From: Kribbella rubisoli
GTDB lineage: Bacteria; Actinomycetota; Actinomycetes; Propionibacteriales; Kribbellaceae
NCBI RefSeq assembly: GCF_004217145.1
Contig: NZ_SHKR01000013.1
Span: 124,001 to 188,000, forward strand
DNA length: 64,000 nucleotides
Direction of reading: 5' to 3'
Positions within the stretch are counted from its first letter, which is position 1, and every line of letters begins with the position of its first letter. The notes under the pieces were generated by a model, which saw only the letters and a list, made by a program, of their open reading frames with translations, was not told the DNA's origin and ran no database searches. Shown one piece after another: positions 1 through 64,000 of this stretch. Both the position numbers and the translations under genes were made by a program.

Positions 1-184
1 AGACGAAGTACGCGCTGATCACCAGCAGGATGCTGGCGCCGACCTGGAACGGGTACCGACCGAGCGGTGCGCCGAGCTCAGGGTGCAGGAACGGGCCCTG
101 GTACGTCACGTGGGTGAAGATCACCGCCAGCACCGCCACGACGCGGACCACGTCCCAGCTCAACCTGCGTTTGGAGTCACTCAC
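1..184 (-). CDS. acyltransferase 3 family membrane protein, N-terminal fragment
   Basis: The gene runs off the left edge, so only about the first 61 residues are present. They begin at a GTG (182-184) and read VSDSKRRLSWDVVRVVAVLA, followed by a hydrophobic stretch with IFTHV and then PFQVGASILLVISAYF. An Arg/Trp-Asp-x-x-Arg entry into the first membrane helix with a His at its outer end is typical of acyltransferase 3 (O-acetyltransferase) proteins, which acylate sugars or envelope polymers at the membrane. With only two helices visible the family call is probable and the substrate cannot be stated. Confidence 0.6.
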   Translation of the reverse strand, partial: MSDSKRRLSWDVVRVVAVLAVIFTHVTYQGPFLHPELGAPLGRYPFQVGASILLVISAYFV

Positions 185-262
185 TGCGTCCGACCCTAGC
201 CAGAGCGTGGGGGGCCGACGCAAATCGAACGTGCCACACGTGTGCGGCGTCACGTCCTCCGG

Positions 263-679
263 CTAGAGCGGCTTCACCCAGCGAGACCACTCGGGCTGAC
301 GCGCATACCCGGCGGTCGACCAGACCCGATGGGCCGGCTCGTTGTCGTCCAGCACCATCGCGTCGGCCCGCGTCCCGCCGTACGACGCGAAGCGGGCCTC
401 GGCCCGGGCGACCAGCTCGCGGCCGATGCCCTGGCGCCGGTGCGACGGAGCGACCGCGAGGCGGTAGAGATGGCAGCGCCAGCCGTCCCAGCCGACGATG
501 ATCGAGCCGACGACGACATCGTTGTCCACAGCAAGGATCAACGCTTGTGGATCACGGTCGATCAGCCGCAGTACGGCGTCGGCCGAGTCCGGCGGGCGAT
601 GGGAATCCTCGGCGGCATCGGCCCAGAACTCCATTACTGCAAGGGCATCCGACGATTCAGCGTTGCGGTAGGCAACCAT
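263..679 (-). CDS. GNAT family N-acetyltransferase
   Basis: 138 residues, a usual length for a single GNAT domain that moves an acetyl group from acetyl-CoA to an amine. The acetyl-CoA loop is clear: LYRLAVAPSHRRQGIGREL (about residues 71-89) carries the R-x-x-G-x-G motif. The following MVLDDNEPAHRVWSTAGY is the typical beta5-alpha4 segment ending in the conserved Tyr. Its ATG overlaps the stop of the upstream GlxA-type regulator by one base (TGATG), so the two are very probably translationally coupled. The acceptor substrate is unknown. Confidence 0.87.
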   Translation of the reverse strand: MVAYRNAESSDALAVMEFWADAAEDSHRPPDSADAVLRLIDRDPQALILAVDNDVVVGSIIVGWDGWRCHLYRLAVAPSHRRQGIGRELVARAEARFASYGGTRADAMVLDDNEPAHRVWSTAGYARQPEWSRWVKPL

Positions 680-1632
680 CAGCTGGCGGTCTGGAACGTG
701 CGGCGATAATCCTGTGGGGGCACGCCCACCACTCTACGGAAGTGATGACGCAGCAAGGCCGCCGTCCCGAATCCTGATTCGGACGCGATCTGCTCGATGC
801 CCATCCGGGTCTGTTCGAGCAGGATGCGGGCGCGCAGCACGCGCTGGGTGGTGACCCACTTCAACGGCGTCGTACCCGTCTCGGCGACGAAGCGGCGGGC
901 GAAGGTGCGCTCGGACATCTGCGCGCGCCGGGCCAGCGCGGGCACGGTGTGATCGGTGGTGAGGTTGTCGATCATCCAGTCGAGCACCGGCTGCAGGCTC
1001 TCCCCCGACGACTCCGGCACCGGTACGTCGACGTACTGCCGCTGGCCGCCGTCGCGCTGCGGCGGGACGACCATCCGGCGGGCGATCCGGGTCGCGACCG
1101 CGCTGCCGAGCTCGCGGCGGACCAGGTGCAGGCAGGCGTCGATGCCGGCCGCCGTACCGGCGCTGGTGATGATGTTGCCGTCGTCGACGAACAGCACGTC
1201 CGGGTCGACCTTGGCGGTCGGGAACTGCTGCTGGAAACTCTCGGTGTACCGCCAGTGCGTAGTGCACGGCCGGCCGTCGAGCAGCCCGGCCGCGCCGAGG
1301 ACGTACACCCCGGAGCAGACGGTCAGCAGGATCGCCCCTCGGGCCTCGGCCCGGCGGAGTGCTTCCAGGACCCGCTCGTCGTACTCGTGCCGCCAGGTGG
1401 TCGCCGGAATACCGATCAGGTCAGCGTCCTCGAGCTCCTCCAGCCCGTACGGCGCGATCACCTGGGAGAAGGTGCTCGTGTCCATCGGCACGCCCGGGGT
1501 GGTCGAGCACACCTTGAAGTCGAACGGTGGCACGCCGTCGGCGGTCCGGTCGAGCCCGAACACCTCCGCGAGCACTCCGAACTCGAACAGCGCGACATCC
1601 TCCATGAGCACGACGGCGACTTTGTGCAGCAT
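679..1632 (-). CDS. GlxA family transcriptional regulator (DJ-1/PfpI plus AraC domains)
   Basis: 317 residues. Residues 1 to about 175 form a DJ-1/PfpI-type amidotransferase-like domain (start MLHKVAVVLMEDVALFEFGV) with the nucleophile-elbow Cys in LLTVCSGVYVLGAAGLLDG. Residues about 210-315 are an AraC/XylS double helix-turn-helix (ARRAQMSERTFARRF, then QIASESGFGTAALLRHHFRR). Proteins of this build sense small molecules and control nearby catabolic genes. The downstream GNAT gene overlaps it by one base. Upstream, between this start and the divergent gene at 1715, repeated TGGCAG/CTGCCA motifs are a candidate autoregulatory operator. Confidence 0.9.
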   Translation of the reverse strand: MLHKVAVVLMEDVALFEFGVLAEVFGLDRTADGVPPFDFKVCSTTPGVPMDTSTFSQVIAPYGLEELEDADLIGIPATTWRHEYDERVLEALRRAEARGAILLTVCSGVYVLGAAGLLDGRPCTTHWRYTESFQQQFPTAKVDPDVLFVDDGNIITSAGTAAGIDACLHLVRRELGSAVATRIARRMVVPPQRDGGQRQYVDVPVPESSGESLQPVLDWMIDNLTTDHTVPALARRAQMSERTFARRFVAETGTTPLKWVTTQRVLRARILLEQTRMGIEQIASESGFGTAALLRHHFRRVVGVPPQDYRRTFQTAS

Positions 1633-1635
1633 CTG

Positions 1636-1714
1636 GCCAGTATGGCAGGAATTTGTCGAACTATGTCAATAGTGCCACTGGTGGCAGGATCTGAATGGTA
1701 GAATCATTACTGCC
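1636..1714. promoter_or_regulatory. divergent intergenic region with repeated TGGCA half-sites
   Basis: The space between the GlxA-type regulator and the small membrane protein contains gcca-gta-tggc at about 1636-1646, a 6+2+6 inverted repeat tgccac-tg-gtggca at 1673-1686, and a further tgcca just before the ATG at 1715. A tagaat hexamer near 1699-1704 could be a -10 box for the rightward gene. The clustering of one half-site in this short spacer suggests an operator. Which protein binds it is inference, the adjacent regulator being the obvious candidate. Confidence 0.4.
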
Positions 1715-1978
1715 ATGACCGGATACGTAGTTTTCGTAGTACTCGTGCTGGCTGTGATCGCAGCTCTGGAGATCAGCAACAGGCGCCACGCGACCGGTCC
1801 GGCGACCGGCCCGAAGGGCTCCTGGATCGCCGACGACCGCGACCTGGCCCGGACCAAGCTTGACCTGCTCGCGCTCGGCGCAGCGGCCAAGCCCTTTGCC
1901 CACAAGCCCGCCTCGACCACCGGGACCGTGCACACGATCCGCGCCGCCCGGCTGCACCACGGCCGTCACGCGGCCTGA
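1715..1978 (+). CDS. small single-span membrane protein, function unknown
   Basis: 87 residues starting MTGYVVFVVLVLAVIAALEI, one hydrophobic span right at the N-terminus, then a basic and Ala-rich cytoplasmic tail with no motif I recognise. It is divergent from the GlxA-type regulator, and its 3' end overlaps the convergent DUF418 gene by 13 bases. No Shine-Dalgarno is visible; a -10-like tagaat about 12 bases upstream would fit a nearly leaderless transcript. High-GC codon use supports a real gene, but it could only be confirmed by conservation. Confidence 0.6.
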   Translation: MTGYVVFVVLVLAVIAALEISNRRHATGPATGPKGSWIADDRDLARTKLDLLALGAAAKPFAHKPASTTGTVHTIRAARLHHGRHAA

Positions 1979-3138
1979 TCGAGCCACTTGGGGGCGGTCG
2001 CATTCGTGACCGCCCTCAGGGCTCCTTCAATGGGGCCGTAACGGAAGTTGTTGAGCCACAGGTGGCTCAGAATCACCTGCAGGACGAAGATCCCGACGGC
2101 GAAGCCCACCATCTCCAGTGGCGACACCTGACCCACCAGGCCGAACCCGACGCCGGTGAAGAGCAACAGCGTCGCCACTGATTGCCCCAGGTAGTTGGAC
2201 AGCGCCATCCGACCAGCCGGTGCCAGCAGGCGGCGGATGTCCTCGCCGCGATCGGTGTGCATGAATCGCAGCAGCGATGCGGCGTACGCGGCCGACAGGA
2301 ACGGTGCGGTGAGCACGCTGATCAGCACGCCGCGGGTGTCGCCATTACCGCCGAGCGACGCGTAGTACACGCCGCCGGTGATGCCGACTGTGAAGCCGAC
2401 CAGTTGGATCAGTCGCAGTACTGCCTCGTCGCCATTGAGATTCTTGAGCAGGCGATGCCGTCCGACCACCATGCCGACCAGGAACGCAGCAAGTGTGGTC
2501 GGGCCTTGCACAGCCAGCAGAGACAGCCCGTACGTCGGCAGGGCGCGCACGTGCTCGCCGATGACCTCGCTGAACGAGCCGGCGAGGTTCGCAGTCGTCT
2601 GCTGTGCGGCGGCGACCGCAGTACTCGGGTCGAGGATCGCTGAGGTGTCCAGGAACATCGAAGCGACCGCCAGCGTGACGAAGAGGTACGCGTAGATCGC
2701 ACCGGCGACCAGGAGCGCCGTACGGTCCTTCACTCGACGCATGCCCAGCAGGACGAGGCCGATGATCGCGTAGACGCTGAGGATGTCGCCCGTGATCAGG
2801 AAGACTCCGTGCAGTGCGCCGATCACGAGCAGCCCGCCCAGCCGCCGCAGCATCCGCGGCCGGAAGGCGGCGCCCGCCCGCTGCGCCGCCTCCATCTGCA
2901 ACTGGAAGCTGTACCCGAACAGGAACGAGAACAGCAGGTAGAACTTCATATCCACGAAGGCCGTCGAGAGCCAGCGCACCGACTGATCGAGCCAGGAGTT
3001 GTACGCCGGGTCCTCCGCAATGTGGATCGGGAACCCGGAAGCGGCGAAGGTGATGTTGACGACCAAGATGCCCAGCAGGGCGAATCCACGCAGCGCGTCA
3101 ATGTCCTGAATACGCGTCCGATCGAGTACCCGGCTCAT
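1966..3138 (-). CDS. DUF418 family integral membrane protein
   Basis: 390 residues. The start MSRVLDRTRIQDIDALRGFALLGI is chosen over an upstream in-frame ATG because DUF418 proteins begin with this R-x-x-x-[IL]D-x-L-RG-[FI]A-[LI]-LGI entry. Multiple hydrophobic spans follow, and the C-terminal half contains GRMALSNYLGQS and a region ending LWLNNFRYGPIEGALRAVT, both hallmarks of the family (the N-Y-x-x-Q-S and the F-x-x-G-P-x-E-x-x-x-R motifs). The family is widespread in Gram-positive bacteria and its function is not established. It is divergent from the methyltransferase at 3242 across a long perfect inverted repeat. Confidence 0.88.
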   Translation of the reverse strand: MSRVLDRTRIQDIDALRGFALLGILVVNITFAASGFPIHIAEDPAYNSWLDQSVRWLSTAFVDMKFYLLFSFLFGYSFQLQMEAAQRAGAAFRPRMLRRLGGLLVIGALHGVFLITGDILSVYAIIGLVLLGMRRVKDRTALLVAGAIYAYLFVTLAVASMFLDTSAILDPSTAVAAAQQTTANLAGSFSEVIGEHVRALPTYGLSLLAVQGPTTLAAFLVGMVVGRHRLLKNLNGDEAVLRLIQLVGFTVGITGGVYYASLGGNGDTRGVLISVLTAPFLSAAYAASLLRFMHTDRGEDIRRLLAPAGRMALSNYLGQSVATLLLFTGVGFGLVGQVSPLEMVGFAVGIFVLQVILSHLWLNNFRYGPIEGALRAVTNATAPKWLDQAA

Positions 3139-3188
3139 GCACTCCAGCACACCAGCCCAGCCCCCCGCGCACACTCACCCTGAATCCC

Positions 3189-3220
3189 GTTCGGGGGTAG
3201 AGCTACCTCTACCCCCGAAC
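3189..3220. repeat. perfect 14-bp inverted repeat between divergent genes
   Basis: The arms gttcgggggtagag and ctctacccccgaac are perfect complements with the four-base loop ctac. It lies 51 bases upstream of the DUF418 start and 22 bases upstream of the methyltransferase start. A terminator is unlikely between two divergent genes and there is no T-tract, so a dyad operator or a 5' leader hairpin of the methyltransferase transcript is more plausible. Confidence 0.75.
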
Positions 3221-3241
3221 ACCCCGAATATCCTCGGACGC

Positions 3242-4066
3242 GTGACCGACTACAGGGACGTGAACCGGGCCAACTGGGACGAGCGGGTGCCGGCGCACGT
3301 GGCGTCGCCCAGCTACCACGTGCAGCAGTTCCTCGCGGATCCGTCGTACCTGAGCGAGGTGGTCCGGTTCGACCAGCCGCGGCTCGGTGAGATCGGCGGG
3401 CTCCGCGGCGTGCACCTGCAGTGCCACATCGGCACCGACACCGTGTCGCTGGCGCGGCTGGGCGCGCGGATGAGCGGGCTGGACTTCTCCGGGCCGGCCA
3501 TCGAGCACGCACAGTCACTCGCCGAGCGGCTCGGGCTGGCGATGGACTTCCACGTCGCCGACGCGTACGACGCGGTGGAGGTGCTCGGCGCCGCGGCGTA
3601 CGACTTCGTCTACACCGGGATCGGTGCCCTGTGCTGGCTGCCCGACATCCAGCGCTGGGCGCAGGTCGTCGCCGGGTTGCTGAAGCCCGGCGGACGGCTG
3701 TTCATCCGCGAAGGCCATCCGATGCTGTGGGCACTCGGCGCCGGTCCGGAGGTCCCCGAGGTGCGGTACACGTACTTCGAGACCGCGGAGCCGATCGTCT
3801 GGGACGAGGGCGGGACCTACGTCCAGACCGAGGTCGAGTTCACGACCACGGTCACGCACGAGTGGAACCACGGGCTCGGTGAGACGATCACCGCCTTGCA
3901 GCAGGCTGGGCTGGTGTTCGATTCACTGGCCGAGCACGACAGTGCGCCCTGGAACGCCCTCCCCGGTCTGATGACCGAGGACGCGGATGGTGAGTGGCGT
4001 CTGACGGTGAATCCACACCATCTGGCCGCCACCTACACCCTCCAGGCCCATAAACCCGCTCAGTGA
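3242..4066 (+). CDS. class I SAM-dependent methyltransferase
   Basis: 274 residues from a GTG start (VTDYRDVNRANWDERVPAH). The open frame extends further upstream, but that part covers the inverted repeat and looks non-coding, and the DYR-x-x-NRANWDER opening is typical of this methyltransferase subfamily. The SAM-binding motif I is VHLQCHIGTDTVSLARLGA followed by an acidic MSGLDFSGPAIEHA. Motif III/IV is seen in YDFVYTGIGALCWLPD and LLKPGGRLFIREGHP. Its stop overlaps a convergent small gene by seven bases. The substrate is not apparent. Confidence 0.85.
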   Translation: MTDYRDVNRANWDERVPAHVASPSYHVQQFLADPSYLSEVVRFDQPRLGEIGGLRGVHLQCHIGTDTVSLARLGARMSGLDFSGPAIEHAQSLAERLGLAMDFHVADAYDAVEVLGAAAYDFVYTGIGALCWLPDIQRWAQVVAGLLKPGGRLFIREGHPMLWALGAGPEVPEVRYTYFETAEPIVWDEGGTYVQTEVEFTTTVTHEWNHGLGETITALQQAGLVFDSLAEHDSAPWNALPGLMTEDADGEWRLTVNPHHLAATYTLQAHKPAQ

Positions 4067-4200
4067 GCGCGGCGTTGCTGAACCTTCTGGAACGCCTGCT
4101 TGATCTTTTGCTGGTTCTCCGGCTTGCTCAGCTCGCGCTGGGCTACCTGGACCAGCTTGGCGACCACGGCGCCCTTCACCAACGTCTTCACGAACCCCAT
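4060..4200 (-). CDS. 46-residue basic helical protein, function unknown
   Basis: Begins MGFVKTLVKGAVVAKLVQVA, continues with QRELSKPENQQKIKQ and ends QQRRAH. It looks like an amphipathic, Lys/Gln-rich helix with a slightly hydrophobic N-terminus. A strong ribosome binding site (gggagg) lies eight bases before the ATG. It overlaps the convergent methyltransferase gene end by seven bases. The good ribosome site, codon use and sensible composition support a real small gene; no function can be assigned. Confidence 0.68.
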   Translation of the reverse strand: MGFVKTLVKGAVVAKLVQVAQRELSKPENQQKIKQAFQKVQQRRAH

Positions 4201-4302
4201 CAGGGCCTCCCTACTCTGTTGTCCACGACGTTACCGTCCGCCACAACCCCCTTCTATGGGTGATCCGCCGGAACTGTCCCTGGCGTCGGGCACACTAGGA
4301 GC

Positions 4303-5160
4303 GTGCCTGAGTTGCCGGAGGTGGAGTCGCTCGCCACGTTCCTGCGGGAGCGTGCGGTCGGGCACGCGTTCGTGCGGGCCGACATCACGGCGATCAGTGC
4401 CCTGAAGACGTACGACCCGCCGGTGTCCGCGATGGTCGGGCTGCTGATCGACGATGTCCAGCGGCACGGCAAGTTCCTGGACATCTCCGCCCAGGGCGTG
4501 CACCTGGTGATCCACCTGGCCCGCGCCGGCTGGCTGCGGTGGAAAGAGGAGCAGAACACCGGCCTGGTCCGGCCTGGCAAGGGGCCGATCGCGCTCCGGA
4601 CCGTCCTGGACGACGGCTCAGGGTTCGACCTGACCGAAGCCGGCACCCAGAAGAAGCTCGCGGTGTACGTCGTGCGCGACGTCGACGAGGTCCCCGGGAT
4701 CGCGCGCCTCGGGCCGGATCCGTTCACGCTGTCGCTCGAGGACTTCAGCGACATCCTCAAGCGCCAGGGCCGGGTCCAGCTCAAGGGCGTCCTGCGCAGC
4801 CAGTCCGTGATCGCCGGCATCGGCAACGCCTACTCCGACGAGATCCTGCACGTCGCGAAGATGAGCCCGTTCAAACCCGCGTCGAACCTGTCCGAGGACG
4901 AGCTCAAGACGCTGTACGACGCGATGCGCGAGACCCTGCAGGACGCGGTCAACCGCTCCGCCGGCCTCGCTGTGCAGGACCTGAAGTCGGAGAAGAAGTC
5001 CGGCCTCCGCGTCCATGGCCGCAAGGGCGAGAAGTGCCCGATCTGTGGCGACATCGTCCGCGAGGTCAGCTTCGCCGACTCCTCCCTGCAGTACTGCGCA
5101 ACCTGCCAAACCGGCGGCAAGCCCCTGGCCGATCGCCGGTTGTCCAAGCTGCTCAAGTAG
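4303..5160 (+). CDS. Fpg/Nei family DNA glycosylase
   Basis: 285 residues starting at GTG, reading (M)PELPEVESLATFL. The N-terminal Pro and Glu of the PE-LPEVE motif are the catalytic residues that excise oxidised bases and cut the strand by beta,delta-elimination. The conserved Lys sits in RHGKFLDI. The helix-two-turn-helix is VLRSQSVIAGIGNAYSDEIL. The C-terminal zinc finger is complete: CPIC, 16 residues, CATC. Full-length for the family. Whether it is specific for 8-oxoguanine (Fpg) or oxidised pyrimidines (Nei) cannot be told here. It converges with the gene ending at 5210. Confidence 0.92.
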   Translation: MPELPEVESLATFLRERAVGHAFVRADITAISALKTYDPPVSAMVGLLIDDVQRHGKFLDISAQGVHLVIHLARAGWLRWKEEQNTGLVRPGKGPIALRTVLDDGSGFDLTEAGTQKKLAVYVVRDVDEVPGIARLGPDPFTLSLEDFSDILKRQGRVQLKGVLRSQSVIAGIGNAYSDEILHVAKMSPFKPASNLSEDELKTLYDAMRETLQDAVNRSAGLAVQDLKSEKKSGLRVHGRKGEKCPICGDIVREVSFADSSLQYCATCQTGGKPLADRRLSKLLK

Positions 5161-5209
5161 TCATCGCGTCGGGCCTGTCCGGCGTTGACAGGTCTCAGAA
5201 TGCAAGCGG

Positions 5210-6046
5210 TTACAGGGCAACGACGTACGGCGAGGAGGCCGACCGTCTGCCCGCCTCCAACCGGACCCGCAACTCGTGCCGGCCGGGTGGACCGGCAACC
5301 CGGGTCGCCCATCCGACGGACCGGCCCCCCTCGAGTCCGTCGAAGGTCCACGCCTGCTCGGTCGCGGACCAGTCCGATGGCAACGGCAGCTCGACCTCGC
5401 CGCGCGCCGGCGTGCGGCCGAAGTTCGTCACGACCACGGTGACCTCGTCGCGGCCCGGGTGGATCGAGGCCAGCACCGTGCCGACCTGCGCGACGAGCAC
5501 CCGCCGTACGCCGATCGGGATCGCCAGCGGTACCACCCGAAGCGCAGGCATCGGGAACGGACCGATCGTGGTGCGGGTGAGCTGCTGGCCGGTCACGCCG
5601 TACCGTCGGCGGGCCAGGCGGATGTGATGCTGGCTATCCGGCTCGGCCATGCCGACGAACCGTACGGCGACATCCATGGCTCGCCGCGCGACCAGGTGGG
5701 CCTTCGCGCCAGTTGGAGTGAGGTCCCAGACGCCGTCCGCATTGGCGGTGACCGTGTCCTGCGGGACGATCCGCAGCTTGCCCTGCAAGGCGACGCGGAC
5801 GACAGGTGACTCGCCGGAGTCAGGCAGCCGGACGACCAGATCGTCGCCGTCGTGGCGCCAGGTCAGCGCACGACCGGTGTGGTCCTCGACGACGTGCAGC
5901 GGGGCGGTGGCCAGACCAGGGAGGCGTACTTCGTGGTCCGGTGGACGGCGGGCGATTCGGAGCAGCAGAAGCTCACGACTCCGCAGAATTGCCTCACCCC
6001 AGGGTTGCGGTTCGAACTCTCCCGGGATTCCCTGAATCAGCGCCAC
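5210..6046 (-). CDS. beta-sandwich protein of unknown function, NEW3-like C-terminal domain
   Basis: 278 residues from a GTG preceded by gggagg five bases upstream; the open frame upstream of this merely shadows the rhodanese gene. The protein is rich in short hydrophobic/charged alternations, and the C-terminal part (DEVTVVVTNFGRTPARGEV, then a segment ending HELRVRLEAG) resembles the sugar-hydrolase-associated NEW3-type beta-sandwich. No catalytic motif, signal peptide or membrane span is visible. It may be an orphan accessory domain of a carbohydrate enzyme; this is inference from fold-like features only. It is divergent from the rhodanese at 6171. Confidence 0.6.
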   Translation of the reverse strand: MALIQGIPGEFEPQPWGEAILRSRELLLLRIARRPPDHEVRLPGLATAPLHVVEDHTGRALTWRHDGDDLVVRLPDSGESPVVRVALQGKLRIVPQDTVTANADGVWDLTPTGAKAHLVARRAMDVAVRFVGMAEPDSQHHIRLARRRYGVTGQQLTRTTIGPFPMPALRVVPLAIPIGVRRVLVAQVGTVLASIHPGRDEVTVVVTNFGRTPARGEVELPLPSDWSATEQAWTFDGLEGGRSVGWATRVAGPPGRHELRVRLEAGRRSASSPYVVAL

Positions 6047-6170
6047 CGCAACCTCCCTTCGAGCCACGGTCCGAAATCCCCCGCCCGGTGTCAATAGCTT
6101 TCCGGACTCCGGGCAACCGCCTTCCGGAACCGGCCGCCTGCGGGTACCGCCGGTCTGCCATGCTTGGGGC

Positions 6171-6494
6171 ATGTTCCGGAACCAGGAGATCCCCGCGGTG
6201 GTCGTGGCCGAGCTCGACGACGAGCTGCTCGCCGAGGCGTTCGTGCTCGACGTGCGGGAGCCGGACGAATGGGACCGCGGGCACATCGAGGGCGCCGTGC
6301 ACATCCCGCTCGGCCAGCTGCAGGACCGGGTCGGCGAGGTGCCGCTCGACCAGAAGGTGCTCTGCGTCTGCGCCGTCGGCGGCCGTTCCGGCATGGCCAC
6401 CCAGTTCCTGAACCAGCTCGGTCGCGAGGCGATCAACCTCGACGGCGGCATGCACGCCTGGCAGACCTCCGGCCGCCCGGTCAGCACGAACTGA
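6171..6494 (+). CDS. single-domain rhodanese-like sulfurtransferase
   Basis: 107 residues, one rhodanese domain. The catalytic loop CAVGGRS (C-x-x-G-x-R-S type) follows the QKVLCV strand, and the N-terminal VLDVREPDEWDRGHIEGAVH block is typical. Such proteins carry persulfide sulfur on the active Cys and deliver it to acceptors or cyanide in the cytoplasm. It ends GGMHAWQTSGRPV as in most bacterial members. Its 3' end overlaps the convergent histidine kinase gene by 14 bases. Confidence 0.93.
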   Translation: MFRNQEIPAVVVAELDDELLAEAFVLDVREPDEWDRGHIEGAVHIPLGQLQDRVGEVPLDQKVLCVCAVGGRSGMATQFLNQLGREAINLDGGMHAWQTSGRPVSTN

Positions 6495-7608
6495 GTCGTT
6501 TGCCTTCGGGCAGCACGGCTTCCACCCGCCAGCCGTTGGTGATGGGGCCGGCGGTCAGTTGACCGCCAAGATCCTGGACGCGATCACGCAGACCGGCAAG
6601 ACCGTAGCCGGTGCCCGACAGTTGCGGACGCTCGTTCACGGAGGCGCCGTTCTCCACGCGAACACTCAGGTCCCGACCTGATCCACGAACGACGACTCGT
6701 ACTGCGGCACCCGGTGCGTACCGCAGCGCGTTCGTCAGACTCTCCTGTACAACGCGGAAGGCCGCGTGCGCGACGGGCGCCGACACCCCGTCACGCGAAC
6801 CCTCGAACCGGCACGAGACGTCCAGCCCGCTCCGCGCCGCCCGCGTAACGATCTCCTCGATCAGCGACAGATCCGGCCCGCCGACCTCCACGCCACCGAG
6901 CAGCTCGACCAGCCGTCGTAGATCCTCGTGCCCCTGGCGCGCCGACTCCGCCAGCCCGGCGAACACCTGCGACGTACCGACCGGATCCCGGTCCACCAAC
7001 CGCTGCCCGGCCGCCGCCTGGATCACCATCACGCTGATCGCGTGCCCGACGATGTCGTGCAGCTCGGACGCGATCCGCGCCCGTTCATGCCGTACGGCGA
7101 GCTCGGCGAACAGCTCGCGCTCCTCCTCGAGCTCACGCCCCCGCCGCGCGAGCGCCTCGGCCGACTCCCGGTGCAACCGCAGTACCGTGCCGGCCAGGAA
7201 ACTCGGGACGCTGAACATGACCAGCGGGACCTCGATGTTCTCGCCGAGGACGAACCACAGGACGGCCAGGTACGCCGCCAACACCCCCGCGACAACCCAT
7301 GAAGCCCGCCCGGACCAACCGAGCGCCGCGACGAGCGTAAGCAGCGCGAGGATCGCGAACGCCGTGTCCGGGAACCAGCCGTAGGCGTTGAGCACGACCG
7401 GCACCATCAGAAACGCACCGCCCAGTACGGCGACCAGCCTAGGATGCGTCCGCCACCACATCAGCATGAGCCCGCTCGCCACGAGGCCCGCGGTGAACAG
7501 GTTCCCGCCGACCGACGTAGGCCAGCCGTGGATCGCAGTCGGCAGGGCGATGACCGCGGCGACCAGCACCACGATCCCCAACTGCTCGAGCCTGCGTCCG
7601 CCGTTCAT
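6481..7608 (-). CDS. sensor histidine kinase, HisKA_3 type (intact)
   Basis: 375 residues. Residues 1-145 hold five or six hydrophobic spans. A coiled linker (RRGRELEEERELF) leads to the dimerisation/phosphoacceptor motif RIASELHDIVGHAISVM, with the acceptor His at residue 184. The ATPase domain is complete: N-box ESLTNALRYAP and the glycine box GTGYGLAGLRDRV. It is the third gene of a leftward operon (five bases after the catalytically degenerate paralogue at 7614) and presumably phosphorylates the LuxR-type regulator encoded at 9466. The signal is unknown. Confidence 0.92.
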   Translation of the reverse strand: MNGGRRLEQLGIVVLVAAVIALPTAIHGWPTSVGGNLFTAGLVASGLMLMWWRTHPRLVAVLGGAFLMVPVVLNAYGWFPDTAFAILALLTLVAALGWSGRASWVVAGVLAAYLAVLWFVLGENIEVPLVMFSVPSFLAGTVLRLHRESAEALARRGRELEEERELFAELAVRHERARIASELHDIVGHAISVMVIQAAAGQRLVDRDPVGTSQVFAGLAESARQGHEDLRRLVELLGGVEVGGPDLSLIEEIVTRAARSGLDVSCRFEGSRDGVSAPVAHAAFRVVQESLTNALRYAPGAAVRVVVRGSGRDLSVRVENGASVNERPQLSGTGYGLAGLRDRVQDLGGQLTAGPITNGWRVEAVLPEGKRLSSC

Positions 7609-7613
7609 GTCGC

Positions 7614-8771
7614 TCAGCCGACTACCGGCAGTTGGGCGACAGCGCCCGCCCGCCCCTTGGTGACCTTCACGTCGACAGAACCGCCCAGCAACTTCGCGCG
7701 CTCCTTGGCCCGGGCAACCGCCGCCTTCAGCTCGGCCGCCTCGCCCACTTGTCCGTTCACACGGATCTCGAGCGCATCGTCTTCGAACCGCACCGACACC
7801 ACGATCGGAGCATCGGCCTGATCGGCCAGCGCGGTCACGAGATGCTCGACGATCCGGTACGCCGAAAGCTCAACAGTTGCAGGCAATGCGCGCGGGTCGC
7901 CGGTCACGACCAGCTGCGAGTGCGCCGTACGAAGTCGTGCGAGCAACGTGTCGAGATGAGCCACTGTCGGCGTCGGCGCGAACGCGACATCATCGCCGCG
8001 CAGCAGCCCGACGATCTCCCGCATGTCGTCCAGCGTCTGCCGGCTGTCCGACTCGATCGACTCCAGCACCGCCCTCGCCTCCGCGGGCGACAACCCGTCC
8101 GCGGACTCGGCCGCCGTGGTCAGATCGGCGAGCCGCTCCTGCAGCAGTCCGTCGAGCTGACGCGAGAGTCGCGCCCGGTCGTCCGCCACGTCGAGCGCCG
8201 CCCGCTCGTCCCGCAGTTGCCGCAACTCCGCCTCGCGGTCCGCGAGCTCCTGGTTCAGCGCCGTACGACGACGAGCCGCGAGCCCGACGCCGAACACGAT
8301 GCAGACGATCGGCAGCGCCAGGATGATCGCGCCCGGTCCCGTGGTCGCGTCGATGACCAGCACGAAAAAGGTCAGTACGACGCTGAGCCCGCACACGATC
8401 CACGCGGTCCTCCGCTTGGACGCCTGCGCCCCGAGGAACGCGACCACGAACGCGAGCGGGAGACCCGCACCGCAGCGGGTCACCCAGCCGAACAGCAGGT
8501 CGTGCGAGGCCATCGCCAGCACGGAGACTGCGGCGACGGCGAGGATGCCTCGCCGCCACCACAGCACCGGAATCGTCGCCGCCGCGAACACCGGAATCAT
8601 CCAGAACGAGTGCGAGCTCTGTGCGTGCACCATCGATCCCTCCGCGATGGCGTTGCGCACCTGGGCGTCGGATGTCTGGAGGTTCTCGACCATCAACAGG
8701 ACGCCGAGCAGGGTGAGACCCCCCGCGATCCCCCAATCGCGGAGCTTGACCCTTCTGAAGACCCCACCCAT
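7614..8771 (-). CDS. membrane sensor with degenerate (pseudo-) histidine kinase domain
   Basis: 385 residues. Residues 1-165 are a membrane sensor region with the signature FGWVTRCG (94-101), shared with the next gene upstream. A coiled linker (residues about 172-195) is followed by RARLSRQLDGLLQERLADL, which aligns with the HisKA_3 motif but has Asp207 where the acceptor His belongs. The ATPase region keeps the layout (AYRIVEHLVTALADQ) but lacks the N-box Asn and the D-x-G and G-x-G motifs. It therefore probably cannot bind ATP or phosphorylate, and may act as a regulatory partner of the intact kinase. The frame is uninterrupted, so it is not a decayed gene. Confidence 0.82.
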   Translation of the reverse strand: MGGVFRRVKLRDWGIAGGLTLLGVLLMVENLQTSDAQVRNAIAEGSMVHAQSSHSFWMIPVFAAATIPVLWWRRGILAVAAVSVLAMASHDLLFGWVTRCGAGLPLAFVVAFLGAQASKRRTAWIVCGLSVVLTFFVLVIDATTGPGAIILALPIVCIVFGVGLAARRRTALNQELADREAELRQLRDERAALDVADDRARLSRQLDGLLQERLADLTTAAESADGLSPAEARAVLESIESDSRQTLDDMREIVGLLRGDDVAFAPTPTVAHLDTLLARLRTAHSQLVVTGDPRALPATVELSAYRIVEHLVTALADQADAPIVVSVRFEDDALEIRVNGQVGEAAELKAAVARAKERAKLLGGSVDVKVTKGRAGAVAQLPVVG

Positions 8772-8784
8772 GACCGGCTCCTAC

Positions 8785-9327
8785 TCAAGCGGCCGTGTGC
8801 TCGTGGACCGTCGCCACCGCGGCGGACTGCTTGGTGACTCGATTCTGCACGAGTACGCCGATCCCGTAGAAGAGCGCGATCCCCGGCAGTGCGACCGCCA
8901 GTGCGCCCGCCACCGTGTCGATCGACGCGTCCCGCCACAGCATCACGAGCTCGAGCACCACAACGCCTCCGAGACCGATCAGCTGGTTGAGCCACGAGCC
9001 GGCGAACCGCGCAACGGCGTACGCGAGCGCGAAGCCCAGCGGAATGACGACGCCGCAGCGCGTCACCCAGCCAAATGCGAGCACATGCGCCAGCGTGGTG
9101 ACGGCGGTGACGCCGACGACCGCGAGGATGTTGCGCCGGCGCCACAGGATTGGCAGCGTCACCAGCAGGAAGACCGGCAGCATCGCCCACGTGGTCGTCG
9201 ACAGCGGATGCGGCAGGCCGGCGTCGGTGGCCGTGATGTTCTCGACCATCAGCAACGCACCCGCAACGGTCATGAGGCCGGCCAGTACGTAGTCGAGGGG
9301 CCTGATCCCCTTCAAGATCTCGTTCAT
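8785..9327 (-). CDS. stand-alone membrane sensor domain, paralogue of the pseudo-kinase N-terminus
   Basis: 180 residues, start MNEILKGIRPLDYVLAGLMT with an aaggga ribosome site. It has about five membrane spans and no cytoplasmic catalytic domain. It matches the first 165 residues of the neighbouring pseudo-kinase: both have LLMVEN near residue 25-30, a W-x-M-[IL]-PVF block, a P-[VI]-LW-x-RR-x-ILAV block and FGWVTRCG (85-92 here). It is the first gene of the leftward operon, 13 bases before the pseudo-kinase. It looks like a kinase-less sensor or decoy subunit created by duplication. Confidence 0.82.
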   Translation of the reverse strand: MNEILKGIRPLDYVLAGLMTVAGALLMVENITATDAGLPHPLSTTTWAMLPVFLLVTLPILWRRRNILAVVGVTAVTTLAHVLAFGWVTRCGVVIPLGFALAYAVARFAGSWLNQLIGLGGVVVLELVMLWRDASIDTVAGALAVALPGIALFYGIGVLVQNRVTKQSAAVATVHEHTAA

Positions 9328-9465
9328 CGGTTTTGTCCCTTCGTCCCCGGGTCTTATGACCCCATGCAGCGAAGGTAGATTTCGGCGCCCGTCGTTTACG
9401 TCTGGCGCAAGAACGATCCTGCGAAGCTCGCGTCGTCCGCAGGGATGACGGCGTAGGCCCCACGG

Positions 9466-10143
9466 ATGACGCACAATCAGCCTGTGTCCGAGAAGATCCG
9501 TGTGCTGGTCGCCGACGATCAGACCCTCGTGCGTACCGGGTTCCGGGTGATCCTGGAGGCCGAGGGCGATATCGAGGTGGTCGCCGAGGCCGACACGGGT
9601 ACTGCGGCCATCCGGCAGGCTCAGCTGGCCGCGCCGGACGTGATCCTGATGGACATCCGGATGCCCGAGCTCGACGGGCTGTCCGCGACCGAGGAGATCC
9701 GCCGGCAGCCGGACCCGCCGACGATCATCGTGCTCACGACGTTCGACCAGAACGAGTACGTCTACCGCGCCCTGCGAGCGGGTGCGGCCGGGTTCCTGCT
9801 CAAGGACTCACCGTCGACGCGCCTGATCGCGGCGGTCCGCGCGGCCGCGACCGGCGACTCGCTGATCGAGCCCGCGATCACCCGGCGGCTGGTCGAGCGC
9901 TTCGTCGAACCGGTCGTCGCTCAGGGACTGCCCCCCGAGCTCGCCACGCTGACCGACCGGGAGCTCGACGTACTGCGGTTGATCGCGCGCGGGCTCTCCA
10001 ACGCCGAGATCGCGGCCGAGCTCGTGGTGGCCGAGACGACCGTGAAGACACACGTCGCGCGGCTGCTCACCAAGCTCGGGGTCCGCGACCGGGTCCAGGC
10101 AGTTGTGGTGGCCTACGAGACCGGATTCGTCAGCCGCCGCTGA
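9466..10143 (+). CDS. response regulator, NarL/LuxR family
   Basis: 225 residues from ATG 9466; an in-frame GTG at 9484 (VSEKIRVLVADDQT) is an equally good start, and neither has a clear ribosome site. The receiver domain has the acidic pair in VADDQT, the phospho-acceptor Asp in ILMDIRMPELDG (residue 63) and the Lys in LLKDSP. The C-terminal helix-turn-helix is LTDRELDVLRLIARGLSNAEIAAELVV-type, about residues 160-215. It is divergent from the three-gene sensor operon and is its likely output regulator. Confidence 0.93.
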   Translation: MTHNQPVSEKIRVLVADDQTLVRTGFRVILEAEGDIEVVAEADTGTAAIRQAQLAAPDVILMDIRMPELDGLSATEEIRRQPDPPTIIVLTTFDQNEYVYRALRAGAAGFLLKDSPSTRLIAAVRAAATGDSLIEPAITRRLVERFVEPVVAQGLPPELATLTDRELDVLRLIARGLSNAEIAAELVVAETTVKTHVARLLTKLGVRDRVQAVVVAYETGFVSRR

Positions 10144-10237
10144 GCTGGATTCAAGCTGAACGGTAAGTGAAAGACCTTCCGAATCGGTCGGCGAGACGTT
10201 AGTTTGTCACAGCTGTCCGTCCGTTGGGGAGGCTCCT

Positions 10238-13200
10238 GTGTCGCTCGTCCGTGCATTGACCACAGCAGTAGGCGTCGGCGGTCTACTCGCCGGCGTACTC
10301 GTCGATCCAGTCCTCGGGCAGACCGCTCGAGGCATCACCGACGCCGCGATCGCCGAGGACGGCGTACTGACGTCGCGGGTCGACAGCCCGGTCGCGCCAG
10401 GCGTGAACTACACGTCGTTCGACCGCCTCGACCCGAAGGGCTGGCAGCGCGGCGACATCCTCGACACCGACCTGAGCAAGCACGGTGTCACCGTGGACCT
10501 GGTCAACAACGGCGGCAAGGTGTCGGGCGGCCAGCCGCTCAGCCAGCAGCTTGCCCGCAAGGGCGCGATCGCCGGCGTGAACGGCGACTTCTTCGACATC
10601 AACGACACCACCGCGCCGCTCGGCGTCGGGGTGGAATCCGGGAAGCTGACGAACGCGCCGGCCGCCGGCCACAACGACACCGCGGTGATCGGTAAGGACG
10701 GGCTCGGCAAGATCGCCGAGTTGTTCCTGCAGGGCACGGTGACCGACGGCGCCACCAAGCTCGAGCTGACCAACCTGAACTCGCCGGCCGTCAACACCGG
10801 CGGTATCGGCCTCTACACCCCGGAGTGGGGCGATGCGGCCCGGACCCGGACCGTGGACGGCCTGCCGACCGTGCGCGAGGTGATCCTTCGCGACGGTGTG
10901 GTCGTCTCGTCGGCAACCACTCCGGCAACCACCCCGCTGGCAGCCGGCGAGCAGGCGCTGATCGGCCGCGAGGCAGGTGCTGACGCACTGACCGCGCTGC
11001 AGGTCGGCGACCATGTCGACGTCGCGTACGGCCTGCGTCCCGACGCCGGCGCTGTCGCGGCCGCGGTCAGCGGCAACTCGCAGCTCGCGAAGGACGGCAA
11101 GGTCCCCGACGACGTACCGGACGCTGACCTCGCGCCGCGGACCGCGATCGGGTTCAACGCCGACGGCAGCCGGATGATCCTGCTGACCGTCGACGGCCGG
11201 GCGACCGGATCGCGCGGGCTGTCGCTCAAGGAGATGGGCCAGCTGATGATCAGCCTCGGGGCTGACGACGCGCTGAACCTCGACGGCGGCGGCTCGTCCA
11301 CGATGCTGGCCCGGACGCCGGGCAAGGCCGCGCCGGATGTGGTCAACGACCCGTCCGACGGCGGCGAGCGGCTGATCCCGAACGGTCTCGGCCTGCTGCC
11401 GGTCAAGGGCTCCGGCAAGCTGAAGGGCTTCCGCGTCGAGTCGGTCGGCACCTCCCAAGAAGGCCCCGACGCCGACATCTCGCGCAGCTCCCGCGTCCTC
11501 AGCGGACTCAGCCGAGTCCTGAGCGCCACCGGGTACGACGAGACCTACGCACCCGCTTCCGGTACGCCGTCGTGGTACGCGGGCAGCAACGTCCGCGTCG
11601 ACCAGCACGGCGTCGTCACCGGCCGCCGCGCGGGCGACGTGATCGTGACCGCGACCCGCGGCCCGGCGAACGGAAGGTTCCCGATGACAGTCCTCGGTAC
11701 GCCGACCCGCCTCGCCCCTTCGACCCGCCAGGTGTCTCTCGCCGACTCCACCGCCAAGGGCTTCTTCGAGGTCGACGGGTACGACGCCGACGGGTTCTCC
11801 ACCTGGATCGAACCGCGGGACGTCAAGCTCAGCTACGACCCGGCCGCCGTCAAGGTAGTTGCCACACGCAACGGTTTCGAGGTCAACGCGCTGACCGACG
11901 ATGCGGTCTCGACCGTCATCACCGCGAAGGTCGGTGCCCTGAGCACCCAGTTGAGCGTGACGTCGGGTCTGACCAGCACAGTGGTCGACAAGCTCGACGA
12001 CCTGACCAAGTGGGCGGCCAACGCCGTACCGGTCGGTGCGGCGACGGCGTCGCGATCTGCTGCTGAGGGGCATGACGGCGGGCCGGCGATCGCGCTCGAC
12101 TACTCGTTGACGGGCAGCACCGCCACGCGGGCGGCGTACCTCTCGCAGACTCCGCAGCAGACGCTGCCGGGTCAGCCGCAGAAGCTCGGCGTCTGGATCT
12201 ACGGTGACGGCAAGGGGGAATGGCTTCGGGCGAACGCCTACGACGCGGCCGGCGGTACGGCGCAGACGCTGAACCTTGCGGCCACGGTCGACTGGACCGG
12301 CTGGAAGTACGTCGAGGCGGACATCCCGCCCGGGCTGACGTACCCGCTGCGGTTCTGGCGGATCTACGTCGTCGAGACCTCGCCGACCCGGCAGTACTCG
12401 GGCCGGATCATCATCGACGACCTGACGATCCGGAGCGCACCGCCGGTGACGATGACGCCGCCGGCGAAGGTGATCGACCCGATGGTCGTCACCGACGGGA
12501 CGGTGACCGGCGACGGCCGCTGGCGGTTCGCGGTGATGTCGGACGCGCAGTTCACCTCCGACGACCCGAACTCGGACTACGTGAAGCAGGCCCGGCGGAC
12601 GATCCGCGAGGCGCTCGCGCAGAAGCCGGATTTCCTGGTGATCAACGGCGACTTCGTCGACCGGGCGTTCGGGCCGGACATCGCGCTCGCCAAGCAGATC
12701 ATCGACGAAGAGGTGGCCGACAAGGTTCCGGTGCACTACGTGCCGGGCAACCACGAGACCTACGGACCGGGCGATCTGTCCGAGTGGAAGAAGGTCTTCG
12801 GCGCGGCGACCAGCACGTTCGACCACAAGGGCACCCGGTTCATCCTGCGCGACTCGTCGCTCGGGTCGCTGCGGGCCGGCGGGTTCGACCAGATCCTGGA
12901 TCTGCGCAAGCAGCTCGACTCTGCGGCTACCGATCGGTCGATCAAGAACGTCGTGGTGATGGCGCACCACCCGATCGACGATCCGTCGCCGACGCAGAAC
13001 TCGCAGCTCGGCGACCGCAAGGAAGCCGCCATGATCGTTCAGTGGCTGGCCGACTTCCGTGCTTCGACGGGCAAGGGCGCCGCGTACATGGCGGCTCACG
13101 CCGGGACGTTCGCGGCGACGCGGACCGACGGTGTGCTGCTGCCGCTGACCGGCAACTCGGGCAAGAGCCCGGCCGCTGCGCCGGATGCGGGCGGCTTCAC

Positions 13201-13603
13201 CGGCTGGGCGCTGGTCGGGATCGACCCGCACGCCACGGCTGCGCCGGCCGGGGAGCGGAACTGGTCGGCGCCGGAGCGGTCCTGGTTCCAGGTCGAACTT
13301 CGGCCGCATGTCGACTCGCTCGAGTTGGCCGCGCCTACGTCACTCCGCCGCGGCCAGTCCGCCATCGCGTCCGCCACGGTGATTCAGGAGGACCGGAGGG
13401 TTCCGGTCAGCTTCCCGGTCTCCGCGGACTGGTGGGGCTCGACCTTCCTGTACATCGGTCCGGCAAAGGCTGCGCCGTTCTGGGCGGTCGCGTCGTACGA
13501 CCCGGCGACCGGCCAGCTGACCGCTCTGCACCCGGGCACCGCGCAGCTGGGTGTGACGGTGAACGGCGTCTCCAAGAGCACCACGCTGCGGGTCGATTGG
13601 TAG
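10238..13603 (+). CDS. secreted phosphodiester glycosidase / metallophosphoesterase fusion
   Basis: 1121 residues, GTG start after ggggagg. A signal peptide covers about residues 1-28 (ALTTAVGVGGLLAGVLVDPV). The NAGPA-type phosphodiester glycosidase domain spans about 70-390 and shows NGDFFDINDT and the hallmark LNLDGGGSSTM. Bacterial-Ig-like segments and a carbohydrate-binding-like beta domain follow (about 400-740). A calcineurin-like phosphoesterase spans about 764-1030: FAVMSDAQF, LVINGDFVDRA, VPGNHET, VVMAHHP. The first motif has Gln instead of the usual His (D-A-Q), and the final GHxH is replaced by AAHAGT, so metal binding may be altered. A last Ig-like domain closes the protein. Probably remodels extracellular glycan phosphodiesters. 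Confidence 0.85.
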   Translation: MSLVRALTTAVGVGGLLAGVLVDPVLGQTARGITDAAIAEDGVLTSRVDSPVAPGVNYTSFDRLDPKGWQRGDILDTDLSKHGVTVDLVNNGGKVSGGQPLSQQLARKGAIAGVNGDFFDINDTTAPLGVGVESGKLTNAPAAGHNDTAVIGKDGLGKIAELFLQGTVTDGATKLELTNLNSPAVNTGGIGLYTPEWGDAARTRTVDGLPTVREVILRDGVVVSSATTPATTPLAAGEQALIGREAGADALTALQVGDHVDVAYGLRPDAGAVAAAVSGNSQLAKDGKVPDDVPDADLAPRTAIGFNADGSRMILLTVDGRATGSRGLSLKEMGQLMISLGADDALNLDGGGSSTMLARTPGKAAPDVVNDPSDGGERLIPNGLGLLPVKGSGKLKGFRVESVGTSQEGPDADISRSSRVLSGLSRVLSATGYDETYAPASGTPSWYAGSNVRVDQHGVVTGRRAGDVIVTATRGPANGRFPMTVLGTPTRLAPSTRQVSLADSTAKGFFEVDGYDADGFSTWIEPRDVKLSYDPAAVKVVATRNGFEVNALTDDAVSTVITAKVGALSTQLSVTSGLTSTVVDKLDDLTKWAANAVPVGAATASRSAAEGHDGGPAIALDYSLTGSTATRAAYLSQTPQQTLPGQPQKLGVWIYGDGKGEWLRANAYDAAGGTAQTLNLAATVDWTGWKYVEADIPPGLTYPLRFWRIYVVETSPTRQYSGRIIIDDLTIRSAPPVTMTPPAKVIDPMVVTDGTVTGDGRWRFAVMSDAQFTSDDPNSDYVKQARRTIREALAQKPDFLVINGDFVDRAFGPDIALAKQIIDEEVADKVPVHYVPGNHETYGPGDLSEWKKVFGAATSTFDHKGTRFILRDSSLGSLRAGGFDQILDLRKQLDSAATDRSIKNVVVMAHHPIDDPSPTQNSQLGDRKEAAMIVQWLADFRASTGKGAAYMAAHAGTFAATRTDGVLLPLTGNSGKSPAAAPDAGGFTGWALVGIDPHATAAPAGERNWSAPERSWFQVELRPHVDSLELAAPTSLRRGQSAIASATVIQEDRRVPVSFPVSADWWGSTFLYIGPAKAAPFWAVASYDPATGQLTALHPGTAQLGVTVNGVSKSTTLRVDW

Positions 13604-13613
13604 CGTCCTCGGC

Positions 13614-14522
13614 GTGACTGACGTGGTGGTGCCGCAGCGACTGCGGAGTGGTGATCGGGTTGCTGTGGTGGCGCCGTCGGGCCGCGTGGACGGCGCGCGC
13701 CTCCAGATCGGCCTGGAGCACCTGAGGTCGTGGGGCCTCGAGGTCGACGTGATGCCGTCGGTGCTGGCCGGGCACGAGCGGTTCCAGTACCTGGCCGCGG
13801 ACGACAAGGCGCGCGCCGAGGACCTGCGGAACGCCTGGCTCGATCCGCAGTACGCCGCGGTGTTCTGTGCGCGTGGCGGGTACGGCGTGCAGCGGATGCT
13901 CGAGTACGTCGACTTCGACGAGCTGGTCGCCGTACGGAAGTGGTTCCTCGGGTTCAGCGACATCACCGCACTGCACGAGCCGCTGAACGCACGTGGTCTG
14001 GTGACGCTGCACGGTCCGATGGCTGCTGCTGTGGAGCAGTTGGAGAACGAGGTCGGCCGGGAACGGCTGCGGGCGCTGCTGTTCGAGCCCGCGGGCGTGA
14101 CTGATCTCCTGGCACCGCGTGGCGCGCGCACTGTGGTCGGTGGGGTCGCTGAGGGACGGCTGTGCGGTGGCAACCTGGCCTTGCTCGCGTCCAGCGTCGG
14201 TACGCCGACCTACGCGCCTCCTGCCGGTGTGGTCGTGCTGGAGGAGGTCGACGAGGCCGGCTATCGCGTGGACCGGATGCTGACGCAGCTGTTGCGCGCC
14301 GGGTGGTTCGATGAGGTGACGGGTTTGGTGATCGGCGACTTCAGCGGCGTCCAGGATCCGGTCGATGTCGTCCGCGAGCGGCTCGAGCCCCTCGGCGTAC
14401 CGATGGTCGAGGGTGCGGCGATCGGGCACGAAGCGCTGAATCTCGCCGTACCGTTGGGGTTGCCGGTGCGGCTGGACGCGACCGCCGCGACGCTCACCCC
14501 AGGTGCTCTCGCAGGAAGCTGA
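13614..14522 (+). CDS. LD-carboxypeptidase, peptidase family S66
   Basis: 302 residues, GTG start, ten bases after the secreted fusion protein and probably co-transcribed. The N-terminal LRSGDRVAVVAPSG and the CARGGYGVQRMLEYVDFD block are typical of S66, and the nucleophile Ser is in FLGFSDITALH. The C-terminal Glu/His dyad is expected around VVVLEEVDEAGYRVDRML and GAAIGHEALNLAVPLG. Family members cut the L,D-peptide bond of murein tetrapeptides during recycling or hydrolyse microcin C7-like compounds. No signal peptide, so it acts in the cytoplasm. The 3' end overlaps the convergent S9 peptidase by 29 bases. Confidence 0.9.
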   Translation: MTDVVVPQRLRSGDRVAVVAPSGRVDGARLQIGLEHLRSWGLEVDVMPSVLAGHERFQYLAADDKARAEDLRNAWLDPQYAAVFCARGGYGVQRMLEYVDFDELVAVRKWFLGFSDITALHEPLNARGLVTLHGPMAAAVEQLENEVGRERLRALLFEPAGVTDLLAPRGARTVVGGVAEGRLCGGNLALLASSVGTPTYAPPAGVVVLEEVDEAGYRVDRMLTQLLRAGWFDEVTGLVIGDFSGVQDPVDVVRERLEPLGVPMVEGAAIGHEALNLAVPLGLPVRLDATAATLTPGALAGS

Positions 14523-16272
14523 AGGCCTGCGGGTACGCGTCGAGGCGGTTCTTGAGCTTGGCGAGGCCGTGGCCCTCGTCGGGGTACACCAGCAGCTGGC
14601 ATGGCACGCCGCGCTTCGTCAGGGCCTCGGTGATCTGCTCCGCCTCCGACAACGGCACGCGCGGATCGTTGGCGCCGTGGATGACGAACAGCGGCGCCCG
14701 GATGTCGTCGACCCGGCTCAGCGGGCTCGCTGACTCCAGGAACTCGCGTTCGGTCGCCAGGTAGCCGTACTCGCGTTCGCGCATTGTCCGCCGATAGTCC
14801 GACGTGTTCTCCAGGAACGTCACCAGCGAAGCGATTCCGACGATGTCCACACCGGCCGCCCACAGGTCCGGCTGGAACGCGACGCCGGCCAGCACCATGT
14901 ACCCGCCGTACGAACCGCCCCACAGCGCAGCCCTCTTGGGGTCGCCGCCGATGGTTGGCAGCCAAGCGTTGATCGCGGCCAGATCCTTCACCGAATCCAG
15001 CCGCAGTTGCCGGTCGTCGAGTGTGTACCAGCGCTTGCCATACCCGGCCGAGCCGCGGACGTTCGGCACGATGACCGTGTGCCCCTCACCGGCCAGCGCC
15101 GAGATGATCGGGCTCCACATCCGCAGCGCCGCACCCTCCGGACCGCCGTGCACATGGACCACGGTCGAGCCCAGGTCCGCCGAGGTAGGCCGGAAGACGA
15201 ATACCGGCACGTGCTCGCCGTCGAACGACGGCACGCGCAGACTCTCCGGATGGTTCAGCTCGACAGGAACCTCCACTGGTCGAACTGCAGTCAGCTCACC
15301 GCTCGGGACAAACCGATACACGGTCGGCGGCGTGACCGGCGAGTTGTAGGTGATAGCCGCGAACGAACCGTCGGACGACCAGATCGGGTCCGGCGTCGCC
15401 ATCGACAACGCCGCGACGCCGCCGGCCGGCAGGTCAAGCGGTGCGACGAGCGAGCCGTCCTCCAGCCGGTGCAGCGCCACCGCCACCTCGCCGTCCTCCA
15501 GCACGGCGACCAGCAGGTGCTCGCCGTCCGGTGAGGGCCACCCAGCCAGGTCGCGAGCGTCATCCACGAGTACGTCGCTCCACGAGGCGTCGACCACGTC
15601 GTACCGGCGCAGGGCCATGCGGTCGCGGTCCGCGTTCGTCGACACGAGGAACGCCGACGAGTCCGGAAGCCAGGCGACGGCGCCCTGGTCGTTGTGCGCG
15701 TCCTTTGGGGTGAGCTCCGTGATGGTCCGGCTCGACGTCTCGACCAACAGCAGTTGCATCGAGTTCGCCGGGGTGCTCGCCTTCGCGAGGACGACCCACT
15801 TGTCGTCCGGGGACGGGTTGACGCCCATCACCCAGCCGCCCTCGTCGTACAGGACGGTCTCGCGACCGGTGGCGAGGTCGCGTGCGACCAGATCGAAGTC
15901 GACGCCGTTGCGGCGATTCGTCGTGTAGAGCATCCGCCCGGCCCGCGCGTCGACCAGGTGATGGATGTACTCCGAGTCGTGGACCAGAGGGGTCAGCGTA
16001 GGCAGACCGGGCTCTTCGAGATCCAGCACGGAGAGCTGACCGCGCTCGTCACCGCCGGTGTCGTGCTCGATGACTACGCGGCTGCTGCCCGGCACGAACC
16101 GGGCGCCACGGCAGGTGTCACCGAGATCGGTGAGCGCTCGCCAGGACCCGTCAGGCGCGACTTCGTTGACCTGGCGGGTGCCGGTGCCGTCATACAGCAC
16201 GAGCATCCGGCCCTCGTCGTCCACATCGAGGGCCATCGTGGTGGGCAAGGAGAACAGCGTCGTCAGCAGCAC
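14494..16272 (-). CDS. prolyl oligopeptidase family (S9) serine peptidase
   Basis: 592 residues. The N-terminal 350 residues form a beta-propeller-like region with WSSDG- and PSPDD-type repeats. The C-terminal alpha/beta hydrolase domain has the oxyanion HGGPEG, the nucleophile elbow LWGGSYGGYMVLAGV, the acid in HGANDPRVP and the catalytic His in YPDEGHGLAK. No signal peptide. The architecture matches acylaminoacyl peptidases and dipeptidyl peptidases; the exact specificity cannot be predicted. It is the only gene between the ABC operon terminator and the convergent S66 gene. Confidence 0.92.
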   Translation of the reverse strand: MLLTTLFSLPTTMALDVDDEGRMLVLYDGTGTRQVNEVAPDGSWRALTDLGDTCRGARFVPGSSRVVIEHDTGGDERGQLSVLDLEEPGLPTLTPLVHDSEYIHHLVDARAGRMLYTTNRRNGVDFDLVARDLATGRETVLYDEGGWVMGVNPSPDDKWVVLAKASTPANSMQLLLVETSSRTITELTPKDAHNDQGAVAWLPDSSAFLVSTNADRDRMALRRYDVVDASWSDVLVDDARDLAGWPSPDGEHLLVAVLEDGEVAVALHRLEDGSLVAPLDLPAGGVAALSMATPDPIWSSDGSFAAITYNSPVTPPTVYRFVPSGELTAVRPVEVPVELNHPESLRVPSFDGEHVPVFVFRPTSADLGSTVVHVHGGPEGAALRMWSPIISALAGEGHTVIVPNVRGSAGYGKRWYTLDDRQLRLDSVKDLAAINAWLPTIGGDPKRAALWGGSYGGYMVLAGVAFQPDLWAAGVDIVGIASLVTFLENTSDYRRTMREREYGYLATEREFLESASPLSRVDDIRAPLFVIHGANDPRVPLSEAEQITEALTKRGVPCQLLVYPDEGHGLAKLKNRLDAYPQAFSFLREHLG

Positions 16273-16292
16273 GCGTTCATCCTCACACGGCG

Positions 16293-16349
16293 ACGGGTGG
16301 ATCCGCCGGGATCGCAGTTGATCCTGTGGATAACCGCGGATCCACCCGT
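16293..16349 (-). terminator. 14-bp inverted repeat after the ABC exporter operon
   Basis: The arms acgggtggatccgc (16293-16306) and gcggatccacccgt (16336-16349) are perfectly complementary around a 29-base loop. It sits immediately downstream of the leftward ABC gene stop (16357) and just upstream of the S9 peptidase start (16272). No T-tract follows, as is common in actinobacteria. It probably ends the ABC transcript, or forms the S9 gene leader. Confidence 0.55.
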
Positions 16350-16356
16350 CCGTGTG

Positions 16357-18135
16357 TCAGCGTTCGCCGTGCCAGGAGTGCCACAGAGCGGCGTACGCAC
16401 CCTGGGCGTCGACCAACTCGTCGTGGGCGCCCAGTTCGACGATCTTGCCGTCCTCGACGACCGCGATCACGTCCGCGTCGTGCGCTGTGTGCAGCCGATG
16501 CGCGATCGCCACCACGGTCCGACCCTCCAGAACGGTCGCCAACGACCGCTCCAAGTGCCTCGCCGCGCGCGGGTCCATCAACGAGGTCGCCTCGTCCAGG
16601 ACCAGCGTGTGCGGGTCTGCGAGCACCAACCGAGCCAGAGCGACCTGCTGCGCCTGAGCCGGCGTCAGCGAGACCCCACCAGAGCCCACCTCGGTGTCCA
16701 GCCCGTCTTCGAAGCCGGCCACCCAACCATCGGCGTCGACCGAACGCAGTGCTGCCCACAGGTCGGTGTCCGTCGCGCCCTGCTTCGCCAACCTCAGGTT
16801 GTCGCGGACACTGCCCACGAACACGTGGTGCTCCTGGTTGACGAGGGCAACATGGCTGCGGACCTGCTCGGCAGACATCTGGTCCAGCGCCGCACCACCC
16901 AAGGTGATGTCACCGACGCGTGGCGAGTAGATGCCGGCCAGCAGTCGACCGAGCGTCGATTTCCCTGCACCAGAAGGCCCTACGAGCGCCACGCGCGCTC
17001 CCGGCTCGACCGTCAGCGTCACACCGTGCAGTACGTCGCGACCCTCGAGGTAGCCGAACCGCACATCGTCCGCCAGCACAGTCCGGCCGTCCGGCTCGGC
17101 ATCGCCATCCGTCGCGGCAGTCTCCACCTCACGGACGCCGACCAGCCGCGCCAGCGACACCTGGGCCACCTGCAGCTCGTCGTACCAGCGGATCATCATG
17201 TTGACCGGCTCGACCAGCATCTGGATGTACAGCGCACCCGTGGTGAGTGCGCCGACAGTGATCCAGCCCTGGATGGCGAAACCGCCACCGATCACCAGCA
17301 CGGCGGCCAGCGCGACCGTGTGGGTCATGTTGATCACCGGGAACAGGATCATCCGCAGGTAGAGCGTGTACCGCTCCCACGCGACCCACTGACCGATCCG
17401 GGTGTCACCGAGCTTGATCCGGCGGTCGCCGAGCCGGTGCGACTCCACGGTCCGGCCCGCGTCGACGGTCTCGGCCAGGGCGGACGCGACAGCGGCGTAC
17501 CCGGCTGCCTCCGACCGGTAGCCGGATGGTGCGCGCCGGAAGTACCAGCGGCCGCCGATGATCAGGATCGGCGCGGCGATCACCACCGCCACAGCCAGCG
17601 GCGGCGAGGTGACGACCAGTGCACCGATCAGCAGACCGGCCCAGATCACAGCGATCGTCAGCTGCGGTACGGCGTCGCGCATGGCGTGCGACAGCCGGTC
17701 GATGTCGGTCGTGATCCGGGACAGCAGGTCACCGGTCCCGGCGCGCTCCAGCACGCCGGGCGGCAGCCCGACCGAGCGGACCAGGAAGTCCTCGCGCAGG
17801 TCCGCGAGCATCTCCTCGCCCATGACCGCCCCACGGAGCCGAGTCATCCGGACGAAGATCGTCTGGACGACCAGGGCGATGACGAAGCCGAGCACGACGT
17901 ACGGGAGCTGCACATCGGTCTTGCCCTGCGAGAGCTTCTCGACGACGTTGCCGAGCAGCCAGGGCCCGACCATGCCGCTCAGCGCCGCCACTGCGTTGAC
18001 CAGCGTGAGCCAGCCGAACGCACGGCGGTGCCGGCGGAACAGCATCTTCAGGTAGGCGCGCACAGTCGCGCTGCCTGCCACCGGGAGCCGCACTACTTCC
18101 TGCGGGGCTGCCGGGTCGTACAGAGGGCGCTTCAC
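16357..18135 (-). CDS. ABC exporter half-transporter with intact Walker motifs but degenerate signature
   Basis: 592 residues: a six-helix membrane domain (about 25-330) and a nucleotide-binding domain (about 350-590). Walker A GPSGAGKST, Walker B LVLDEATS and the switch His (VVAIAHRLHT) are intact. The signature normally LSGGQ reads SLTPAQAQQVALAR, so it is degenerate. It overlaps the upstream half-transporter by four bases (ATGA). The defects of the two subunits fall on the same composite site, as in asymmetric heterodimeric exporters. Substrate unknown; drugs, lipids or peptides are possible. Confidence 0.9.
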   Translation of the reverse strand: MKRPLYDPAAPQEVVRLPVAGSATVRAYLKMLFRRHRRAFGWLTLVNAVAALSGMVGPWLLGNVVEKLSQGKTDVQLPYVVLGFVIALVVQTIFVRMTRLRGAVMGEEMLADLREDFLVRSVGLPPGVLERAGTGDLLSRITTDIDRLSHAMRDAVPQLTIAVIWAGLLIGALVVTSPPLAVAVVIAAPILIIGGRWYFRRAPSGYRSEAAGYAAVASALAETVDAGRTVESHRLGDRRIKLGDTRIGQWVAWERYTLYLRMILFPVINMTHTVALAAVLVIGGGFAIQGWITVGALTTGALYIQMLVEPVNMMIRWYDELQVAQVSLARLVGVREVETAATDGDAEPDGRTVLADDVRFGYLEGRDVLHGVTLTVEPGARVALVGPSGAGKSTLGRLLAGIYSPRVGDITLGGAALDQMSAEQVRSHVALVNQEHHVFVGSVRDNLRLAKQGATDTDLWAALRSVDADGWVAGFEDGLDTEVGSGGVSLTPAQAQQVALARLVLADPHTLVLDEATSLMDPRAARHLERSLATVLEGRTVVAIAHRLHTAHDADVIAVVEDGKIVELGAHDELVDAQGAYAALWHSWHGER

Positions 18136-19892
18136 GCCAACTCCTCAACGGTTTGTTCGTCTTCACGGGTTACTGCGGCGCGGTACCGCGGGTTGGTGTG
18201 CAGCAGGTCGTGGTGCGTCCCGACCGCGTCGACGCGGCCGTCCGGCACGAACACCACTCGCTCCGCCCGGTCCAGCATCAGTGGGCTCGACGTGAACACC
18301 ACAGTGGTCCGGCCGGCGCGCAGCAGCTGCAGACCGTCGGCGATGCGCGCCTCGGTGTGCGCGTCCACCGCACTGGTCGGCTCGTCGAGCACCAGCACCT
18401 GCGGGTCGACGTACAGCGAGCGAGCCAATGCCACGCGCTGCCGCTGGCCACCGGACAAGGAGCGTCCGCGCTCGGTCAGCACTGCGTTCATCGCGTCGGA
18501 CTCACCACCAGGCAGCGTCTGCCGCAGTACGTCGAGAATGTCGGCGCACTGCGCGGCGTCGAGCGCTGTCTCCGGAGAGACCGCACCACTCGCCGGCACG
18601 TCGAACAGCTCGCGCACCGTCCCCGACAACAGCACGGGGTCCTTGTCCTGCACGAGTACGACGGTCCGCGCCGACTCCAGCGGGATGTCGTCCAGACCGA
18701 CGCCGCCCAGCAGGACGGACGCCTCACCGTCAGCTGTCGGGCTGTGACCGCCCAACCGGTCGGCCAGCAGGCCACCGGCATCCGGGTCACCTGCGACGAC
18801 CGCGGTGAAGCTGCCGGCCGGGACGTGCAGGCCGGTGACCGGGTCGAGCAGGTCACCCTGCGGCAGCTGCGCCTCGGCGGTGCCCTTGGTCTCGTCGGTC
18901 CGCTGCAGCGACAGCACCCGCGCGGCCCGGCGGGCCGACACCTTCGAGAAGATGAACGCGCTCGCGGTCTCCTCGAACGTGTGCAGCGGCACCAGCATGA
19001 ACGTGATGAACCCGTACGTCGTGACGAGCTCGCCGACCGAGATCCGGCCCGACGTGACGAGCCGCACGCCCATCCAGACGACGACCACCAGGAACACTCC
19101 GAACAGCAGCACCTGCAGCGCCGCGATCAGCGACCACATCCGCGCGCTGCGGACCGCACTGCTCCTGTACTGCTGCGATGCCTCGCGGTAGCGCTCCAGG
19201 AAGAGCTGCTCGCCGCCGATGCCACGCAGTACGCGCAGACCGGCGACGGTGTCGGCAGCCAGCTCGGTGGCACGGCCGCCCTTGGCACGCTGCTCGTCGG
19301 CGCGACGCTCCGCGGGACCCATCAGCGGGACGATCGAGAACGCCAGCACCGGCACAGCGATGGCGACAACCAGGCCGAGCTGCGGCTCGTAGAACAGCAG
19401 GCCGATGACGACCGCGAAACAGGTCAGCAGCGCGGCGGCGAACCGGCCCAGCACCTCGACGAACCAGCCGATCTTCTCGACGTCGCCGCTGCTGACGGCG
19501 ACAACCTCACCGGCGGCGATCCGGCGGGTCAGCAGGGAGCCCAGCTCTGCAGCCTTGCGCATGAGCAGCTGCTGCAGACGGGACGCAGTGCTGATCCAGT
19601 TCGTCACCACGGCGCGGTGGAAGAACGAGTCGGCGCCTGCCTTGGCCGCGCCGAAGGCCAGCAGCAGCCCACCGGCCAGCATCAGCTTGGGCCAGGACAG
19701 GTCGATCGCGGCCTGGACGGCCAGACCGACGGCAACCGGAGCGGCGGCGATACCGCCGAAGTAGACAAGCCCCCAGAAGACTGCGAGGGCTTGCCCGCGC
19801 AGCTGCTGGTGCTCCAGCCAGATGATGAGTCGGAGGCCGGAGCGGGTGTCCGGCACACCCGGGTCGGCGAATGGGATGAGGCGCAAAGACAT
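18132..19892 (-). CDS. ABC exporter half-transporter with ablated Walker A
   Basis: 586 residues, membrane domain (about 25-320) then a nucleotide-binding domain. The signature GRSLSGGQRQRVALARSL and Walker B VLVLDEPTSAVD are canonical, but the Walker A position reads VVAGDPDAGGLLADRLGG, without the G-x-x-x-x-GK-[ST] Lys. The switch His is also lost (VVFTSSPL). With its partner at 16357 it can form only one complete ATP site: partner Walker A/B/His plus this signature. First gene of the pair, start codon ATG 19892. Walker B Glu is retained, unlike many degenerate subunits. Confidence 0.9.
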   Translation of the reverse strand: MSLRLIPFADPGVPDTRSGLRLIIWLEHQQLRGQALAVFWGLVYFGGIAAAPVAVGLAVQAAIDLSWPKLMLAGGLLLAFGAAKAGADSFFHRAVVTNWISTASRLQQLLMRKAAELGSLLTRRIAAGEVVAVSSGDVEKIGWFVEVLGRFAAALLTCFAVVIGLLFYEPQLGLVVAIAVPVLAFSIVPLMGPAERRADEQRAKGGRATELAADTVAGLRVLRGIGGEQLFLERYREASQQYRSSAVRSARMWSLIAALQVLLFGVFLVVVVWMGVRLVTSGRISVGELVTTYGFITFMLVPLHTFEETASAFIFSKVSARRAARVLSLQRTDETKGTAEAQLPQGDLLDPVTGLHVPAGSFTAVVAGDPDAGGLLADRLGGHSPTADGEASVLLGGVGLDDIPLESARTVVLVQDKDPVLLSGTVRELFDVPASGAVSPETALDAAQCADILDVLRQTLPGGESDAMNAVLTERGRSLSGGQRQRVALARSLYVDPQVLVLDEPTSAVDAHTEARIADGLQLLRAGRTTVVFTSSPLMLDRAERVVFVPDGRVDAVGTHHDLLHTNPRYRAAVTREDEQTVEELA

Positions 19893-20031
19893 GACGTCTC
19901 ACAAACAGGCATAGAGGGATGAAAGAAGGCACCTGACCAGGCGAATAGATCAAGCCTAGGTGGCCCCGCCGACAGTCCGTCAAACCGTTTTCCCAGCCGG
20001 TAGTACAGTCTTCAAGCATGGACGGAGCCAG

Positions 20032-21441
20032 GTGGAGGATCTGACCCGCGGCCGGCGGTTGCTGGTGCTGGCGATCTGCTGTTCCAGCCTGTTCATCGTC
20101 GGCCTCGACTCGACGATCGTGAACCTGGCGCTGCCGGCGATCCGGTCCGAGTTCGGGGCCTCGGTCGCGAAGCTGCAGTGGACGATCGATGCGTACACGC
20201 TGGTGCTGGCGAGCCTGCTGATGGTGTCCGGGTCGACGGCGGACCGGGTCGGACGGCGGCGGACGTTCCAGGCCGGTCTGGTGCTCTTCGGGATCGGGTC
20301 GTTGCTGTGCGGGGTCGCGTCGAGCATCGACCTGCTGATCGCGTTCCGGGTGCTGCAGGCCGTCGGCGGGTCGATGCTGAACCCGGTGGCGATGTCGATC
20401 ATCACCAACACGTTCACCAATCCACGCGAGCGCGCCCAGGCGATCGGCGTCTGGGGCGGCGTGGTCGGGCTGAGCATGGCGGTCGGACCCGTCGTCGGCG
20501 GTGCGCTGGTCGATGCGGCCGGGTGGCGGTTCATCTTCTGGATCAACGTGCCGGTGACGATTGCCGCCGTACTGATGACTGCGTTCTTCGTGCCGGAGTC
20601 TCGCGCGGCGGTCCCACGACGGATGGATCCGGTCGGGCGGGTGCTCGTCGTACTGCTACTTGGCGGGCTGACCTACGGGATCATCGAGGGCCGTTCGGCC
20701 GGGTGGGGCTCGCCGCTGATCATCGGGTGCTTCTTGGTGTGCGTATCGGCCGCGGTGACGCTGGTGTACTACGAACGCCGCCGGGAGGAGCCGCTGCTCG
20801 AACCGCGGTTCTTCCGGAGTGCGCCGTTCTCGGGAGCCACGCTGATTGCGGTGTGCGGGTTCTCGGCGCTGTCGGGGTTCCTGTTCCTCAACTCGCTCTA
20901 TCTGCAGTCGGCACGTGGTTTCACGGCACTGCACGCCGGACTGCTGACGCTGCCGATGGCGGCGATGACTGTGGTGTTCGCACCGATCTCTGGCTGGCTG
21001 GTCGGCCACCGTGGTCCGCGCGTACCTCTAGTAGTCGCGGGGACGATGCTGACGGCGTCCGGGCTGATCCTGTCGCGGCTGGGGACCTCTACGTCCACCG
21101 TGCAGTTGCTGATCGGCTATCTGGTCTTCGGACTCGGCTTCGGCATGCTGAACGCACCCATCACCAACGCCGCCGTGTCTGGCATGCCCCGCTCCCAGGC
21201 CGGTGTCGCAGCAGCCATCGCCTCGACCAGCCGCCAGGTCGGCGCCTCACTGGGCGTCGCAATCGCTGGCACTGTGCTCACGGCCCGTCTGGTCGGCCCA
21301 CTCGAAACAGGCTTCGTCGACGCCGCCAGGCTGTGCTGGTACATCATCGCCGGCTGTGGGGCGTTGGTCCTGATCCTCGGCCTCATCACGACCAGCGCCT
21401 GGGCTCGGCGTACTGCGGACGCTCTCGTCAAGGCTGGATGA
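20032..21441 (+). CDS. MFS drug-efflux permease, DHA2 (EmrB/QacA) family
   Basis: 469 residues from GTG 20032 (VEDLTRGRRLLVLAICCSS), chosen because ggag lies six bases upstream and the earlier open frame is not coding-like. About 14 membrane spans. The family motif LDSTIVNLALPAI in helix 1 and the motif A loop GSTADRVGRRRTFQAGLVLF are clear; motif C is GVVGLSMAVGPVVGGALVD. Such proton antiporters export lipophilic drugs or metabolites. It is divergent from the ABC exporter operon and overlaps the end of the convergent RelA/SpoT-domain gene by 14 bases. Confidence 0.92.
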   Translation: MEDLTRGRRLLVLAICCSSLFIVGLDSTIVNLALPAIRSEFGASVAKLQWTIDAYTLVLASLLMVSGSTADRVGRRRTFQAGLVLFGIGSLLCGVASSIDLLIAFRVLQAVGGSMLNPVAMSIITNTFTNPRERAQAIGVWGGVVGLSMAVGPVVGGALVDAAGWRFIFWINVPVTIAAVLMTAFFVPESRAAVPRRMDPVGRVLVVLLLGGLTYGIIEGRSAGWGSPLIIGCFLVCVSAAVTLVYYERRREEPLLEPRFFRSAPFSGATLIAVCGFSALSGFLFLNSLYLQSARGFTALHAGLLTLPMAAMTVVFAPISGWLVGHRGPRVPLVVAGTMLTASGLILSRLGTSTSTVQLLIGYLVFGLGFGMLNAPITNAAVSGMPRSQAGVAAAIASTSRQVGASLGVAIAGTVLTARLVGPLETGFVDAARLCWYIIAGCGALVLILGLITTSAWARRTADALVKAG

Positions 21442-22432
21442 TGGCGGCGCGGGTCAGGGCCTTGAGGCGGCCGCGGAGGATCTTCTGGCGGCGCTCTTCG
21501 TCGGGGAACAAGGCCAGGTAAGCGGGGCCGTTTGCTGCGAGCAGGTCGTCGTCCAGCCGACGTACTGTCCCGGCTGGAGCCCTGTGGTTCATCGCGGTCT
21601 GGACTGCTTCGCTGTCGATGCCGGTCAGGTGCTCGGTGAGCTGCTCCTCGGTGGTGACGCCGAGGCGGTGCAGGATGCCGAGGATCCAGGCGTAGTGCGT
21701 GGTCTTGGCGTGCGGCGCGTCCGGGTAGCGCCGGGTCAGGTACGTCGTCAGCGTGCCGGTCGTCAGGTCCAGCGGGGCCTTGTCGTCCGCCGTGGCCGCC
21801 AGCTCGCGGTACAGCCGGTCGATCTCGGTGAACTCGTTGTCGGCCAGCTCCATCAGCGCAGCGGCGAGCAGGAAGCGCCGGTCGAACTCCGGCCTGCGGC
21901 CCGGCGGGATGTCCAGCTTGTACCTGATGTCGTGCTCGAACTCGGCCCACGCGTGCTGGACCGCCGTACGGACCTGGATCTCCATCACCAGGTTCTTCAG
22001 TACGGCGTACTCCGGCAGCTCGCGGCGGTGTGCGTTCAGCCGGACCAGATAGTGCTTGCTGGCGTATCCGAACACGCCCTGCGCCCGCGTGTGCGCGCCC
22101 ATGTCGGTGTGCTCGACGATCTCGAACTCTTCCTCGATCACCTCGCACACCCGGTCCACCGCCTCGACCAGGAACGTGATCACCCGCGCCGCCACCAGGT
22201 CGGTGATCTGGTTCAGCGGATCGTCGTACTTCGGTCGGCTCGGATCGTCCGGATGCGGCTTCGACGCCTTCGCGAGGAACGACTCCGGGTCCTTGGCACG
22301 GGCGGTCGCGGTCAGGTAGTTGATGCCTTCTTCTTCACCGATCAGCTCGTTGATCAGCGCCTCGAGCTTGCGCGCGCCACCGACGTACTGCTGGTGCACC
22401 CGCTCGTACACCGCCCCCGCCTGCTCCGCCAT
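21428..22432 (-). CDS. RelA/SpoT-domain protein, small-alarmone-synthetase-like
   Basis: 334 residues. The central (p)ppGpp-synthetase-like domain (about 40-175) shows QITDLVAARVITFLVEAVDRV, GYASKHYLVRL and the signature MEIQVRTAVQHAWAEFEHDIRYK. There is no HD hydrolase or TGS/ACT region. The C-terminal 150 residues (RRYPDAPHAKTTHYAWILGI onward) form a helical domain I do not recognise. It may synthesise alarmones or, as some single-domain members do, modify other nucleotides or tRNA as a toxin. Divergent from an AAA ATPase with palindromes between the starts. Confidence 0.85.
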   Translation of the reverse strand: MAEQAGAVYERVHQQYVGGARKLEALINELIGEEEGINYLTATARAKDPESFLAKASKPHPDDPSRPKYDDPLNQITDLVAARVITFLVEAVDRVCEVIEEEFEIVEHTDMGAHTRAQGVFGYASKHYLVRLNAHRRELPEYAVLKNLVMEIQVRTAVQHAWAEFEHDIRYKLDIPPGRRPEFDRRFLLAAALMELADNEFTEIDRLYRELAATADDKAPLDLTTGTLTTYLTRRYPDAPHAKTTHYAWILGILHRLGVTTEEQLTEHLTGIDSEAVQTAMNHRAPAGTVRRLDDDLLAANGPAYLALFPDEERRQKILRGRLKALTRAAIIQP

Positions 22433-22443
22433 GCCGGAACCCT

Positions 22444-22455
22444 AGGACATGTCCT
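22444..22455. promoter_or_regulatory. 12-bp perfect palindrome near the RelA/SpoT-domain gene start
   Basis: aggacatgtcct is a perfect palindrome 12 bases upstream of the leftward start codon at 22432. In that position it would overlap the 5' end of the transcript or the core promoter, so it is a candidate operator. No regulator is encoded directly beside it. Confidence 0.4.
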
Positions 22456-22480
22456 GGTGGTCTTGCGGTCGCTCGTGGTG

Positions 22481-22518
22481 TCTACCGCTTTCTAGTCAAT
22501 TTGCTAGAAAGTTGTAGA
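22481..22518. promoter_or_regulatory. 38-bp interrupted dyad between RelA/SpoT-like and AAA ATPase genes
   Basis: The outer arms tctac/gtaga and inner arms ctttctag/ctagaaag are perfectly complementary, separated by two-base bulges (cg and tt) and an eight-base centre tcaatttg. The element lies in unusually AT-rich DNA between two divergent starts (22432 and 22594), where a shared operator would be expected. Confidence 0.5.
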
Positions 22519-22593
22519 GAGTCCTCGCGACACGCTCTGGTTCTTGATTGGTCAATCTACGGAAAACGCTAGACGGGCTCATACAGTGAAAGC

Positions 22594-23787
22594 ATGGATC
22601 CGATCCGGAATCCCTATGCGCCCGGCGCCGGCCAGCGGCCGCCTGAGCTGGCCGGACGCGACATCGAGGTGCGGCAGTTCGAGGTGGTCCTCGAGCGGGT
22701 CGCGGCAGGCAGACCGGAGCGGAGCCTCGTGCTCAGCGGACTCCGGGGCGTGGGTAAGACAGTGCTGCTCAACACGTTGCGTTCGCAGGCGATCAAGCGG
22801 GCCTGGGGCACCGGGAAGATCGAGGCACGGCCGGAGCAGAGCATCCGGCTGCCGATCGCGCAGGCGCTGCACACCGCGATGCGGGAGCTGGGCCATCGGC
22901 ATCGCGACGATGAGCGGGTCGACCAGTTCAGCGCCGTACTGAAGGCTTTCGCGCTGCGGACCGGGGCGGAGGACCGGAAGGGGATCCGCTGGCATCCGCC
23001 GGTGGACGTGGCCGCGGCGAAGGGGCGGGCGGACTCCGGTGACCTCGAGATGGACCTGATCGAGCTCTTCACCGACGCTGCTGATCTGGCTGGTGACCTG
23101 TCTGTCGGGGTCGGGCTATTCATCGACGAGATGCAGGACATCAGCCCGGACGACCTGTCCGCGCTGTGCGCCGCTTGCCACGAGATCTCGCAGCAGAGCG
23201 CGCCGTTGGTTGTTGTGGGTGCCGGGCTGCCGCATCTGCCCGCCGTACTTTCGGCCAGCAAGTCGTACTCCGAGCGGCTGTTCCGGTATGTCCGCGTCGA
23301 CCGGTTGGCGCGTGACGCGTGCGACCGCGCGCTGATGGTGCCGGCGGAGAGCGAAGGCGTCCAGTACGACGAGGAGGCGCTGGACGAGCTGTACGCCCAG
23401 ACCGACGGCTACCCGTACTTCGTGCAGGCCTTCGCCCACTCCACCTGGGACCACGCGCCGACGTCACCCATCACCATCAAGGACGTCGCCGTAGCTGCTC
23501 CTGAAGCGTCTGCCGAGTTGACCGTCGGCTTCTTCGGCTCACGGTACGAACGCGCCACCCCGGCCGAACGCGAGTACATGCGCGCAATGGCCGAGCTCGG
23601 CATCGGCGTAGACGACGGCTCCGTCCCCACCGCCGAAGTAGCCAGCACCCTAAACCGCAAACCCCAGTCGCTGTCACCCGCCCGAGACGGCCTCATCAAG
23701 AAAGGCCTAGTCTTCTCCGCCGAACGAGGAACCGTAGCCTTCACCGTCCCCCACTTCGGAAAATTCCTCCGCACTCGTACGGCTTAA
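22594..23787 (+). CDS. orphan AAA/ORC1-type ATPase
   Basis: 397 residues. Walker A is GLRGVGKT (49-56) and Walker B GLFIDEMQDI (about 172-181). The region LVVVGAGLPHLPAVLSASKSY matches the sensor-1 part of ORC/Cdc6-like and STAND-type ATPases, and the C-terminus (about 300-390) looks like a winged-helix (VASTLNRKPQSLSPARDGLI). No membrane or known effector domain. Similar stand-alone ATPases are frequent in actinobacteria with unknown roles. It is divergent from the RelA/SpoT-domain gene, and the shared spacer suggests joint control. Confidence 0.85.
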   Translation: MDPIRNPYAPGAGQRPPELAGRDIEVRQFEVVLERVAAGRPERSLVLSGLRGVGKTVLLNTLRSQAIKRAWGTGKIEARPEQSIRLPIAQALHTAMRELGHRHRDDERVDQFSAVLKAFALRTGAEDRKGIRWHPPVDVAAAKGRADSGDLEMDLIELFTDAADLAGDLSVGVGLFIDEMQDISPDDLSALCAACHEISQQSAPLVVVGAGLPHLPAVLSASKSYSERLFRYVRVDRLARDACDRALMVPAESEGVQYDEEALDELYAQTDGYPYFVQAFAHSTWDHAPTSPITIKDVAVAAPEASAELTVGFFGSRYERATPAEREYMRAMAELGIGVDDGSVPTAEVASTLNRKPQSLSPARDGLIKKGLVFSAERGTVAFTVPHFGKFLRTRTA

Positions 23788-23836
23788 CGGAACTGGGGTT
23801 TCGTGAGGGGGCAGGTAGTCGATAGGGTCGAGTGTC

Positions 23837-24685
23837 ATGACCACCCGGCGGAGCGGCCAGCGTGCGGGCACGCGTGGGCGGCATAGTCGGCGGAAGTCGT
23901 ATCGGGGGCAGTGGTTCGCGGTGACTGCCCTGGCGGTGCTGGGGACCGTGGTGGTGGCGCATCCGGATGTGGCGCATCGGGCCAGCCTTGCGGCTGAGGT
24001 GGTTGCGGGGGCCAACGAACCCGTGAGTGCGGCGCCGGTGGTCGAGACGCCCAGTGTGACGCCGACGCCGGTGGTGACCCCGACGCAGAAGTTCACCACC
24101 CCGTTGCGGCCGGCACCGACCTTGACGCGGAAGCCGAAGAACGCGAAGCCGAACGTGCTGGTGTCGACCGGGAAGCTTGCCGTCGTGCCTGGGTTCAACA
24201 AGGCGAGCGGCGTCCGCGACAAGCTCACCTACCGCGTCGAGATCGAGGAGGGGCTGTCGGTCAACGGAGCCGCTGTCGCCGCGGCGATCCACAAGACGCT
24301 CACGGACCCGCGCGGATGGCAGGCGCTGCACCCGGTGAGCTTCGAGCGGACCGACAAGGTCGACGCCGATCTCCGGATCATCCTCGCGACGCCGGCGCTG
24401 ACCGACAAGCTGTGTCTGCCGCTCGACACCGGCGGTGAGGTGTCCTGCCGGGTCGAGGACCGCGTGGTGCTGAACGCGAAGCGGTGGATGTACGGGATCC
24501 CGTCGTACAACGGGAACGTCGAGCTGTACCGCAGCTACCTGGTCAACCATGAGGTCGGTCACGCGCTCGGGCACGGGCACTCGACCTGCACCAAGCCGAA
24601 GACCCCCGCGCCGGTGATGATGCAGCAGACCAAAGGCCTGGCAGGCTGTCTTCCGAACGCCTGGCCGACCATCAAGGCAACCTGA
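23837..24685 (+). CDS. DUF3152 family membrane-anchored zincin-like protein
   Basis: 282 residues. A basic N-terminus and one hydrophobic span (about 27-42) anchor or export the protein; a Thr/Pro-rich linker (about 65-105) leads to the DUF3152 domain (about 120-275). It contains NHEVGHALGHGH, an H-E-x-x-H-x-x-G-x-x-H zinc-metalloprotease motif, and a conserved C-terminal VMMQQTKGL-x-x-C-x-PNAWP. Three Cys in the domain may pair outside the cell. Actinobacterial family, likely an extracellular peptidase, but no substrate is known. A hairpin terminator follows directly. Confidence 0.87.
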   Translation: MTTRRSGQRAGTRGRHSRRKSYRGQWFAVTALAVLGTVVVAHPDVAHRASLAAEVVAGANEPVSAAPVVETPSVTPTPVVTPTQKFTTPLRPAPTLTRKPKNAKPNVLVSTGKLAVVPGFNKASGVRDKLTYRVEIEEGLSVNGAAVAAAIHKTLTDPRGWQALHPVSFERTDKVDADLRIILATPALTDKLCLPLDTGGEVSCRVEDRVVLNAKRWMYGIPSYNGNVELYRSYLVNHEVGHALGHGHSTCTKPKTPAPVMMQQTKGLAGCLPNAWPTIKAT

Positions 24686-24692
24686 GAAACAG

Positions 24693-24730
24693 AGTGTCCC
24701 GCAAGCGAGCTACCTCACTTGCGGGACACT
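24693..24730 (+). terminator. Rho-independent-type hairpin after the DUF3152 gene
   Basis: Arms agtgtcccgcaag and cttgcgggacact are perfect 13-base complements around a 12-base loop, beginning eight bases after the DUF3152 stop. No T-tract follows. Confidence 0.75.
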
Positions 24731-24754
24731 AGGTACGACGGGAGGGAGCAGCGA

Positions 24755-25585
24755 ATGTCGTCACAGGACTTCCCGACGTACGGCCGGGGCGATCAGCCCC
24801 AGCAGCCCGAGCAGCAGCCCGGCGAAGAGCACCACTACCCCCCGCCCACCCCGTACGGCGGTGGCACGTACGGCACTGGCCGCGGCACTCCGCCGGTCGA
24901 AGGCCCGTACGCGCCGCCCCAGCCCTACGGCACCCCACCAGGTCAATACGGCGTCCCGCCGCACGCGCAGGCTGGTCCGCACCACGCCCAGCCGCCCAGC
25001 TACCGCCCCGGCATGCCGTACGGCGCTCCGTCGAGCCCCGAGCCGCACGAGCTCCCCGTGTACGGAAGGGAGCAGCCGCGCGACCCCCGTGCTGCCCGCG
25101 TCGTCGGTCTGGCCACTGTGATCGCCGGGTTCTACGGTCTGCTCGTCATCTCCGTCCAGCGGGTCTCGCTGCGCGACATCTCGCAGGCGCCGGGCTCACC
25201 GCTCAACCACCCGCTCCGCACCGACGTGATCGACGCGATCGGCCAACTGCTGCTCGTGGTCGTCGGGGCGGGCGCGCTGTTCATGTGGATCCGCGACGTA
25301 CTCGCCCGCCGCAAGGCCGGCCGCCAGCCGGAGCCGGCTGAGCTGGTCGGACTCGGCCTGGTCGCGCTCTCCGCAGTACCGATCCTGGTCTGGCTGATCA
25401 TGGTGCTGACCACCGGCCTGGGATCCATCGACGGCGCGGTCGACCGGCTGCCCACGGCGTACGGCTGGGGTGGTGCCGGTCTGCTGATCCTCGCGGTCGG
25501 TCTGTTCCTCGGGTACCGCGAACTGAAGCCCGACGTGCCCAACCCGGTCGTCCAGGGCCCACCGGTCAAGGCACCCTGGGAGTGA
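24755..25585 (+). CDS. Pro/Tyr/Gly-rich four-helix membrane protein, function unknown
   Basis: 276 residues. The start MSSQDFPTYGRGDQPQQ follows a ggaggg ribosome site; an earlier in-frame start would fall in the terminator. Residues 1-110 are a disordered Pro/Gln/Tyr/Gly-rich tail with repeated PYG- and PPG-type units, followed by about four membrane spans (roughly 117-140, 165-190, 205-225, 240-260). Such tails on short membrane proteins are common in actinobacterial envelope proteins. It overlaps the next gene by four bases (GTGA), implying coupling. Confidence 0.75.
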   Translation: MSSQDFPTYGRGDQPQQPEQQPGEEHHYPPPTPYGGGTYGTGRGTPPVEGPYAPPQPYGTPPGQYGVPPHAQAGPHHAQPPSYRPGMPYGAPSSPEPHELPVYGREQPRDPRAARVVGLATVIAGFYGLLVISVQRVSLRDISQAPGSPLNHPLRTDVIDAIGQLLLVVVGAGALFMWIRDVLARRKAGRQPEPAELVGLGLVALSAVPILVWLIMVLTTGLGSIDGAVDRLPTAYGWGGAGLLILAVGLFLGYRELKPDVPNPVVQGPPVKAPWE

Positions 25586-26244
25586 GCGCACCGGTCGTCC
25601 TGGTGCCCGGCCTGGGCCTCGGCCCCGAGTCGTACGCCCGGACCGTAGAGCATCTCGTCACGCCGTACCACGTGGTCACCTTGCCCGGGTACGGCGAACC
25701 GGCCGGTGCCCGCGAGGACCTGCACCCGCGCGCACTGGCAGTCGCCCTCGCCGAGAAGGTTCGCGGGCGCTCCGTCCTCGTCGGCCACTCCGCCAGCTGC
25801 CAGATCGTCGTCGAAACCGCAGTCAGGTACGCCGACCTCGCGCACGCCGTCGTACTTGTCGCGCCGGCAGGTGACGCCCGCATGTCCAGCTGGGTCGACC
25901 GTACGGTGCGCTGGCTGGGCTCCGCCGTACCGGACTCGCCCAAGCTGATCCGGACCGTGACCCCGCAGTACGCGCGGACGACGCTGCCGACGATCGCCCG
26001 CGCGGTTGAGGCCTCACGGCATCACGACCTGGCCGAAGTGATCTCGCAGGTCAAGGCACCGGTGTTCATCGTCCGCGGCAAGTACGACCTGCTCTCGACG
26101 GCGGAGTGGGTCCAGCGGCTCGCCGAGCTGAGCCACGGTGAGGCCCGGAGCTTCGCCACCGGCGCCCACATGCCGGTCGTCACCAACGGTCCGGAGCTCG
26201 CCGCTCTCATAGAACGAGCAGCCGCCCTGCCGGAAACTAGCTGA
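25582..26244 (+). CDS. alpha/beta hydrolase
   Basis: 220 residues from a GTG overlapping the stop of the Pro-rich membrane protein. The oxyanion strand is VVLVPGLGLG, the nucleophile elbow VLVGHSASCQIVVE (Ser about residue 74), the acid probably in IVRGKYDLLST and the catalytic His in SFATGAHMPVV. The short cap region is typical of small esterases or lipid hydrolases. Physiological substrate unknown. Confidence 0.88.
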   Translation: MSAPVVLVPGLGLGPESYARTVEHLVTPYHVVTLPGYGEPAGAREDLHPRALAVALAEKVRGRSVLVGHSASCQIVVETAVRYADLAHAVVLVAPAGDARMSSWVDRTVRWLGSAVPDSPKLIRTVTPQYARTTLPTIARAVEASRHHDLAEVISQVKAPVFIVRGKYDLLSTAEWVQRLAELSHGEARSFATGAHMPVVTNGPELAALIERAAALPETS

Positions 26245-26267
26245 CGCGTTAGACTCCAAAGCACAAA

Positions 26268-26362
26268 CCTATGCGGGAGCTCGCACCGAAGACGCGCGGG
26301 CTGAGAGGGCGACAGCTTGGGTCGCCGACCGCCTGAACCTGACCGGGTAATGCCGGCGTAGG
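26268..26362 (+). ncRNA. TPP riboswitch (THI element)
   Basis: The leader has the diagnostic segments in order: P1 strand cctatgc (26268-26274), a gcgggagctcgc P2 region, the conserved ctgaga (26301-26306), a variable stem around gcgacagcttgggtcgc, then cctgaacctgaccgggtaat and gccggcgtagg. The last gcgtagg pairs with the first strand (one G-U) to close P1. It ends 14 bases before the permease ATG, and the Gs just after it form the ribosome site, so translational control by thiamine pyrophosphate is likely. Confidence 0.93.
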
Positions 26363-26376
26363 GATTGGGGTCACTC

Positions 26377-27702
26377 ATGACCGATACCGCTGTTCGTCCT
26401 GCCAGCACCACTGAGGCGCCGCTGGTCCTCACCACCGATGCGCCGCGGACGCTCGGCTTCTTCGACCAGTTCACGCTGTGGGGCAACTTCGGCATCTCGC
26501 TGTTCGGCCCGGTGACCGGTGCGCTCGTGGCGGCGTACACGGGCTCGCTGTGGCAAGGGCTGCTCGCTGTCGTCGTCGGGTGCGGGATCGGGGCGCTCGT
26601 GCTGGGTGGCGCGGCCGTGTTCGGGTCGCACACCGGTGCGCCGGCGATGGCGAGCCTGCGGGGGCTGTTCGGCCGTCGCGGCTCGATTGCGCCGACCATT
26701 CTGAACATCGCGCAGAACGTCGGCTGGGCCACGATGGAGATCATCGTGATCTCGCAGGCCGCGGTCGCGGTGACGAGTGAACGCTGGCGCTGGCTGTTCG
26801 TCGTACTGGCCGGGATCATCGCGACGACGATGGCGGTCCGGCCGCTGGGCAGCGTGAAGATCCTGCGGAAGTTCATGGTGTGGCTGGTGCTGATCGCGTC
26901 GGTCTACCTGTTCGTGCAGGTGCTCAGCAAGCCGGTGCACGCTCTGCCGCAGGACAGCGTCTTCGGCTTCTGGCCGGCCGTCGACCTCGCCGCCGCGGGT
27001 GTCGTGTCCTTCGCCCCGCTGGCCGCCGACTACACGCGGCACTCGCGCACCAACAAGGCTGCGTTCGGTGGATCCGCACTCGGCTACGGCCTCGCAGCGA
27101 TCGGGTACTACGCCCTCGGCGTCGTCGCAGTGGCCACATTGCAGACCAACAGCGACGACGTGATCACCGCACTGGTCACCCTGCCCGCCGGTGCGATCGC
27201 ACTGTTCGTACTGCTGGTGGACGAGGTCGACGAGGCGTACGCGAACGTCTACTCGACCACGATGGCCGCGCACAACCTGGTCGGCCACATCGACCGCCGG
27301 TGGATCTCGGTCGCGATCGGCGTGCTCGCCACCGGGATCGCGCTGATGGTTGACCTAGGCAACTACACACAGTTCCTGTACCTGATCGGCTCGGTCTTCA
27401 TCCCGTTGTTCGCGGTCGCGATCGCCGACTTCTTCGTTGTCAGCAAGATGAACTGGGACGTGTCCGGTACGGCGAAGTTCCGTTGGCAACCGACGCTCGC
27501 GTGGCTGATCGGATTCGTCGCGTACCAGCTGGTCAACCCGGGCACTGTCGCAGGCTGGTCGCCGTTCTGGACCGACGTACAGCAGGCCGTCTTCAACAAC
27601 CACCCGGTCCCGACCTGGCTCGGCGCGACGTACACGTCGATCGTCATCTCGATGCTGGCCGCGATTCTCCTCGGCCGGATAGGCCGCCGACAGACTGCCT
27701 GA
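26377..27702 (+). CDS. cytX: CytX-type NCS1 permease, putative hydroxymethylpyrimidine transporter
   Basis: 441 residues, about 12 membrane spans, nucleobase:cation symporter-1 family. The helix-1 region DQFTLWGNFGISLFGPVTGA and the SFAPLAADYTRHSRT block match this family. The TPP riboswitch directly upstream marks it as a thiamine-precursor transporter (HMP in the CytX group), which is an inference from regulation plus family. Start ATG 26377 (MTDTAVRPAS); an in-frame TTG at 26365 lies inside the riboswitch tail and is unlikely. No other thiamine gene is adjacent. Confidence 0.88.
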   Translation: MTDTAVRPASTTEAPLVLTTDAPRTLGFFDQFTLWGNFGISLFGPVTGALVAAYTGSLWQGLLAVVVGCGIGALVLGGAAVFGSHTGAPAMASLRGLFGRRGSIAPTILNIAQNVGWATMEIIVISQAAVAVTSERWRWLFVVLAGIIATTMAVRPLGSVKILRKFMVWLVLIASVYLFVQVLSKPVHALPQDSVFGFWPAVDLAAAGVVSFAPLAADYTRHSRTNKAAFGGSALGYGLAAIGYYALGVVAVATLQTNSDDVITALVTLPAGAIALFVLLVDEVDEAYANVYSTTMAAHNLVGHIDRRWISVAIGVLATGIALMVDLGNYTQFLYLIGSVFIPLFAVAIADFFVVSKMNWDVSGTAKFRWQPTLAWLIGFVAYQLVNPGTVAGWSPFWTDVQQAVFNNHPVPTWLGATYTSIVISMLAAILLGRIGRRQTA

Positions 27703-27823
27703 ACAGATTGCAGGTCAGTCGCGTGGTCCCGGCGTACGGCCGGCGAGGTGACCGACGTACTCGCGTACTTCAGGAAAGGCAGGGCCCTGGTCACTGACCC
27801 GGAGTAACCGGAATACTTGCGGC

Positions 27824-28507
27824 ATGCTGAATTCCGCACTGCGCAGCCGGGCCGAGTACGCGGAGCTGGGGGCCGACGGGTTGGCCGCGCGTACGACGCC
27901 TGAGCGGGACGCGCTGATCGTCAAGGCCGTCGAGGAGCTGCTGGACGGCAAGGAGTCGGTGCTCGACCTGTGCTGCGGGTACGGGCGGGTCGCGTTGCCG
28001 TTGCGTAAGGCCGGGAAGGTCGTCCGCGGGCTCGACATCTCGCCGAACCTGATCGAGGCCGGCCAGGCGAAGGCGGCCGAGGAGGAGCTCGCGATCGACT
28101 GGGCGATCGGCTCGATGACCGATCTGCCGTACAAGTGGGACTCGTTCGACGCGGTGATCTGCCTGTGGACGGCGTTCCACGAGCTGTTCGCCGAGGACGA
28201 GCAGATCTCCACGATCTGCGAGATCTCCCGGGTGCTGAAGCCGGGCGGGATCGCGATCATCGAGGGCCCGGCCTGGGGACCGGCGACCGCGGCCGAGATC
28301 GCGAACGGGATGCGGCAGGGGCCGGAGCACCGGATCGTCACGACCGAGTTCAGCGACAACCGCAGCGGTGTGCACTTCATCCACGACGAGATCAGCTACG
28401 GGCGCCTCTGCGCGGCCGCCGGAATCGACGACTACAAGGTCTACAAACGTGACTGGGGCGGACGTCGCCGGCTGATCCTCGAGATCCACCAGCCCGCAAC
28501 TGACTGA
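27824..28507 (+). CDS. class I SAM-dependent methyltransferase
   Basis: 227 residues. SAM motif I is VLDLCCGYGRVALPLRKAG, motif II RGLDISPNLIEAGQ, post-motif SFDAVICLWTAFHELFAEDE, and motif IV VLKPGGIAIIEGPAWG. The C-terminal part (DEISYGRLCAAAGID) is typical of small-molecule methyltransferases. It stands alone, preceded by a 120-base spacer with no obvious element and followed by a bidirectional terminator. Confidence 0.87.
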   Translation: MLNSALRSRAEYAELGADGLAARTTPERDALIVKAVEELLDGKESVLDLCCGYGRVALPLRKAGKVVRGLDISPNLIEAGQAKAAEEELAIDWAIGSMTDLPYKWDSFDAVICLWTAFHELFAEDEQISTICEISRVLKPGGIAIIEGPAWGPATAAEIANGMRQGPEHRIVTTEFSDNRSGVHFIHDEISYGRLCAAAGIDDYKVYKRDWGGRRRLILEIHQPATD

Positions 28508-28516
28508 CACGTCAGG

Positions 28517-28560
28517 AGGAGCAGATCCCCACTCCACATTGGGGACCTGCTCCTTGTTTT
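28517..28560. terminator. Rho-independent terminator between convergent genes
   Basis: aggagcagatcccc and ggggacctgctcct form a 14-base stem with one mismatch and a ten-base loop, followed by tgtttt on the plus strand. It is one of the few with a T-tract here. It can serve both the methyltransferase (rightward) and the methylguanine methyltransferase (leftward). Confidence 0.82.
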
Positions 28561-28597
28561 ACCGAGTCTAAAACCGTTCCGGGCAATTCCGGAAAAC

Positions 28598-29167
28598 TCA
28601 GCTTTTTGCTTCGAGATTCAGCAAGAATCGTTTGGCGTCCAGCCCGCCGGCGTACCCGGTGAGGGCTCCGTTCGCACCCACGACCCGGTGGCACGGCAGG
28701 ACGACGCAGACCGGGTTCGCGCCCAGCGCCGTACCGACCGCACGGGCCGCCTTGGGCTTGTCGATGTCGGCGGCAACAGTTCCGTACGTCGTCGTCGCGC
28801 CGTACGACGTGTGCGTCGGCAGATCCGTGAGGACGAGCCGCTGGAACGGCGTCGCCAGCGCGAGGTCCACCTCGAGGTCGAAGGTCTGACGGCTGCCGGC
28901 GAGGTATTCGTCGAGCTGTCGTCGTACGTCGTCCAGCGGGCGGGCCTGCCGGAGTACGCGCGGGGACACGGCCCGGGCGAGGCGGGTGGTCATCGTCTCC
29001 TCGTCGCCGAACGAGCTGGCGACGACGCGGCCGTGGGCGATCGCGAGCAGCATCGTCCCGATCGGGGTGTCGTGCAGCGTGTAGGCGACGTCGGCGTCCG
29101 GAAGAACGGGTGGTTCGAGGTCGGGCATGGCGAGCCGGGTCAGCCGGCTCTCGAGATCAGTCATCAT
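28598..29167 (-). CDS. ogt: methylated-DNA--protein-cysteine methyltransferase
   Basis: 189 residues. The suicide Cys is in VVLPCHRVVGANGALTGYAGG, the universal PCHRV motif. The helix-turn-helix Tyr/Arg region is HTSYGATTTYGTVAA... KAARAVGTALGANP. It repairs O6-alkylguanine by irreversible alkyl transfer. Its 5' end overlaps the upstream sigma-factor gene by 11 bases, so the pair is translated as an operon. The start may be the first or second Met (29167 or 29164). Confidence 0.93.
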   Translation of the reverse strand: MMTDLESRLTRLAMPDLEPPVLPDADVAYTLHDTPIGTMLLAIAHGRVVASSFGDEETMTTRLARAVSPRVLRQARPLDDVRRQLDEYLAGSRQTFDLEVDLALATPFQRLVLTDLPTHTSYGATTTYGTVAADIDKPKAARAVGTALGANPVCVVLPCHRVVGANGALTGYAGGLDAKRFLLNLEAKS

Positions 29168-29651
29168 CTACTCCGAGTTTGCTGCGCAGGGTCGCGAGCG
29201 CGTCGCTGACGAGCCGGCGCGATGCGGCGGGCGTGGTGTCCAGAGCGGCGGCCACGCCGTGGTGGTCCAGGTCGCCGACGTATTTGAGCGTGACCGCGAA
29301 GCGTTGCCGCTCCGGGAGCTCGTTGACCGCCCGCCAGAGGTCGGGGTCCGGCCAGGCGGCGGCGTCCGGGCCCTCGACTGTCACCGGCGGCGCCTCGTCC
29401 AGCGGGCGCTGCGGTTTCCGCGCCCGGTGTACGTCGGTCGCGCACCGGGCCGTGATGGTGAGGAGCCAGCTGCGCAGGTTCTTCGCCGACGTCAGCGCCG
29501 GGTACGCCGCGTACGCCTTCTCCCAGGCGCGTTGCGCCGCGTCGTCGCCGTCCACCGGCCCGGCCATCGCCCGCGCCAGCCGGGCAACGTCGCGCCAGTG
29601 CGCGTCGATCAGCGCCTGGAACGGCGGCAGCTCGACCTTCTCCCGAGTCAT
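29157..29651 (-). CDS. ECF-type RNA polymerase sigma factor
   Basis: 164 residues from ATG 29651 (MTREKVELPPFQALIDAHWRD); a longer frame exists but crosses the divergent leader-peptide promoter. Sigma region 2 is seen in GDDAAQRAWEKAYAAYPALTSAKNLRSWLLTI, and region 4 in LPERQRFAVTLKYVGDLDHHGVAAALDTT with the helix-turn-helix at the end. It lacks an extra C-terminal domain and no anti-sigma gene is adjacent. Coupling to ogt suggests a regulatory or stress role for this sigma factor with DNA alkylation repair, which is inference. Confidence 0.85.
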   Translation of the reverse strand: MTREKVELPPFQALIDAHWRDVARLARAMAGPVDGDDAAQRAWEKAYAAYPALTSAKNLRSWLLTITARCATDVHRARKPQRPLDEAPPVTVEGPDAAAWPDPDLWRAVNELPERQRFAVTLKYVGDLDHHGVAAALDTTPAASRRLVSDALATLRSKLGVDDD

Positions 29652-29710
29652 CACGACAGTAGAACGCACGCAGCGGCCCGCGTGTGAGGGTGGCCGGTCC
29701 AGATCACGAG

Positions 29711-29735
29711 ATTGTCTAGTTAGCCAATAGACAAT
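29711..29735. promoter_or_regulatory. 8+9+8 inverted repeat upstream of sulfur-operon leader
   Basis: attgtcta and tagacaat are perfect complements separated by gttagccaa. The dyad is 18 bases before the leader-peptide ATG and 60 bases from the divergent sigma-factor start, where a repressor could control the sulfur operon, the sigma/ogt pair or both. Confidence 0.5.
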
Positions 29736-29753
29736 GATGCGAAGATAGCTGAC

Positions 29754-29825
29754 ATGACGACGACACTCCTCACCCGCCGTCGCGTCATCGATCTGCTGCG
29801 GACGGCGAGCGCCACCTGTCGGTGA
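29754..29825 (+). CDS. 23-residue putative cysteine-attenuation leader peptide
   Basis: The peptide reads MTTTLLTRRRVIDLLR followed by TASATCR. It fits the actinobacterial putative leader-peptide family: short, with an LT-R-R-x-x-[ID]DL-x-R core and a C-terminal Cys-Arg, placed upstream of sulfur-metabolism genes. Ribosome stalling at the Cys codon near the stop when cysteine is scarce is the likely control principle, which is established for such upstream frames in related bacteria but not shown here. The first structural gene starts 107 bases further on. Confidence 0.8.
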   Translation: MTTTLLTRRRVIDLLRTASATCR

Positions 29826-29932
29826 CGCCTGTTCTGCCACTTCGCTCTGCATGAGGCCCCGTCGATGCCGGCCTCCACCTCCCGCCCGGTAGTTGCTGCC
29901 GGTCGTCCCTGCCCCGATTCCGAGGGAGAGAC

Positions 29933-30475
29933 ATGTCTTTGCCTGCCCTGAATCGTCCTGCCCTGTCCGTCGTACCCGACCATGCCGAAGAACGGGTGGT
30001 GGACGCCGATGTCTACCGGTCCGTCTTCCGTCGCCACGCCGCCGGTGTCGTGGTGATCACCGCGGACGCCGGCCACGGCCCGGCCGGCTTCACCGCAACC
30101 TCGCTGGTCTCGATCAGCCTGCTGCCGCCGCTGGTGTCGTTCGCGATCGCCACCAGCGCCTCCAGCTGGCCGACCGTCAGTACGGCGAACAGCCTGGTGA
30201 TCAACTTCCTGTCCGCCGACCAGCACGGGATCGCGGGCCGGTTCGCGACCAGCGGGATCGACCGGTTCGCCGAGCCGACCAACTGGTCCCGCCTGGCCAC
30301 CGGTGAGCCCGTTCTCGACGAGGCCCCGAGCTACCTGCGCGCCCAGGTGGAGCACCGCTTCGCCGTCGGCGACCACTACCTGGTCGTCGCGCGCCTTGCC
30401 ACCCACACCGAACGACGTGAACACGAGCCGCTGCTCTACCACGACGGCCACTACGCGAAAGCCCACCATGTCTAG
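29933..30475 (+). CDS. flavin reductase (FMN reductase domain)
   Basis: 180 residues after a ggagag ribosome site. The domain has YRSVFRRHAAGVVVITAD, GFTATSLVSISLLPPLVSF and INFLSADQHGIAGRFA, typical of the HpaC/SnaC-type flavin reductases that supply FMNH2 to a partner monooxygenase. Its stop overlaps the ABC substrate-binding gene by eight bases, and the matching monooxygenase is the last gene of the operon (33033). Together they make a two-component flavin monooxygenase. Confidence 0.9.
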   Translation: MSLPALNRPALSVVPDHAEERVVDADVYRSVFRRHAAGVVVITADAGHGPAGFTATSLVSISLLPPLVSFAIATSASSWPTVSTANSLVINFLSADQHGIAGRFATSGIDRFAEPTNWSRLATGEPVLDEAPSYLRAQVEHRFAVGDHYLVVARLATHTERREHEPLLYHDGHYAKAHHV

Positions 30476-31511
30476 AAAACGCCTGTACGCCGCCCTTGCC
30501 CTTCTCGCCCTGGTCACCGGCTGCAGCGGCAACGCGGCCGCCGACGGAGCCGCCAAGCTCTCGCTGGACGCCGCTCTGCCGACAACGGTCCCCGACGGTA
30601 CGAAGATCGTCGTCGGCGATCCCGCAACCGAGGTCGCGCTCAAGCTGTCCGGTCAGTACGACAAGGTCTCGAAGTACGTGCAGTTCGCGAACCTGAGCGG
30701 CGGTCCGCAGACCACCGAGGCGTTCCGGGCGCACGCTCTCGACGTCGGCTCGGTGGCCGAGATCCCGCCGATCCACGCGACCTGGACCGGGCTGCACGTC
30801 AAGATCGTCGCCTCGAAGTTCCGCCAGGACCCGCTGAACCACCCGATCTACCAGCTCGGCATCGCGCCGGGAACCACGGTGAAGACGCTGTCCGACCTGC
30901 GCGGCAAGAAGATCGCGTACAGCCCCGGCCAGGCGCAGGGCGCGCTCGTGCTGAAGGTGCTGCAGAAGGCCGGTCTGACCAAGAACGACGTGAAGCTGGT
31001 CGAGCTGCCGAGCACCGGTGACGTCTACACGAACGCGCTGGCCGCCAAGCAGGTCGAGGTAGCCCCGATCGGCGGCGTGCAGATCAAGCGGTACCTGGCG
31101 AAGTACGGCAAGGACGGCGCGACGACGATCCCGCACGGGATCCGCGACGACGCCGGCCACCTGTACGTGCCGACGGAGTCGCTCGAGGACAGCGGCAAGG
31201 CGGCCGCGATCCGTGCGTACGTCGCCGCGTGGGGCGTCGCGCAGATCTGGATCGACACGCACCCCAAGGAATGGATCCAGGGGTACTACGTGAAGGACCA
31301 GGGGCTGACCGAGTCCGATGGTCAATGGCTGGTCGACAACGCCGGTCACCCCGACATCAGCGCCGACTGGAGTGGTGCGATCCAGCGCCAGCAGGCCACC
31401 ATCGAGCTGCTCGCCAAGGAGACCGGCAACAAGGTGATCCAGGCCAAGGACCTGTACGACCTGCGGTTCCAGACCGTTGCCGCGGACGCGATCAAGGCAG
31501 GTGCCAAATGA
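30468..31511 (+). CDS. ABC transporter substrate-binding lipoprotein, sulfonate/aliphatic-sulfur type
   Basis: 347 residues. The start MSRKRLYAALALLALVTGCSG gives a lipobox (LVTGC), so the mature protein is lipid-anchored outside the membrane. The NMT1/SsuA-like fold shows KIVVGDPATEVALKLSG, GSVAEIPPIHA, and LSDLRGKKIAYSPGQAQGALVLK. The predicted ligand is an organosulfur compound because of the leader peptide, flavin reductase and monooxygenase in the same operon. It overlaps the permease gene by four bases. Confidence 0.9.
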   Translation: MSRKRLYAALALLALVTGCSGNAAADGAAKLSLDAALPTTVPDGTKIVVGDPATEVALKLSGQYDKVSKYVQFANLSGGPQTTEAFRAHALDVGSVAEIPPIHATWTGLHVKIVASKFRQDPLNHPIYQLGIAPGTTVKTLSDLRGKKIAYSPGQAQGALVLKVLQKAGLTKNDVKLVELPSTGDVYTNALAAKQVEVAPIGGVQIKRYLAKYGKDGATTIPHGIRDDAGHLYVPTESLEDSGKAAAIRAYVAAWGVAQIWIDTHPKEWIQGYYVKDQGLTESDGQWLVDNAGHPDISADWSGAIQRQQATIELLAKETGNKVIQAKDLYDLRFQTVAADAIKAGAK

Positions 31512-32347
31512 GCGCGACAACCCTCCCCGGGCTGCGGTCCCGCGAGGCGGCGGCGCGTCCCGTCGTACGGCGTCGTCGGCTCGGACCGGGGAAGCCGATC
31601 AGGTTCGGGGCCGCGATCGGCCCCGTGCTGTTGCTGGCGATCTGGAGTATCGGATCGGCCACTGGTTGGATCGACCAACGAGTCCTGTCCGCGCCGTGGA
31701 CCGTGGTGACCACGGCCGCTGACCTGATCGCGGACGGGCGGCTGCAGTCGAACCTGTGGACATCCGCCCAGCGAGCCCTGATCGGGCTCGCACTCGGGAT
31801 CGTGCTCGGCGTCGTACTGGCGCTGATCTCCGGCCTCTCCCGCCTCGGCGAGGCCGTGCTCGACGGACCGATCCAGATCAAGCGGGCGATCCCGTCGCTG
31901 GCACTGCTGCCGCTGCTGATCCTCTGGCTGGGCATCGGCGAGTCGATGAAGATCGTCACGATCCTGCTCGGGGTGTTCATCCCGATCTACATCCACACCC
32001 ACAACGGCTTGCGCACGATCGACAGCCGGTACGTCGAGCTCGCGCAGACGGTCGGGCTGTCCCAGTGGGAGTTCATCCGGCGCGTGGTCCTGCCGGGTGC
32101 GCTGCCCGGGTTCCTGCTCGGACTGCGGTTCGCGGTGACCGGCGCGTGGCTGTCGCTGGTCGTCGTCGAGCAGATCAACTCCACCAGCGGTATCGGCTAC
32201 ATGATGGAACTGGCCCGCACGTACGGACAGACCGACATCATCATCGTCGGCCTCGTCGTGTACGGCGCCCTGGGCCTGCTCTCCGACGCCGTCGTCCGCC
32301 TGATCCAGAGGAGGGCCCTCTCATGGCGCCGAACGCTAGCCTCGTAA
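31508..32347 (+). CDS. ABC transporter permease, sulfonate type
   Basis: 279 residues from the ATG overlapping the previous stop (MSATTLPGLRSREAAARP). Six membrane spans. The binding-protein-dependent EAA-like loop is YVELAQTVGLSQWEFIRRVVLPGALPGFLLGL. The sequence around VVVEQINSTSGIGYMMELAR matches SsuC-type permeases. It overlaps the ATPase gene by 25 bases. Confidence 0.92.
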   Translation: MSATTLPGLRSREAAARPVVRRRRLGPGKPIRFGAAIGPVLLLAIWSIGSATGWIDQRVLSAPWTVVTTAADLIADGRLQSNLWTSAQRALIGLALGIVLGVVLALISGLSRLGEAVLDGPIQIKRAIPSLALLPLLILWLGIGESMKIVTILLGVFIPIYIHTHNGLRTIDSRYVELAQTVGLSQWEFIRRVVLPGALPGFLLGLRFAVTGAWLSLVVVEQINSTSGIGYMMELARTYGQTDIIIVGLVVYGALGLLSDAVVRLIQRRALSWRRTLAS

Positions 32348-33036
32348 GCACGGTCCAGGTCCGCGATCTGGTCCGCCGGTACGACGATCGCGCCGTACTG
32401 GACGGGCTCGATCTGGACATCGAACCGGGTGAATTCGTTGCCCTGCTGGGGAAGAGCGGCTCCGGGAAGAGCACGCTGTTGCGGGCGCTGGCCGGGTTGG
32501 ACTACGACGTCGACGGGTCGGGTGAGCTCGCCGTACCGGAGAACGTCTCGGTCGTGTTCCAGGACTCACGGTTGTTGCCATGGGCAAGGGTGCTCGACAA
32601 CGTCGTACTCGGTCTGAACGGAGCTTTCGATCGCGGTCGCCGCAGTTTGGACGAGGTCGGGCTCGCGGGTCGCGAGCAGGCCTGGCCGAACGAGTTGTCC
32701 GGTGGTGAGCAGCAGCGTGTCGCTTTGGCGCGATCGCTGGTTCGGGAGCCGGAGCTGTTGCTCGCGGATGAGCCGTTCGGGGCGCTGGATGCGCTGACCC
32801 GGTTGAAGATGCACGTGTTGCTGCGGAAGTTGTGCGCCGCGCATCAGCCCGCCGTACTGCTGGTCACGCACGACGTCGACGAGGCGATCGTGCTGGCCGA
32901 TCGGGTGATCGTGCTCGATGCCGGCCGGATCGTCGCCGAGGAGACGATCTCGCTGCCCGCGCCGCGGAGTGCGGCCGATCCAGGATTCGCCGCGGTCCGG
33001 TCGCGGCTTCTCGACGCTTTGGGAGTTTCGGTATGA
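32323..33036 (+). CDS. ABC transporter ATP-binding protein, sulfonate type
   Basis: 237 residues. ATG 32323 is preceded by gaggag. Walker A GKSGSGKST, Q-loop VVFQDSRLLPW, signature LSGGEQQRVALAR, Walker B LLLADEPFGALD and switch His LVTHDVDEA are all intact. The PW after the Q-loop and ADEPFGALD are typical of the SsuB/TauB subfamily. The stop overlaps the monooxygenase start by four bases. Confidence 0.93.
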   Translation: MAPNASLVSTVQVRDLVRRYDDRAVLDGLDLDIEPGEFVALLGKSGSGKSTLLRALAGLDYDVDGSGELAVPENVSVVFQDSRLLPWARVLDNVVLGLNGAFDRGRRSLDEVGLAGREQAWPNELSGGEQQRVALARSLVREPELLLADEPFGALDALTRLKMHVLLRKLCAAHQPAVLLVTHDVDEAIVLADRVIVLDAGRIVAEETISLPAPRSAADPGFAAVRSRLLDALGVSV

Positions 33037-34370
33037 CCAGACAGCTGCACTTGAACGCGTTCCTGATGAGCACGGGCCACCATGAGGCTTCGTGGCGGTT
33101 GCCGGAGAGCAACCCGTTCGCGAACACGTCGGTGGCGCACTACCAGGCTTTGGCGCAGCTGGCCGAGCGCGGGAAGTTCGACTCGATCTTCTTCGCGGAT
33201 TCGCCCGTGCTGATCGGTACGGTCGGGCGGCGGCCGGCGGGTTCGCTGGAGCCGACGGTGCTCCTCACCGCGATCGCGGCCGTGACGTCGCGGATCGGGC
33301 TCATCGCGACGGCGTCGACGACGTACAACGAGCCGTACAACCTGGCTCGGCGCTTCGCCAGCGTCGATCATGTGAGCGGTGGGCGCGCGGGCTGGAACGT
33401 GGTGACGACGGCTGGTCCGGATGCGGCGCTCAACTTCAACCTCGCGGACCAGCCGGCGCATGCCGAGCGCTACGAGCGGGCGGCGGAGTTCCTCGAGGTC
33501 GCGTACAAGCTGTGGGACTCGTGGCAGGACGACGCCGCGATCGCCGACAAGTCTTCCGGTGTGTGGGCGGTGCAGGAGCGGGTCCAGCCGATCGATCACG
33601 TCGGACGGCACTTCCAGGTCCGTGGGCCGCTCAACCTGCCGCGGTCGCCGCAGGGGCATCCGCTGATCGTGCAGGCCGGGTCGTCCGAGGACGGGAAGGG
33701 TCTCGCGGCGCGGTACGCCGAGGCGGTGTTCACCGCGCAGCAGACGCTGGAGGACGCGCAGGACTTCTATCGCGACCTGAAGGCACGCACGGCCGCTCTC
33801 GGGCGGGACCCGTCCGGGGTGAAGATCCTGCCCGGGATCGTGCCGGTGATCGGCTCGACAGTCGCCGAGGCCGAGCGGCTGGAGCATCAGCTGGATTCGC
33901 TGATCCGGCCCGAGTACGCGCGTCTGCAGCTGGCGAAGACGCTCAAGGTGTCGCCCGAGGACCTGCCGTTCGACCAGCAACTCCCCGCGGACCTTCCCGA
34001 CGAAGACGAGATCGAGGGCGCAAAGAGCCGCTACACGCTGATCGTCACCCTCGCTCGCCGCGAGAAACTAACCGTCCGCGAACTGATCGGCCGCCTCGGC
34101 GGTGGCCGCGGCCACAGGACGTTCACCGGCACCCCGGAACAGGTCGCCGACGCGATCCAGCACTGGTTCGAGGCGGGCGCGGCGGACGGCTTCAACATCA
34201 TGCCCCCAGTCCTCCCGTCCGGCCTCGAGACCTTCGTCAACGAGGTGATCCCGATCCTCCAGTCCCGAGGCCTCTTCCGCACCGAGTACACCGGCACCAC
34301 CCTCCGCGACCACTACGGCCTACCCCGCCCCACCGGCCGCACCGCATCACTACAGGAAGCAACCGCCTGA
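33033..34370 (+). CDS. FMN-dependent monooxygenase, NtaA/SnaA/DszA family
   Basis: 445 residues, bacterial-luciferase-like TIM barrel. The start MTRQLHLNAFLMSTGHHEASWR and LAERGKFDSIFFADSP are typical, as are RFASVDHVSGGRAGWNVVTT and the FHQ-like region ending HPLIVQAGSSEDGKGLAARYAEAVFTA. The group includes nitrilotriacetate, pristinamycin and dibenzothiophene-sulfone monooxygenases. With the flavin reductase and sulfonate-type importer upstream it most likely cleaves C-S bonds of an organosulfur compound so that sulfite can be assimilated. The exact substrate is unknown. Confidence 0.92.
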   Translation: MTRQLHLNAFLMSTGHHEASWRLPESNPFANTSVAHYQALAQLAERGKFDSIFFADSPVLIGTVGRRPAGSLEPTVLLTAIAAVTSRIGLIATASTTYNEPYNLARRFASVDHVSGGRAGWNVVTTAGPDAALNFNLADQPAHAERYERAAEFLEVAYKLWDSWQDDAAIADKSSGVWAVQERVQPIDHVGRHFQVRGPLNLPRSPQGHPLIVQAGSSEDGKGLAARYAEAVFTAQQTLEDAQDFYRDLKARTAALGRDPSGVKILPGIVPVIGSTVAEAERLEHQLDSLIRPEYARLQLAKTLKVSPEDLPFDQQLPADLPDEDEIEGAKSRYTLIVTLARREKLTVRELIGRLGGGRGHRTFTGTPEQVADAIQHWFEAGAADGFNIMPPVLPSGLETFVNEVIPILQSRGLFRTEYTGTTLRDHYGLPRPTGRTASLQEATA

Positions 34371-34378
34371 ACCCGGGC

Positions 34379-34414
34379 TGGTGCTGGGCCCGCCAGGTGG
34401 CCGGCCCAGCACCA
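34379..34414 (+). terminator. hairpin ending the sulfur-scavenging operon
   Basis: tggtgctgggcc and ggcccagcacca are perfect 12-base complements with a 12-base loop, nine bases after the monooxygenase stop. No T-tract. Confidence 0.75.
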
Positions 34415-34440
34415 ACCCGCCGTCAGACCCGGATCCCCAC

Positions 34441-34508
34441 GCCATCACAACTCCTCCAACTCCCGAGAGCCCCGCAGGAGTTCTTACGCCGGCGCAGATT
34501 GTGATGGC
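34441..34508. repeat. nested inverted repeat downstream of the sulfur operon
   Basis: gccatcacaa (34441-34450) pairs with ttgtgatggc (34499-34508), and inside it aactcct pairs with aggagtt (34487-34493). It is about 30 bases after the operon terminator and 70 before the end of the leftward quinone-reductase gene. Possibly a second terminator serving the leftward gene. Confidence 0.5.
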
Positions 34509-34577
34509 CTGCAGATCCGCCCCTCCAGCCGACCAAGCCCTCACGCGCGCCGGCGAGCAGCCGCACGTGGGCTTACC

Positions 34578-35558
34578 TCAGGCCCCGACTCGTACCACGA
34601 GCTTTCCGATGGCGCCGCCGTCCTGCATGAGACGGTGGGCCTCGCCGATTTGCTCCATGGTGAAGACGCGGTCGATCCTGATCGGGAGCTTGCCTGCGGC
34701 GACCAGGTCGACGTAGCGCTGGAACGCGTCGGCCGGTAGGTCGGAGCTCTCGCCGCCGTACGCCGTCAGCCGGACGCCGTTCGGGATGTAGTCCATCGGG
34801 TAGAAGTCCGGGATCGTCCAGTTGTCGCTGAGCATTCCGGTGAAACACACCGTGCCGTGGATCGCGGTTGCTTTCAGCGTGTCCGGTAGGACATTCGTGC
34901 CGACGAGTTCAAGTGCTGCGTGAACGCCGTCCGGGAGAATCTCCCGCACCTTTTCCGCAACGTTGCCGTCGTCAACGATCGGATGATCGACACCGAGTTC
35001 ACGAAGAACATCCAGCCGGTCAGGATTCCGCGTCGTCGAGAACACGGTCAGCCCGTGTTCCTTCGCCAGTACGGCGGCCGCGACGCCCACGGACGACGTA
35101 CCGCCGCGAACCAGCAACGACTGCCCCGGCTCGATCGCGAGACCCGTGTAGAGCGATCCATGGGCGGTCTGCAGCATCTCCGGCAAAGCGCCGAGTGTCG
35201 CCCAGTCGAGGCCGGTCGTCACCGGGATGACCGACGACGCCGGTACGACGGTGTACTCCGCGTACCCGCCGTCGTACTCGCGCCCCATCCCGCCCATCAT
35301 CGCGACCACCTGCTGCCCGACCGCGAACTCCCCGCCCGGCGCCGCATCGACCGTCCCGGCCGCCTCGATCCCGGGGATGACCGGGAAGCGCGCGTTCGTC
35401 GCGAAGCCCGCGCGGAGGTGGTACTCCGACCGGTTCAGCCCGAACGCCTCCACCTTGATCCGCACCCACCCGGCGCGCGGCTCCGGCACGGCGACCCGTC
35501 GTACCCGCATCTCCTCCGGCTCCATCGGCCCGTCCAGCACAACCGCCCGCATGTCCAT
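34578..35558 (-). CDS. quinone oxidoreductase / MDR-family zinc-free dehydrogenase
   Basis: 326 residues; start MDMRAVVLDGPMEPEEMRV (the longer frame shadows the divergent gene). MDR family, quinone-reductase branch: GWVRIKVEAFGLNRSEYHLR and PVIPGIEAAGTVDAA replace the zinc ligands of alcohol dehydrogenases. The NADPH site is LLVRGGTSSVGVAAAVLAKE. Predicted to reduce quinones or enones with NADPH. Divergent from the glycerophosphodiesterase at 35598. Confidence 0.9.
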   Translation of the reverse strand: MDMRAVVLDGPMEPEEMRVRRVAVPEPRAGWVRIKVEAFGLNRSEYHLRAGFATNARFPVIPGIEAAGTVDAAPGGEFAVGQQVVAMMGGMGREYDGGYAEYTVVPASSVIPVTTGLDWATLGALPEMLQTAHGSLYTGLAIEPGQSLLVRGGTSSVGVAAAVLAKEHGLTVFSTTRNPDRLDVLRELGVDHPIVDDGNVAEKVREILPDGVHAALELVGTNVLPDTLKATAIHGTVCFTGMLSDNWTIPDFYPMDYIPNGVRLTAYGGESSDLPADAFQRYVDLVAAGKLPIRIDRVFTMEQIGEAHRLMQDGGAIGKLVVRVGA

Positions 35559-35597
35559 GCCGCCAATCCTGACGCACCGTGTGAAAGAGTTTCCTTC

Positions 35598-36422
35598 ATG
35601 CGGAAGCTCCCGCGCGTCGTAGCCCATCGCGGCGCCAGTGAAGTCAGTCCGGAACACACGCTTGCGGCGTACCAGCGGGCGATCGAGATCGGCGCGGACG
35701 GTCTCGAGTGCGACATCCGGCTCACCGCGGACGGGCATCTCGTCTGCGTCCACGACCGCCGGATCGACCGCACCTCGAACGGCCGCGGCGTGCTGTCCAC
35801 GATGAGCCTCGCAGAGCTCGAGGCTTACGACTGGGGCTCGTGGAAGCGTCCGTGGGCCGACCTCGACGACGAGGCCGACCTGCCCGGTCTCGACGAGATG
35901 AAGGTGCTCACGCTCGACACGCTGCTGGCGACCGTCCGGGACGCGGGCCGGCCGGTCGAGCTCGCCATCGAGACCAAGCACCCGACCCGGTACGCCGGAC
36001 TCGTCGAACGCCGCCTGATCGAGGCGCTGGACCGCTACGGCTGGGCCCGTCCGAAACTCGGTTCGGAGTCGCCGGTCCGGGTGATGAGCTTCTCCTGGCT
36101 GTCGCTGCGCCGGCTGCGTACGGCGGCCCCCGGCCTGCGCACCGTCCTGCTGATGGACCGCATCCCGCTGCGTTTCCGCGACGGTTCACTACCCACCGGG
36201 GTCTCGTACGCCGGCCCGAGCCTGGAGATCGTCACCGCGCACCCGGAGTACGTCGATCGCGCGCAGAAGCACGGGCACCAGGTCCACGTGTGGACGGTGA
36301 ACGCCGAGGAGGACCTGCGCCGCTGCCGCGAGATCGGGGTCGACGTGGTGATCAGCGACCGCCCGGACGTCGCGCTGAGGGTTCTGGCGGAACCGCCGGA
36401 AGAGGTAGGACGTCGTACCTGA
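35598..36422 (+). CDS. glycerophosphodiester phosphodiesterase
   Basis: 274 residues. Catalytic motifs: VVAHRGASEVSPEHT (first His), GLECDIRLTADGHLVCVHD (Glu-x-Asp and second His), then the HDRRIDRTSNGRG loop. LAIETKHP carries a further metal ligand, and the end VHVWTVNAEEDLRRC... VISDRPDV is typical. No signal peptide, so it is the cytoplasmic type that frees glycerol 3-phosphate from phospholipid headgroups. Confidence 0.94.
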   Translation: MRKLPRVVAHRGASEVSPEHTLAAYQRAIEIGADGLECDIRLTADGHLVCVHDRRIDRTSNGRGVLSTMSLAELEAYDWGSWKRPWADLDDEADLPGLDEMKVLTLDTLLATVRDAGRPVELAIETKHPTRYAGLVERRLIEALDRYGWARPKLGSESPVRVMSFSWLSLRRLRTAAPGLRTVLLMDRIPLRFRDGSLPTGVSYAGPSLEIVTAHPEYVDRAQKHGHQVHVWTVNAEEDLRRCREIGVDVVISDRPDVALRVLAEPPEEVGRRT

Positions 36423-36476
36423 CCACTTGGTTTGTGACACTTGCGAACGATTTCGTGTGTCATGTGTCACGTGGTC
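36421..36476 (+). terminator. nested inverted repeat after the glycerophosphodiesterase gene
   Basis: Outer arms gaccac/gtggtc and inner arms gtgacac/gtgtcac are perfectly complementary around a 23-base centre. It overlaps the stop codon's last base and precedes a 190-base AT-richer spacer. It may terminate the upstream transcript or be a regulatory dyad for the next gene. Confidence 0.5.
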
Positions 36477-36662
36477 TGGATACGTAGTGAGACGAATGCG
36501 GGCGGTTATTGCAACGTTCAATTCCGTCGATTTCGTTACGGTTTCTTCGGATTTAGGCGCGATCTCCGATGCCCTATGTAACGGAATACCTGCGGTGGTT
36601 TTCCAGGGCCCGATCGTGGGCAGATGTTCCTGTGGCTGAACCGATCATCGAGGAGACCCTGC

Positions 36663-37079
36663 TTGTCCTCTGCGACCCTGCCCGCCGACGTTAGCGTCGT
36701 GGACGTCGTACTGCCGCATGAAGTGTCCGCGGTAGCGGACGCCCGTCGCCGTCTGGCCGCCTACCTGAAGCGCTACCGGATCACCGATTCCGCTTGTGAC
36801 GATGCGCAATTGGTGCTCTCGGAGCTGCTGTCGAACGCGATCCGGTACGCACCGCCGTTGCCGGCCGGTGAGGTACGTGCGGCCTGGTGGATCGACCGGG
36901 CCGGGATCCACGTCGAGGTCACCGATGGTCGCGGGGACACCGAACCGCAGCGGATCAACGACACCCACCCGGAGTCCGTCGGGGGCCGTGGGCTGGCGAT
37001 CGTCGACATGCTCACCTCCGGCTGGGACGTTCGTACGGCCGCTCACCACCGGACGGTGCACGCAATCGTCCCGAGCTAG
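36663..37079 (+). CDS. ATP-binding anti-sigma-factor-like serine kinase (HATPase_c_2)
   Basis: 138 residues from a TTG chosen because gaggag lies eight bases upstream; an ATG at 36624 is in frame but has no ribosome site. The GHKL fold is complete: N-box LVLSELLSNAIRYAPP, G1 HVEVTDGRGD, G2 SVGGRGLAIVDML. Such RsbW/SpoIIAB-like ATPases bind sigma factors or anti-anti-sigma proteins and are numerous in actinobacteria. The partner is not encoded nearby. Confidence 0.88.
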   Translation: MSSATLPADVSVVDVVLPHEVSAVADARRRLAAYLKRYRITDSACDDAQLVLSELLSNAIRYAPPLPAGEVRAAWWIDRAGIHVEVTDGRGDTEPQRINDTHPESVGGRGLAIVDMLTSGWDVRTAAHHRTVHAIVPS

Positions 37080-37118
37080 TTCGCACTCGGGCACGTCCGG
37101 CTGCAAGACTGCGGGGTT

Positions 37119-38087
37119 ATGGGAAAGAAGTCGCGGCAGCGCGCGAAGAACACGACGACTGTCACTCTGGATCCGGCCGACCTGATGGACGTCGGTCCGC
37201 GCGAGCCTTGCCCGTGCGGTTCGGGCAAGCGGTTCAAGCAGTGCCACGGCAAGGACCGGGCCCAGGCCGCGGACGCGTTCGTGGTGCGGCCGTTCGAGGG
37301 GCTGCCGGCCGAATGCGACCTGATCGCGTTCCGCGAGATCGTCCCGTCCGGCACCGTCGAGGTCGAGCTGACCGGCGACAACGCAGGCAGGACGATCAAC
37401 CTCGTCACGCTGCTCCCGATGGCGATGCCGGGCCTGGTGCGCGACGACGAGACGATCTGGATCGGCCTGCAGACACACGCGTCGTCGGGCGATCCGAGCC
37501 GCGACCTCGGGCACGCGATCACCGCCGCTCTGCACACCGAGCCGGGCAACCCGATCCAGGTCGGCGACCTGATGAAGGACGGGCCGCGGCTGCAGGACCT
37601 GATCGACACCTCGAAGCCGCTCGAGGTCAAGGTGCACGAGGGCTTCGACTACTGGGTCGGCGAGAACGTCGAGGACCCGACCGGTGAGGTCGCCGCCGGC
37701 CTGGAGCGTGCGAACGCGGCGGCAGCTCCGACGGTCCGGCTGGAGTCGGTCGACGCGGCGTACTGGACGCAGATCGGCGACCGCATCTACCTGCGCTGGG
37801 TCATGCCGCACACCGAGGACACCCTGCTTGACGCGCTGGCCCGCCTGCACGCGGCCGGGTCGTCCACGCTGATCGACGGCAGCCGGTTGATCGGGTCGTT
37901 CCGTGCCCTCGGCGTACTCGCACCTGTCTGGGAGCTCCCGGCCGGCACCGAGGCCGCCGACGTCGAGAAGCCGGCGGCCGACTTCGCCACCGCGCTCGAG
38001 AAGGCGCTGGCCACCGAGGCACCGCTCACCACCGAGGAGCGGGCCGCTCGAGCCGGTCTCGCCAGCCGCCAGCTCACCATTCGCTGA
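37119..38087 (+). CDS. DUF5926 family protein with N-terminal SEC-C zinc motif
   Basis: 322 residues. Basic N-terminus (MGKKSRQRAKN), then PCPCGSGKRFKQCHGKD (about residues 31-47), the SEC-C C-x-C-x8-C-[HC] metal-binding motif found at the end of SecA. The remainder is the actinobacterial DUF5926 domain, with VPSGTVEVEL, LPMAMPGLVRDDETIWIG and a C-terminal ERAARAGLASRQLTIR. Cytoplasmic, function unknown. It lies 39 bases after the anti-sigma-like ATPase and is followed by a strong terminator. Confidence 0.88.
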   Translation: MGKKSRQRAKNTTTVTLDPADLMDVGPREPCPCGSGKRFKQCHGKDRAQAADAFVVRPFEGLPAECDLIAFREIVPSGTVEVELTGDNAGRTINLVTLLPMAMPGLVRDDETIWIGLQTHASSGDPSRDLGHAITAALHTEPGNPIQVGDLMKDGPRLQDLIDTSKPLEVKVHEGFDYWVGENVEDPTGEVAAGLERANAAAAPTVRLESVDAAYWTQIGDRIYLRWVMPHTEDTLLDALARLHAAGSSTLIDGSRLIGSFRALGVLAPVWELPAGTEAADVEKPAADFATALEKALATEAPLTTEERAARAGLASRQLTIR

Positions 38088-38098
38088 CCGAAACGACG

Positions 38099-38133
38099 AA
38101 CGCCCGGCTGAGTCCTTCAGCCGGGCGTTTCGT
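38099..38133 (+). terminator. strong hairpin terminator after the DUF5926 gene
   Basis: aacgcccggctga and tcagccgggcgtt are perfect 13-base complements with the loop gtcct, then tcgtg. Twelve bases after the stop. It may also serve the leftward arginine deiminase. Confidence 0.85.
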
Positions 38134-38319
38134 GTACTTACAGTGGTCTAGGCCGCGAAGGTGATTCTGGGCCTAGGAACGTGGACGGCCCAAGTCCTGC
38201 TGACGGGGGAGCAACAGGGCCTGGGCCTAGACAGGAAGAGTACTCACGAAGGTCCTCCGCCACAACCCCCGATCTCACTCCGCGTGTCGTAGGGCTCACG
38301 TGACGGCCGGAGCGAGGAC

Positions 38320-39537
38320 TCAGGCGGTCATCGGCGACCGGAGTACGGGGCACGACATGCACCGGGGTCCACCGCGGCCGGAGCCGAGTTCTGAGCCGGA
38401 GATCCGGATGACCTCGATCCCGGATTCCTCGAGGCGCGCATTGGTCTCGACGGTCCGCTCGTACGCGATGCAGACCCGCGGAGCGAGGGCGAGAGTGTTG
38501 TTCCCGTCGTCCCACTGCTCCCGCTCGGCGGTCACCGGGTCGAGGCCGGTGTCGATCCGCCGGAGGGTGTCGATACCCAGCGCCTTCGCGGCCGCGACCA
38601 GGAACGGCTCGGGCTCCGCGATGTGCAGTTGGTCGCCGTCGGTCGTGACCGCGAGCGCCCGCATCTCCTCGGCCATGTTCGGGTACATCAGCACGGCGTC
38701 CTTGTCGACCATCGTGCACACGGTGTCCAGGTGCATCGTGGCCCGCTGCTGAGCGATCGGTACGGCGAGAACCGTGTGGGCCAGGTCCTTCGAGAACACC
38801 CGTCGCGCCAGTCGCTCCACGCCCGCCGGCGTGGTCCGCTCCCCGACCCCGACCGCGAGTACGCCGGGACCGAGCGCGAGCACGTCGCCGCCCTCGACAT
38901 GCTCCAGCTGGTGGTCGTACACCTTGTCCACTCCGGCGAACCGCGGGTGGAACGTGTAGATCAGCTCGGTCAGCTGCGTCTCGCGCATCCGGGCCGGCAT
39001 CGCCAGCGACGTGACCGCCACCGTGTCCTGGATCCAGACGCTCGAGTCGCGGGTGAAGAGCAGGTTCGGCAGGGGGTCGATCAGGAAGTCCTCGTGCGCG
39101 AGCAGCGACGTCACGAGCCCGCCCGCCCGGACCTCGTCGTTCCGTACGCCGGCCATCAGCGCCTCGGCCAGCCCGGCCGGATCGAGCTCGCCGAGAGAGG
39201 CCTGCAGGTACTCGCGCAGGGTGTCGCCGAGCCGCAGGTCCTCGGTGGCGCCGGCGACCGCCTGGGCCCTGGCCGCCGGATCGGCGAGGGATTCGGTCAG
39301 CAGCTCGCCGAGGTACAGCACCTCGACGTCGCGGTCCCGGAGCGCCTGGGCGAACGCGTCGTGCTCGTCCTGGGCCCGGCCGACCCAGGGGATGCCGTCG
39401 AACAGGAGTTTGTCGTTGTTCCGTGGGGTGAGCCGGCGGAGCTCGTTCCCAGGGCGGTGCAGCATCACGGTCCGGAGCGCACCGACCTCGCTGTCGACGC
39501 CGTACGCCTTGCCGCTATCCTGCCGCGCCTCGGTCAT
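38320..39537 (-). CDS. arcA: arginine deiminase
   Basis: 405 residues from ATG 39537 with aagggg upstream. It converts arginine to citrulline and ammonia. Landmarks: [37 protein letters not shown], the catalytic [10 protein letters not shown] His/Asp region, and the nucleophile Cys in [11 protein letters not shown] at the C-terminus (about residue 396). No arcB, arcC or arginine-ornithine antiporter is adjacent, so the full ADI pathway is not encoded here. The spacer to 39631 holds a palindrome near its promoter. Confidence 0.95.
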
Positions 39538-39600
39538 TCGTCCGCCCCTTCGCTTCTGAATTGTCCCCACCAAGCTACGGTAGTCCAATCAATCTGTCTG

Positions 39601-39613
39601 ATTGTCCGACAAT
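39601..39613. promoter_or_regulatory. palindrome upstream of arcA
   Basis: attgtc-c-gacaat is a perfect 6+1+6 dyad about 64 bases upstream of the arcA start. A second dyad, caatca...tgattg, overlaps it on the arcA side. Both are candidate operators. Confidence 0.45.
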
Positions 39614-39630
39614 ATCCCAGGATGGGTGGA

Positions 39631-40218
39631 TCAGCGAACCCGGTCATAAAGGAGGCAGAGGGCGCCGGACTCGGTGGGGGTGGAGTCGGTCAGCTTCCAG
39701 GAGGTGGCGGGTAGGCCGTCCTCGAAGAGTCGCGCGCCGCCGCCGACGAGCTCCGGGTCGAGGGTGATGCTCAGCCGGTCGACCTCGTCGGCGGCCAGGA
39801 GCGCCTGGATCACGCTCGTGCTGGCCAGCACGATGATGTCGCCGCCCTCCTGGGCACGCAGTTCCTTGACCACATCCGCGGGCTCGCCGTCAGCGATCCG
39901 GGAGTTCTGCCACGGTGTCTCGGTCATCGTCGTGGAGAAGACCACCTTCTCGGTCTCGTTCAGCCAGCGCGAGAAGGCTCGGTCCTGCGGCGCCGCGTTC
40001 TCGTCGTCGGCCACCGCCGGCCAGAAGCCGCCGAAGCCCTGGTAGTTCTTGCGGCCGAGCAGCGCCGTCGTGGCCGGCTCGGTCACCCGGAGCATGTGGT
40101 CGCGGGCACCCTCGGTGATCGCGTGGGGGACGATCCAGCTCATGTCGTAGTCGCCGCCTGCGCCGTTCACCCGACCGTCGAGCGAGAGCGAGATGTTGGC
40201 GGTCACTGTGCGGGTCAT
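39631..40218 (-). CDS. dihydrofolate-reductase/RibD C-terminal domain protein
   Basis: 195 residues; start MTRTVTANISLSLDGRVNGA with agagg upstream. The RibD_C fold shows LLGRKNYQGFGGFWP, KVVFSTTM and GGDIIVLASTSVIQALLAADEVDRL, and the NADPH-loop segment PELVGGGARLFEDGLP. Proteins of this kind are often called riboflavin-specific-deaminase-like reductases, but most have unknown substrates. Confidence 0.9.
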   Translation of the reverse strand: MTRTVTANISLSLDGRVNGAGGDYDMSWIVPHAITEGARDHMLRVTEPATTALLGRKNYQGFGGFWPAVADDENAAPQDRAFSRWLNETEKVVFSTTMTETPWQNSRIADGEPADVVKELRAQEGGDIIVLASTSVIQALLAADEVDRLSITLDPELVGGGARLFEDGLPATSWKLTDSTPTESGALCLLYDRVR

Positions 40219-40415
40219 TTCGGTACCTCTTCCGGTTTCGCTTCGGTGTGCCTGACACCAGAAATCCTGCCGCCGCGGCGACCCCGGAACATCTGCCACC
40301 TGGCTGATATCGGCAGCCGCCTGGCTGACCCGTCTGTCGTACGAAAGGACGAATATCCACAGCCGACCGACGCTGACGAGGTCGATCGGCTGGAGAGGAA
40401 CTAGGCTGCGGTGCT

Positions 40416-41207
40416 GTGTCCGGTCAAGATCTGTCCCCCGAGCCGTTCGAGCGTGCCGTCGCCTGTGTGATCCCGGCGAAGGACGAGGCCGACCGGATCG
40501 CGGCGACCGTCGACGCGGTGCACAAGATCATCGGAGTCGACTTGGTCGTGGTCGTCGACGACGGCTCGACGGACGGTACGGCGGAGGCCGCCGAGCGAGC
40601 CGGTGCCGTCGTGGTCCGCCACGAGCGCAACCGGGGCAAGGCGGCCGCGATGGAGACCGGCGCGGCCGCGGTCGCCGAGCGCGACGGCGCCCGCGCGCGC
40701 CACCTGCTGTTCCTCGACGCCGACCTGACCGACACCGCCTCGGGCGCGGGTCCGCTGATCGAGCCGGTGCAGACCGGCCGCGTGGACATGACCATCGGCA
40801 CGCTGCCCGCACAAGTCCGGGCCGACGGGACCAAGGCCGGCGGCCACGGCTTCGTCGTACGGCTCTCGCGGGCAGGCATCGAGGAGGCGACCGGTTGGGC
40901 GCCGGAGCAGCCGTTGTCCGGGCAGCGCTGTCTGACGCGGGCCGCGTTCGACTCCGCCGTGCCGCTGGCTGCCGGGTTCGGGGTCGAGACCGCGCTGACG
41001 ATCGATCTGGGTCGGAAGGGTTTCCGCATTCTCGAAGTGCCGATCGACGTCCGGCACCGGGCGACCGGGACTGATCTGCGCGGTCAGCTGCACCGCGCGA
41101 AGCAGTACCTGCACGTCCGGCGCGCGCTCGCCGCCCGCAGTGCGCTCCCCGCGGACGGTGGTGGCCCGTCGCTCCGCAGTCTCTTCCCGCGGAAGTCCGA
41201 GCAATGA
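40416..41207 (+). CDS. family 2 glycosyltransferase
   Basis: 263 residues, GTG start. GT-A motifs: ACVIPAKDEADRIAATVDAV, VVVVDDGSTDGTAE (nucleotide-sugar Asp), and LLFLDADLTD (the metal DxD-like). A glycerol-phosphate or polyprenyl-phosphate acceptor region is seen around LSGQRCLTRAAF. It has no membrane span. It overlaps by four bases the MptB-like transferase gene, so it may make the polyprenyl-phospho-sugar donor that the membrane enzyme uses; this pairing is inference. Confidence 0.88.
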   Translation: MSGQDLSPEPFERAVACVIPAKDEADRIAATVDAVHKIIGVDLVVVVDDGSTDGTAEAAERAGAVVVRHERNRGKAAAMETGAAAVAERDGARARHLLFLDADLTDTASGAGPLIEPVQTGRVDMTIGTLPAQVRADGTKAGGHGFVVRLSRAGIEEATGWAPEQPLSGQRCLTRAAFDSAVPLAAGFGVETALTIDLGRKGFRILEVPIDVRHRATGTDLRGQLHRAKQYLHVRRALAARSALPADGGGPSLRSLFPRKSEQ

Positions 41208-42748
41208 GCACTGATCTCCAGCTCGGCCAGAAGTACGGTCGCCGGGCCGTCGCCCTCTACCTCGTCTGTACGGCGCTGATCGTCGCGGTCGGCCTGCTCG
41301 GACCGTCCGTGGTCGTGCTCACGTTGACCGGCCGGCACCCGTGGCTCCCGTCGTACTGGTTCGACGCGCACGCCAACGACTGGCTCGTGTCGGTGATGAT
41401 CTACGTCGCGATCGCGCTCGGCGGGTACGGCGTTTTCCTTGCCACCAAGGCGCTTCGGCACGGCTGGGCCCCGCGCGTCGACCGGTTGATTGCCTTGGGC
41501 ATCGGCACGACGGCGGCCATCACGTTGGTGCCACCCATGGCTTCCGGCGACGTGCTGATCTACGCGGCGTACGGGCGGATCATGGCGCTCGGCGGCGACC
41601 CGTACACGGCTTCGCCCGCCGACACGATCCGGCTCGGGTACGACCCGGTCATCGCCGCGACCGAGCGGCCGTGGCAGGGCGCGCGCAGTGTGTACGGCCC
41701 GATCGCGACCTGGATCCAGTGGCTCTCGTCGCTGATCGGCGGCAACTCGGCGCAGCTCACCGTGTGGATGCTGCAGCTGTCGGTCGGGATCAGCCTGGTG
41801 GTCACCGGTCTGCTGCTGGTCAAGCTGGTCGGCAAGGACCTGCCGGCGCGGCGGCGCGTGATCATGCTCGGCCTCGCGAACCCGCTGATCCTGTGGTCGG
41901 TGCTGGCCGGCGCCCACAACGACGCGATCGCGGTGATGTTCGCGGTGATCGCGCTGGTGCTGTTCCGGCGGCACGTGTTCTTGGCAGGCATCCTGATCGG
42001 CGTCGCAGGCTGCACCAAGCTGTCGATCGGCCTGGTCGGCGTCGCCATGCTGTGGGCGCTGCGTGCGGATCGGCGGAAGGCCGCGTTCTTCTGCGGCGGC
42101 GGTGTGATCGCGATGGGCGGTCTGTACGCGATCGTCGGACTGCAGGCGTTCCAGCAGGCGCGTTCGCAGACGTCGTTCATCTCGACCGGTACGCCGCACA
42201 AGGTGCTGCTGAGCTTCTTCACCCTGTTCCTGCCGAACGGACTGGTGCGCACCGTTCTGGCCATCCTCGCGTGGGTCGGCCTGATCATGGTCGCGATTCT
42301 GCTGACGCAGGTGTTCCCGAAGTCGCTGGTCCCGCAGACGCATCCGGACGACCCGACGCCGGCCGCGATCCGGTACACCGCGATCTACGCGATCGCGTGG
42401 GTCCTCACCGCGATGTACTCCCTGCCCTGGTACGACGTGATCGCCTGGGTCGCCCTCGCTGCGGTCGCCGCGTCGAAGGTGGACGGGCTGATGGTCGTCC
42501 GGACGACGATGCTCGCGATCGCGTATGTGCCGGGCCGCGACCCGAACGCGCGGCAGGTCGCAGCGAGCCTGTCGGACTCGCTGGAGTTCTTCAGCGCTCG
42601 ACTGCGGGACACTCTCTGCCCCGCGGTCGAGCTGGCCGTGCTGATCGGGCTGATCGTCTGGGCGCGGCGCAGTGGTGCGCAGTGGTGGCCGTACGACTGG
42701 CCGCGCCGCAAACAAAAGGCTGTCCCACAGAAAGCCGAAGCGGTTTAG
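41204..42748 (+). CDS. mptB: polyprenol-phosphomannose-dependent mannosyltransferase, MptB family
   Basis: 514 residues with about 12-13 membrane spans, GT-C type. Conserved: the first extracytoplasmic loop SGDVLIYAAYGRIMALGGDPYT, containing the catalytic Asp; then YGPIATWIQWLSSLI and LANPLILWSVLAGAHNDAIAVM. These match the actinobacterial MptB/alpha-1,6-mannosyltransferase family that extends lipomannan-like chains outside the membrane from polyprenyl-phosphomannose. In organisms outside the mycobacteria the product is not established. Confidence 0.85.
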   Translation: MSTDLQLGQKYGRRAVALYLVCTALIVAVGLLGPSVVVLTLTGRHPWLPSYWFDAHANDWLVSVMIYVAIALGGYGVFLATKALRHGWAPRVDRLIALGIGTTAAITLVPPMASGDVLIYAAYGRIMALGGDPYTASPADTIRLGYDPVIAATERPWQGARSVYGPIATWIQWLSSLIGGNSAQLTVWMLQLSVGISLVVTGLLLVKLVGKDLPARRRVIMLGLANPLILWSVLAGAHNDAIAVMFAVIALVLFRRHVFLAGILIGVAGCTKLSIGLVGVAMLWALRADRRKAAFFCGGGVIAMGGLYAIVGLQAFQQARSQTSFISTGTPHKVLLSFFTLFLPNGLVRTVLAILAWVGLIMVAILLTQVFPKSLVPQTHPDDPTPAAIRYTAIYAIAWVLTAMYSLPWYDVIAWVALAAVAASKVDGLMVVRTTMLAIAYVPGRDPNARQVAASLSDSLEFFSARLRDTLCPAVELAVLIGLIVWARRSGAQWWPYDWPRRKQKAVPQKAEAV

Positions 42749-44073
42749 CCCCAGAGGTCGTGGCCGGCCGCGACTGCCTTGGCAAGGATGGATTTCACCG
42801 GCTTCTTGAGGGCAGACGCCGCGGCGGCCACGTCGTCGTACTCCGGCTGCACGTTGACCACCTGACCGCCGTACCGCGCGATCTTGACGTGGATGCGTTG
42901 ACCTTCGACGTCGACCGTGGCGAACTCCCGATCCGCGGCATGCTTGCGGATGCCGAACTCGCGCAGGCCGATCGCGGAGGTCTCGGACAGGATCACGGCC
43001 CGGACCATCTCGGCGTTCGCACTGCCGACGAGGACCGACAGGGTGTGCGCCGGCCGGCCCTTCTTCATCAGGATCGGGGTCAGCCAGGCGTCCGCGGCTC
43101 CCGCCTCCATAAGCCGCGCCAGGACCTGCGGCCAGATCCGCGGGTCGAGATCGTCGACGTTGGTCTCGTAGACGAGCTCCGTGGCCGAACTCTCGGTCGA
43201 TTCGCCGAGTACGACGCGCAGAATGTTCGGCACCTCGACCGGGTCACGCCCGCCGGCGCCCACGCCGGTCTGCTGGATCCGCATCGGCGGCAGCGTGCCG
43301 AACTCGTCCGCGAGGCTGGCCAGCAGGGCCGCCCCGGTCGGCGTCGTCATCTCGTACGGCGCTGTGCCGCCGGTAACCGGTGCTTGTGCCTCGGACAGGA
43401 TCGCGAGGACCGCGGGACCGGGGATCGGGATCCCGCCGTGCTGCCCGCGAACCTGCCGCCCGCCACCCAGCACAACGGTCGACACCACAATCCGGTCGAT
43501 ATCCAGCGACACGGACGCCGCAGCTACGCCGACGATGTCCGCGATCGCATCCAGCGCGCCGACCTCGTGGAAGTGCACGGTGTCCGGCTCCACCCCGTGA
43601 GCCGCCGCCTCAGCGCGGGCAAGTCGCGCGAAGGTGTCGAGAGCCCGAGTCCGGACGGCGTCGTTGAGCGCCGCCTCCTCGAGCAGCCGCCGAACATCAG
43701 CCCACGCCCGCGTCGGGCCCGAGTGCACATGGGTTGCCTCGTGGCCGTGTCCGTGACCTGCTTCATCACCGGTGCCGTGGCGGTGCCCATGGCCGGCTTC
43801 GTCACCGCTGTCGTGGCTGTGGCCGTGGCCTGCTGCATGGCCGTGGCCGGCGTCCGGGGTGTTCTCCGGGTGGGGCTCGCCGTTGACTTCCACGGTGGCT
43901 TTGGTGGCCGCGATCTGGTGGCGGGCAGTCTGGCCGACCGTGACCGAGAGGGACGGGTCTACGGCGGCCACCGCGGCGTTGATGGCCGAGACGTCGGCCC
44001 CGGCGGCGATGAACGCACCCAGGAGCATGTCGCCGGACGCGCCGGCCGAGCAGTCGAGCCAAGCGATGCGCAT
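42745..44073 (-). CDS. larC: LarC nickel-pincer cofactor cyclometallase, His-rich
   Basis: 442 residues from ATG 44073 (MRIAWLDCSAGASGDMLLGA). LarC inserts nickel into the pincer cofactor with CTP. It has the conserved VHFHEVGALDAIADIVGVA, VVLGGGRQVRGQHGGIPIPGPA and TELVYETNVDDLDP blocks. A His-rich stretch (about residues 75-118, roughly a dozen His in GHGH and SHD units) is a nickel store. In some bacteria larC needs a programmed frameshift; here it is one continuous frame. It overlaps larB by one base (TGATG). Confidence 0.94.
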   Translation of the reverse strand: MRIAWLDCSAGASGDMLLGAFIAAGADVSAINAAVAAVDPSLSVTVGQTARHQIAATKATVEVNGEPHPENTPDAGHGHAAGHGHSHDSGDEAGHGHRHGTGDEAGHGHGHEATHVHSGPTRAWADVRRLLEEAALNDAVRTRALDTFARLARAEAAAHGVEPDTVHFHEVGALDAIADIVGVAAASVSLDIDRIVVSTVVLGGGRQVRGQHGGIPIPGPAVLAILSEAQAPVTGGTAPYEMTTPTGAALLASLADEFGTLPPMRIQQTGVGAGGRDPVEVPNILRVVLGESTESSATELVYETNVDDLDPRIWPQVLARLMEAGAADAWLTPILMKKGRPAHTLSVLVGSANAEMVRAVILSETSAIGLREFGIRKHAADREFATVDVEGQRIHVKIARYGGQVVNVQPEYDDVAAAASALKKPVKSILAKAVAAGHDLWG

Positions 44074-44789
44074 CAGGCTTCCTTCGTCTCGCGCGGTACG
44101 GACTGCCGGGCCACTCGAGCGGCGAACACTCCGGCTCCGAACCCGTTGTCGATGTTCACTACTGACACTCCGGGTGCACACGAGTTCAGCATCCCGAGCA
44201 GCGCAGCCAGTCCGCCGAACGAAGCGCCGTACCCGACCGAGGTCGGCACGGCCACCAGCGGTACGCCGACCAGTCCGCCGACGACGCTCGGCAGCGCACC
44301 CTCCATGCCCGCCACGACGATCAAGCAGTCCGCAGCATCGAGCCGCTCGCGTACGCCGAGCACCCGATGCAGCCCAGCCACACCAACATCCGTGATGATG
44401 TCCACGTCGGCCCCGAACACACGAGCTGTCGTCGCCGCCTCCGCTGCGACCGGGGCGTCCGACGTACCAGCAGCAACCACGGCGACCGTTCCACGCAGTA
44501 CGCCGGGCTCGCCGAGCACCGCCGTACGCCCGACCGGATCCACAACAGCTTCCGGCAGCGCAGCGGTCACCGCCTCCTGCGCCTCTTCGGTCAGCCGGGT
44601 CGCGAGTACGGCGTGTCCGGGGTGCGTGGCGTGCAACGTACGCAGCAGTTCCACCACCTGAGACGGCGTCTTACCGGCTCCGTAAACGACTTCGGCATCG
44701 CCGGTACGCTCCAACCGGTCCGTGTCGAGGCGGGCATATCCGAGGTCGTGGACGCCAGGTTGTGGGCCCTGATCAGGCAAATGTGTCAC
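44073..44789 (-). CDS. larB: LarB, pyridinium-3,5-biscarboxylate synthase
   Basis: 238 residues, AIR-carboxylase-like fold. LarB carboxylates and hydrolyses nicotinate adenine dinucleotide in the first step of the nickel-pincer cofactor. Conserved: AEVVYGAGKTPSQV, VAVVAAGTSDAPVAAEA, DCLIVVAGMEGALPSVVGGL, and PTSVGYGASFGGLAALL. The N-terminal segment DLGYARLDTDR is family-typical. larE and the dependent enzyme larA are not in the window. Confidence 0.94.
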   Translation of the reverse strand: MTHLPDQGPQPGVHDLGYARLDTDRLERTGDAEVVYGAGKTPSQVVELLRTLHATHPGHAVLATRLTEEAQEAVTAALPEAVVDPVGRTAVLGEPGVLRGTVAVVAAGTSDAPVAAEAATTARVFGADVDIITDVGVAGLHRVLGVRERLDAADCLIVVAGMEGALPSVVGGLVGVPLVAVPTSVGYGASFGGLAALLGMLNSCAPGVSVVNIDNGFGAGVFAARVARQSVPRETKEA

Positions 44790-44900
44790 GCCGCGAATCT
44801 ACGTTGCCCCGGCCCTAGGTACCGCATCGTCTCGTCTCACACACGCTGTGCGATCGCCTGAATACTCAGGCATAACACCGGATGCCTTAGGCTCTCGTGC

Positions 44901-45383
44901 GTGTCTTCGACGTTAGCCGGTGCCTTCGGGGTAGCCGCCCTGTTCGTGGCGGTGCTTGCCCTGGTCTTCGCAATCCAGGCCCTCCGGGCCAGAACCGTCA
45001 CGTCGGACAAGTCCACACCCGTCGCCCTCCCGGAGCCGGAACCGCAAGCCGAACCCGAGGCCAAACCCGGCACGGTCAAGTCCGAACTGCGCAAACTCGG
45101 CAAAGAACTGGCCGTCACCCGCGGTGAGCTCAAGGAGACCCTGCAGCACCTGGCCGTCGTCCGGTACGACGCCTTCGGCGAGACCGGCGGCAAGCTGTCG
45201 TGGTCCATGGCGATCCTCGACAACAACGGCGACGGCGTCGTGCTGACGTCGATCAACAGCCGCGCCGATGCCCGCACGTACGCCAAAGAAATCAAGTCCT
45301 TCGCCAGCGAATCCAAACTCTCGCCCGAAGAAGAAGAAGCAATAGACACCCTCCGCAAAGAAGCCGGCCCCACGGTCACCTGA
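44901..45383 (+). CDS. DUF4446 family membrane protein
   Basis: 160 residues, GTG start. One N-terminal membrane span (about 8-28), an acidic Pro/Glu linker (about 38-55), a coiled segment (LRKLGKELAVTRGELKETLQH), then the DUF4446 core HLAVVRYDAFGETGGKLSWS, AILDNNGDGVVLTSINSRADARTYAKEI. Found across Gram-positives next to ParB-like or serS genes; function unknown. Confidence 0.9.
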   Translation: MSSTLAGAFGVAALFVAVLALVFAIQALRARTVTSDKSTPVALPEPEPQAEPEAKPGTVKSELRKLGKELAVTRGELKETLQHLAVVRYDAFGETGGKLSWSMAILDNNGDGVVLTSINSRADARTYAKEIKSFASESKLSPEEEEAIDTLRKEAGPTVT

Positions 45384-45469
45384 GCCTCACCCCCGCGTCC
45401 GTCCAGCTTGGGGAGGATCTTGTACCGATTCGGGGGCAATATCCTCCCCAACCCAGCAGCGCGTGGGGG

Positions 45470-47062
45470 CTACCGGCGCTTAGGGACGCGAGCGGTCAGC
45501 GCGCCGGGCTCGATCTCGCACACCAGATAGCGTCCGGGCCCGATCGGGTCCCCGTCGAGTTGTCGCTGGACATCGACCGCGGCGTGGATCTCCACCTTGC
45601 GGCCGGTGAAGCGTTCCAGATACATATCCGTCCGGTTCGTCCGCGTCATCAGACGCCACAGCACGATCGGCCACTGGGTCACCCGTCGAGGCGCGATCAC
45701 AACGACATCCAGCAGCCCATCATCAGGCCGTGCGTCCGGAAGCAGTGGGATGTTTGCCTGCAGCATCCCCACATTCCCGACCACCACCGTCCGCACCCGC
45801 CGTTCGATCGGTTCCGCATCATCCAGCGCCAGCGTGACCCGCACGGACGGGTGGTTGATGTTCTTCGCGGCCGACACCAGGTACGCCGTCCAGCCGATCT
45901 GCTTCTTCAAGTGCGGCGGCGCGTCCGAGATGATCGCCGCGTCCAGCCCAAGCCCGGCCATCACCGCGAAATGGTCCGTGTCCAGCTGATCGCCGTGCAC
46001 CCGGACCAGATCGATCCGTCGGTCGCGGCCTTCGAGCGTCCGTTCCAACGCGTCGTCGAGGTCGAGCGGGATGTGCAAGTTGCGGGCCAGCAGGTTGCCA
46101 GTCCCAGCGGGAATCACCCCGACCGGGATCCCCGTGTGCGCCAGCGCCGAGCAGACCACGCGGACCGTGCCGTCGCCCCCCGCGACCAGCACCAGGTCCG
46201 ACTCGTACTCGATCGCCTGCTTGGCCATCGCGTTGCCCGCGTCGTCCTCACGGGTCTCGAGCCACAGTGGTTCGTCGTACCCGCGGATCTCGAGGGCTCG
46301 CGTGACCTTCCGGCGGAACGCGACGCCGTCGCCGACCTTGATCGGGTTCACGATCACCGCTGCCCGCGGGGGAGCCGCCGTACCGTCGCCATCTGACGGC
46401 GTACGGCGGCGTCGGCGGCGCAGCCCGGGTCGGAGGCCGAAACCGATCGAGGTCGCGGTCAGGATGCCGAGGCCGAGCGCCCAGCCGCCGAGTATGTCCG
46501 AGATGTAGTGGACGTTCAGCGCGATCCGGTCGGCGGAGGCGATCCACACCACCGCGATCACCGGCAGCAGGACCAGCAGCCGGAACCGTCGCCGCCAGCC
46601 CCGCACAGACGGCAGTACGACGCCTAGCGCGCCGGCCATCACGAACGCGGCCGTCGCGTGACCGGACACGTACGAGTAGCCACTGGTCTCGACGAGCGCC
46701 TGGGCCGGCGGCTGGCGCTCGAAGATCTGCTGGACCGTCTGGACCAGCACGAGCTCGGCGACCGCCGACGTGAGCAGCCAGAACGTCAGCAGTCGGGCCC
46801 GGCGATGCCAGAGGTACGCCGCGACGATCACGATCACCGCCCGTGACGTCCACGGCAGCACCACCGCTCCGATGACCTGCCAGAAGTCGACGACGCCCTC
46901 GTGAGCGGCGCCGTACGACGCGGCCCGGCCGGCGACCGACTGGTCCCAGCGCGCCAGCGGCGGCCAGTACTCGAAGACGAGCAGCGTGATCACCGTGAAC
47001 GGCAGCGCACCCAGTACGACCGTGAGCACACGGCCGACCGGACTGGGTGGGTGGTGGTTCAT
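45470..47062 (-). CDS. PAP2 phosphatase / diacylglycerol-kinase-type fusion
   Basis: 530 residues from ATG 47062, with gaggggg upstream. Residues about 15-215 are a six-span PAP2 (type 2 phosphatidate phosphatase) domain with YSYVSGHATAAFVMAG and NVHYISDILGGWALGLG. Residues about 245-525 are a DAGK-catalytic-type lipid kinase: VIVNPIKVGDG, LVLVAGGDGTVRVV, VIPAGTGNLLARNL. The two activities would be opposite on phosphatidate, so they may act on different lipids. Fusion of this type is known in actinobacteria; its role is not. Confidence 0.9.
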   Translation of the reverse strand: MNHHPPSPVGRVLTVVLGALPFTVITLLVFEYWPPLARWDQSVAGRAASYGAAHEGVVDFWQVIGAVVLPWTSRAVIVIVAAYLWHRRARLLTFWLLTSAVAELVLVQTVQQIFERQPPAQALVETSGYSYVSGHATAAFVMAGALGVVLPSVRGWRRRFRLLVLLPVIAVVWIASADRIALNVHYISDILGGWALGLGILTATSIGFGLRPGLRRRRRRTPSDGDGTAAPPRAAVIVNPIKVGDGVAFRRKVTRALEIRGYDEPLWLETREDDAGNAMAKQAIEYESDLVLVAGGDGTVRVVCSALAHTGIPVGVIPAGTGNLLARNLHIPLDLDDALERTLEGRDRRIDLVRVHGDQLDTDHFAVMAGLGLDAAIISDAPPHLKKQIGWTAYLVSAAKNINHPSVRVTLALDDAEPIERRVRTVVVGNVGMLQANIPLLPDARPDDGLLDVVVIAPRRVTQWPIVLWRLMTRTNRTDMYLERFTGRKVEIHAAVDVQRQLDGDPIGPGRYLVCEIEPGALTARVPKRR

Positions 47063-47156
47063 CGCCCCCTCAGTTCCCCCTCCGTGATCAGGTGCACCCA
47101 CCACATCATCCCGAATAGACTTCGCCGTCCATGACACGCCCCGATACCCTCAGGGT

Positions 47157-48431
47157 GTGATTGACGCGAAGCTGCTCCGTGAGAACCCCGATGTCGTCCG
47201 CGCGGCCCTGACCAAGCGCGGTGAGAGTACGGACCTGGTCGACCAGATTCTGGTCGCCGACAGTGAGCGTCGATCGTCCATCTCCGCCTTCGAGGCGCTC
47301 CGGGCCGAGCAGAAATCGCTCGGCAAGGAGGTCGCCCAGGCGAAGGGTGACGAGCGGACCGCCCTGCTGGAGCGGACCAAGGCCGTGGCCGCGGACGTGA
47401 AGGCCAACGAGGCTGCCGCCAAGGAGGCCGAACAGCGCTTCGACGAGCTCGCGAAGGCGCTGCCGAACCTGGTTTCCGACGAGGCCCCGGTCGGCGGCGA
47501 GGACGACTTCGTCGTGGTCGAGGAGGTCGGCAAGCCGCGTGACTTCGCCGCCGAGGGCTTCGAGCCCCGCGACCACCTCGAGCTGGGCGAGCTGCTCGGT
47601 GCGATCGACATGGAGCGCGGCGCCAAGATCTCGGGCAGCCGGTTCTACTTCCTCAAGGGCGCCGGGATGCTGCTCCAGCTCGGCATGCTCCAGCTGGCCG
47701 TCCAGCAGGCGGTGGAGAACGGCTTCACCCCGATGATCACGCCGACCCTGGTCAAGCCCGAGGTGATGGGCGGCACCGGGTACCTGTCGGCGCACGACGA
47801 CGTGTACCGGCTCGAGGACCCCGAGCTGTACCTGACCGGTACGTCGGAGGTCGCGCTCGCCGGCTACCACATGGACGAGATCGTCGACCTGTCCGACGGC
47901 CCGATCCGGTACGCCGGCTGGTCGTCGTGCTACCGCAAGGAAGCCGGCTCGCACGGGAAGGACACCCGCGGGATCATCCGCGTCCACCAGTTCGACAAGG
48001 TCGAGATGTTCTCCTACTGCAAGCTCGAGGACGCCGCCGACGAGCACCTGCGGCTGCTGGCCTGGGAGAAGGAGATGCTCGACAAGATGGAGCTGAGCTA
48101 CCGGGTGATCGACACCGCGACCGGTGACCTCGGCGTCTCGGCGTACCGGAAGTTCGACTGCGAGGCGTGGGTGCCGACGCAGGGCCGGTATCGCGAGCTG
48201 ACGTCGACGTCGAACTGCACGGACTTCCAGGCGCGCCGGCTGAACATCCGGCACCGCGACGCCGACGGCAAGACGCAGCCGGTCGCGACGCTGAACGGGA
48301 CGCTGGCCACCACCCGCTGGATCGTCGCCATCCTGGAGACGCACCAGTTGGCCGACGGCTCGGTCCGGGTGCCGACAGCCCTCCAGCCGTACGTCGGCGG
48401 GCGCGAGGTCCTCGAACCGGTCGGTAAATGA
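47157..48431 (+). CDS. serS: serine--tRNA ligase
   Basis: 424 residues, GTG start. The N-terminal coiled-coil tRNA-binding arm covers about 25-105. Class II motifs follow: motif 1 in the [20 protein letters not shown] region, motif 2 FRxE-like [33 protein letters not shown], and motif 3 [28 protein letters not shown] binds Ser. Essential for translation. Overlaps the downstream HAD gene by four bases. Confidence 0.97.
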
Positions 48432-49216
48432 GCGGGAAACCGACAGCTGTTGCCCTGGACATCGATGGCACGCTCATAGATCACGACGAGGGATTGTCGC
48501 CCGCGGTTCTCGACGCCGTTCGACGTACTGCGGCACAGGTTCCCGTCATCCTGGCCACCGGCCGGGCCTGGTCGACCACCAAGCCGGTGGCCGAGCGGCT
48601 CGGCCTGCCGGCCGGCGGATTCGTTGTCTGCAGCAACGGTGCGCGGACGATGCGGTTCCCGGACGGCCAGGTCGTCGACGAGCGGACCTTCGACCCGTCG
48701 ACGGTGATCACGTCGGTGCGCAGGTACGCGCCGAACGCCCGGATGGCGGTCGAGGAGTCCGACGGCACCTACCTGGTGACCGCGCCGTTCCCGGACGGCG
48801 ACCTCGGCCGTGACGCCAGGATCCGCGTCGTCGGCGACGACGAGCTAGCGCCGCAGCCCGTGACCCGGTTGATCATCCGCGACCCGGACCAGTCCGAGAG
48901 CGACTTCGTCCACCTGGCGGAACGCCTCGGCCTGCACGGCGTCAGCTACTTCGTCGGCTGGACGGCCTGGCTCGACATCGCGCCCGAGGGCGTCGACAAG
49001 TCGACCGGGCTGAAGGTCACGCTCGCGCAGTACGACCTGGAGTCGTCCGGTCTGCTGGCGATAGGTGACGGACGCAACGATATCGAGATGCTCACGTACG
49101 CCGGTCTCGGTATCGCCATGGGTTCGGCTCCTGACGAGGTGAAGTCGGCCGCCGACGAGGTGACCAAGTCCGTCCAGGACGACGGCGCCGCTGCCATCTT
49201 GAACCGCTGGTTCTAG
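48428..49216 (+). CDS. HAD-family (Cof-like) hydrolase
   Basis: 262 residues coupled to serS (ATGA). HAD motifs: [15 protein letters not shown] with the nucleophile Asp, [11 protein letters not shown], the Lys in [13 protein letters not shown] and [17 protein letters not shown]. Type IIB cap. Likely a sugar-phosphate or nucleotide-type phosphatase. Adjacent placement to serS is common in actinobacteria. Confidence 0.93.
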
Positions 49217-49273
49217 ACCGGCAAGTCCTTTCGGCCACGATCGAAAGGCTTGACCTTGCTGTAGGCAACCGAA

Positions 49274-49311
49274 AGGCCCGGAACCCCTGTCTGTACAGGA
49301 GTTCCGGGCCT
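49274..49311. terminator. bidirectional terminator between HAD and WhiB genes
   Basis: aggcccggaac and gttccgggcct are perfect 11-base arms; inside, ctgt/acag extend the stem around two-base bulges. It lies between convergent genes ending at 49216 and 49349. Confidence 0.85.
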
Positions 49312-49348
49312 CGTGCTTCGATAGTCCGCTGGCGGGCCGAGTATCGGA

Positions 49349-49906
49349 TCAAGCAACCCGGCTGCTGCCGGTCCGGCGTGGCTGGCACTGCTGGTCGACG
49401 ACGGTGTCGAACGCGTCGAGCACAGCGGTGACCTCGGGCCGCGGCCGCGGCGTCTTGGCTGCCGGGCTCTGGCCGCGCCGTGCACGGCGCAGGTGACGCT
49501 TCACCGTCGACAGCGAGCAGCCCAGCCGCATGGCCAGGGACTCCAGGCTGTCGTTCGGGTACTGCGTGCGCAGCCGGAGGACCTCTTCGTGGCTCACCGG
49601 GCGGCGGGTGCCGCGTGCACCGGCGAGCTGGTCGAAGTCGTCGGCCTGCACCTCGACGTCGAGCAGGTTGCGGATCGAACGCCGTTGTACGGCAGTCGTT
49701 CCGGCGACGAAGCCGCTGACATCGTGCTCGGCGACGGCGCTGTACAGGCATTCGGTGAAGAGCGGGCAGGACGCGCACAACGCCTTTGCCTCGCGGACGA
49801 GCTGTTCGTACCGCTCCCGCGTACGACGGGTGGCGGACGCGGGCGGCGGTTCTTCCATCAGGCGGTGCTGAAAGATGTCGGAACGGGCGATGCAGCCGGT
49901 CATTGC
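49349..49906 (-). CDS. WhiB-family iron-sulfur regulator with C-terminal helix-turn-helix
   Basis: 185 residues from ATG 49906, which has an excellent aaggagg five bases upstream; an in-frame ATG at 49990 with a gggag site would add 28 residues. Four Cys: C4, C43, C46 and C52, giving the Wbl spacing C-x2-C-x5-C for the last three, ligands of a 4Fe-4S cluster. The usual G-[VI]-W-G-G turn is replaced by SGFVAGTT. Unlike most Wbl proteins it goes on into a homeodomain-like HTH (SLESLAMRLGCSLSTVKRHL, about residues 116-135) and a basic tail. Confidence 0.85.
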   Translation of the reverse strand, partial: AMTGCIARSDIFQHRLMEEPPPASATRRTRERYEQLVREAKALCASCPLFTECLYSAVAEHDVSGFVAGTTAVQRRSIRNLLDVEVQADDFDQLAGARGTRRPVSHEEVLRLRTQYPNDSLESLAMRLGCSLSTVKRHLRRARRGQSPAAKTPRPRPEVTAVLDAFDTVVDQQCQPRRTGSSRVA

Positions 49907-49990
49907 CCCCTCCTTGATGGAAGATGTGTCGACAGCCGCTCGGGAGCTACTGCCCCCCGGCCCCGCTAGGTTGGCGCTGTTGACGGTCAT

Positions 49991-50478
49991 CAAGGCTCCC
50001 CAAGTATCAAGACCCGAGTGAACGAACGATGAACAACGCTCGTCCGCACGGATCCGCTGCTGATGGACCTGCGCTTTGTTGCCGGCCCACCATGTCGTCC
50101 CGGGCGCGGGACGCATCGATCCATAACTGTTGACGCCACTGCCGCGGTTTTGGTTGCAGCCAATTCCACAACAGTTCTTCGACGTTTGTGTGTGCTTCCG
50201 GAGGCGGGGCGGCATCAGTCGCGCTGATCCAGAACACGCTTAGGACGCGGCCGAACAGCCGCCGGTTCCCCACCAGACCAACGCATGAAATCACGCACCA
50301 ACCGTGCCGCGCAGGGGAACTTGCTGCCTTTGCAGCATCCTGCCGTAACGGTCTGATGACGTTGTCAAAAGCTCAATCAGATAAGTCAAAAAGGGCTGAA
50401 ACCGACGTCTATTTACTTGCGCCCGGGGCGTCGGGAGGAGTAGTGCGACGCCGGCTGTGACGAGGATACGGTGGCCTG
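49991..50478. other. long intergenic region, no gene supported
   Basis: About 490 bases separate the farther WhiB start from the next gene. The segment is less GC-rich, with many short homopolymers (for example gtcaaaaagggctg near 50387). A leftward open frame at 50007-50294 (95 residues) has no ribosome site and no recognisable motif. The region is divergent, so it must hold the WhiB promoter and the HAD promoter, and may hold a long leader or small RNA. Confidence 0.55.
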
Positions 50479-51288
50479 GTGACGGCTTCGCAGTACCCCC
50501 GCCTGATTGCCACCGATCTCGACGGAACGCTGGTCCGCAGCGACGGCACCGTGTCCGAGCGGACGCGGTCCGCCGTGCTCGCGGCACAGCATGCCGGTAG
50601 TGTTTTCGTGATGGTCACCGCTCGGCCACCTCGCTGGCTGCACGACCTGTCCGACCTCGTCGGCGATCACGGAATCGCGATAGTTGCCAACGGCGCTATT
50701 TTGTACGACGTCCTGCGCCGTAAGGCGATTCGGACCCGATTGATCGATCCCGTGGTCGCACTCGACGTCGCGCAGGCGATCCGTACGGCGATCCCGGACG
50801 TGCAGTTCGCGATCGAGCGACCGGACCGCTACGGACAGGAACCGGTCTACCTCAACCGCTGGCCTAAACCTGACAACACCCTGGTCGCCGCCGTCGAGGA
50901 GCTACTTTCGGAGCCGGCCGCAAAACTGCTCGTCCGGCATCCGAGCCTGCACTCCGACGAGCTGCTGGCGCTCGTCACACCGTTGGTCGGCCAACGGGTC
51001 ACGGCCAGCCACAGCGGCGGCCACGGGCTGGTGGAGATTTCCGCGACCGGCGTCTCGAAGGCTGCGATGCTGGCCGATTTCGCCGCAGAGCAAGGGATCT
51101 CGGCTGCCGAGACGATCGCATTCGGTGATTCCGTCAACGATCTGCCGATGCTCGCCTGGGCGGGTACGTCGTACGGCGTGGCCAACGCGCACCCCGAAGT
51201 ACTTGCAGTAGTGGACAAAGTCTGTCCTGCAAACGACGAGGACGGCGTCGCCGCCGTCCTCGAAGAGTTGTTACAGCCTTTGAAATAA
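50479..51288 (+). CDS. Cof-type HAD-IIB phosphatase
   Basis: 269 residues, GTG start. HAD motifs: IATDLDGTLVRSDGTV, FVMVTARPPRW, the Lys in GVSKAAMLADFA, and IAFGDSVNDLPMLAWAG. It is distinct from the serS-coupled paralogue (they differ in caps). Predicted to dephosphorylate small phosphometabolites, such as sugar or flavin phosphates. Confidence 0.93.
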   Translation: MTASQYPRLIATDLDGTLVRSDGTVSERTRSAVLAAQHAGSVFVMVTARPPRWLHDLSDLVGDHGIAIVANGAILYDVLRRKAIRTRLIDPVVALDVAQAIRTAIPDVQFAIERPDRYGQEPVYLNRWPKPDNTLVAAVEELLSEPAAKLLVRHPSLHSDELLALVTPLVGQRVTASHSGGHGLVEISATGVSKAAMLADFAAEQGISAAETIAFGDSVNDLPMLAWAGTSYGVANAHPEVLAVVDKVCPANDEDGVAAVLEELLQPLK

Positions 51289-51293
51289 GGCGA

Positions 51294-51896
51294 TTACAAG
51301 TACATCCCGCCGGTGCGTGGGTCTTCGGCGGAGCCGGCCTGCGGTGCACCGGGGAAGCCCGGGTGCCCCTCGGGCAGCTGCTGGCCGCCGGGGAGCGCGC
51401 GGCGCATCTGCTCGAGCTGCTGACGCGCGGCCATCTGCTGCGCGAACAACGCCGTCTGGATGCCGTGGAACAAGCCCTCCAGCCAGCCCACCAGCTGCGC
51501 CTGCGCGATCCGCAGCTCGGCGTCGGTCGGCGTGCTGTCGTCGGTGAAGTCGAGGCTGAGCCGCTCCAGCTCCTCGACCAGCTCCGGCGCCAGGCCGCTC
51601 TCCAGCTCCTTGATCGACGCTTCGTGGATCGACCGCAGCCGCGCCCGGGAGGCCTCGTCCAGCGGAGCCGACTTCACCTCTTCGAGCAGTTGCCGGATCA
51701 TGTTGGCGACCCGCATCACCTTGGCCGGCTGCTCGACCAGCTCGGTCACCGAACGCGGTTCGTCGTCGCGGTCGTCCTCGGAGCGCGGCGGCCCCTCGAC
51801 GGCCATGCCGTCCGGCCCGACGATCAGCACCTTGCCGTCCTCGGTCCTCGCCCCGGCCATCGGAACTTCCTGGCCCTCGCTGCTGCTCTCGCTCAT
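51294..51896 (-). CDS. bpa: bacterial proteasome activator Bpa (DUF2587)
   Basis: 200 residues, helical bundle (about 45-150): SVTELVEQPAKVMRVANMIRQLL, RARLRSIHEASIKELESGL, ELERLSLDF and GWLEGLFHGIQTALFAQQM. It forms rings that open the 20S proteasome without ATP. The C-terminus GGMYL matches the penultimate-Tyr tail (HbYX-like, GQYL in mycobacteria) that docks into the proteasome alpha ring. Its presence implies a proteasome in this organism. Confidence 0.93.
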   Translation of the reverse strand: MSESSSEGQEVPMAGARTEDGKVLIVGPDGMAVEGPPRSEDDRDDEPRSVTELVEQPAKVMRVANMIRQLLEEVKSAPLDEASRARLRSIHEASIKELESGLAPELVEELERLSLDFTDDSTPTDAELRIAQAQLVGWLEGLFHGIQTALFAQQMAARQQLEQMRRALPGGQQLPEGHPGFPGAPQAGSAEDPRTGGMYL

Positions 51897-51904
51897 CTGC
51901 CCAT

Positions 51905-51996
51905 CCTAGGGCGTGCCTCCCGGTCCCACGCCTACTGTGCGGCACCCGGCACGGCACCTGCTCGCGACGGCGTGGGACCGGAAGGCACGCCCTAGG
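51905..51996. repeat. 92-bp near-perfect inverted repeat with 28-base arms
   Basis: The arm 51905-51932 (cctagggcgtgcc, then tcccggtcccacgcc) is the reverse complement of 51969-51996 with one mismatch, around a 36-base centre. The ends are the palindrome cctagg. It fills the space between the stop of the CGNR gene (52003) and the start of bpa (51896), both leftward. It may be the terminator of the CGNR gene, but is longer than other terminators here. Confidence 0.85.
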
Positions 51997-52002
51997 CGGC
52001 CC

Positions 52003-52533
52003 CTATGAGGCCCGGGCGCGGTGGCGGCGTACGGCGTCGCGGTTGGCGCAGGTGGGGCTGCAGTAGCGCTGACGCCCGGTGCGGGAAAGGTCGGCGTACA
52101 CGTTGTTGCAGCCGTCGGTGGCGCAGCGGCCGAGTCGGGTGATGCCGCGGCCGGCCAGGTGTAGCGCCGTACCTGTGCTGATCAGGGTCGCGACCAGCCG
52201 CCCGACCGGGACGTTCATCGGGCGGTAGTGCATGTGCCAACCGTCGCCCGCGTGGTTCGTGAGCCTTGGGTGCTCGGTGTACTTCGCGAGCATCGCGTTC
52301 ACCAGGTCGACCCGCGTCTGTTCGTCCTCCGCGTCCACGATCTGCAGCCACTCGGCCAGTGCGGTCTCGACGGCCGCCAGATCATCGGCGGTGACGCGAC
52401 GCTCGCGTACGAGCCGGTTGTCGACGCCGCTCTCCTCGCATCGCTCGGCCAGCTCCTGCGGCGTGGTCGCCGGCCGCGTGACCAGGTTGACCGCCAGCAG
52501 AACGGCGTCCGCGCCGTAAGGGTTGAGATGCAT
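52003..52533 (-). CDS. CGNR zinc-finger (ABATE-type) transcriptional regulator
   Basis: 176 residues. The N-terminal ABATE domain covers about 1-120 and contains VLLAVNLVTR and HMHYRPMNVPVGRLVATL. The C-terminal CGNR zinc finger is RLGRCATDGCNNVYADLSRT... RYCSPTCANRDAVRRHR with four Cys ligands (C-x4-C, then C-x3-C) and the CxNR signature. Members are stress-response-type regulators. Divergent from the 53-residue gene with a promoter palindrome. Confidence 0.92.
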   Translation of the reverse strand: MHLNPYGADAVLLAVNLVTRPATTPQELAERCEESGVDNRLVRERRVTADDLAAVETALAEWLQIVDAEDEQTRVDLVNAMLAKYTEHPRLTNHAGDGWHMHYRPMNVPVGRLVATLISTGTALHLAGRGITRLGRCATDGCNNVYADLSRTGRQRYCSPTCANRDAVRRHRARAS

Positions 52534-52543
52534 AATGCCATTA
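52533..52543. promoter_or_regulatory. 11-bp palindrome at the CGNR start
   Basis: taatg-c-catta is a perfect dyad beginning at the CGNR start codon. The leftward reading taatgg sits about where a -10 box would be for a leaderless transcript, and the rightward cataat at 52531-52536 fits a -10 for the 53-residue gene. Self-repression by CGNR is inference. Confidence 0.45.
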
Positions 52544-52558
52544 CATCACGATGGGTAC

Positions 52559-52720
52559 ATGACAGAAACCCATCGGCATTGCTGGAGCGCAATCTCCGCC
52601 CACCAAGTCAGCGAGGGCCTGGTGGTGTACCAGCGGTGTGCTTGCGGCCAATGGCGCATCACCAGCACACCGCCGCACCCGGTCGCGTACCCCGAGGTCG
52701 CGATCAGTCCTTCGCGGTAA
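52559..52720 (+). CDS. 53-residue CxC-containing small protein
   Basis: Starts MTETHRHCWSAISAHQV, continues SEGLVVYQRCACGQWRI and ends with a Pro-rich tail. One Cys near the start and a Cys-x-Cys pair could bind a metal. It overlaps the convergent TetR gene by 17 bases. The promoter appears to lie in the dyad at 52533, leaving a very short leader. I recognise it as a plausible actinobacterial small protein, not a named family. Confidence 0.6.
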   Translation: MTETHRHCWSAISAHQVSEGLVVYQRCACGQWRITSTPPHPVAYPEVAISPSR

Positions 52721-53276
52721 GGCGGCGGACGAGGCGCGCGGTGGTCGCGTCGACGTCGTACGGATGTCCGGTACCCGGGGTCAGCTGATCGAGGACCAGA
52801 CCGTCGACCGCGAAGTGCAGCAGGCGAATCTCCTCGGCGCCGCCCGGCAGGCCGGCGTTCGAGTTGAATGCGACGTCCGCGTCGAACCCCTGCCGGATGG
52901 TCCGTGACAGGATCTCGTTCAGTCCTGGGCGGCGGGCCGCTTCCAGGCGGAGCTCCAGTAGGGCGAGCGAGAGCTCGGGACGCCCGAGCAGACGCTCGAC
53001 GATGTAGCGCACATAGTCGGTCATGAGATCGACGTCCGGCTTGCGCTCGGCCAAGGGCTCGAGGACGGCCGGGTCCGGTGCGAGCCGCTCGAAGATCCGC
53101 TCGCCGAGTGCGCCGAGCAACGCGTCGCGGGTCCTGAAGTAGTTGGACGCCGTACCGGCCGGGAGTCCGGCAGCGGCGTCGACGGCTCGATGGGTGAGCC
53201 CGCGGGCACCGGCCTCCGCGAGGACGGCCAGGCCGGCGTCGGCGAGCTGGGTACGGCGTTCCGGATTCCGCGGCAT
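52704..53276 (-). CDS. TetR family transcriptional repressor
   Basis: 190 residues. The helix-turn-helix is RTQLADAGLAVLAEAGARGLTHRAVDAAAGLPAGTASNYFRTR (about 8-50). The C-terminal ligand domain ends LLHFAVDGLVLDQLTPGTG. The 40-bp inverted repeat at 53297-53336 lies just upstream, between it and the divergent VOC gene, and is its likely operator. Confidence 0.93.
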   Translation of the reverse strand: MPRNPERRTQLADAGLAVLAEAGARGLTHRAVDAAAGLPAGTASNYFRTRDALLGALGERIFERLAPDPAVLEPLAERKPDVDLMTDYVRYIVERLLGRPELSLALLELRLEAARRPGLNEILSRTIRQGFDADVAFNSNAGLPGGAEEIRLLHFAVDGLVLDQLTPGTGHPYDVDATTARLVRRLTAKD

Positions 53277-53296
53277 GTTGACAGGTTAGCAGGCAT

Positions 53297-53336
53297 CCAC
53301 TACAACTGTCGTACATAATAACGACAGCTGTAGTGG
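53297..53336. promoter_or_regulatory. TetR-type operator, 16-base arms
   Basis: ccactacaactgtcgt and acgacagctgtagtgg pair with a single mismatch around the AT-rich centre acataata. It lies 20 bases upstream of the TetR start and 12 upstream of the VOC start. A TetR dimer pair bound here would block both promoters. Confidence 0.85.
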
Positions 53337-53348
53337 TCAGGAGAGCGT

Positions 53349-53765
53349 ATGCAACCCGCGGCATTCGGCGCGACCGTGGTCACCGACCGGCCTTCGGACG
53401 TCGCCGCCTTCTACACGCAGTACCTGGACCTTCAGGTCGGCATCGACCTCGGCTGGTTCATCACGCTTCGCCGAGGTACGGCGGACTGGGAGCTGGCGAT
53501 CTGCGAGCGCGGTCACCCGACCGTTCCGGCAGCGGTGTCGGCGCAGACCGAGAGCGGATCCGTCTTCGGCTTCATCGTCGACGACGCGGACAAGGTCGCC
53601 GCGTTGTTGGTCGAAGGTGGCGTCCGGCTCGAGACCGAGCCGGTGACCGAGGTGTTCGGCCAGCGGCACTTCTTCGTCCGCGACCCGGCCGGTACTTGGC
53701 TCGACGTCATCCAGTTGGTCGAACCCGACCCCGAATGGGCGGCGGCGAACCTGCCTACAACGTGA
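53349..53765 (+). CDS. VOC (glyoxalase/bleomycin-resistance) family protein
   Basis: 138 residues. Two beta-alpha-beta-beta-beta units: FGATVVTDRPSDVAAFYTQYL and FGFIVDDADKVAALLVEGGVRLET... VFGQRHFFVRDPAGTWLDVIQLVE. The latter is the typical VOC C-terminus with its metal-ligand Asp/Glu. Under the TetR operator, it is likely a detoxification or resistance protein induced by a small ligand. Overlaps the convergent quinone-reductase gene by 11 bases. Confidence 0.9.
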   Translation: MQPAAFGATVVTDRPSDVAAFYTQYLDLQVGIDLGWFITLRRGTADWELAICERGHPTVPAAVSAQTESGSVFGFIVDDADKVAALLVEGGVRLETEPVTEVFGQRHFFVRDPAGTWLDVIQLVEPDPEWAAANLPTT

Positions 53766-54732
53766 GCAGGATCTTGCCGAGGTGGTTGGACTCCTCGAGG
53801 GCCCGATGCGCGTCGGCCACCTCGGCGAGCGGGAAGGTGGAGTGCACGATCGGAAGGACCTTCTTCTCCGCGATCAGCGGCCAGACGTGGCCGACGACCT
53901 CGGCGAGGATCTGGCCCTTGTTCTCGACCGAGCGGAACCGAAGGCCGGTGGCGATGATCGAGCCGCGACGGCTCATCAGCCGGCCGAGGTCGAGCTCGCC
54001 CTTCGCGCCGCCCTGCATCCCGATCACGACCAGGCGTCCGTCGTACGCGAGCGACTTCACGTTGTCGGTCAGGTACTTCGCGCCCATGATGTCGAGGATC
54101 ACGTCGGCGCCGGCGTTCTTGGTCGCCTCCTGGACGACCGAGGCCCACTCGGCTTCTTTGTAGTTGATGGCGACGTCCGCACCGAGCCGGGTGGAGAACT
54201 CCATCTTCTCCTTGCTGCCGACGGTGGTCAGCACCCGAGCGCCGTGCGCGACCGCAAGCTGGATCGCCATCGAGCCGATCCCGGACGAGCCGCCGTGCAC
54301 CAGCAGGGTCTCGCCGGCCTTGAGGTGCGCGGTCATGAAGATGTTCGACCAGACGGTCGCCACGACCTCGGGCAGCGCGGCTGCGCTCACCAGATCCAGG
54401 CCGTCCGGCACGGGCATCACCTGCGGAGCCGGTACGGCGACCTTCGCGGCGTACCCGCCGCCGGCGAGCAGCGCGCAGCACTCGTCGCCGACGGACCAGC
54501 CCTCGACCTCGGCGCCGACCGCGGAGATCCGGCCGGACACCTCGAGGCCGATCGTGCCGGGGGCACCGGGCGGCGGTGGGTAGAAGCCTTGCCGCTGCAT
54601 GAGATCTGCCCGGTTCACGCCTGCGGCGACGACGTCGATGACGACCTCGTCGACGGCTGGTTGCGGGTCCGGGATCTCGCCGACCCGGAGGACCTCGATT
54701 CCGCCGGCACCCTCACACACGACAGCTCGCAT
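53755..54732 (-). CDS. NADPH:quinone oxidoreductase, MDR family
   Basis: 325 residues; start MRAVVCEGAGGIEVLRVGEI three codons inside the longer frame. The family PxGxxRADLMQRQGFYPPPPGAP block (VAAGVNRADLMQRQG) and the NADP-binding LLVHGGSSGIGSMAIQLA are clear. The GRLVVIGMQGG and C-terminal LGKILLTL ending match PIG3/QorB-like quinone reductases. Same superfamily as the gene at 34578 but a different subgroup. Confidence 0.94.
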   Translation of the reverse strand: MRAVVCEGAGGIEVLRVGEIPDPQPAVDEVVIDVVAAGVNRADLMQRQGFYPPPPGAPGTIGLEVSGRISAVGAEVEGWSVGDECCALLAGGGYAAKVAVPAPQVMPVPDGLDLVSAAALPEVVATVWSNIFMTAHLKAGETLLVHGGSSGIGSMAIQLAVAHGARVLTTVGSKEKMEFSTRLGADVAINYKEAEWASVVQEATKNAGADVILDIMGAKYLTDNVKSLAYDGRLVVIGMQGGAKGELDLGRLMSRRGSIIATGLRFRSVENKGQILAEVVGHVWPLIAEKKVLPIVHSTFPLAEVADAHRALEESNHLGKILLTL

Positions 54733-54777
54733 GGTCCACAACTTACCCTCAGCCGCTCAAGCCGGCAGAGTTGCGAC

Positions 54778-55812
54778 TCAAGGACGCCGGGCCACCACGA
54801 TGTCACGCACGATCGCCTGGTCGACCCTGTGGACGAAGTCGGTGTACGGCGGCTCGTCCAGCGGCTCGAGCCCGGCGTCGGCCAGGATCTCCGTCGCCGC
54901 CGAGCGGCGCGCGACGTTGGTGTTCCACGCAATTCCCAGCGCCCCGCCCGAACGCAATAATCCGGCCCAGGTCGGGACTGCTGCCTTGAGCAGATCGATC
55001 GGGCTCCGGTGCAGGCCACTCTCGGCCGTGCGACTGCCGTGTTGCACGCCGTACGGCGCGTCGGTCACGACCAGATCGAAACTCCCGGGGCGGTGGAACT
55101 CGAGCGCCTTGGTGGTGTCGGCATTGACATACGAGAGGGTCAGCGCGTCGCCGGCTTTCCAGCCTTCTTTCGTCAGTCCGAGCGAGACCTCGAGCCGACG
55201 GGCAACCACCTCGTGCTCACGGCGAACCCGGACGACGGCCGCATCGTGCTTGAGACGTTTTCGCTTGAGCCAGGTCTGGATGAACGTGGCGTAGGCATCG
55301 AAGTCCTTGCGGTCCAGATCGACGCCCGCGGCGTCGAAGCCGTACATGAGCGCCTGGTTCATCGTGGTCCCGCGGCCGCACAGCGGGTCGATCACGCTGA
55401 ATTTGCGATCCAGCATCTGCTCGGCGAACTTTGACGAAAGCAATGTGACGTTGAGCAGGAGCTTGGTGAAGAGCTCGTTGGTCTTTCCTTGATACTTCTG
55501 AATGCTGATCAGATCGCTGTCCAGTTTGTCCAGCGACTGCAAATAGACCGGCTCGAGAAATTTCCCGTCGATCCGGAACAGCGCGTAGATCGACGACAGG
55601 TTGGCGAGCAGAGCGACGTCCCGGTCACTCAACTCGTCGGACTCGAACGTGATGTAGGGGATGCCGCCGATCGACGTCTGGGCGACGTTCTGCACCGCCG
55701 AGCCCAGGGCGACCTGACTGAACAGTGAAAGCTCAGCCATCGTCAGCGCTGCCGACGACTCGGCATAAACCCGATTTGTCGCCGGGAGTATGAGTATTGC
55801 GTATTCGGCCAT
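54778..55812 (-). CDS. Trm11-like RNA N2-guanosine methyltransferase
   Basis: 344 residues (an ATG six codons upstream, at 55830, is possible). The C-terminal domain has SAM motif I VIDPLCGRGTTMNQALMYG and the base-binding motif TDAPYGVQHG, a variant of [ND]PPY. The N-terminal 140 residues could be a THUMP-like RNA-binding region. Trm11 makes m2G10 in tRNA; an actinobacterial homologue acting on tRNA or rRNA is likely. The DNA here is less GC-rich than its neighbours. Confidence 0.82.
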   Translation of the reverse strand: MAEYAILILPATNRVYAESSAALTMAELSLFSQVALGSAVQNVAQTSIGGIPYITFESDELSDRDVALLANLSSIYALFRIDGKFLEPVYLQSLDKLDSDLISIQKYQGKTNELFTKLLLNVTLLSSKFAEQMLDRKFSVIDPLCGRGTTMNQALMYGFDAAGVDLDRKDFDAYATFIQTWLKRKRLKHDAAVVRVRREHEVVARRLEVSLGLTKEGWKAGDALTLSYVNADTTKALEFHRPGSFDLVVTDAPYGVQHGSRTAESGLHRSPIDLLKAAVPTWAGLLRSGGALGIAWNTNVARRSAATEILADAGLEPLDEPPYTDFVHRVDQAIVRDIVVARRP

Positions 55813-55900
55813 ATCTCCCGCAAGGTTCATCGGCTTGTTGGCTGACAGGAATTCTACCGCAGCCGTATCTCACCTTCCTGAATGCCAATTGCTCTGCAAG

Positions 55901-56440
55901 TCAGTCGTCCAGGTCGGCCCAGGTGTCGACGTCGTCGCCGGCGCGCGTCGGCTCGGTCCAGGTCAGGTTGAGTCCCGCGAGGGTACGGCGTACCGACTTG
56001 TCCCGCGGATCGCCTCCGCGCCGGATCGCCTCTTGGATTGCGGTACGGCGGTAGGCGGTCGCGAGCTGCTGCTCCTGTCCGGACGAGTCGCGCAGCCCGT
56101 ACCCGTCGAACTCGCCGAGCCCATCGACGAGCGCGGTCACGTCGTCCGCCGTCAACCAGGGCAGGTCGCAGCTGACCACCACCACGACTGGCGCCGTACC
56201 TCGCTGCAGCCCGGCCGCCAGCCCCGCGACGGGCCCACCCGCCGGCGGATCCTCCACGGTCCAGTCGACGGCGCGGTACGTCGTACGCACAGGTCCGACC
56301 ACCACCGTCTGCGCCGCACCTGCCGTTGCTGTCAGCACCCGGTCCAGCAGCGTCACCCCGTCGAGCACCAACATCGCCTTGTCCACCCCACCGAACCGAG
56401 TGGACCCGCCCCCAGCCAGCACCACCGCGTCAAACTCCAC
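55901..56440 (-). CDS. MobA-like nucleotidyltransferase
   Basis: 179 residues from a GTG (VEFDAVVLAGGGSTRFGGVDK). LAGGGSTRFGG...K is the GTP-binding signature, followed by GGPVAGLAAGLQ and VVVVVSCDLPWLT with the metal Asp. It likely attaches GMP to molybdopterin (Mo cofactor guanylyltransferase), but homologous proteins act on other cofactors. Divergent from the nitrilase at 56482. Confidence 0.88.
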   Translation of the reverse strand: MEFDAVVLAGGGSTRFGGVDKAMLVLDGVTLLDRVLTATAGAAQTVVVGPVRTTYRAVDWTVEDPPAGGPVAGLAAGLQRGTAPVVVVVSCDLPWLTADDVTALVDGLGEFDGYGLRDSSGQEQQLATAYRRTAIQEAIRRGGDPRDKSVRRTLAGLNLTWTEPTRAGDDVDTWADLDD

Positions 56441-56481
56441 GGAGGCAGTCTCGCATTCGAGTTGTGCGGCACCATGGAGAG

Positions 56482-57273
56482 ATGAGGATCGCTGTGGTGC
56501 AGACCGCCAGTGGCTATGACAAGGCCGCCAACCGGGACCTGGTCGGTCGCCTGGTCGCGGACGCCGCACAGGGGCAGCCTGATCTCGTCGTGCTTCCGGA
56601 GGCGATGATGTCCGACTTCGCCGTCGAGGGTGAGTCGGTGGCCGAGGCGGCCGAGTCGCTCGACGGTGAGTTCGTCGCGACGCTGCGGAAGGCTGCGGTC
56701 GAGCACAACGTGGCGATCGTGGCCGGCATGTTCGAGCGCAGCTGTGACCAGCACCGTCCGTACAACACCCTGCTGGCCGTCGGTGCGGACGGCGCACTGC
56801 TCGGTGCGTACCGCAAGATCCACCTGTACGACGCGTTCGGGTACAAGGAGTCCGACCAGCTCACCGCGGGCGACGTAGCTCCGGTAGTGGTGCAGGTCGG
56901 CGACCGGAAGCTCGGACTCATGACCTGCTACGACCTGCGCTTCCCAGAGCTCTCCCGCGCACTGATCGACGCTGGAGCGGAGGTGCTCGTCGTACCGGCG
57001 GCCTGGGTACGCGGACCGCTCAAGGAGCACCACTGGACCACTCTGCTCACCGCACGCGCGGTGGAGAACACCTGCTACGTCGCAGCCGCCGCACAGAACG
57101 GCAAGAAGTACTGCGGCCTCAGCCAGGTCGTGGACCCACAGGGCATCGCACTGGCCTCGGTGGGCGAGTCGGACGGACATGTGTTCGCCGAGATCACCGG
57201 TGAGCGGCTGGCCGACGTACGCAAACGCAACCCGTCTCTCCAGAACCGCCGGTACTCCGTCACGCCACGCTGA
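56482..57273 (+). CDS. carbon-nitrogen hydrolase (nitrilase superfamily)
   Basis: 263 residues; ATG 56482 (MRIAVVQTASGYDKAAN). The catalytic triad is present: Glu in LVVLPEAMMSD, Lys in YRKIHLYDAFG, and Cys in LGLMTCYDLRFPELSR. The DLRFPE after the Cys is typical of omega-amidase/Nit1-like members. It hydrolyses a non-peptide C-N bond; deaminated glutathione or omega-amide substrates are likely. Confidence 0.93.
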   Translation: MRIAVVQTASGYDKAANRDLVGRLVADAAQGQPDLVVLPEAMMSDFAVEGESVAEAAESLDGEFVATLRKAAVEHNVAIVAGMFERSCDQHRPYNTLLAVGADGALLGAYRKIHLYDAFGYKESDQLTAGDVAPVVVQVGDRKLGLMTCYDLRFPELSRALIDAGAEVLVVPAAWVRGPLKEHHWTTLLTARAVENTCYVAAAAQNGKKYCGLSQVVDPQGIALASVGESDGHVFAEITGERLADVRKRNPSLQNRRYSVTPR

Positions 57274-57331
57274 TCGCCCAGTGCGCGGACCGGCTGGTCC
57301 GAAACGGTCGCTGACACGTTAACCTCCTGGC

Positions 57332-58360
57332 GTGGTGGATGCGTTTGATCTGGAGCATCACGGTGATCTAGAGGTCGGCGAGGGTCTCGTCGACCTCGCT
57401 GTCAACGTTCGTGCGGGCACTCCGCCGCCCTGGCTGGTCGACGCGATCACGGCGAGCCTGACGGAGCTCGCGGCGTACCCACGTCCTGGGGCTGCGGTCA
57501 ACGCGGTCGCGCGGCGCCATGGCGTGTCGCCGGATCGGGTGCTGCTCACTGCGGGCGCTGCGGAGGCGTTCGTGCTGATCGCGCGGGCCTTCCGGCCACG
57601 GCATCCGGTCGTCGTCCATCCTCAATTCACCGAGCCCGAGGCGGCGCTGCGCTCGGCCGGGCATCTGGTCGACCGGGTGATCCTGCGGCCCGAGGACGGG
57701 TTCGTGCTGGACCCGGCCGCCGTACCGCGGGATGCCGACCTGGTCGTCATCGGCAACCCGACCAACCCGACCTCAGTGCTGCACCCGGCCGACTCGCTGC
57801 GTGAACTGGCGCGGCCCGACCGCATCCTGGTTGTCGACGAGGCGTTCATGGACGCCGTACCGGGTGAGCCCGAGTCGCTCGCCTGCGCGTCGATCCCGGG
57901 GCTCGTGGTGGTGCGCAGTCTGACCAAGACCTGGGGACTTGCCGGGCTGCGGGTCGGATATGTCCTTGCGGCGCCGAGTTTGATCGAACAATTGTCAGCC
58001 GTTCAACCTCAGTGGCCGGTGTCCACTCCTGCTCTCGCAGCGGCAATTGCCTGCAGCAACGAGCGTGCCGTGGCGGAAGCGGCACAGGCCGCGCTGGACA
58101 TTTCCCGGCAGCGTGTCCACCTGCTTGACAAGCTCGGAACGACGCATGGCCTTTCGACGTACGGCGTGGCGTCGGCGCCGTTCGTTCTCGTGCACGTTCG
58201 CGGCGCCTCGGAACTGCGGGAATCCCTGCGTGCACAGGGGTTTGCGGTCCGTCGCGGGGACACGTTTCCCGGGCTCGGGCCGGACTGGTTGCGGATCGCC
58301 GTACGACCGGAGGATGTCACCGACGGGTTCGTGAAGGTACTCGCGGATCTGCTTCGCTGA
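57332..58360 (+). CDS. cobC: CobC-like PLP-dependent aminotransferase (Rv2231c type)
   Basis: 342 residues, GTG start. Fold type I: GEGLVDLAVNVRAGTPPPWL, LLTAGAAEAFVLIARAF, LVVIGNPTNPTSVLHPA, VDEAFMDAVP and the PLP Lys in VVRSLTKTWGLAGLRVGYVL. This N-terminal DLAVNVR-x-GTPP is typical of the actinobacterial CobC/Rv2231c group. It may decarboxylate threonine phosphate for the cobalamin side chain, or act on another phosphoamino acid. No other cobalamin gene is adjacent. Confidence 0.82.
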   Translation: MVDAFDLEHHGDLEVGEGLVDLAVNVRAGTPPPWLVDAITASLTELAAYPRPGAAVNAVARRHGVSPDRVLLTAGAAEAFVLIARAFRPRHPVVVHPQFTEPEAALRSAGHLVDRVILRPEDGFVLDPAAVPRDADLVVIGNPTNPTSVLHPADSLRELARPDRILVVDEAFMDAVPGEPESLACASIPGLVVVRSLTKTWGLAGLRVGYVLAAPSLIEQLSAVQPQWPVSTPALAAAIACSNERAVAEAAQAALDISRQRVHLLDKLGTTHGLSTYGVASAPFVLVHVRGASELRESLRAQGFAVRRGDTFPGLGPDWLRIAVRPEDVTDGFVKVLADLLR

Positions 58361-58440
58361 ACTGATCCGGTACCCGCTGCTCAATCGAGTTGGCGCTGTA
58401 ACGCTGGAGGGGTTTAGCGGAGCTCCACTTTGCGCACAAG

Positions 58441-58487
58441 ATGGCCAGGGTGCCCCATTGATGATGTCCGGGCATCTTTCTGGCCAT
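58441..58487 (+). promoter_or_regulatory. nested hairpin in the leader of the repeat-protein gene
   Basis: Outer arms atggccag/ctggccat pair perfectly and inner arms ggtgccc/gggcatc pair with one G-U. It ends about six bases before the aagggag ribosome site and 20 before the ATG at 58507. A fold this close to the ribosome site could control translation of the whole cassette. Confidence 0.6.
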
Positions 58488-58506
58488 TCGCGAAGGGAGC
58501 AGCACA

Positions 58507-59118
58507 ATGGGTCTCAGCGACGACGACATGAACACCTCGTCCGAAGGTGGCGAAGGCTTGGCCGACGGGGGTGCCAACGTCGGCGGCACCGATGGTGGAG
58601 CCGACGGCGGCGCGGGCGGCAACACGTCCGGCGGGTACGGCGACAGTTCGTCCTCCGACGGCGGCGCTGACGGCGGTGCCGATGGTGGCACCGGGGAGGG
58701 GCCGGCTGACGGCGGTGCCTCGCAGGGCGCGCAGGACGGTGGCGCCGACGGCGGTGCAGGCGACGGCGCGGGCGGCGGCTCAGGTAACTACGGCGAAGGC
58801 ACCGCAGACGGCGGCGCCAACGAAGGCGCAAGCGACGGCGGAGCCGATGGCGGCGCGAACGAGGGTGGAAGCGACGACGGCGCCGATGGTGGAGCCGACG
58901 GCGGCGCGAGCGGCGGTGCGGGCGGCAGCTCCGAAGGTCTGGCCGACGGTGGCGCTTCGCAGGGCGGGCAGGACGGCGGCGCAGATGGCGCTGCCGGTGG
59001 CGAAGGCACTGCGGACGGCGGCGCAAACCCAAGCGGCTCCGACGGTGGCGCAGACGGTGGCGCAGATGGCGGTGCCGGCAGCGGCGAAGGCGGCGGCGGG
59101 AACTCCGGAAGCTGGTGA
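58507..59118 (+). CDS. acidic Asp-Gly-Gly-Ala repeat protein, candidate modified substrate peptide
   Basis: 203 residues after aagggag. Leader-like residues 1-14 (MGLSDDDMNTSSEG) precede a region almost wholly of DGGA units (19 copies), arranged as about five larger repeats of the form GEGxADGGAxxGxxDGGADGGA, for example near residues 15-36, 63-84, 96-117, 142-159 and 165-190. There is no Lys, Arg, His, Cys, Ile or Phe; the only Trp is the last residue. Four-base overlap with the downstream oxygenase (GTGA). It is an extreme low-complexity protein, not a known family; a repeat substrate for hydroxylation is inferred from the operon. Confidence 0.8.
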   Translation: MGLSDDDMNTSSEGGEGLADGGANVGGTDGGADGGAGGNTSGGYGDSSSSDGGADGGADGGTGEGPADGGASQGAQDGGADGGAGDGAGGGSGNYGEGTADGGANEGASDGGADGGANEGGSDDGADGGADGGASGGAGGSSEGLADGGASQGGQDGGADGAAGGEGTADGGANPSGSDGGADGGADGGAGSGEGGGGNSGSW

Positions 59119-60506
59119 CCCCCATGCCGGACGCCGGGCCCGACCCCACCCCCGCGAAGCCAGTGAACCCGTTGAACCCGGCGGACCCAGTGAGCCAGGT
59201 GAACCCGGGGAGCCAGGTGAGCCCGGTGGACCGCGTGGACCCGGTGAGACCGCGGCGGCGGGCTGGCGGGTGGGCGCGGGACGGGTTGCTGGAGGAGCGC
59301 CCGGCGCTTCGGCGTTGTGTGGCGGGGGATTTGGAGGAGTTCGCCAGCTTCTACTGGGGTGCGCGGGCGTTGCTGTCGCGCGGGCCGGATCTGCCTGCGC
59401 CGTATGACGATCTGTTCAGCTTGGAGGCTGTGGACGAGTTGCTGTCTCGTCGCGGGCTGCGGACGCCGTTCTTGCGGATCGCGAAGAACGGGGCGGTTGT
59501 GGGGGACAGTCAATTCACCGGGCCGGCTGGTGTGGGTGCGGAGATCGCTGACCAAGTGCGGGACGACAAGGTGGCGGCGCTGTTCGCCAGCGGGCACACC
59601 GTCGTACTGCAGGCACTGCACCGGACCTGGCCCGCCTTGGTCGACTTCTCGACTCAGCTGTCTGCGGACGCCGGGCATCCGGTGCAGATCAACGCGTACA
59701 TCACTCCTGCCGAGTCGCAGGGGTTCTCGGCGCACTACGACGTACACGACGTCTTCGTACTGCAAGTGGCCGGCGAGAAGCACTGGACCGTCCACGAGCC
59801 GGTGCACGCCGACCCACTGCGAAACCAACCGTGGACCGATCACACCCAAGCAGTCGCAGCGGCTGCGCGCGACAAGACTCCTGTGATCGACGAGGTACTG
59901 CGACCTGGCGACGCCCTGTATGTGCCCCGTGGATTCCTGCACTCCGCCAAAGCGCTGGGCGGGGTCAGCGCCCACCTCACCGTCGGAATGCACACTCTGA
60001 CCCGCTACCTCCTCGTGCAAGAGCTGGCCGCGCTAGCCGCCAACCAGGCAGCCCTACGCACCGCATTGCCCCTCGGCTTCGACCCCGGCGATCCGGAACA
60101 GCTCGCCGACATCCTGCCTGCAGTAGTCGAGCTCCTCACACAGGAGATCCAGTCCGCGACCCCAGACGCACTGGCTGCCCGACTACGCCGCCGTACCTGG
60201 TCCGGCAACCGCCCAGCACCACTCCCTCCCCTGGCACACGCGGCGTCGATCGCGTCCCTCTCCATAGGCACAACAGTCCGCCTACGCCCCGGCCTCCACT
60301 GCCGCGTAGTCCCCGGCGACCCAGTCATCCTGCAACTACCGGACCGCACAATCACGTTCCCACCATCCACCGAAGCGGCCCTCACCGAACTAACATCCGG
60401 CGCCGACTGCAAGGTAGGCAACCTCCCTAACCTGACCGACGCAGACCAGTTGGTCCTAGTCCGCCGCCTCCTCACAGAAGCCGTCCTAGTAGCAACCAAC
60501 AACTGA
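59115..60506 (+). CDS. JmjC/Cupin_4-type Fe(II)/2-oxoglutarate oxygenase
   Basis: 463 residues from GTG 59115 (ATG 59124 is possible). A Pro/Asx-rich N-terminal linker of short repeats (about 15-48) precedes the Cupin_4/ROXA-like domain. The iron ligands are H207-x-D209 (GFSAHYDVHDVF) and H287 (GGVSAHLTVG); GEKHWTVHEP and LYVPRGFLHSAKAL are family-typical. A C-terminal winged-helix-like region follows. Relatives hydroxylate residues in ribosomal proteins. Being translated together with the repeat protein, it may hydroxylate Asp in the repeats. That target is inference. Confidence 0.88.
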   Translation: MTPMPDAGPDPTPAKPVNPLNPADPVSQVNPGSQVSPVDRVDPVRPRRRAGGWARDGLLEERPALRRCVAGDLEEFASFYWGARALLSRGPDLPAPYDDLFSLEAVDELLSRRGLRTPFLRIAKNGAVVGDSQFTGPAGVGAEIADQVRDDKVAALFASGHTVVLQALHRTWPALVDFSTQLSADAGHPVQINAYITPAESQGFSAHYDVHDVFVLQVAGEKHWTVHEPVHADPLRNQPWTDHTQAVAAAARDKTPVIDEVLRPGDALYVPRGFLHSAKALGGVSAHLTVGMHTLTRYLLVQELAALAANQAALRTALPLGFDPGDPEQLADILPAVVELLTQEIQSATPDALAARLRRRTWSGNRPAPLPPLAHAASIASLSIGTTVRLRPGLHCRVVPGDPVILQLPDRTITFPPSTEAALTELTSGADCKVGNLPNLTDADQLVLVRRLLTEAVLVATNN

Positions 60507-60535
60507 CGTGAGCTGGTGTGGAAGTGTGAGGTGGC

Positions 60536-61462
60536 GTGGACGACGGGGACGCTCGATACCGACCGGAAACAGGCTGCGCAGCTCAAGCCGACCTCCGGCA
60601 TGACTCGCTGATCGCCACCGCCCCACCCGCCCAACGCTGGCTGCTCATCGAGTCCCACACCCCCTGGCCCCGCCAGGCCCTCACCGCCCTCGAACACGCC
60701 GTCGCCGACGTGGTTGCGCAGTTGTGTCGGGAGTTGGGGATTCGGCCGGTGCTGGTTCGACGGTACGGGCGGGTGGATCGGGCGCGGAGTCGACGGTGGG
60801 GATTGGTGGACTGCCGCCCGGGGCATGAAGAAGTTCGCTGGGGACCGCTGCCGACGGACGACCATCTGCTCGACGTACTGGCCGGCAAGGTTCCAGGCAC
60901 GATCAGCACCGCGCCCGTGTACCTCGTCTGCACACACGGCCGTCACGACGCGTGCTGCGCCGTACGAGGTCGTCCGGTCGCCGCGGCGCTCGCCTCTGCG
61001 TACCGGGAGCGCACGTGGGAATGCAGCCACATCGGCGGCGATCGCTTCGCGGCGAACGTCGTAGTACTCCCACACGGACTGTTCTACGGGCACGTCCCAT
61101 CGACCCGCGCCGTCGAACTCGCCAGGCAGTACGACAAGGGCCTCGTCGTACCCGATCTCCTCCGCGGATCAGGTGCCTTCACCCCAGCCGTCCAAGCCGC
61201 CCAACACTTCGCCCGCGAAGCCGGCCACTCACTAACCGTCGACAACCTCCTACCGCAGTCCGTCCAACAACTCCCCAACCACCACTACCGAATCCTCCTC
61301 AACACCACCGACCCTGCAACACCCTCGACCACAATTCCCACCGGATCGATCACCGTCGAGGTGTCAGCTCACCTCGACACCGTCGACGCCCGACTGACGT
61401 GCGCAGGCACCTCACCCGCAAAGATCCGCCGCTTCGAGCTCCACTCCCTCACCCCCGACTGA
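60536..61462 (+). CDS. sucrase/ferredoxin-like [2Fe-2S] protein
   Basis: 308 residues, GTG start with gagg five bases upstream, 29 bases after the oxygenase. Suc_Fer-like thioredoxin-fold ferredoxin: VCTHGRHDACCAVRGRPVA (C132, C140, C141) and TWECSHIGGDRFAANVVVLP (C163, H165), with PHGLFYGHV following. C14 (ETGCAAQ) is also characteristic. It likely carries a [2Fe-2S] cluster with Cys and perhaps His ligands and could donate electrons to the oxygenase or keep its iron reduced. Function in bacteria is not established. Confidence 0.9.
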   Translation: MDDGDARYRPETGCAAQADLRHDSLIATAPPAQRWLLIESHTPWPRQALTALEHAVADVVAQLCRELGIRPVLVRRYGRVDRARSRRWGLVDCRPGHEEVRWGPLPTDDHLLDVLAGKVPGTISTAPVYLVCTHGRHDACCAVRGRPVAAALASAYRERTWECSHIGGDRFAANVVVLPHGLFYGHVPSTRAVELARQYDKGLVVPDLLRGSGAFTPAVQAAQHFAREAGHSLTVDNLLPQSVQQLPNHHYRILLNTTDPATPSTTIPTGSITVEVSAHLDTVDARLTCAGTSPAKIRRFELHSLTPD

Positions 61463-61480
61463 ACCCACAAACGGTCCGGC

Positions 61481-62080
61481 TCAGGTTGGGTCGATGCGGC
61501 GATCCTCGAGGTGCGAGCCGAAGAACGCAGACTGGCGAGCCATGATTTCGCGCAGGGGTGTGCCACGAGGTACGCCGTACACCGTGCCCGGGAAGTCCAG
61601 CTCGCGTTGGATCTGCCACAGCTCCTCGTGCCGGTCCGGGGAGAAGAGTTGTGCCGGGTTGCCGGCCGCGATCCAGCCGATCGGGAGGATCGTGCCTGCT
61701 TCCAGGTGCGAGTTGACGTGCAGCACGCTGTTGATCCGGAGCTCTGCGCCTGTGCCGGCGACGGAACCGGGGAACAACGCGGCGCCCGTGGCGATGAAGA
61801 CTTCGTTCTCGACCGTGGCGCCGTTCACGTGTGCATGGGGACCTACCAGGACCGCGTCGCCGATCAGAGCGGGATGGTCGGCCCGGCCGCGCACCAGGGC
61901 GTTCTCCATCACCACACTGTTCTCGCCGAGTCTGACCTCGCCGTTCTCCGCTGTCAGCACAGCACCGTGCAGGACTCTGCTGCCTTCGCCAAGGACGACG
62001 GCGCCGCAGAGCACGGCCGATGGTGCGACGTACGCGGATTCAGGCACGACCGGTTGTCGGCCGCGGTGTTCGAGCAGCAT
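61481..62080 (-). CDS. gamma-class carbonic-anhydrase-like hexapeptide protein
   Basis: 199 residues, left-handed beta-helix made of hexapeptide repeats (VVPESAYVAPSAVLCGAVVL, GEVRLGENSVVMENALV). Metal-site candidates include HPALIGDAVLVGPHAHVNG and NSVLHVNSHL. Classed with the gamma carbonic anhydrase/PaaY-type transferase-like proteins; some are true carbonic anhydrases, others not. Ends close (18 bases) to the convergent sucrase/ferredoxin gene. Confidence 0.9.
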   Translation of the reverse strand: MLLEHRGRQPVVPESAYVAPSAVLCGAVVLGEGSRVLHGAVLTAENGEVRLGENSVVMENALVRGRADHPALIGDAVLVGPHAHVNGATVENEVFIATGAALFPGSVAGTGAELRINSVLHVNSHLEAGTILPIGWIAAGNPAQLFSPDRHEELWQIQRELDFPGTVYGVPRGTPLREIMARQSAFFGSHLEDRRIDPT

Positions 62081-62337
62081 CTGTGGCTGTCCTTTCGTTG
62101 CGTGACCACCTTGCTCCAGCTGTACCCAATGTTGTCTGCGAACCCTGCGGACTCTCCACAGCCCGGGTCCTCACAACCCCGGGCGGCGGTGTCCTCCGGG
62201 CCGTCCACATCAAAGGTGGGAGACTCGGTCCATCGGACAATCCGGGTGGAGAACCGCGAACTGAGCCAACATTAGAACAGATGTTCGATGCGGCGCAACG
62301 CATCCTGACAGGTCAGGAACCAGGTCGATCGGACCGC

Positions 62338-63555
62338 TCAGATCCGCGCGGAACTCAACCGCGGCGCGACCCGCGCAAGCACGTAGATCGTCAGGCTCGC
62401 CACCAGCGCCAGCCCGGCCAGCACCACCCACGGCAGCTCGTGATGAACCTCGAACAGTTGCGCGAAGAACCCGGGCGCCAGCACGCTCGAGAAGGCGAAC
62501 GAGTACTGCCAGTACGACAGGTACTTCCCCCGCCCAACCACAGGCGAGACCGCAGCCGACAGGGCGTTGTTGGTCGCCGCATGCAGTACGTCCGCGAACG
62601 CGTAGCAAGCCGTGGCGAGCACCAGCACCGGCACGACCCACCCTGCCGGGATGTGGATCTGCAGCGCCATCAGCACCGCCCACACTGCGTAGGTAATCCC
62701 AGCGACCACCATGACGTTCGTACGACGCCGCCGCTCGGTGTGGCGCACCACCAGCGTCTGACCGGTCGCCAGTACGACGGACGTCGCCGCAATCAGCACA
62801 CCGACCAGCCACTTCGGAACGGTCAGTGCCTCCGTGACGTACACCGGTACGCCGACGCCGAGCATCATCGTGCAGAGCGCCAGCAACGTGTTCGCGCCGA
62901 TCAGCACGAGGAACGTCTTGTCCTTGCGGAGTAGCGGAGCCGGTCCATTGTCCTGGTTGGTCCGCTCGTGGTGTGAGGGGTGCAGCCGCAGCAGGAGCAG
63001 GCCGGCGACGTAGAACGTCACCGCGTTGACTGCCATCGCGACCAGGAACGGTGCGTCGCCACCGATGGCCAGCAGCCAGCCGGCCACCAGAGCGCCCAGT
63101 GCCAGACCGCCGGCCTGCATCATGCCGCCCAACCCGAACCACTTGTCCCGCTCGCCCTCGTCGGCGACGTCCGCAAGCAGACTGAAGATCGCCGACCAGA
63201 ACACCCGCTGCCCGGTCGTCGTCACCAACGAGCACAGGAACAGCACCCAGATCGATCGCCCGAAGAAGAAGCCGGTGAACGCCAACCCCTGGGCGAATTG
63301 CGCGGCCACCACGATGTTGCGCGGCCCGACCCGATCGATCACCACTCCCACTGCGGCCGGTGCGGCGATGGAGAACAGCGTCGCGACCGTCAGCATCAAC
63401 CCGGCCGTGCCGAGCTGAATGCCGGCCACCTTGTTGAAGAACAGCAGCAGGAGCGGTCCCGCGCAGCCGCCGCCGAACGAGTCGATCGCGAGTCCGGCCA
63501 GCAGCGGTACCCGGCCGCGGACGTTCGGGAGACCGAGTGACGTGGCTGCGGGCAT
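62338..63555 (-). CDS. MFS transporter, 12-span
   Basis: 405 residues from ATG 63555 (MPAATSLGLPNVRGRVPLLA, gggag upstream); the longer frame to 63930 is antisense to the next gene. About 12 membrane spans. A GVVIDRVGPRN segment is the motif A-like loop. The middle carries a soluble segment (HHERTNQDN...). It most resembles drug-resistance or enterobactin-exporter-like MFS permeases. Substrate unknown. The spacer to the next gene (62081-62337) has only weak dyads such as cctgac-ag-gtcagg at 62304-62317. Confidence 0.88.
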   Translation of the reverse strand: MPAATSLGLPNVRGRVPLLAGLAIDSFGGGCAGPLLLLFFNKVAGIQLGTAGLMLTVATLFSIAAPAAVGVVIDRVGPRNIVVAAQFAQGLAFTGFFFGRSIWVLFLCSLVTTTGQRVFWSAIFSLLADVADEGERDKWFGLGGMMQAGGLALGALVAGWLLAIGGDAPFLVAMAVNAVTFYVAGLLLLRLHPSHHERTNQDNGPAPLLRKDKTFLVLIGANTLLALCTMMLGVGVPVYVTEALTVPKWLVGVLIAATSVVLATGQTLVVRHTERRRRTNVMVVAGITYAVWAVLMALQIHIPAGWVVPVLVLATACYAFADVLHAATNNALSAAVSPVVGRGKYLSYWQYSFAFSSVLAPGFFAQLFEVHHELPWVVLAGLALVASLTIYVLARVAPRLSSARI

Positions 63556-63629
63556 GGCAGAGCGCTCCCATCGGTCATCTCGGCGGCTGGCGAACTCTAG
63601 CAAGCGCTCTCCAGCCGTACCATCCGATT

Positions 63630-64000
63630 TCAGTCTGCTGCTGGCACCCGCCGTACGGCGATGTGCCGGAGCGGACGCCAGGCGACCGCTGTCATGAGCA
63701 CCATCGCCACGAAGGCGATCGCGAACGGAGCAGCCAGGCCGAACTGCTGCGCCAGTACGCCGCCCAGCGCCGAACCGATCGCAGCACCGCCGACCGAGGC
63801 CAGCAGGTACACGCTGTTCACCCTGCCCATCAGTGCGTCCGGAGTGACGAGTTGACGTGTCGTAGTCGAGACGATGCCCCACACCACGGCGTGGACGCCG
63901 AACACGGCCATAGTCGCGCCGGCGACCCACGGGTTCCTGGTGAGTGCCAGAACGAGGTGGACCGTCGTTTCGATGACCAGCCCGGCGCGGAGCAGAGTCA
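63630..64000 (-). CDS. MFS transporter, C-terminal fragment (runs off the right edge)
   Basis: About 123 C-terminal residues; the frame is open to the window edge and its start is outside. The sequence GRVNSVYLLASVGGAAIGSALGGVLAQQFGLAAP is a typical MFS motif-C-like helix pair ending in a short basic tail. It resembles the MFS_3/EntS-like exporter group. It lies next to another MFS gene on the same strand, 75 bases apart. Confidence 0.8.
   Translation of the reverse strand, partial: TLLRAGLVIETTVHLVLALTRNPWVAGATMAVFGVHAVVWGIVSTTTRQLVTPDALMGRVNSVYLLASVGGAAIGSALGGVLAQQFGLAAPFAIAFVAMVLMTAVAWRPLRHIAVRRVPAAD

Follow-up and report, generated by a model that had tools for sequence, protein, structure and literature searches.

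The closest described relatives of the enzyme considered here are the ribosomal oxygenases (RIOX) of PF08007, namely NO66/RIOX1, MINA/RIOX2 and YcfD, which are composed of a JmjC domain, a helical dimerisation region and a C-terminal winged helix, and which share with it the conserved residues for Fe and 2-oxoglutarate (2OG). The function of their winged helix has been described as unclear (PMC6182338). As for the reaction proposed below, it resembles that of DurX (duramycin) and CanE (canucin), Fe(II)/2OG enzymes that hydroxylate Asp in ribosomal precursors (RiPPs), and DurX requires a Gly next to the Asp (PMC10373908). Each of them modifies a single Asp, in a lanthipeptide or a lasso peptide, and works alongside other modifying enzymes. 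BipG and BpmG are JmjC enzymes that hydroxylate RiPP precursors (PMC12707348, PMC12257519); in these biphenomycin-type systems, PbsQ included, a JmjC or cupin oxygenase likewise acts on a RiPP precursor, but it hydroxylates ornithine after MNIO and arginase steps. In addition, it has been reported that in fish and algae PF08007 occurs in fusion with RRE-like folds and that bacterial PF08007 homologues are found in RiPP-like contexts (Bregman et al. 2025, PMC12710340); the passage concerned names no precursor family, and neither the present cassette nor Asp repeats are mentioned in it.

The locus described here lies in the window, that is, the whole analysed stretch of 64,000 nucleotides from Kribbella rubisoli, and consists of genes for an Asp-rich repeat protein, a JmjC_2 (Cupin_4) oxygenase and a Suc_Fer-like protein. 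The oxygenase is 22–26% identical to NO66 and MINA and, unlike in the RIOX group, its gene has, in nearly every genome, a small neighbour that codes for an Asp-rich repeat protein. Whereas DurX and CanE work with partners on one residue, this cassette has a single oxygenase, many repeat Asp and no other conserved modifying enzyme; the Gly on which DurX depends is present directly after every Asp of the DGGA units. Its precursor and partners also differ from those of BipG, BpmG and PbsQ. No published description of the cassette was found in the open-access literature searched; the repeat letters returned nothing, and JmjC, RiPP and Asp topics led only to the papers cited here. The repeat protein and the oxygenase probably represent a new family of modified ribosomal peptides.

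All features of the cassette are on the forward strand. The sequence-only reading had placed its start at 58441, but this position falls in the upstream region, and the repeat gene begins at 58507. Upstream, a conserved element TGTAAC...GGGGTTTAG...CACTTTGCGCAC (58393..58443), shared by 34 distinct upstream sequences from Kribbella, is probably the promoter region; a GTTT-N~16-GG(C/T)AAC pattern is found at the matching position in several mycobacterial-type loci, and any sigma factor named for the element would be conjectural. The best matches to a DtxR/IdeR box were no better than those in shuffled sequence, both for 16 mycobacterial-type loci and for the window, so iron regulation is unsupported and an iron-responsive promoter was rejected. 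The ribosome binding site of the repeat gene is GGGAG (58495..58499), and AAGGGAGCAGCA is conserved there in Kribbella. All three genes predicted earlier proved to be real ORFs, the second and third with matches to PF08007 and PF06999. The expected four-base GTGA overlap was confirmed between the repeat ORF (58507..59118) and the oxygenase ORF (59115..60506), the latter starting with GTG at 59115. The oxygenase could alternatively start at an in-frame ATG at 59124. The GTG/GTGA overlap start is preserved in most Kribbella; outside the genus, there is mostly a gap between the two genes, from a few bases to some tens of bases long.

The repeat protein has 203 aa, is free of K, R, H and C and carries 19 DGGA words, as first read. 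These words are written with 14 different DNA spellings that differ in third codon positions only; the repeat therefore reflects selection on the peptide and not a recent expansion of the DNA. A chance or non-coding repeat was excluded by this third-position-only variation and by conservation across families. An acidic leader, MGLSDDDMNTSS, opens the protein, and repeated cores with the pattern G-x-ADGG[AS]-x5-DGGADG[GST]A come after it; MALDDDDITTSG is a leader peptide. Kribbella versions are long and Gly-rich (about 140–250 aa), while those of other genera often have only 60–100 residues, that is, the leader (MALDDDDITT) and 2–4 units such as EGPADGGSNPGGHDGGADGTA; by analogy, these short versions look like a multi-core RiPP precursor. 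Across the family the number of units varies from 2 to over 10, and the core differs by lineage, with DADGTDGDGTDGTDGD and DADQGDSDSTQADPQGTD as further examples; in all of them, Asp residues stay close together and next to Gly, Ala, Ser or Thr. The N-terminus, as read from the sequence, is acidic and hydrophilic with no recognisable signal peptide. Searches of Pfam and NCBIfam up to an E of 10 with the window protein and seven representatives of other lineages found no known family, except for weak low-complexity ClfA/ClfB matches.

The oxygenase matches PF08007 JmjC_2 with 96.6 bits (cut-off 22; E 1e-27). With residues counted from the GTG, H207 and D209 align with the HxD pair of NO66, and the histidine of the PRGxxH motif, H276, aligns with NO66 H405. 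The alignment offset agrees exactly with the NO66 ligand numbers. H207, D209 and H287 had been named as the metal ligands; the first two hold, while the third ligand, as the alignment indicates, is most likely H276, and H287, the His of 'HLT', is conserved separately. All four residues are invariant among 49 homologues, together with N193, Y195 and K222 of the co-substrate site. In the AF2 model (pLDDT 93.1), residues 18–423 align to NO66 with Z 30 over the JmjC domain, the dimerisation helices and the C-terminal winged helix, and the similarity of the whole chain is highest to NO66 (Z 29–30), then MINA (28.9) and YcfD (about 20). By this model, the enzyme has the full ribosomal-oxygenase architecture.

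The pairing of the repeat protein with the oxygenase is far above chance. Among 395 genomes of the class, 63 have the oxygenase, and the 51 genomes matched by the repeat-protein model are all among them, with no match in the other 332 (Fisher p about 5e-53). In these genomes, the repeat protein was never met without the oxygenase. A DGGA-type protein lies immediately 5′ of the oxygenase at 58 of the 63 class loci, a different Asp-rich repeat at three (L112, L113, L115), and an acidic non-repeat ORF beside an intact oxygenase at two (L106, L108; two genomes of one genus). Moreover, all 18 readable distant actinobacterial loci (35–41% identity) have an Asp-rich ORF in this position upstream of the oxygenase. 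Cupin_4 genes of this subfamily are regularly found beside a repeat gene; the remoter PF08007 paralogues of the same genus (L116–L118) do lack it. Deletions have disrupted both the oxygenase and the ferredoxin gene of Kribbella G002; the ORF beside the broken oxygenase still has its leader and C-terminus, but its DGGADGGA units are gone and 11 Arg have been gained. Since the two genes are almost never apart, the repeat protein is probably the oxygenase's own substrate.

About 9 kb on either side was compared in 15 of 20 neighbourhoods, leaving out five whose oxygenase frame was missed by simple ORF calling. Only the repeat, oxygenase and ferredoxin-like genes recur, and by the same ORF calling no common peptidase or exporter was found in these 15 neighbourhoods. 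A wider conserved cluster was rejected, the oxygenase and ferredoxin genes being the only recurring neighbours. General proteases could remove a leader.

The third gene (60536..61462) encodes a Suc_Fer-like, thioredoxin-like ferredoxin protein whose membership of PF06999 stands on the sequence match (81.8 bits, cut-off 34.9; E 8.7e-23). Its conserved residues are Cys14, Cys132, Cys140/141, His165 and Asp169. It shares with Apd1/Aim32 the Pfam family, the paired Cys (C132 and C141, with a spacing that fits CX8C) and the invariant His (H165) of HxGG(D). However, Apd1/Aim32 have an HX3H motif (PMC8482512), whereas nearly all cassette members have Asp169 in place of the second His, and bis-His cluster ligation of the Apd1/Aim32 type is not supported for them. 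The gene adjoins the oxygenase at 51 of the 62 other class loci and at 16 of 20 distant ones, but is missing there at 11 of the 62 (about 18%), and three of the genomes concerned have no PF06999 member anywhere, which rules it out as an obligatory partner. Fe(II)/2OG oxygenases draw their electrons from 2-oxoglutarate. For this reason, and because the gene is so often missing, the role of electron donor first given to it is unsupported; the protein may be an optional helper that, for example, keeps iron reduced or acts on the product.

The C-terminal domain of the oxygenase (60198..60503) is RRE-like and a candidate for leader binding. Its best structural matches are the MINA/NO66 winged helix, then PqqD, PbtF, TruD/LynD, ThcOx and McbB. 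Taken alone it gives Z 10–12.5 against the RIOX winged helix, 7.6 over 79 residues against PqqD, 6.8 for PbtF, 6.7 for TbiB1, 6.5 each for LynD and TigE, and about 6 for TruD/LynD, McbB and lasso B1; the fold resembles PqqD-like RREs and is nearer still to the RIOX winged helix. The same RRE-like resemblance is found in ribosomal oxygenases not known to use leaders. The leader is conserved across much of the phylum but absent from one large clade, and that clade, whose proteins (MSEQNPEGPADGG...) have no LxDDD leader, is also without Arg371 and the DLPGL loop in the winged-helix domain, a joint loss that counts as one event. From the model and this pattern, we infer that the winged helix would bind the leader.

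It is proposed that the repeat protein would be a ribosomally made precursor and the JmjC oxygenase its dedicated modifying enzyme, which would hydroxylate the Asp of the repeat cores repeatedly under the guidance of the leader, giving a chain in which beta-hydroxyaspartates form an array, as ligands that suit hard metal ions. The substrate–enzyme pair suggested in the sequence-only reading has gained from the near-obligate adjacency and co-occurrence, the conserved leader, the RRE-like domain and the loss of repeats where the oxygenase is broken, and the repeat protein as candidate substrate of the adjacent oxygenase is well supported by sequence and model. The further step to a beta-hydroxyaspartate array is the favoured reading, held with moderate confidence; that hydroxylation occurs, that Asp is its site and that the product binds metal would follow from it. 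More tentative is the full picture, possible but doubtful, of phylum-wide hydroxyaspartate-array polypeptides made by an RRE-like-guided RIOX-like enzyme and serving as an intracellular metal-binding or buffering polymer. Against the proposal stand the missing shared peptidase or exporter, unusual for a released RiPP, the large clade without leader, the intact oxygenases of L106 and L108 beside ORFs without repeats, and the fact that NO66, MINA and YcfD, the closest structural relatives, hydroxylate His or Arg of ribosomal proteins.

The alternative that survives best, although it is a distinctly minor candidate, is that the repeat protein is indeed the substrate and the product is another one: hydroxylated Gly or Ala, a desaturation, a cross-link, or aspartimide/isoAsp at Asp-Gly. 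The linkage evidence is identical for it, Gly and Ala match Asp in conservation within the DGGA clade, and Asp-Gly is prone to succinimide formation; macrocyclisation by a 2OG enzyme also appears in the title of a RiPP paper cited by PMC12710340. Across lineages, however, the Gly/Ala positions vary (DADTTDGGD, DADQGDSDST, DAADADAADAD) while the Asp spacing stays, which tells against this alternative.

It is rather unlikely that the repeat protein stays unmodified and serves, as a disordered acidic partner, to store Fe(II) or Ca(II), to deliver it to the oxygenase or to regulate the enzyme. The very acidic core, the lack of a common peptidase or exporter and the two genomes that keep the oxygenase with an acidic non-repeat ORF would fit such a role, but a leader followed by multiple cores, a unit number that ranges from 2 to over 10, an RRE-like domain in the oxygenase and relatives of the enzyme in RiPP-like clusters argue for modification. 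That the enzyme is an ordinary ribosomal oxygenase with a ribosomal protein as its substrate, and the repeat ORF an unrelated passenger, would agree with the whole-chain fold match and is nevertheless very improbable, as the repeat gene is never seen without the oxygenase and adjoins it across many families, while the remoter paralogues of the genus do without it. A secreted surface, ice-binding or structural polymer has equally little prospect, since the hydrophilic, acidic N-terminus, the lack of a common exporter and the 60–100 aa versions in many other families weigh against the long Gly-rich Kribbella forms; among the products suggested in the sequence-only reading, the RiPP-like one is the best.

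With the repeat protein as precursor, actinobacterial PF08007 enzymes annotated only as cupins gain a concrete candidate substrate next door. If the proposal is true, they would produce a widespread class of RiPP-like products, whose core is unusually repetitive and acidic almost throughout, and would offer a ready-made multi-site hydroxylase. The winged helix of ribosomal oxygenases is at the same time linked to the leader-binding domains of RiPP enzymes, and by extension it would be, if this holds, a peptide-docking domain of the RRE type.

The three genes of the cassette described in the sequence-only reading are all present in the window, which belongs to a Kribbella genome of 8.64 Mb in 19 contigs (G000:C3:124001-188000): the repeat-protein ORF (58507-59118; 203 aa, none of them K, R, H or C), the JmjC_2 oxygenase ORF (59115-60506), which overlaps it by GTGA, and the Suc_Fer-like gene (60536-61462). 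The 19 DGGA words of the repeat ORF have 14 DNA spellings that differ at third codon positions alone, which indicates selection on the peptide, and the repeat ORF is therefore a gene. The earlier observation is confirmed with one residue corrected: the third metal ligand, formerly taken to be H287, is most likely H276 (PRGxxH) in the alignment with the ribosomal oxygenase NO66, and H287 is another invariant His. In the oxygenase ORF, a tandem repeat (59158-59252, about 27/18 bp) encodes an N-terminal extension (PVNPLNPADPVSQVNPGSQVSPVDRVDP) absent from other Kribbella, such as locus L031; the extension is probably a neutral expansion. Upstream of the cassette lie an element strongly conserved in Kribbella (58393-58443) and an unrelated Rv2231c-family CobC aminotransferase gene (57332-58360), and another tandem repeat is found at 43740-43838 (36-bp unit, 2.8 copies). 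GTTT-N~16-GG(C/T)AAC, upstream in several mycobacterial-type loci, is reminiscent of stress (SigF/SigB-type) promoters.

The oxygenase (E <= 1e-60) was found in 63 of 395 genomes sampled across the class, the window's own included, and the ORF upstream of it carries DGGA-type units in 58 of the 63 loci. At L112, L113 and L115 the upstream ORF has the same leader followed by other Asp-rich sequence (DADTTDGG; DADQGDSDSTQADPQGTDPAGSD; DTDGTDSSDSDGTD), and at L106 and L108, from one genus (g61), it is acidic, lacks repeats and shares DDPEL[SA]G. At these last two loci the oxygenase active site is intact and the ferredoxin-like gene lies elsewhere in the genome. A search of the same 395 genomes with a profile of the putative precursor matched 51 genomes, all inside the oxygenase set. 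Both are thus present in 51 genomes, the oxygenase only in 12, where the precursor diverges too far or scores too low to be picked up by the profile, the precursor only in 0 and neither in 332 (Fisher p about 5e-53, descriptive only, since the genomes are not phylogenetically independent). The proposal that the two are substrate and enzyme is strengthened by this upstream position and by the lack of a precursor in all 332 oxygenase-less genomes. In the wider phylum, where the oxygenases are 35-41% identical to the M. gordonae enzyme, an Asp-rich ORF lies upstream in 18/18 loci with readable upstream sequence, mostly with the leader L(T/S/D)(D/E)(D/E)(D/E)I-x-T. An open-access literature search found no description of this Asp-rich repeat protein/oxygenase family.

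Within Kribbella, all 38 genomes have an oxygenase match, and a DGGA-type protein is directly upstream in all 30 loci fetched by oxygenase search; most of these proteins have the leader MG(L/I)(N/S)DDDM(N/T)TSS, and their unit number and length vary. Genome G010 (L122) likewise has the DGGA-type protein; its oxygenase ORF carries insertions that its relatives lack and is about 488-501 aa long. In genome G002 (L121) frame damage, together with a deletion extending into the ferredoxin gene, has broken up the oxygenase. The ORF beside it is still open, and its leader and C-terminus (GNSGSW) survive, but the DGGADGGA units are lost save a remnant, Ala is down to 1% and 11 Arg have been gained; as a single case, this is what relaxed constraint on the enzyme's substrate would look like.

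Many of the proteins outside Kribbella have 60-100 residues, of which the leader takes up about 12-15 and is followed by 2-4 units (for example MALDDDDMTTSGGGG, followed by three units like EGPADGGSNPGGHDGGADGTA). The middle positions of the units vary freely between units and lineages, as seen in a tally of pattern-selected units, which shows variable positions and is no proof of fixed ones. ADGG and DGGADG are kept within the DGGA clade, and the only phylum-wide constant is closely spaced Asp among Gly/Ala/Ser/Thr. Leader plus repeated units is a layout like that of multi-core RiPP precursors.

The AF2 model of the oxygenase (pLDDT 93.1, pTM 0.88) aligns with NO66 from residue 18 to residue 423 (Z 30, rmsd 5-5.5 A, 25% identity), so that all three parts of a ribosomal oxygenase (RIOX), namely JmjC, helical and winged-helix, are present in the enzyme. 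The isolated C-terminal domain (pLDDT 86) best matches the RIOX winged helix (Z 10-12.5), whose function has been described as unclear (PMC6182338), and then RiPP recognition elements (RREs): PqqD (7.6), ThcOx (6.9), PbtF (6.8), TbiB1 (6.7), LynD and TigE (both 6.5), McbB (6.2), TruD (6.1) and lasso B1 (6.0). Although Z 6-8 is possible by chance for common arrangements, the run of RRE-bearing proteins in the match list of this modelled domain is a pattern, and a survey (PMC12710340) had earlier reported PF08007 fusions with RRE-like folds and, for bacterial homologues, RiPP-like contexts. One clade has precursors with no LxDDD leader and a winged helix that is about 11 residues shorter, without the DLPGL loop and Arg371; this joint absence, a single evolutionary event, is consistent with leader docking there. 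The RiPP-like reading, formerly only one possibility, gains from the precursor architecture and the RRE-like winged helix.

The most economical reading is that the leader would guide the neighbouring oxygenase to the precursor core, which would be hydroxylated repeatedly at Asp. The Fe/2OG enzymes CanE and DurX are known to beta-hydroxylate Asp in RiPPs, DurX requiring Gly beside Asp (PMC10373908); BipG and BpmG are JmjC enzymes acting on RiPP precursors (PMC12707348, PMC12257519); and FIH, the animal precedent, hydroxylates several residue types in repeats (PMC3569879). Of the other class loci, 51 of 62 have the Suc_Fer-like gene beside the oxygenase, as do 16 of 20 distant loci; the gene is accessory, since three whole genomes keep the pair without it. 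The electron-donor role once given to it is accordingly not supported, and 2OG-oxygenase chemistry requires no donor. In its protein, C132 and C141 are spaced as CX8C and H165 is present; Apd1/Aim32 have a second His (PMC8482512), whereas here that position is Asp169.

As for the product, a surface polymer is not supported, given the shortness of many of the proteins outside Kribbella and the neighbourhoods, as no exporter or peptidase is common to the 15 analysed. Arrays of beta-hydroxy-Asp might plausibly bind metal, but no iron box was found upstream in the window and 16 mycobacterial-type loci. With no shared exporter or peptidase either, the product is no less likely to act inside the cell than to be secreted.

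Among remoter homologues, those of cyanobacteria have as a neighbour in one case a 71-aa ORF containing MSDEDIKSI and a GG motif (L179, Dolichospermum plasmid, 1137-1352) and in another a LanM lanthipeptide synthetase (L174, Pseudanabaena plasmid). An S. clavuligerus plasmid (L173, NZ_CP065235.1) encodes a 48-aa hypothetical protein (MDDKKTSLEPDEIEVIPPVSTPDFVIADNDPSDPPIAIADPDPFDPVI; 2757-2903) in which leader-like LEPDEIEVI is accompanied by Asp-rich repeats (ADxDPxDP). The gene immediately downstream is for a 31%-identical cupin, and an S9 peptidase and an ABC transporter are encoded close by; this looks like a related RiPP cluster. In other Streptomyces plasmids, peptides of 43-48 aa immediately precede a pair made up of a PF08007-related cupin and an aldo/keto reductase (L176, 2359-2490; L178, 2300-2437; L180, 2205-2351); they have a GLL.G.R.I.AARSRA-like region in common, two end DGGGTGRSDGND, and they are a candidate second precursor family for JmjC_2 enzymes. 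The Streptomyces plasmid homologues, at about 31% identity, thus also adjoin tiny hypothetical ORFs, which suggests that RiPP modification may be a more general activity of PF08007 enzymes.
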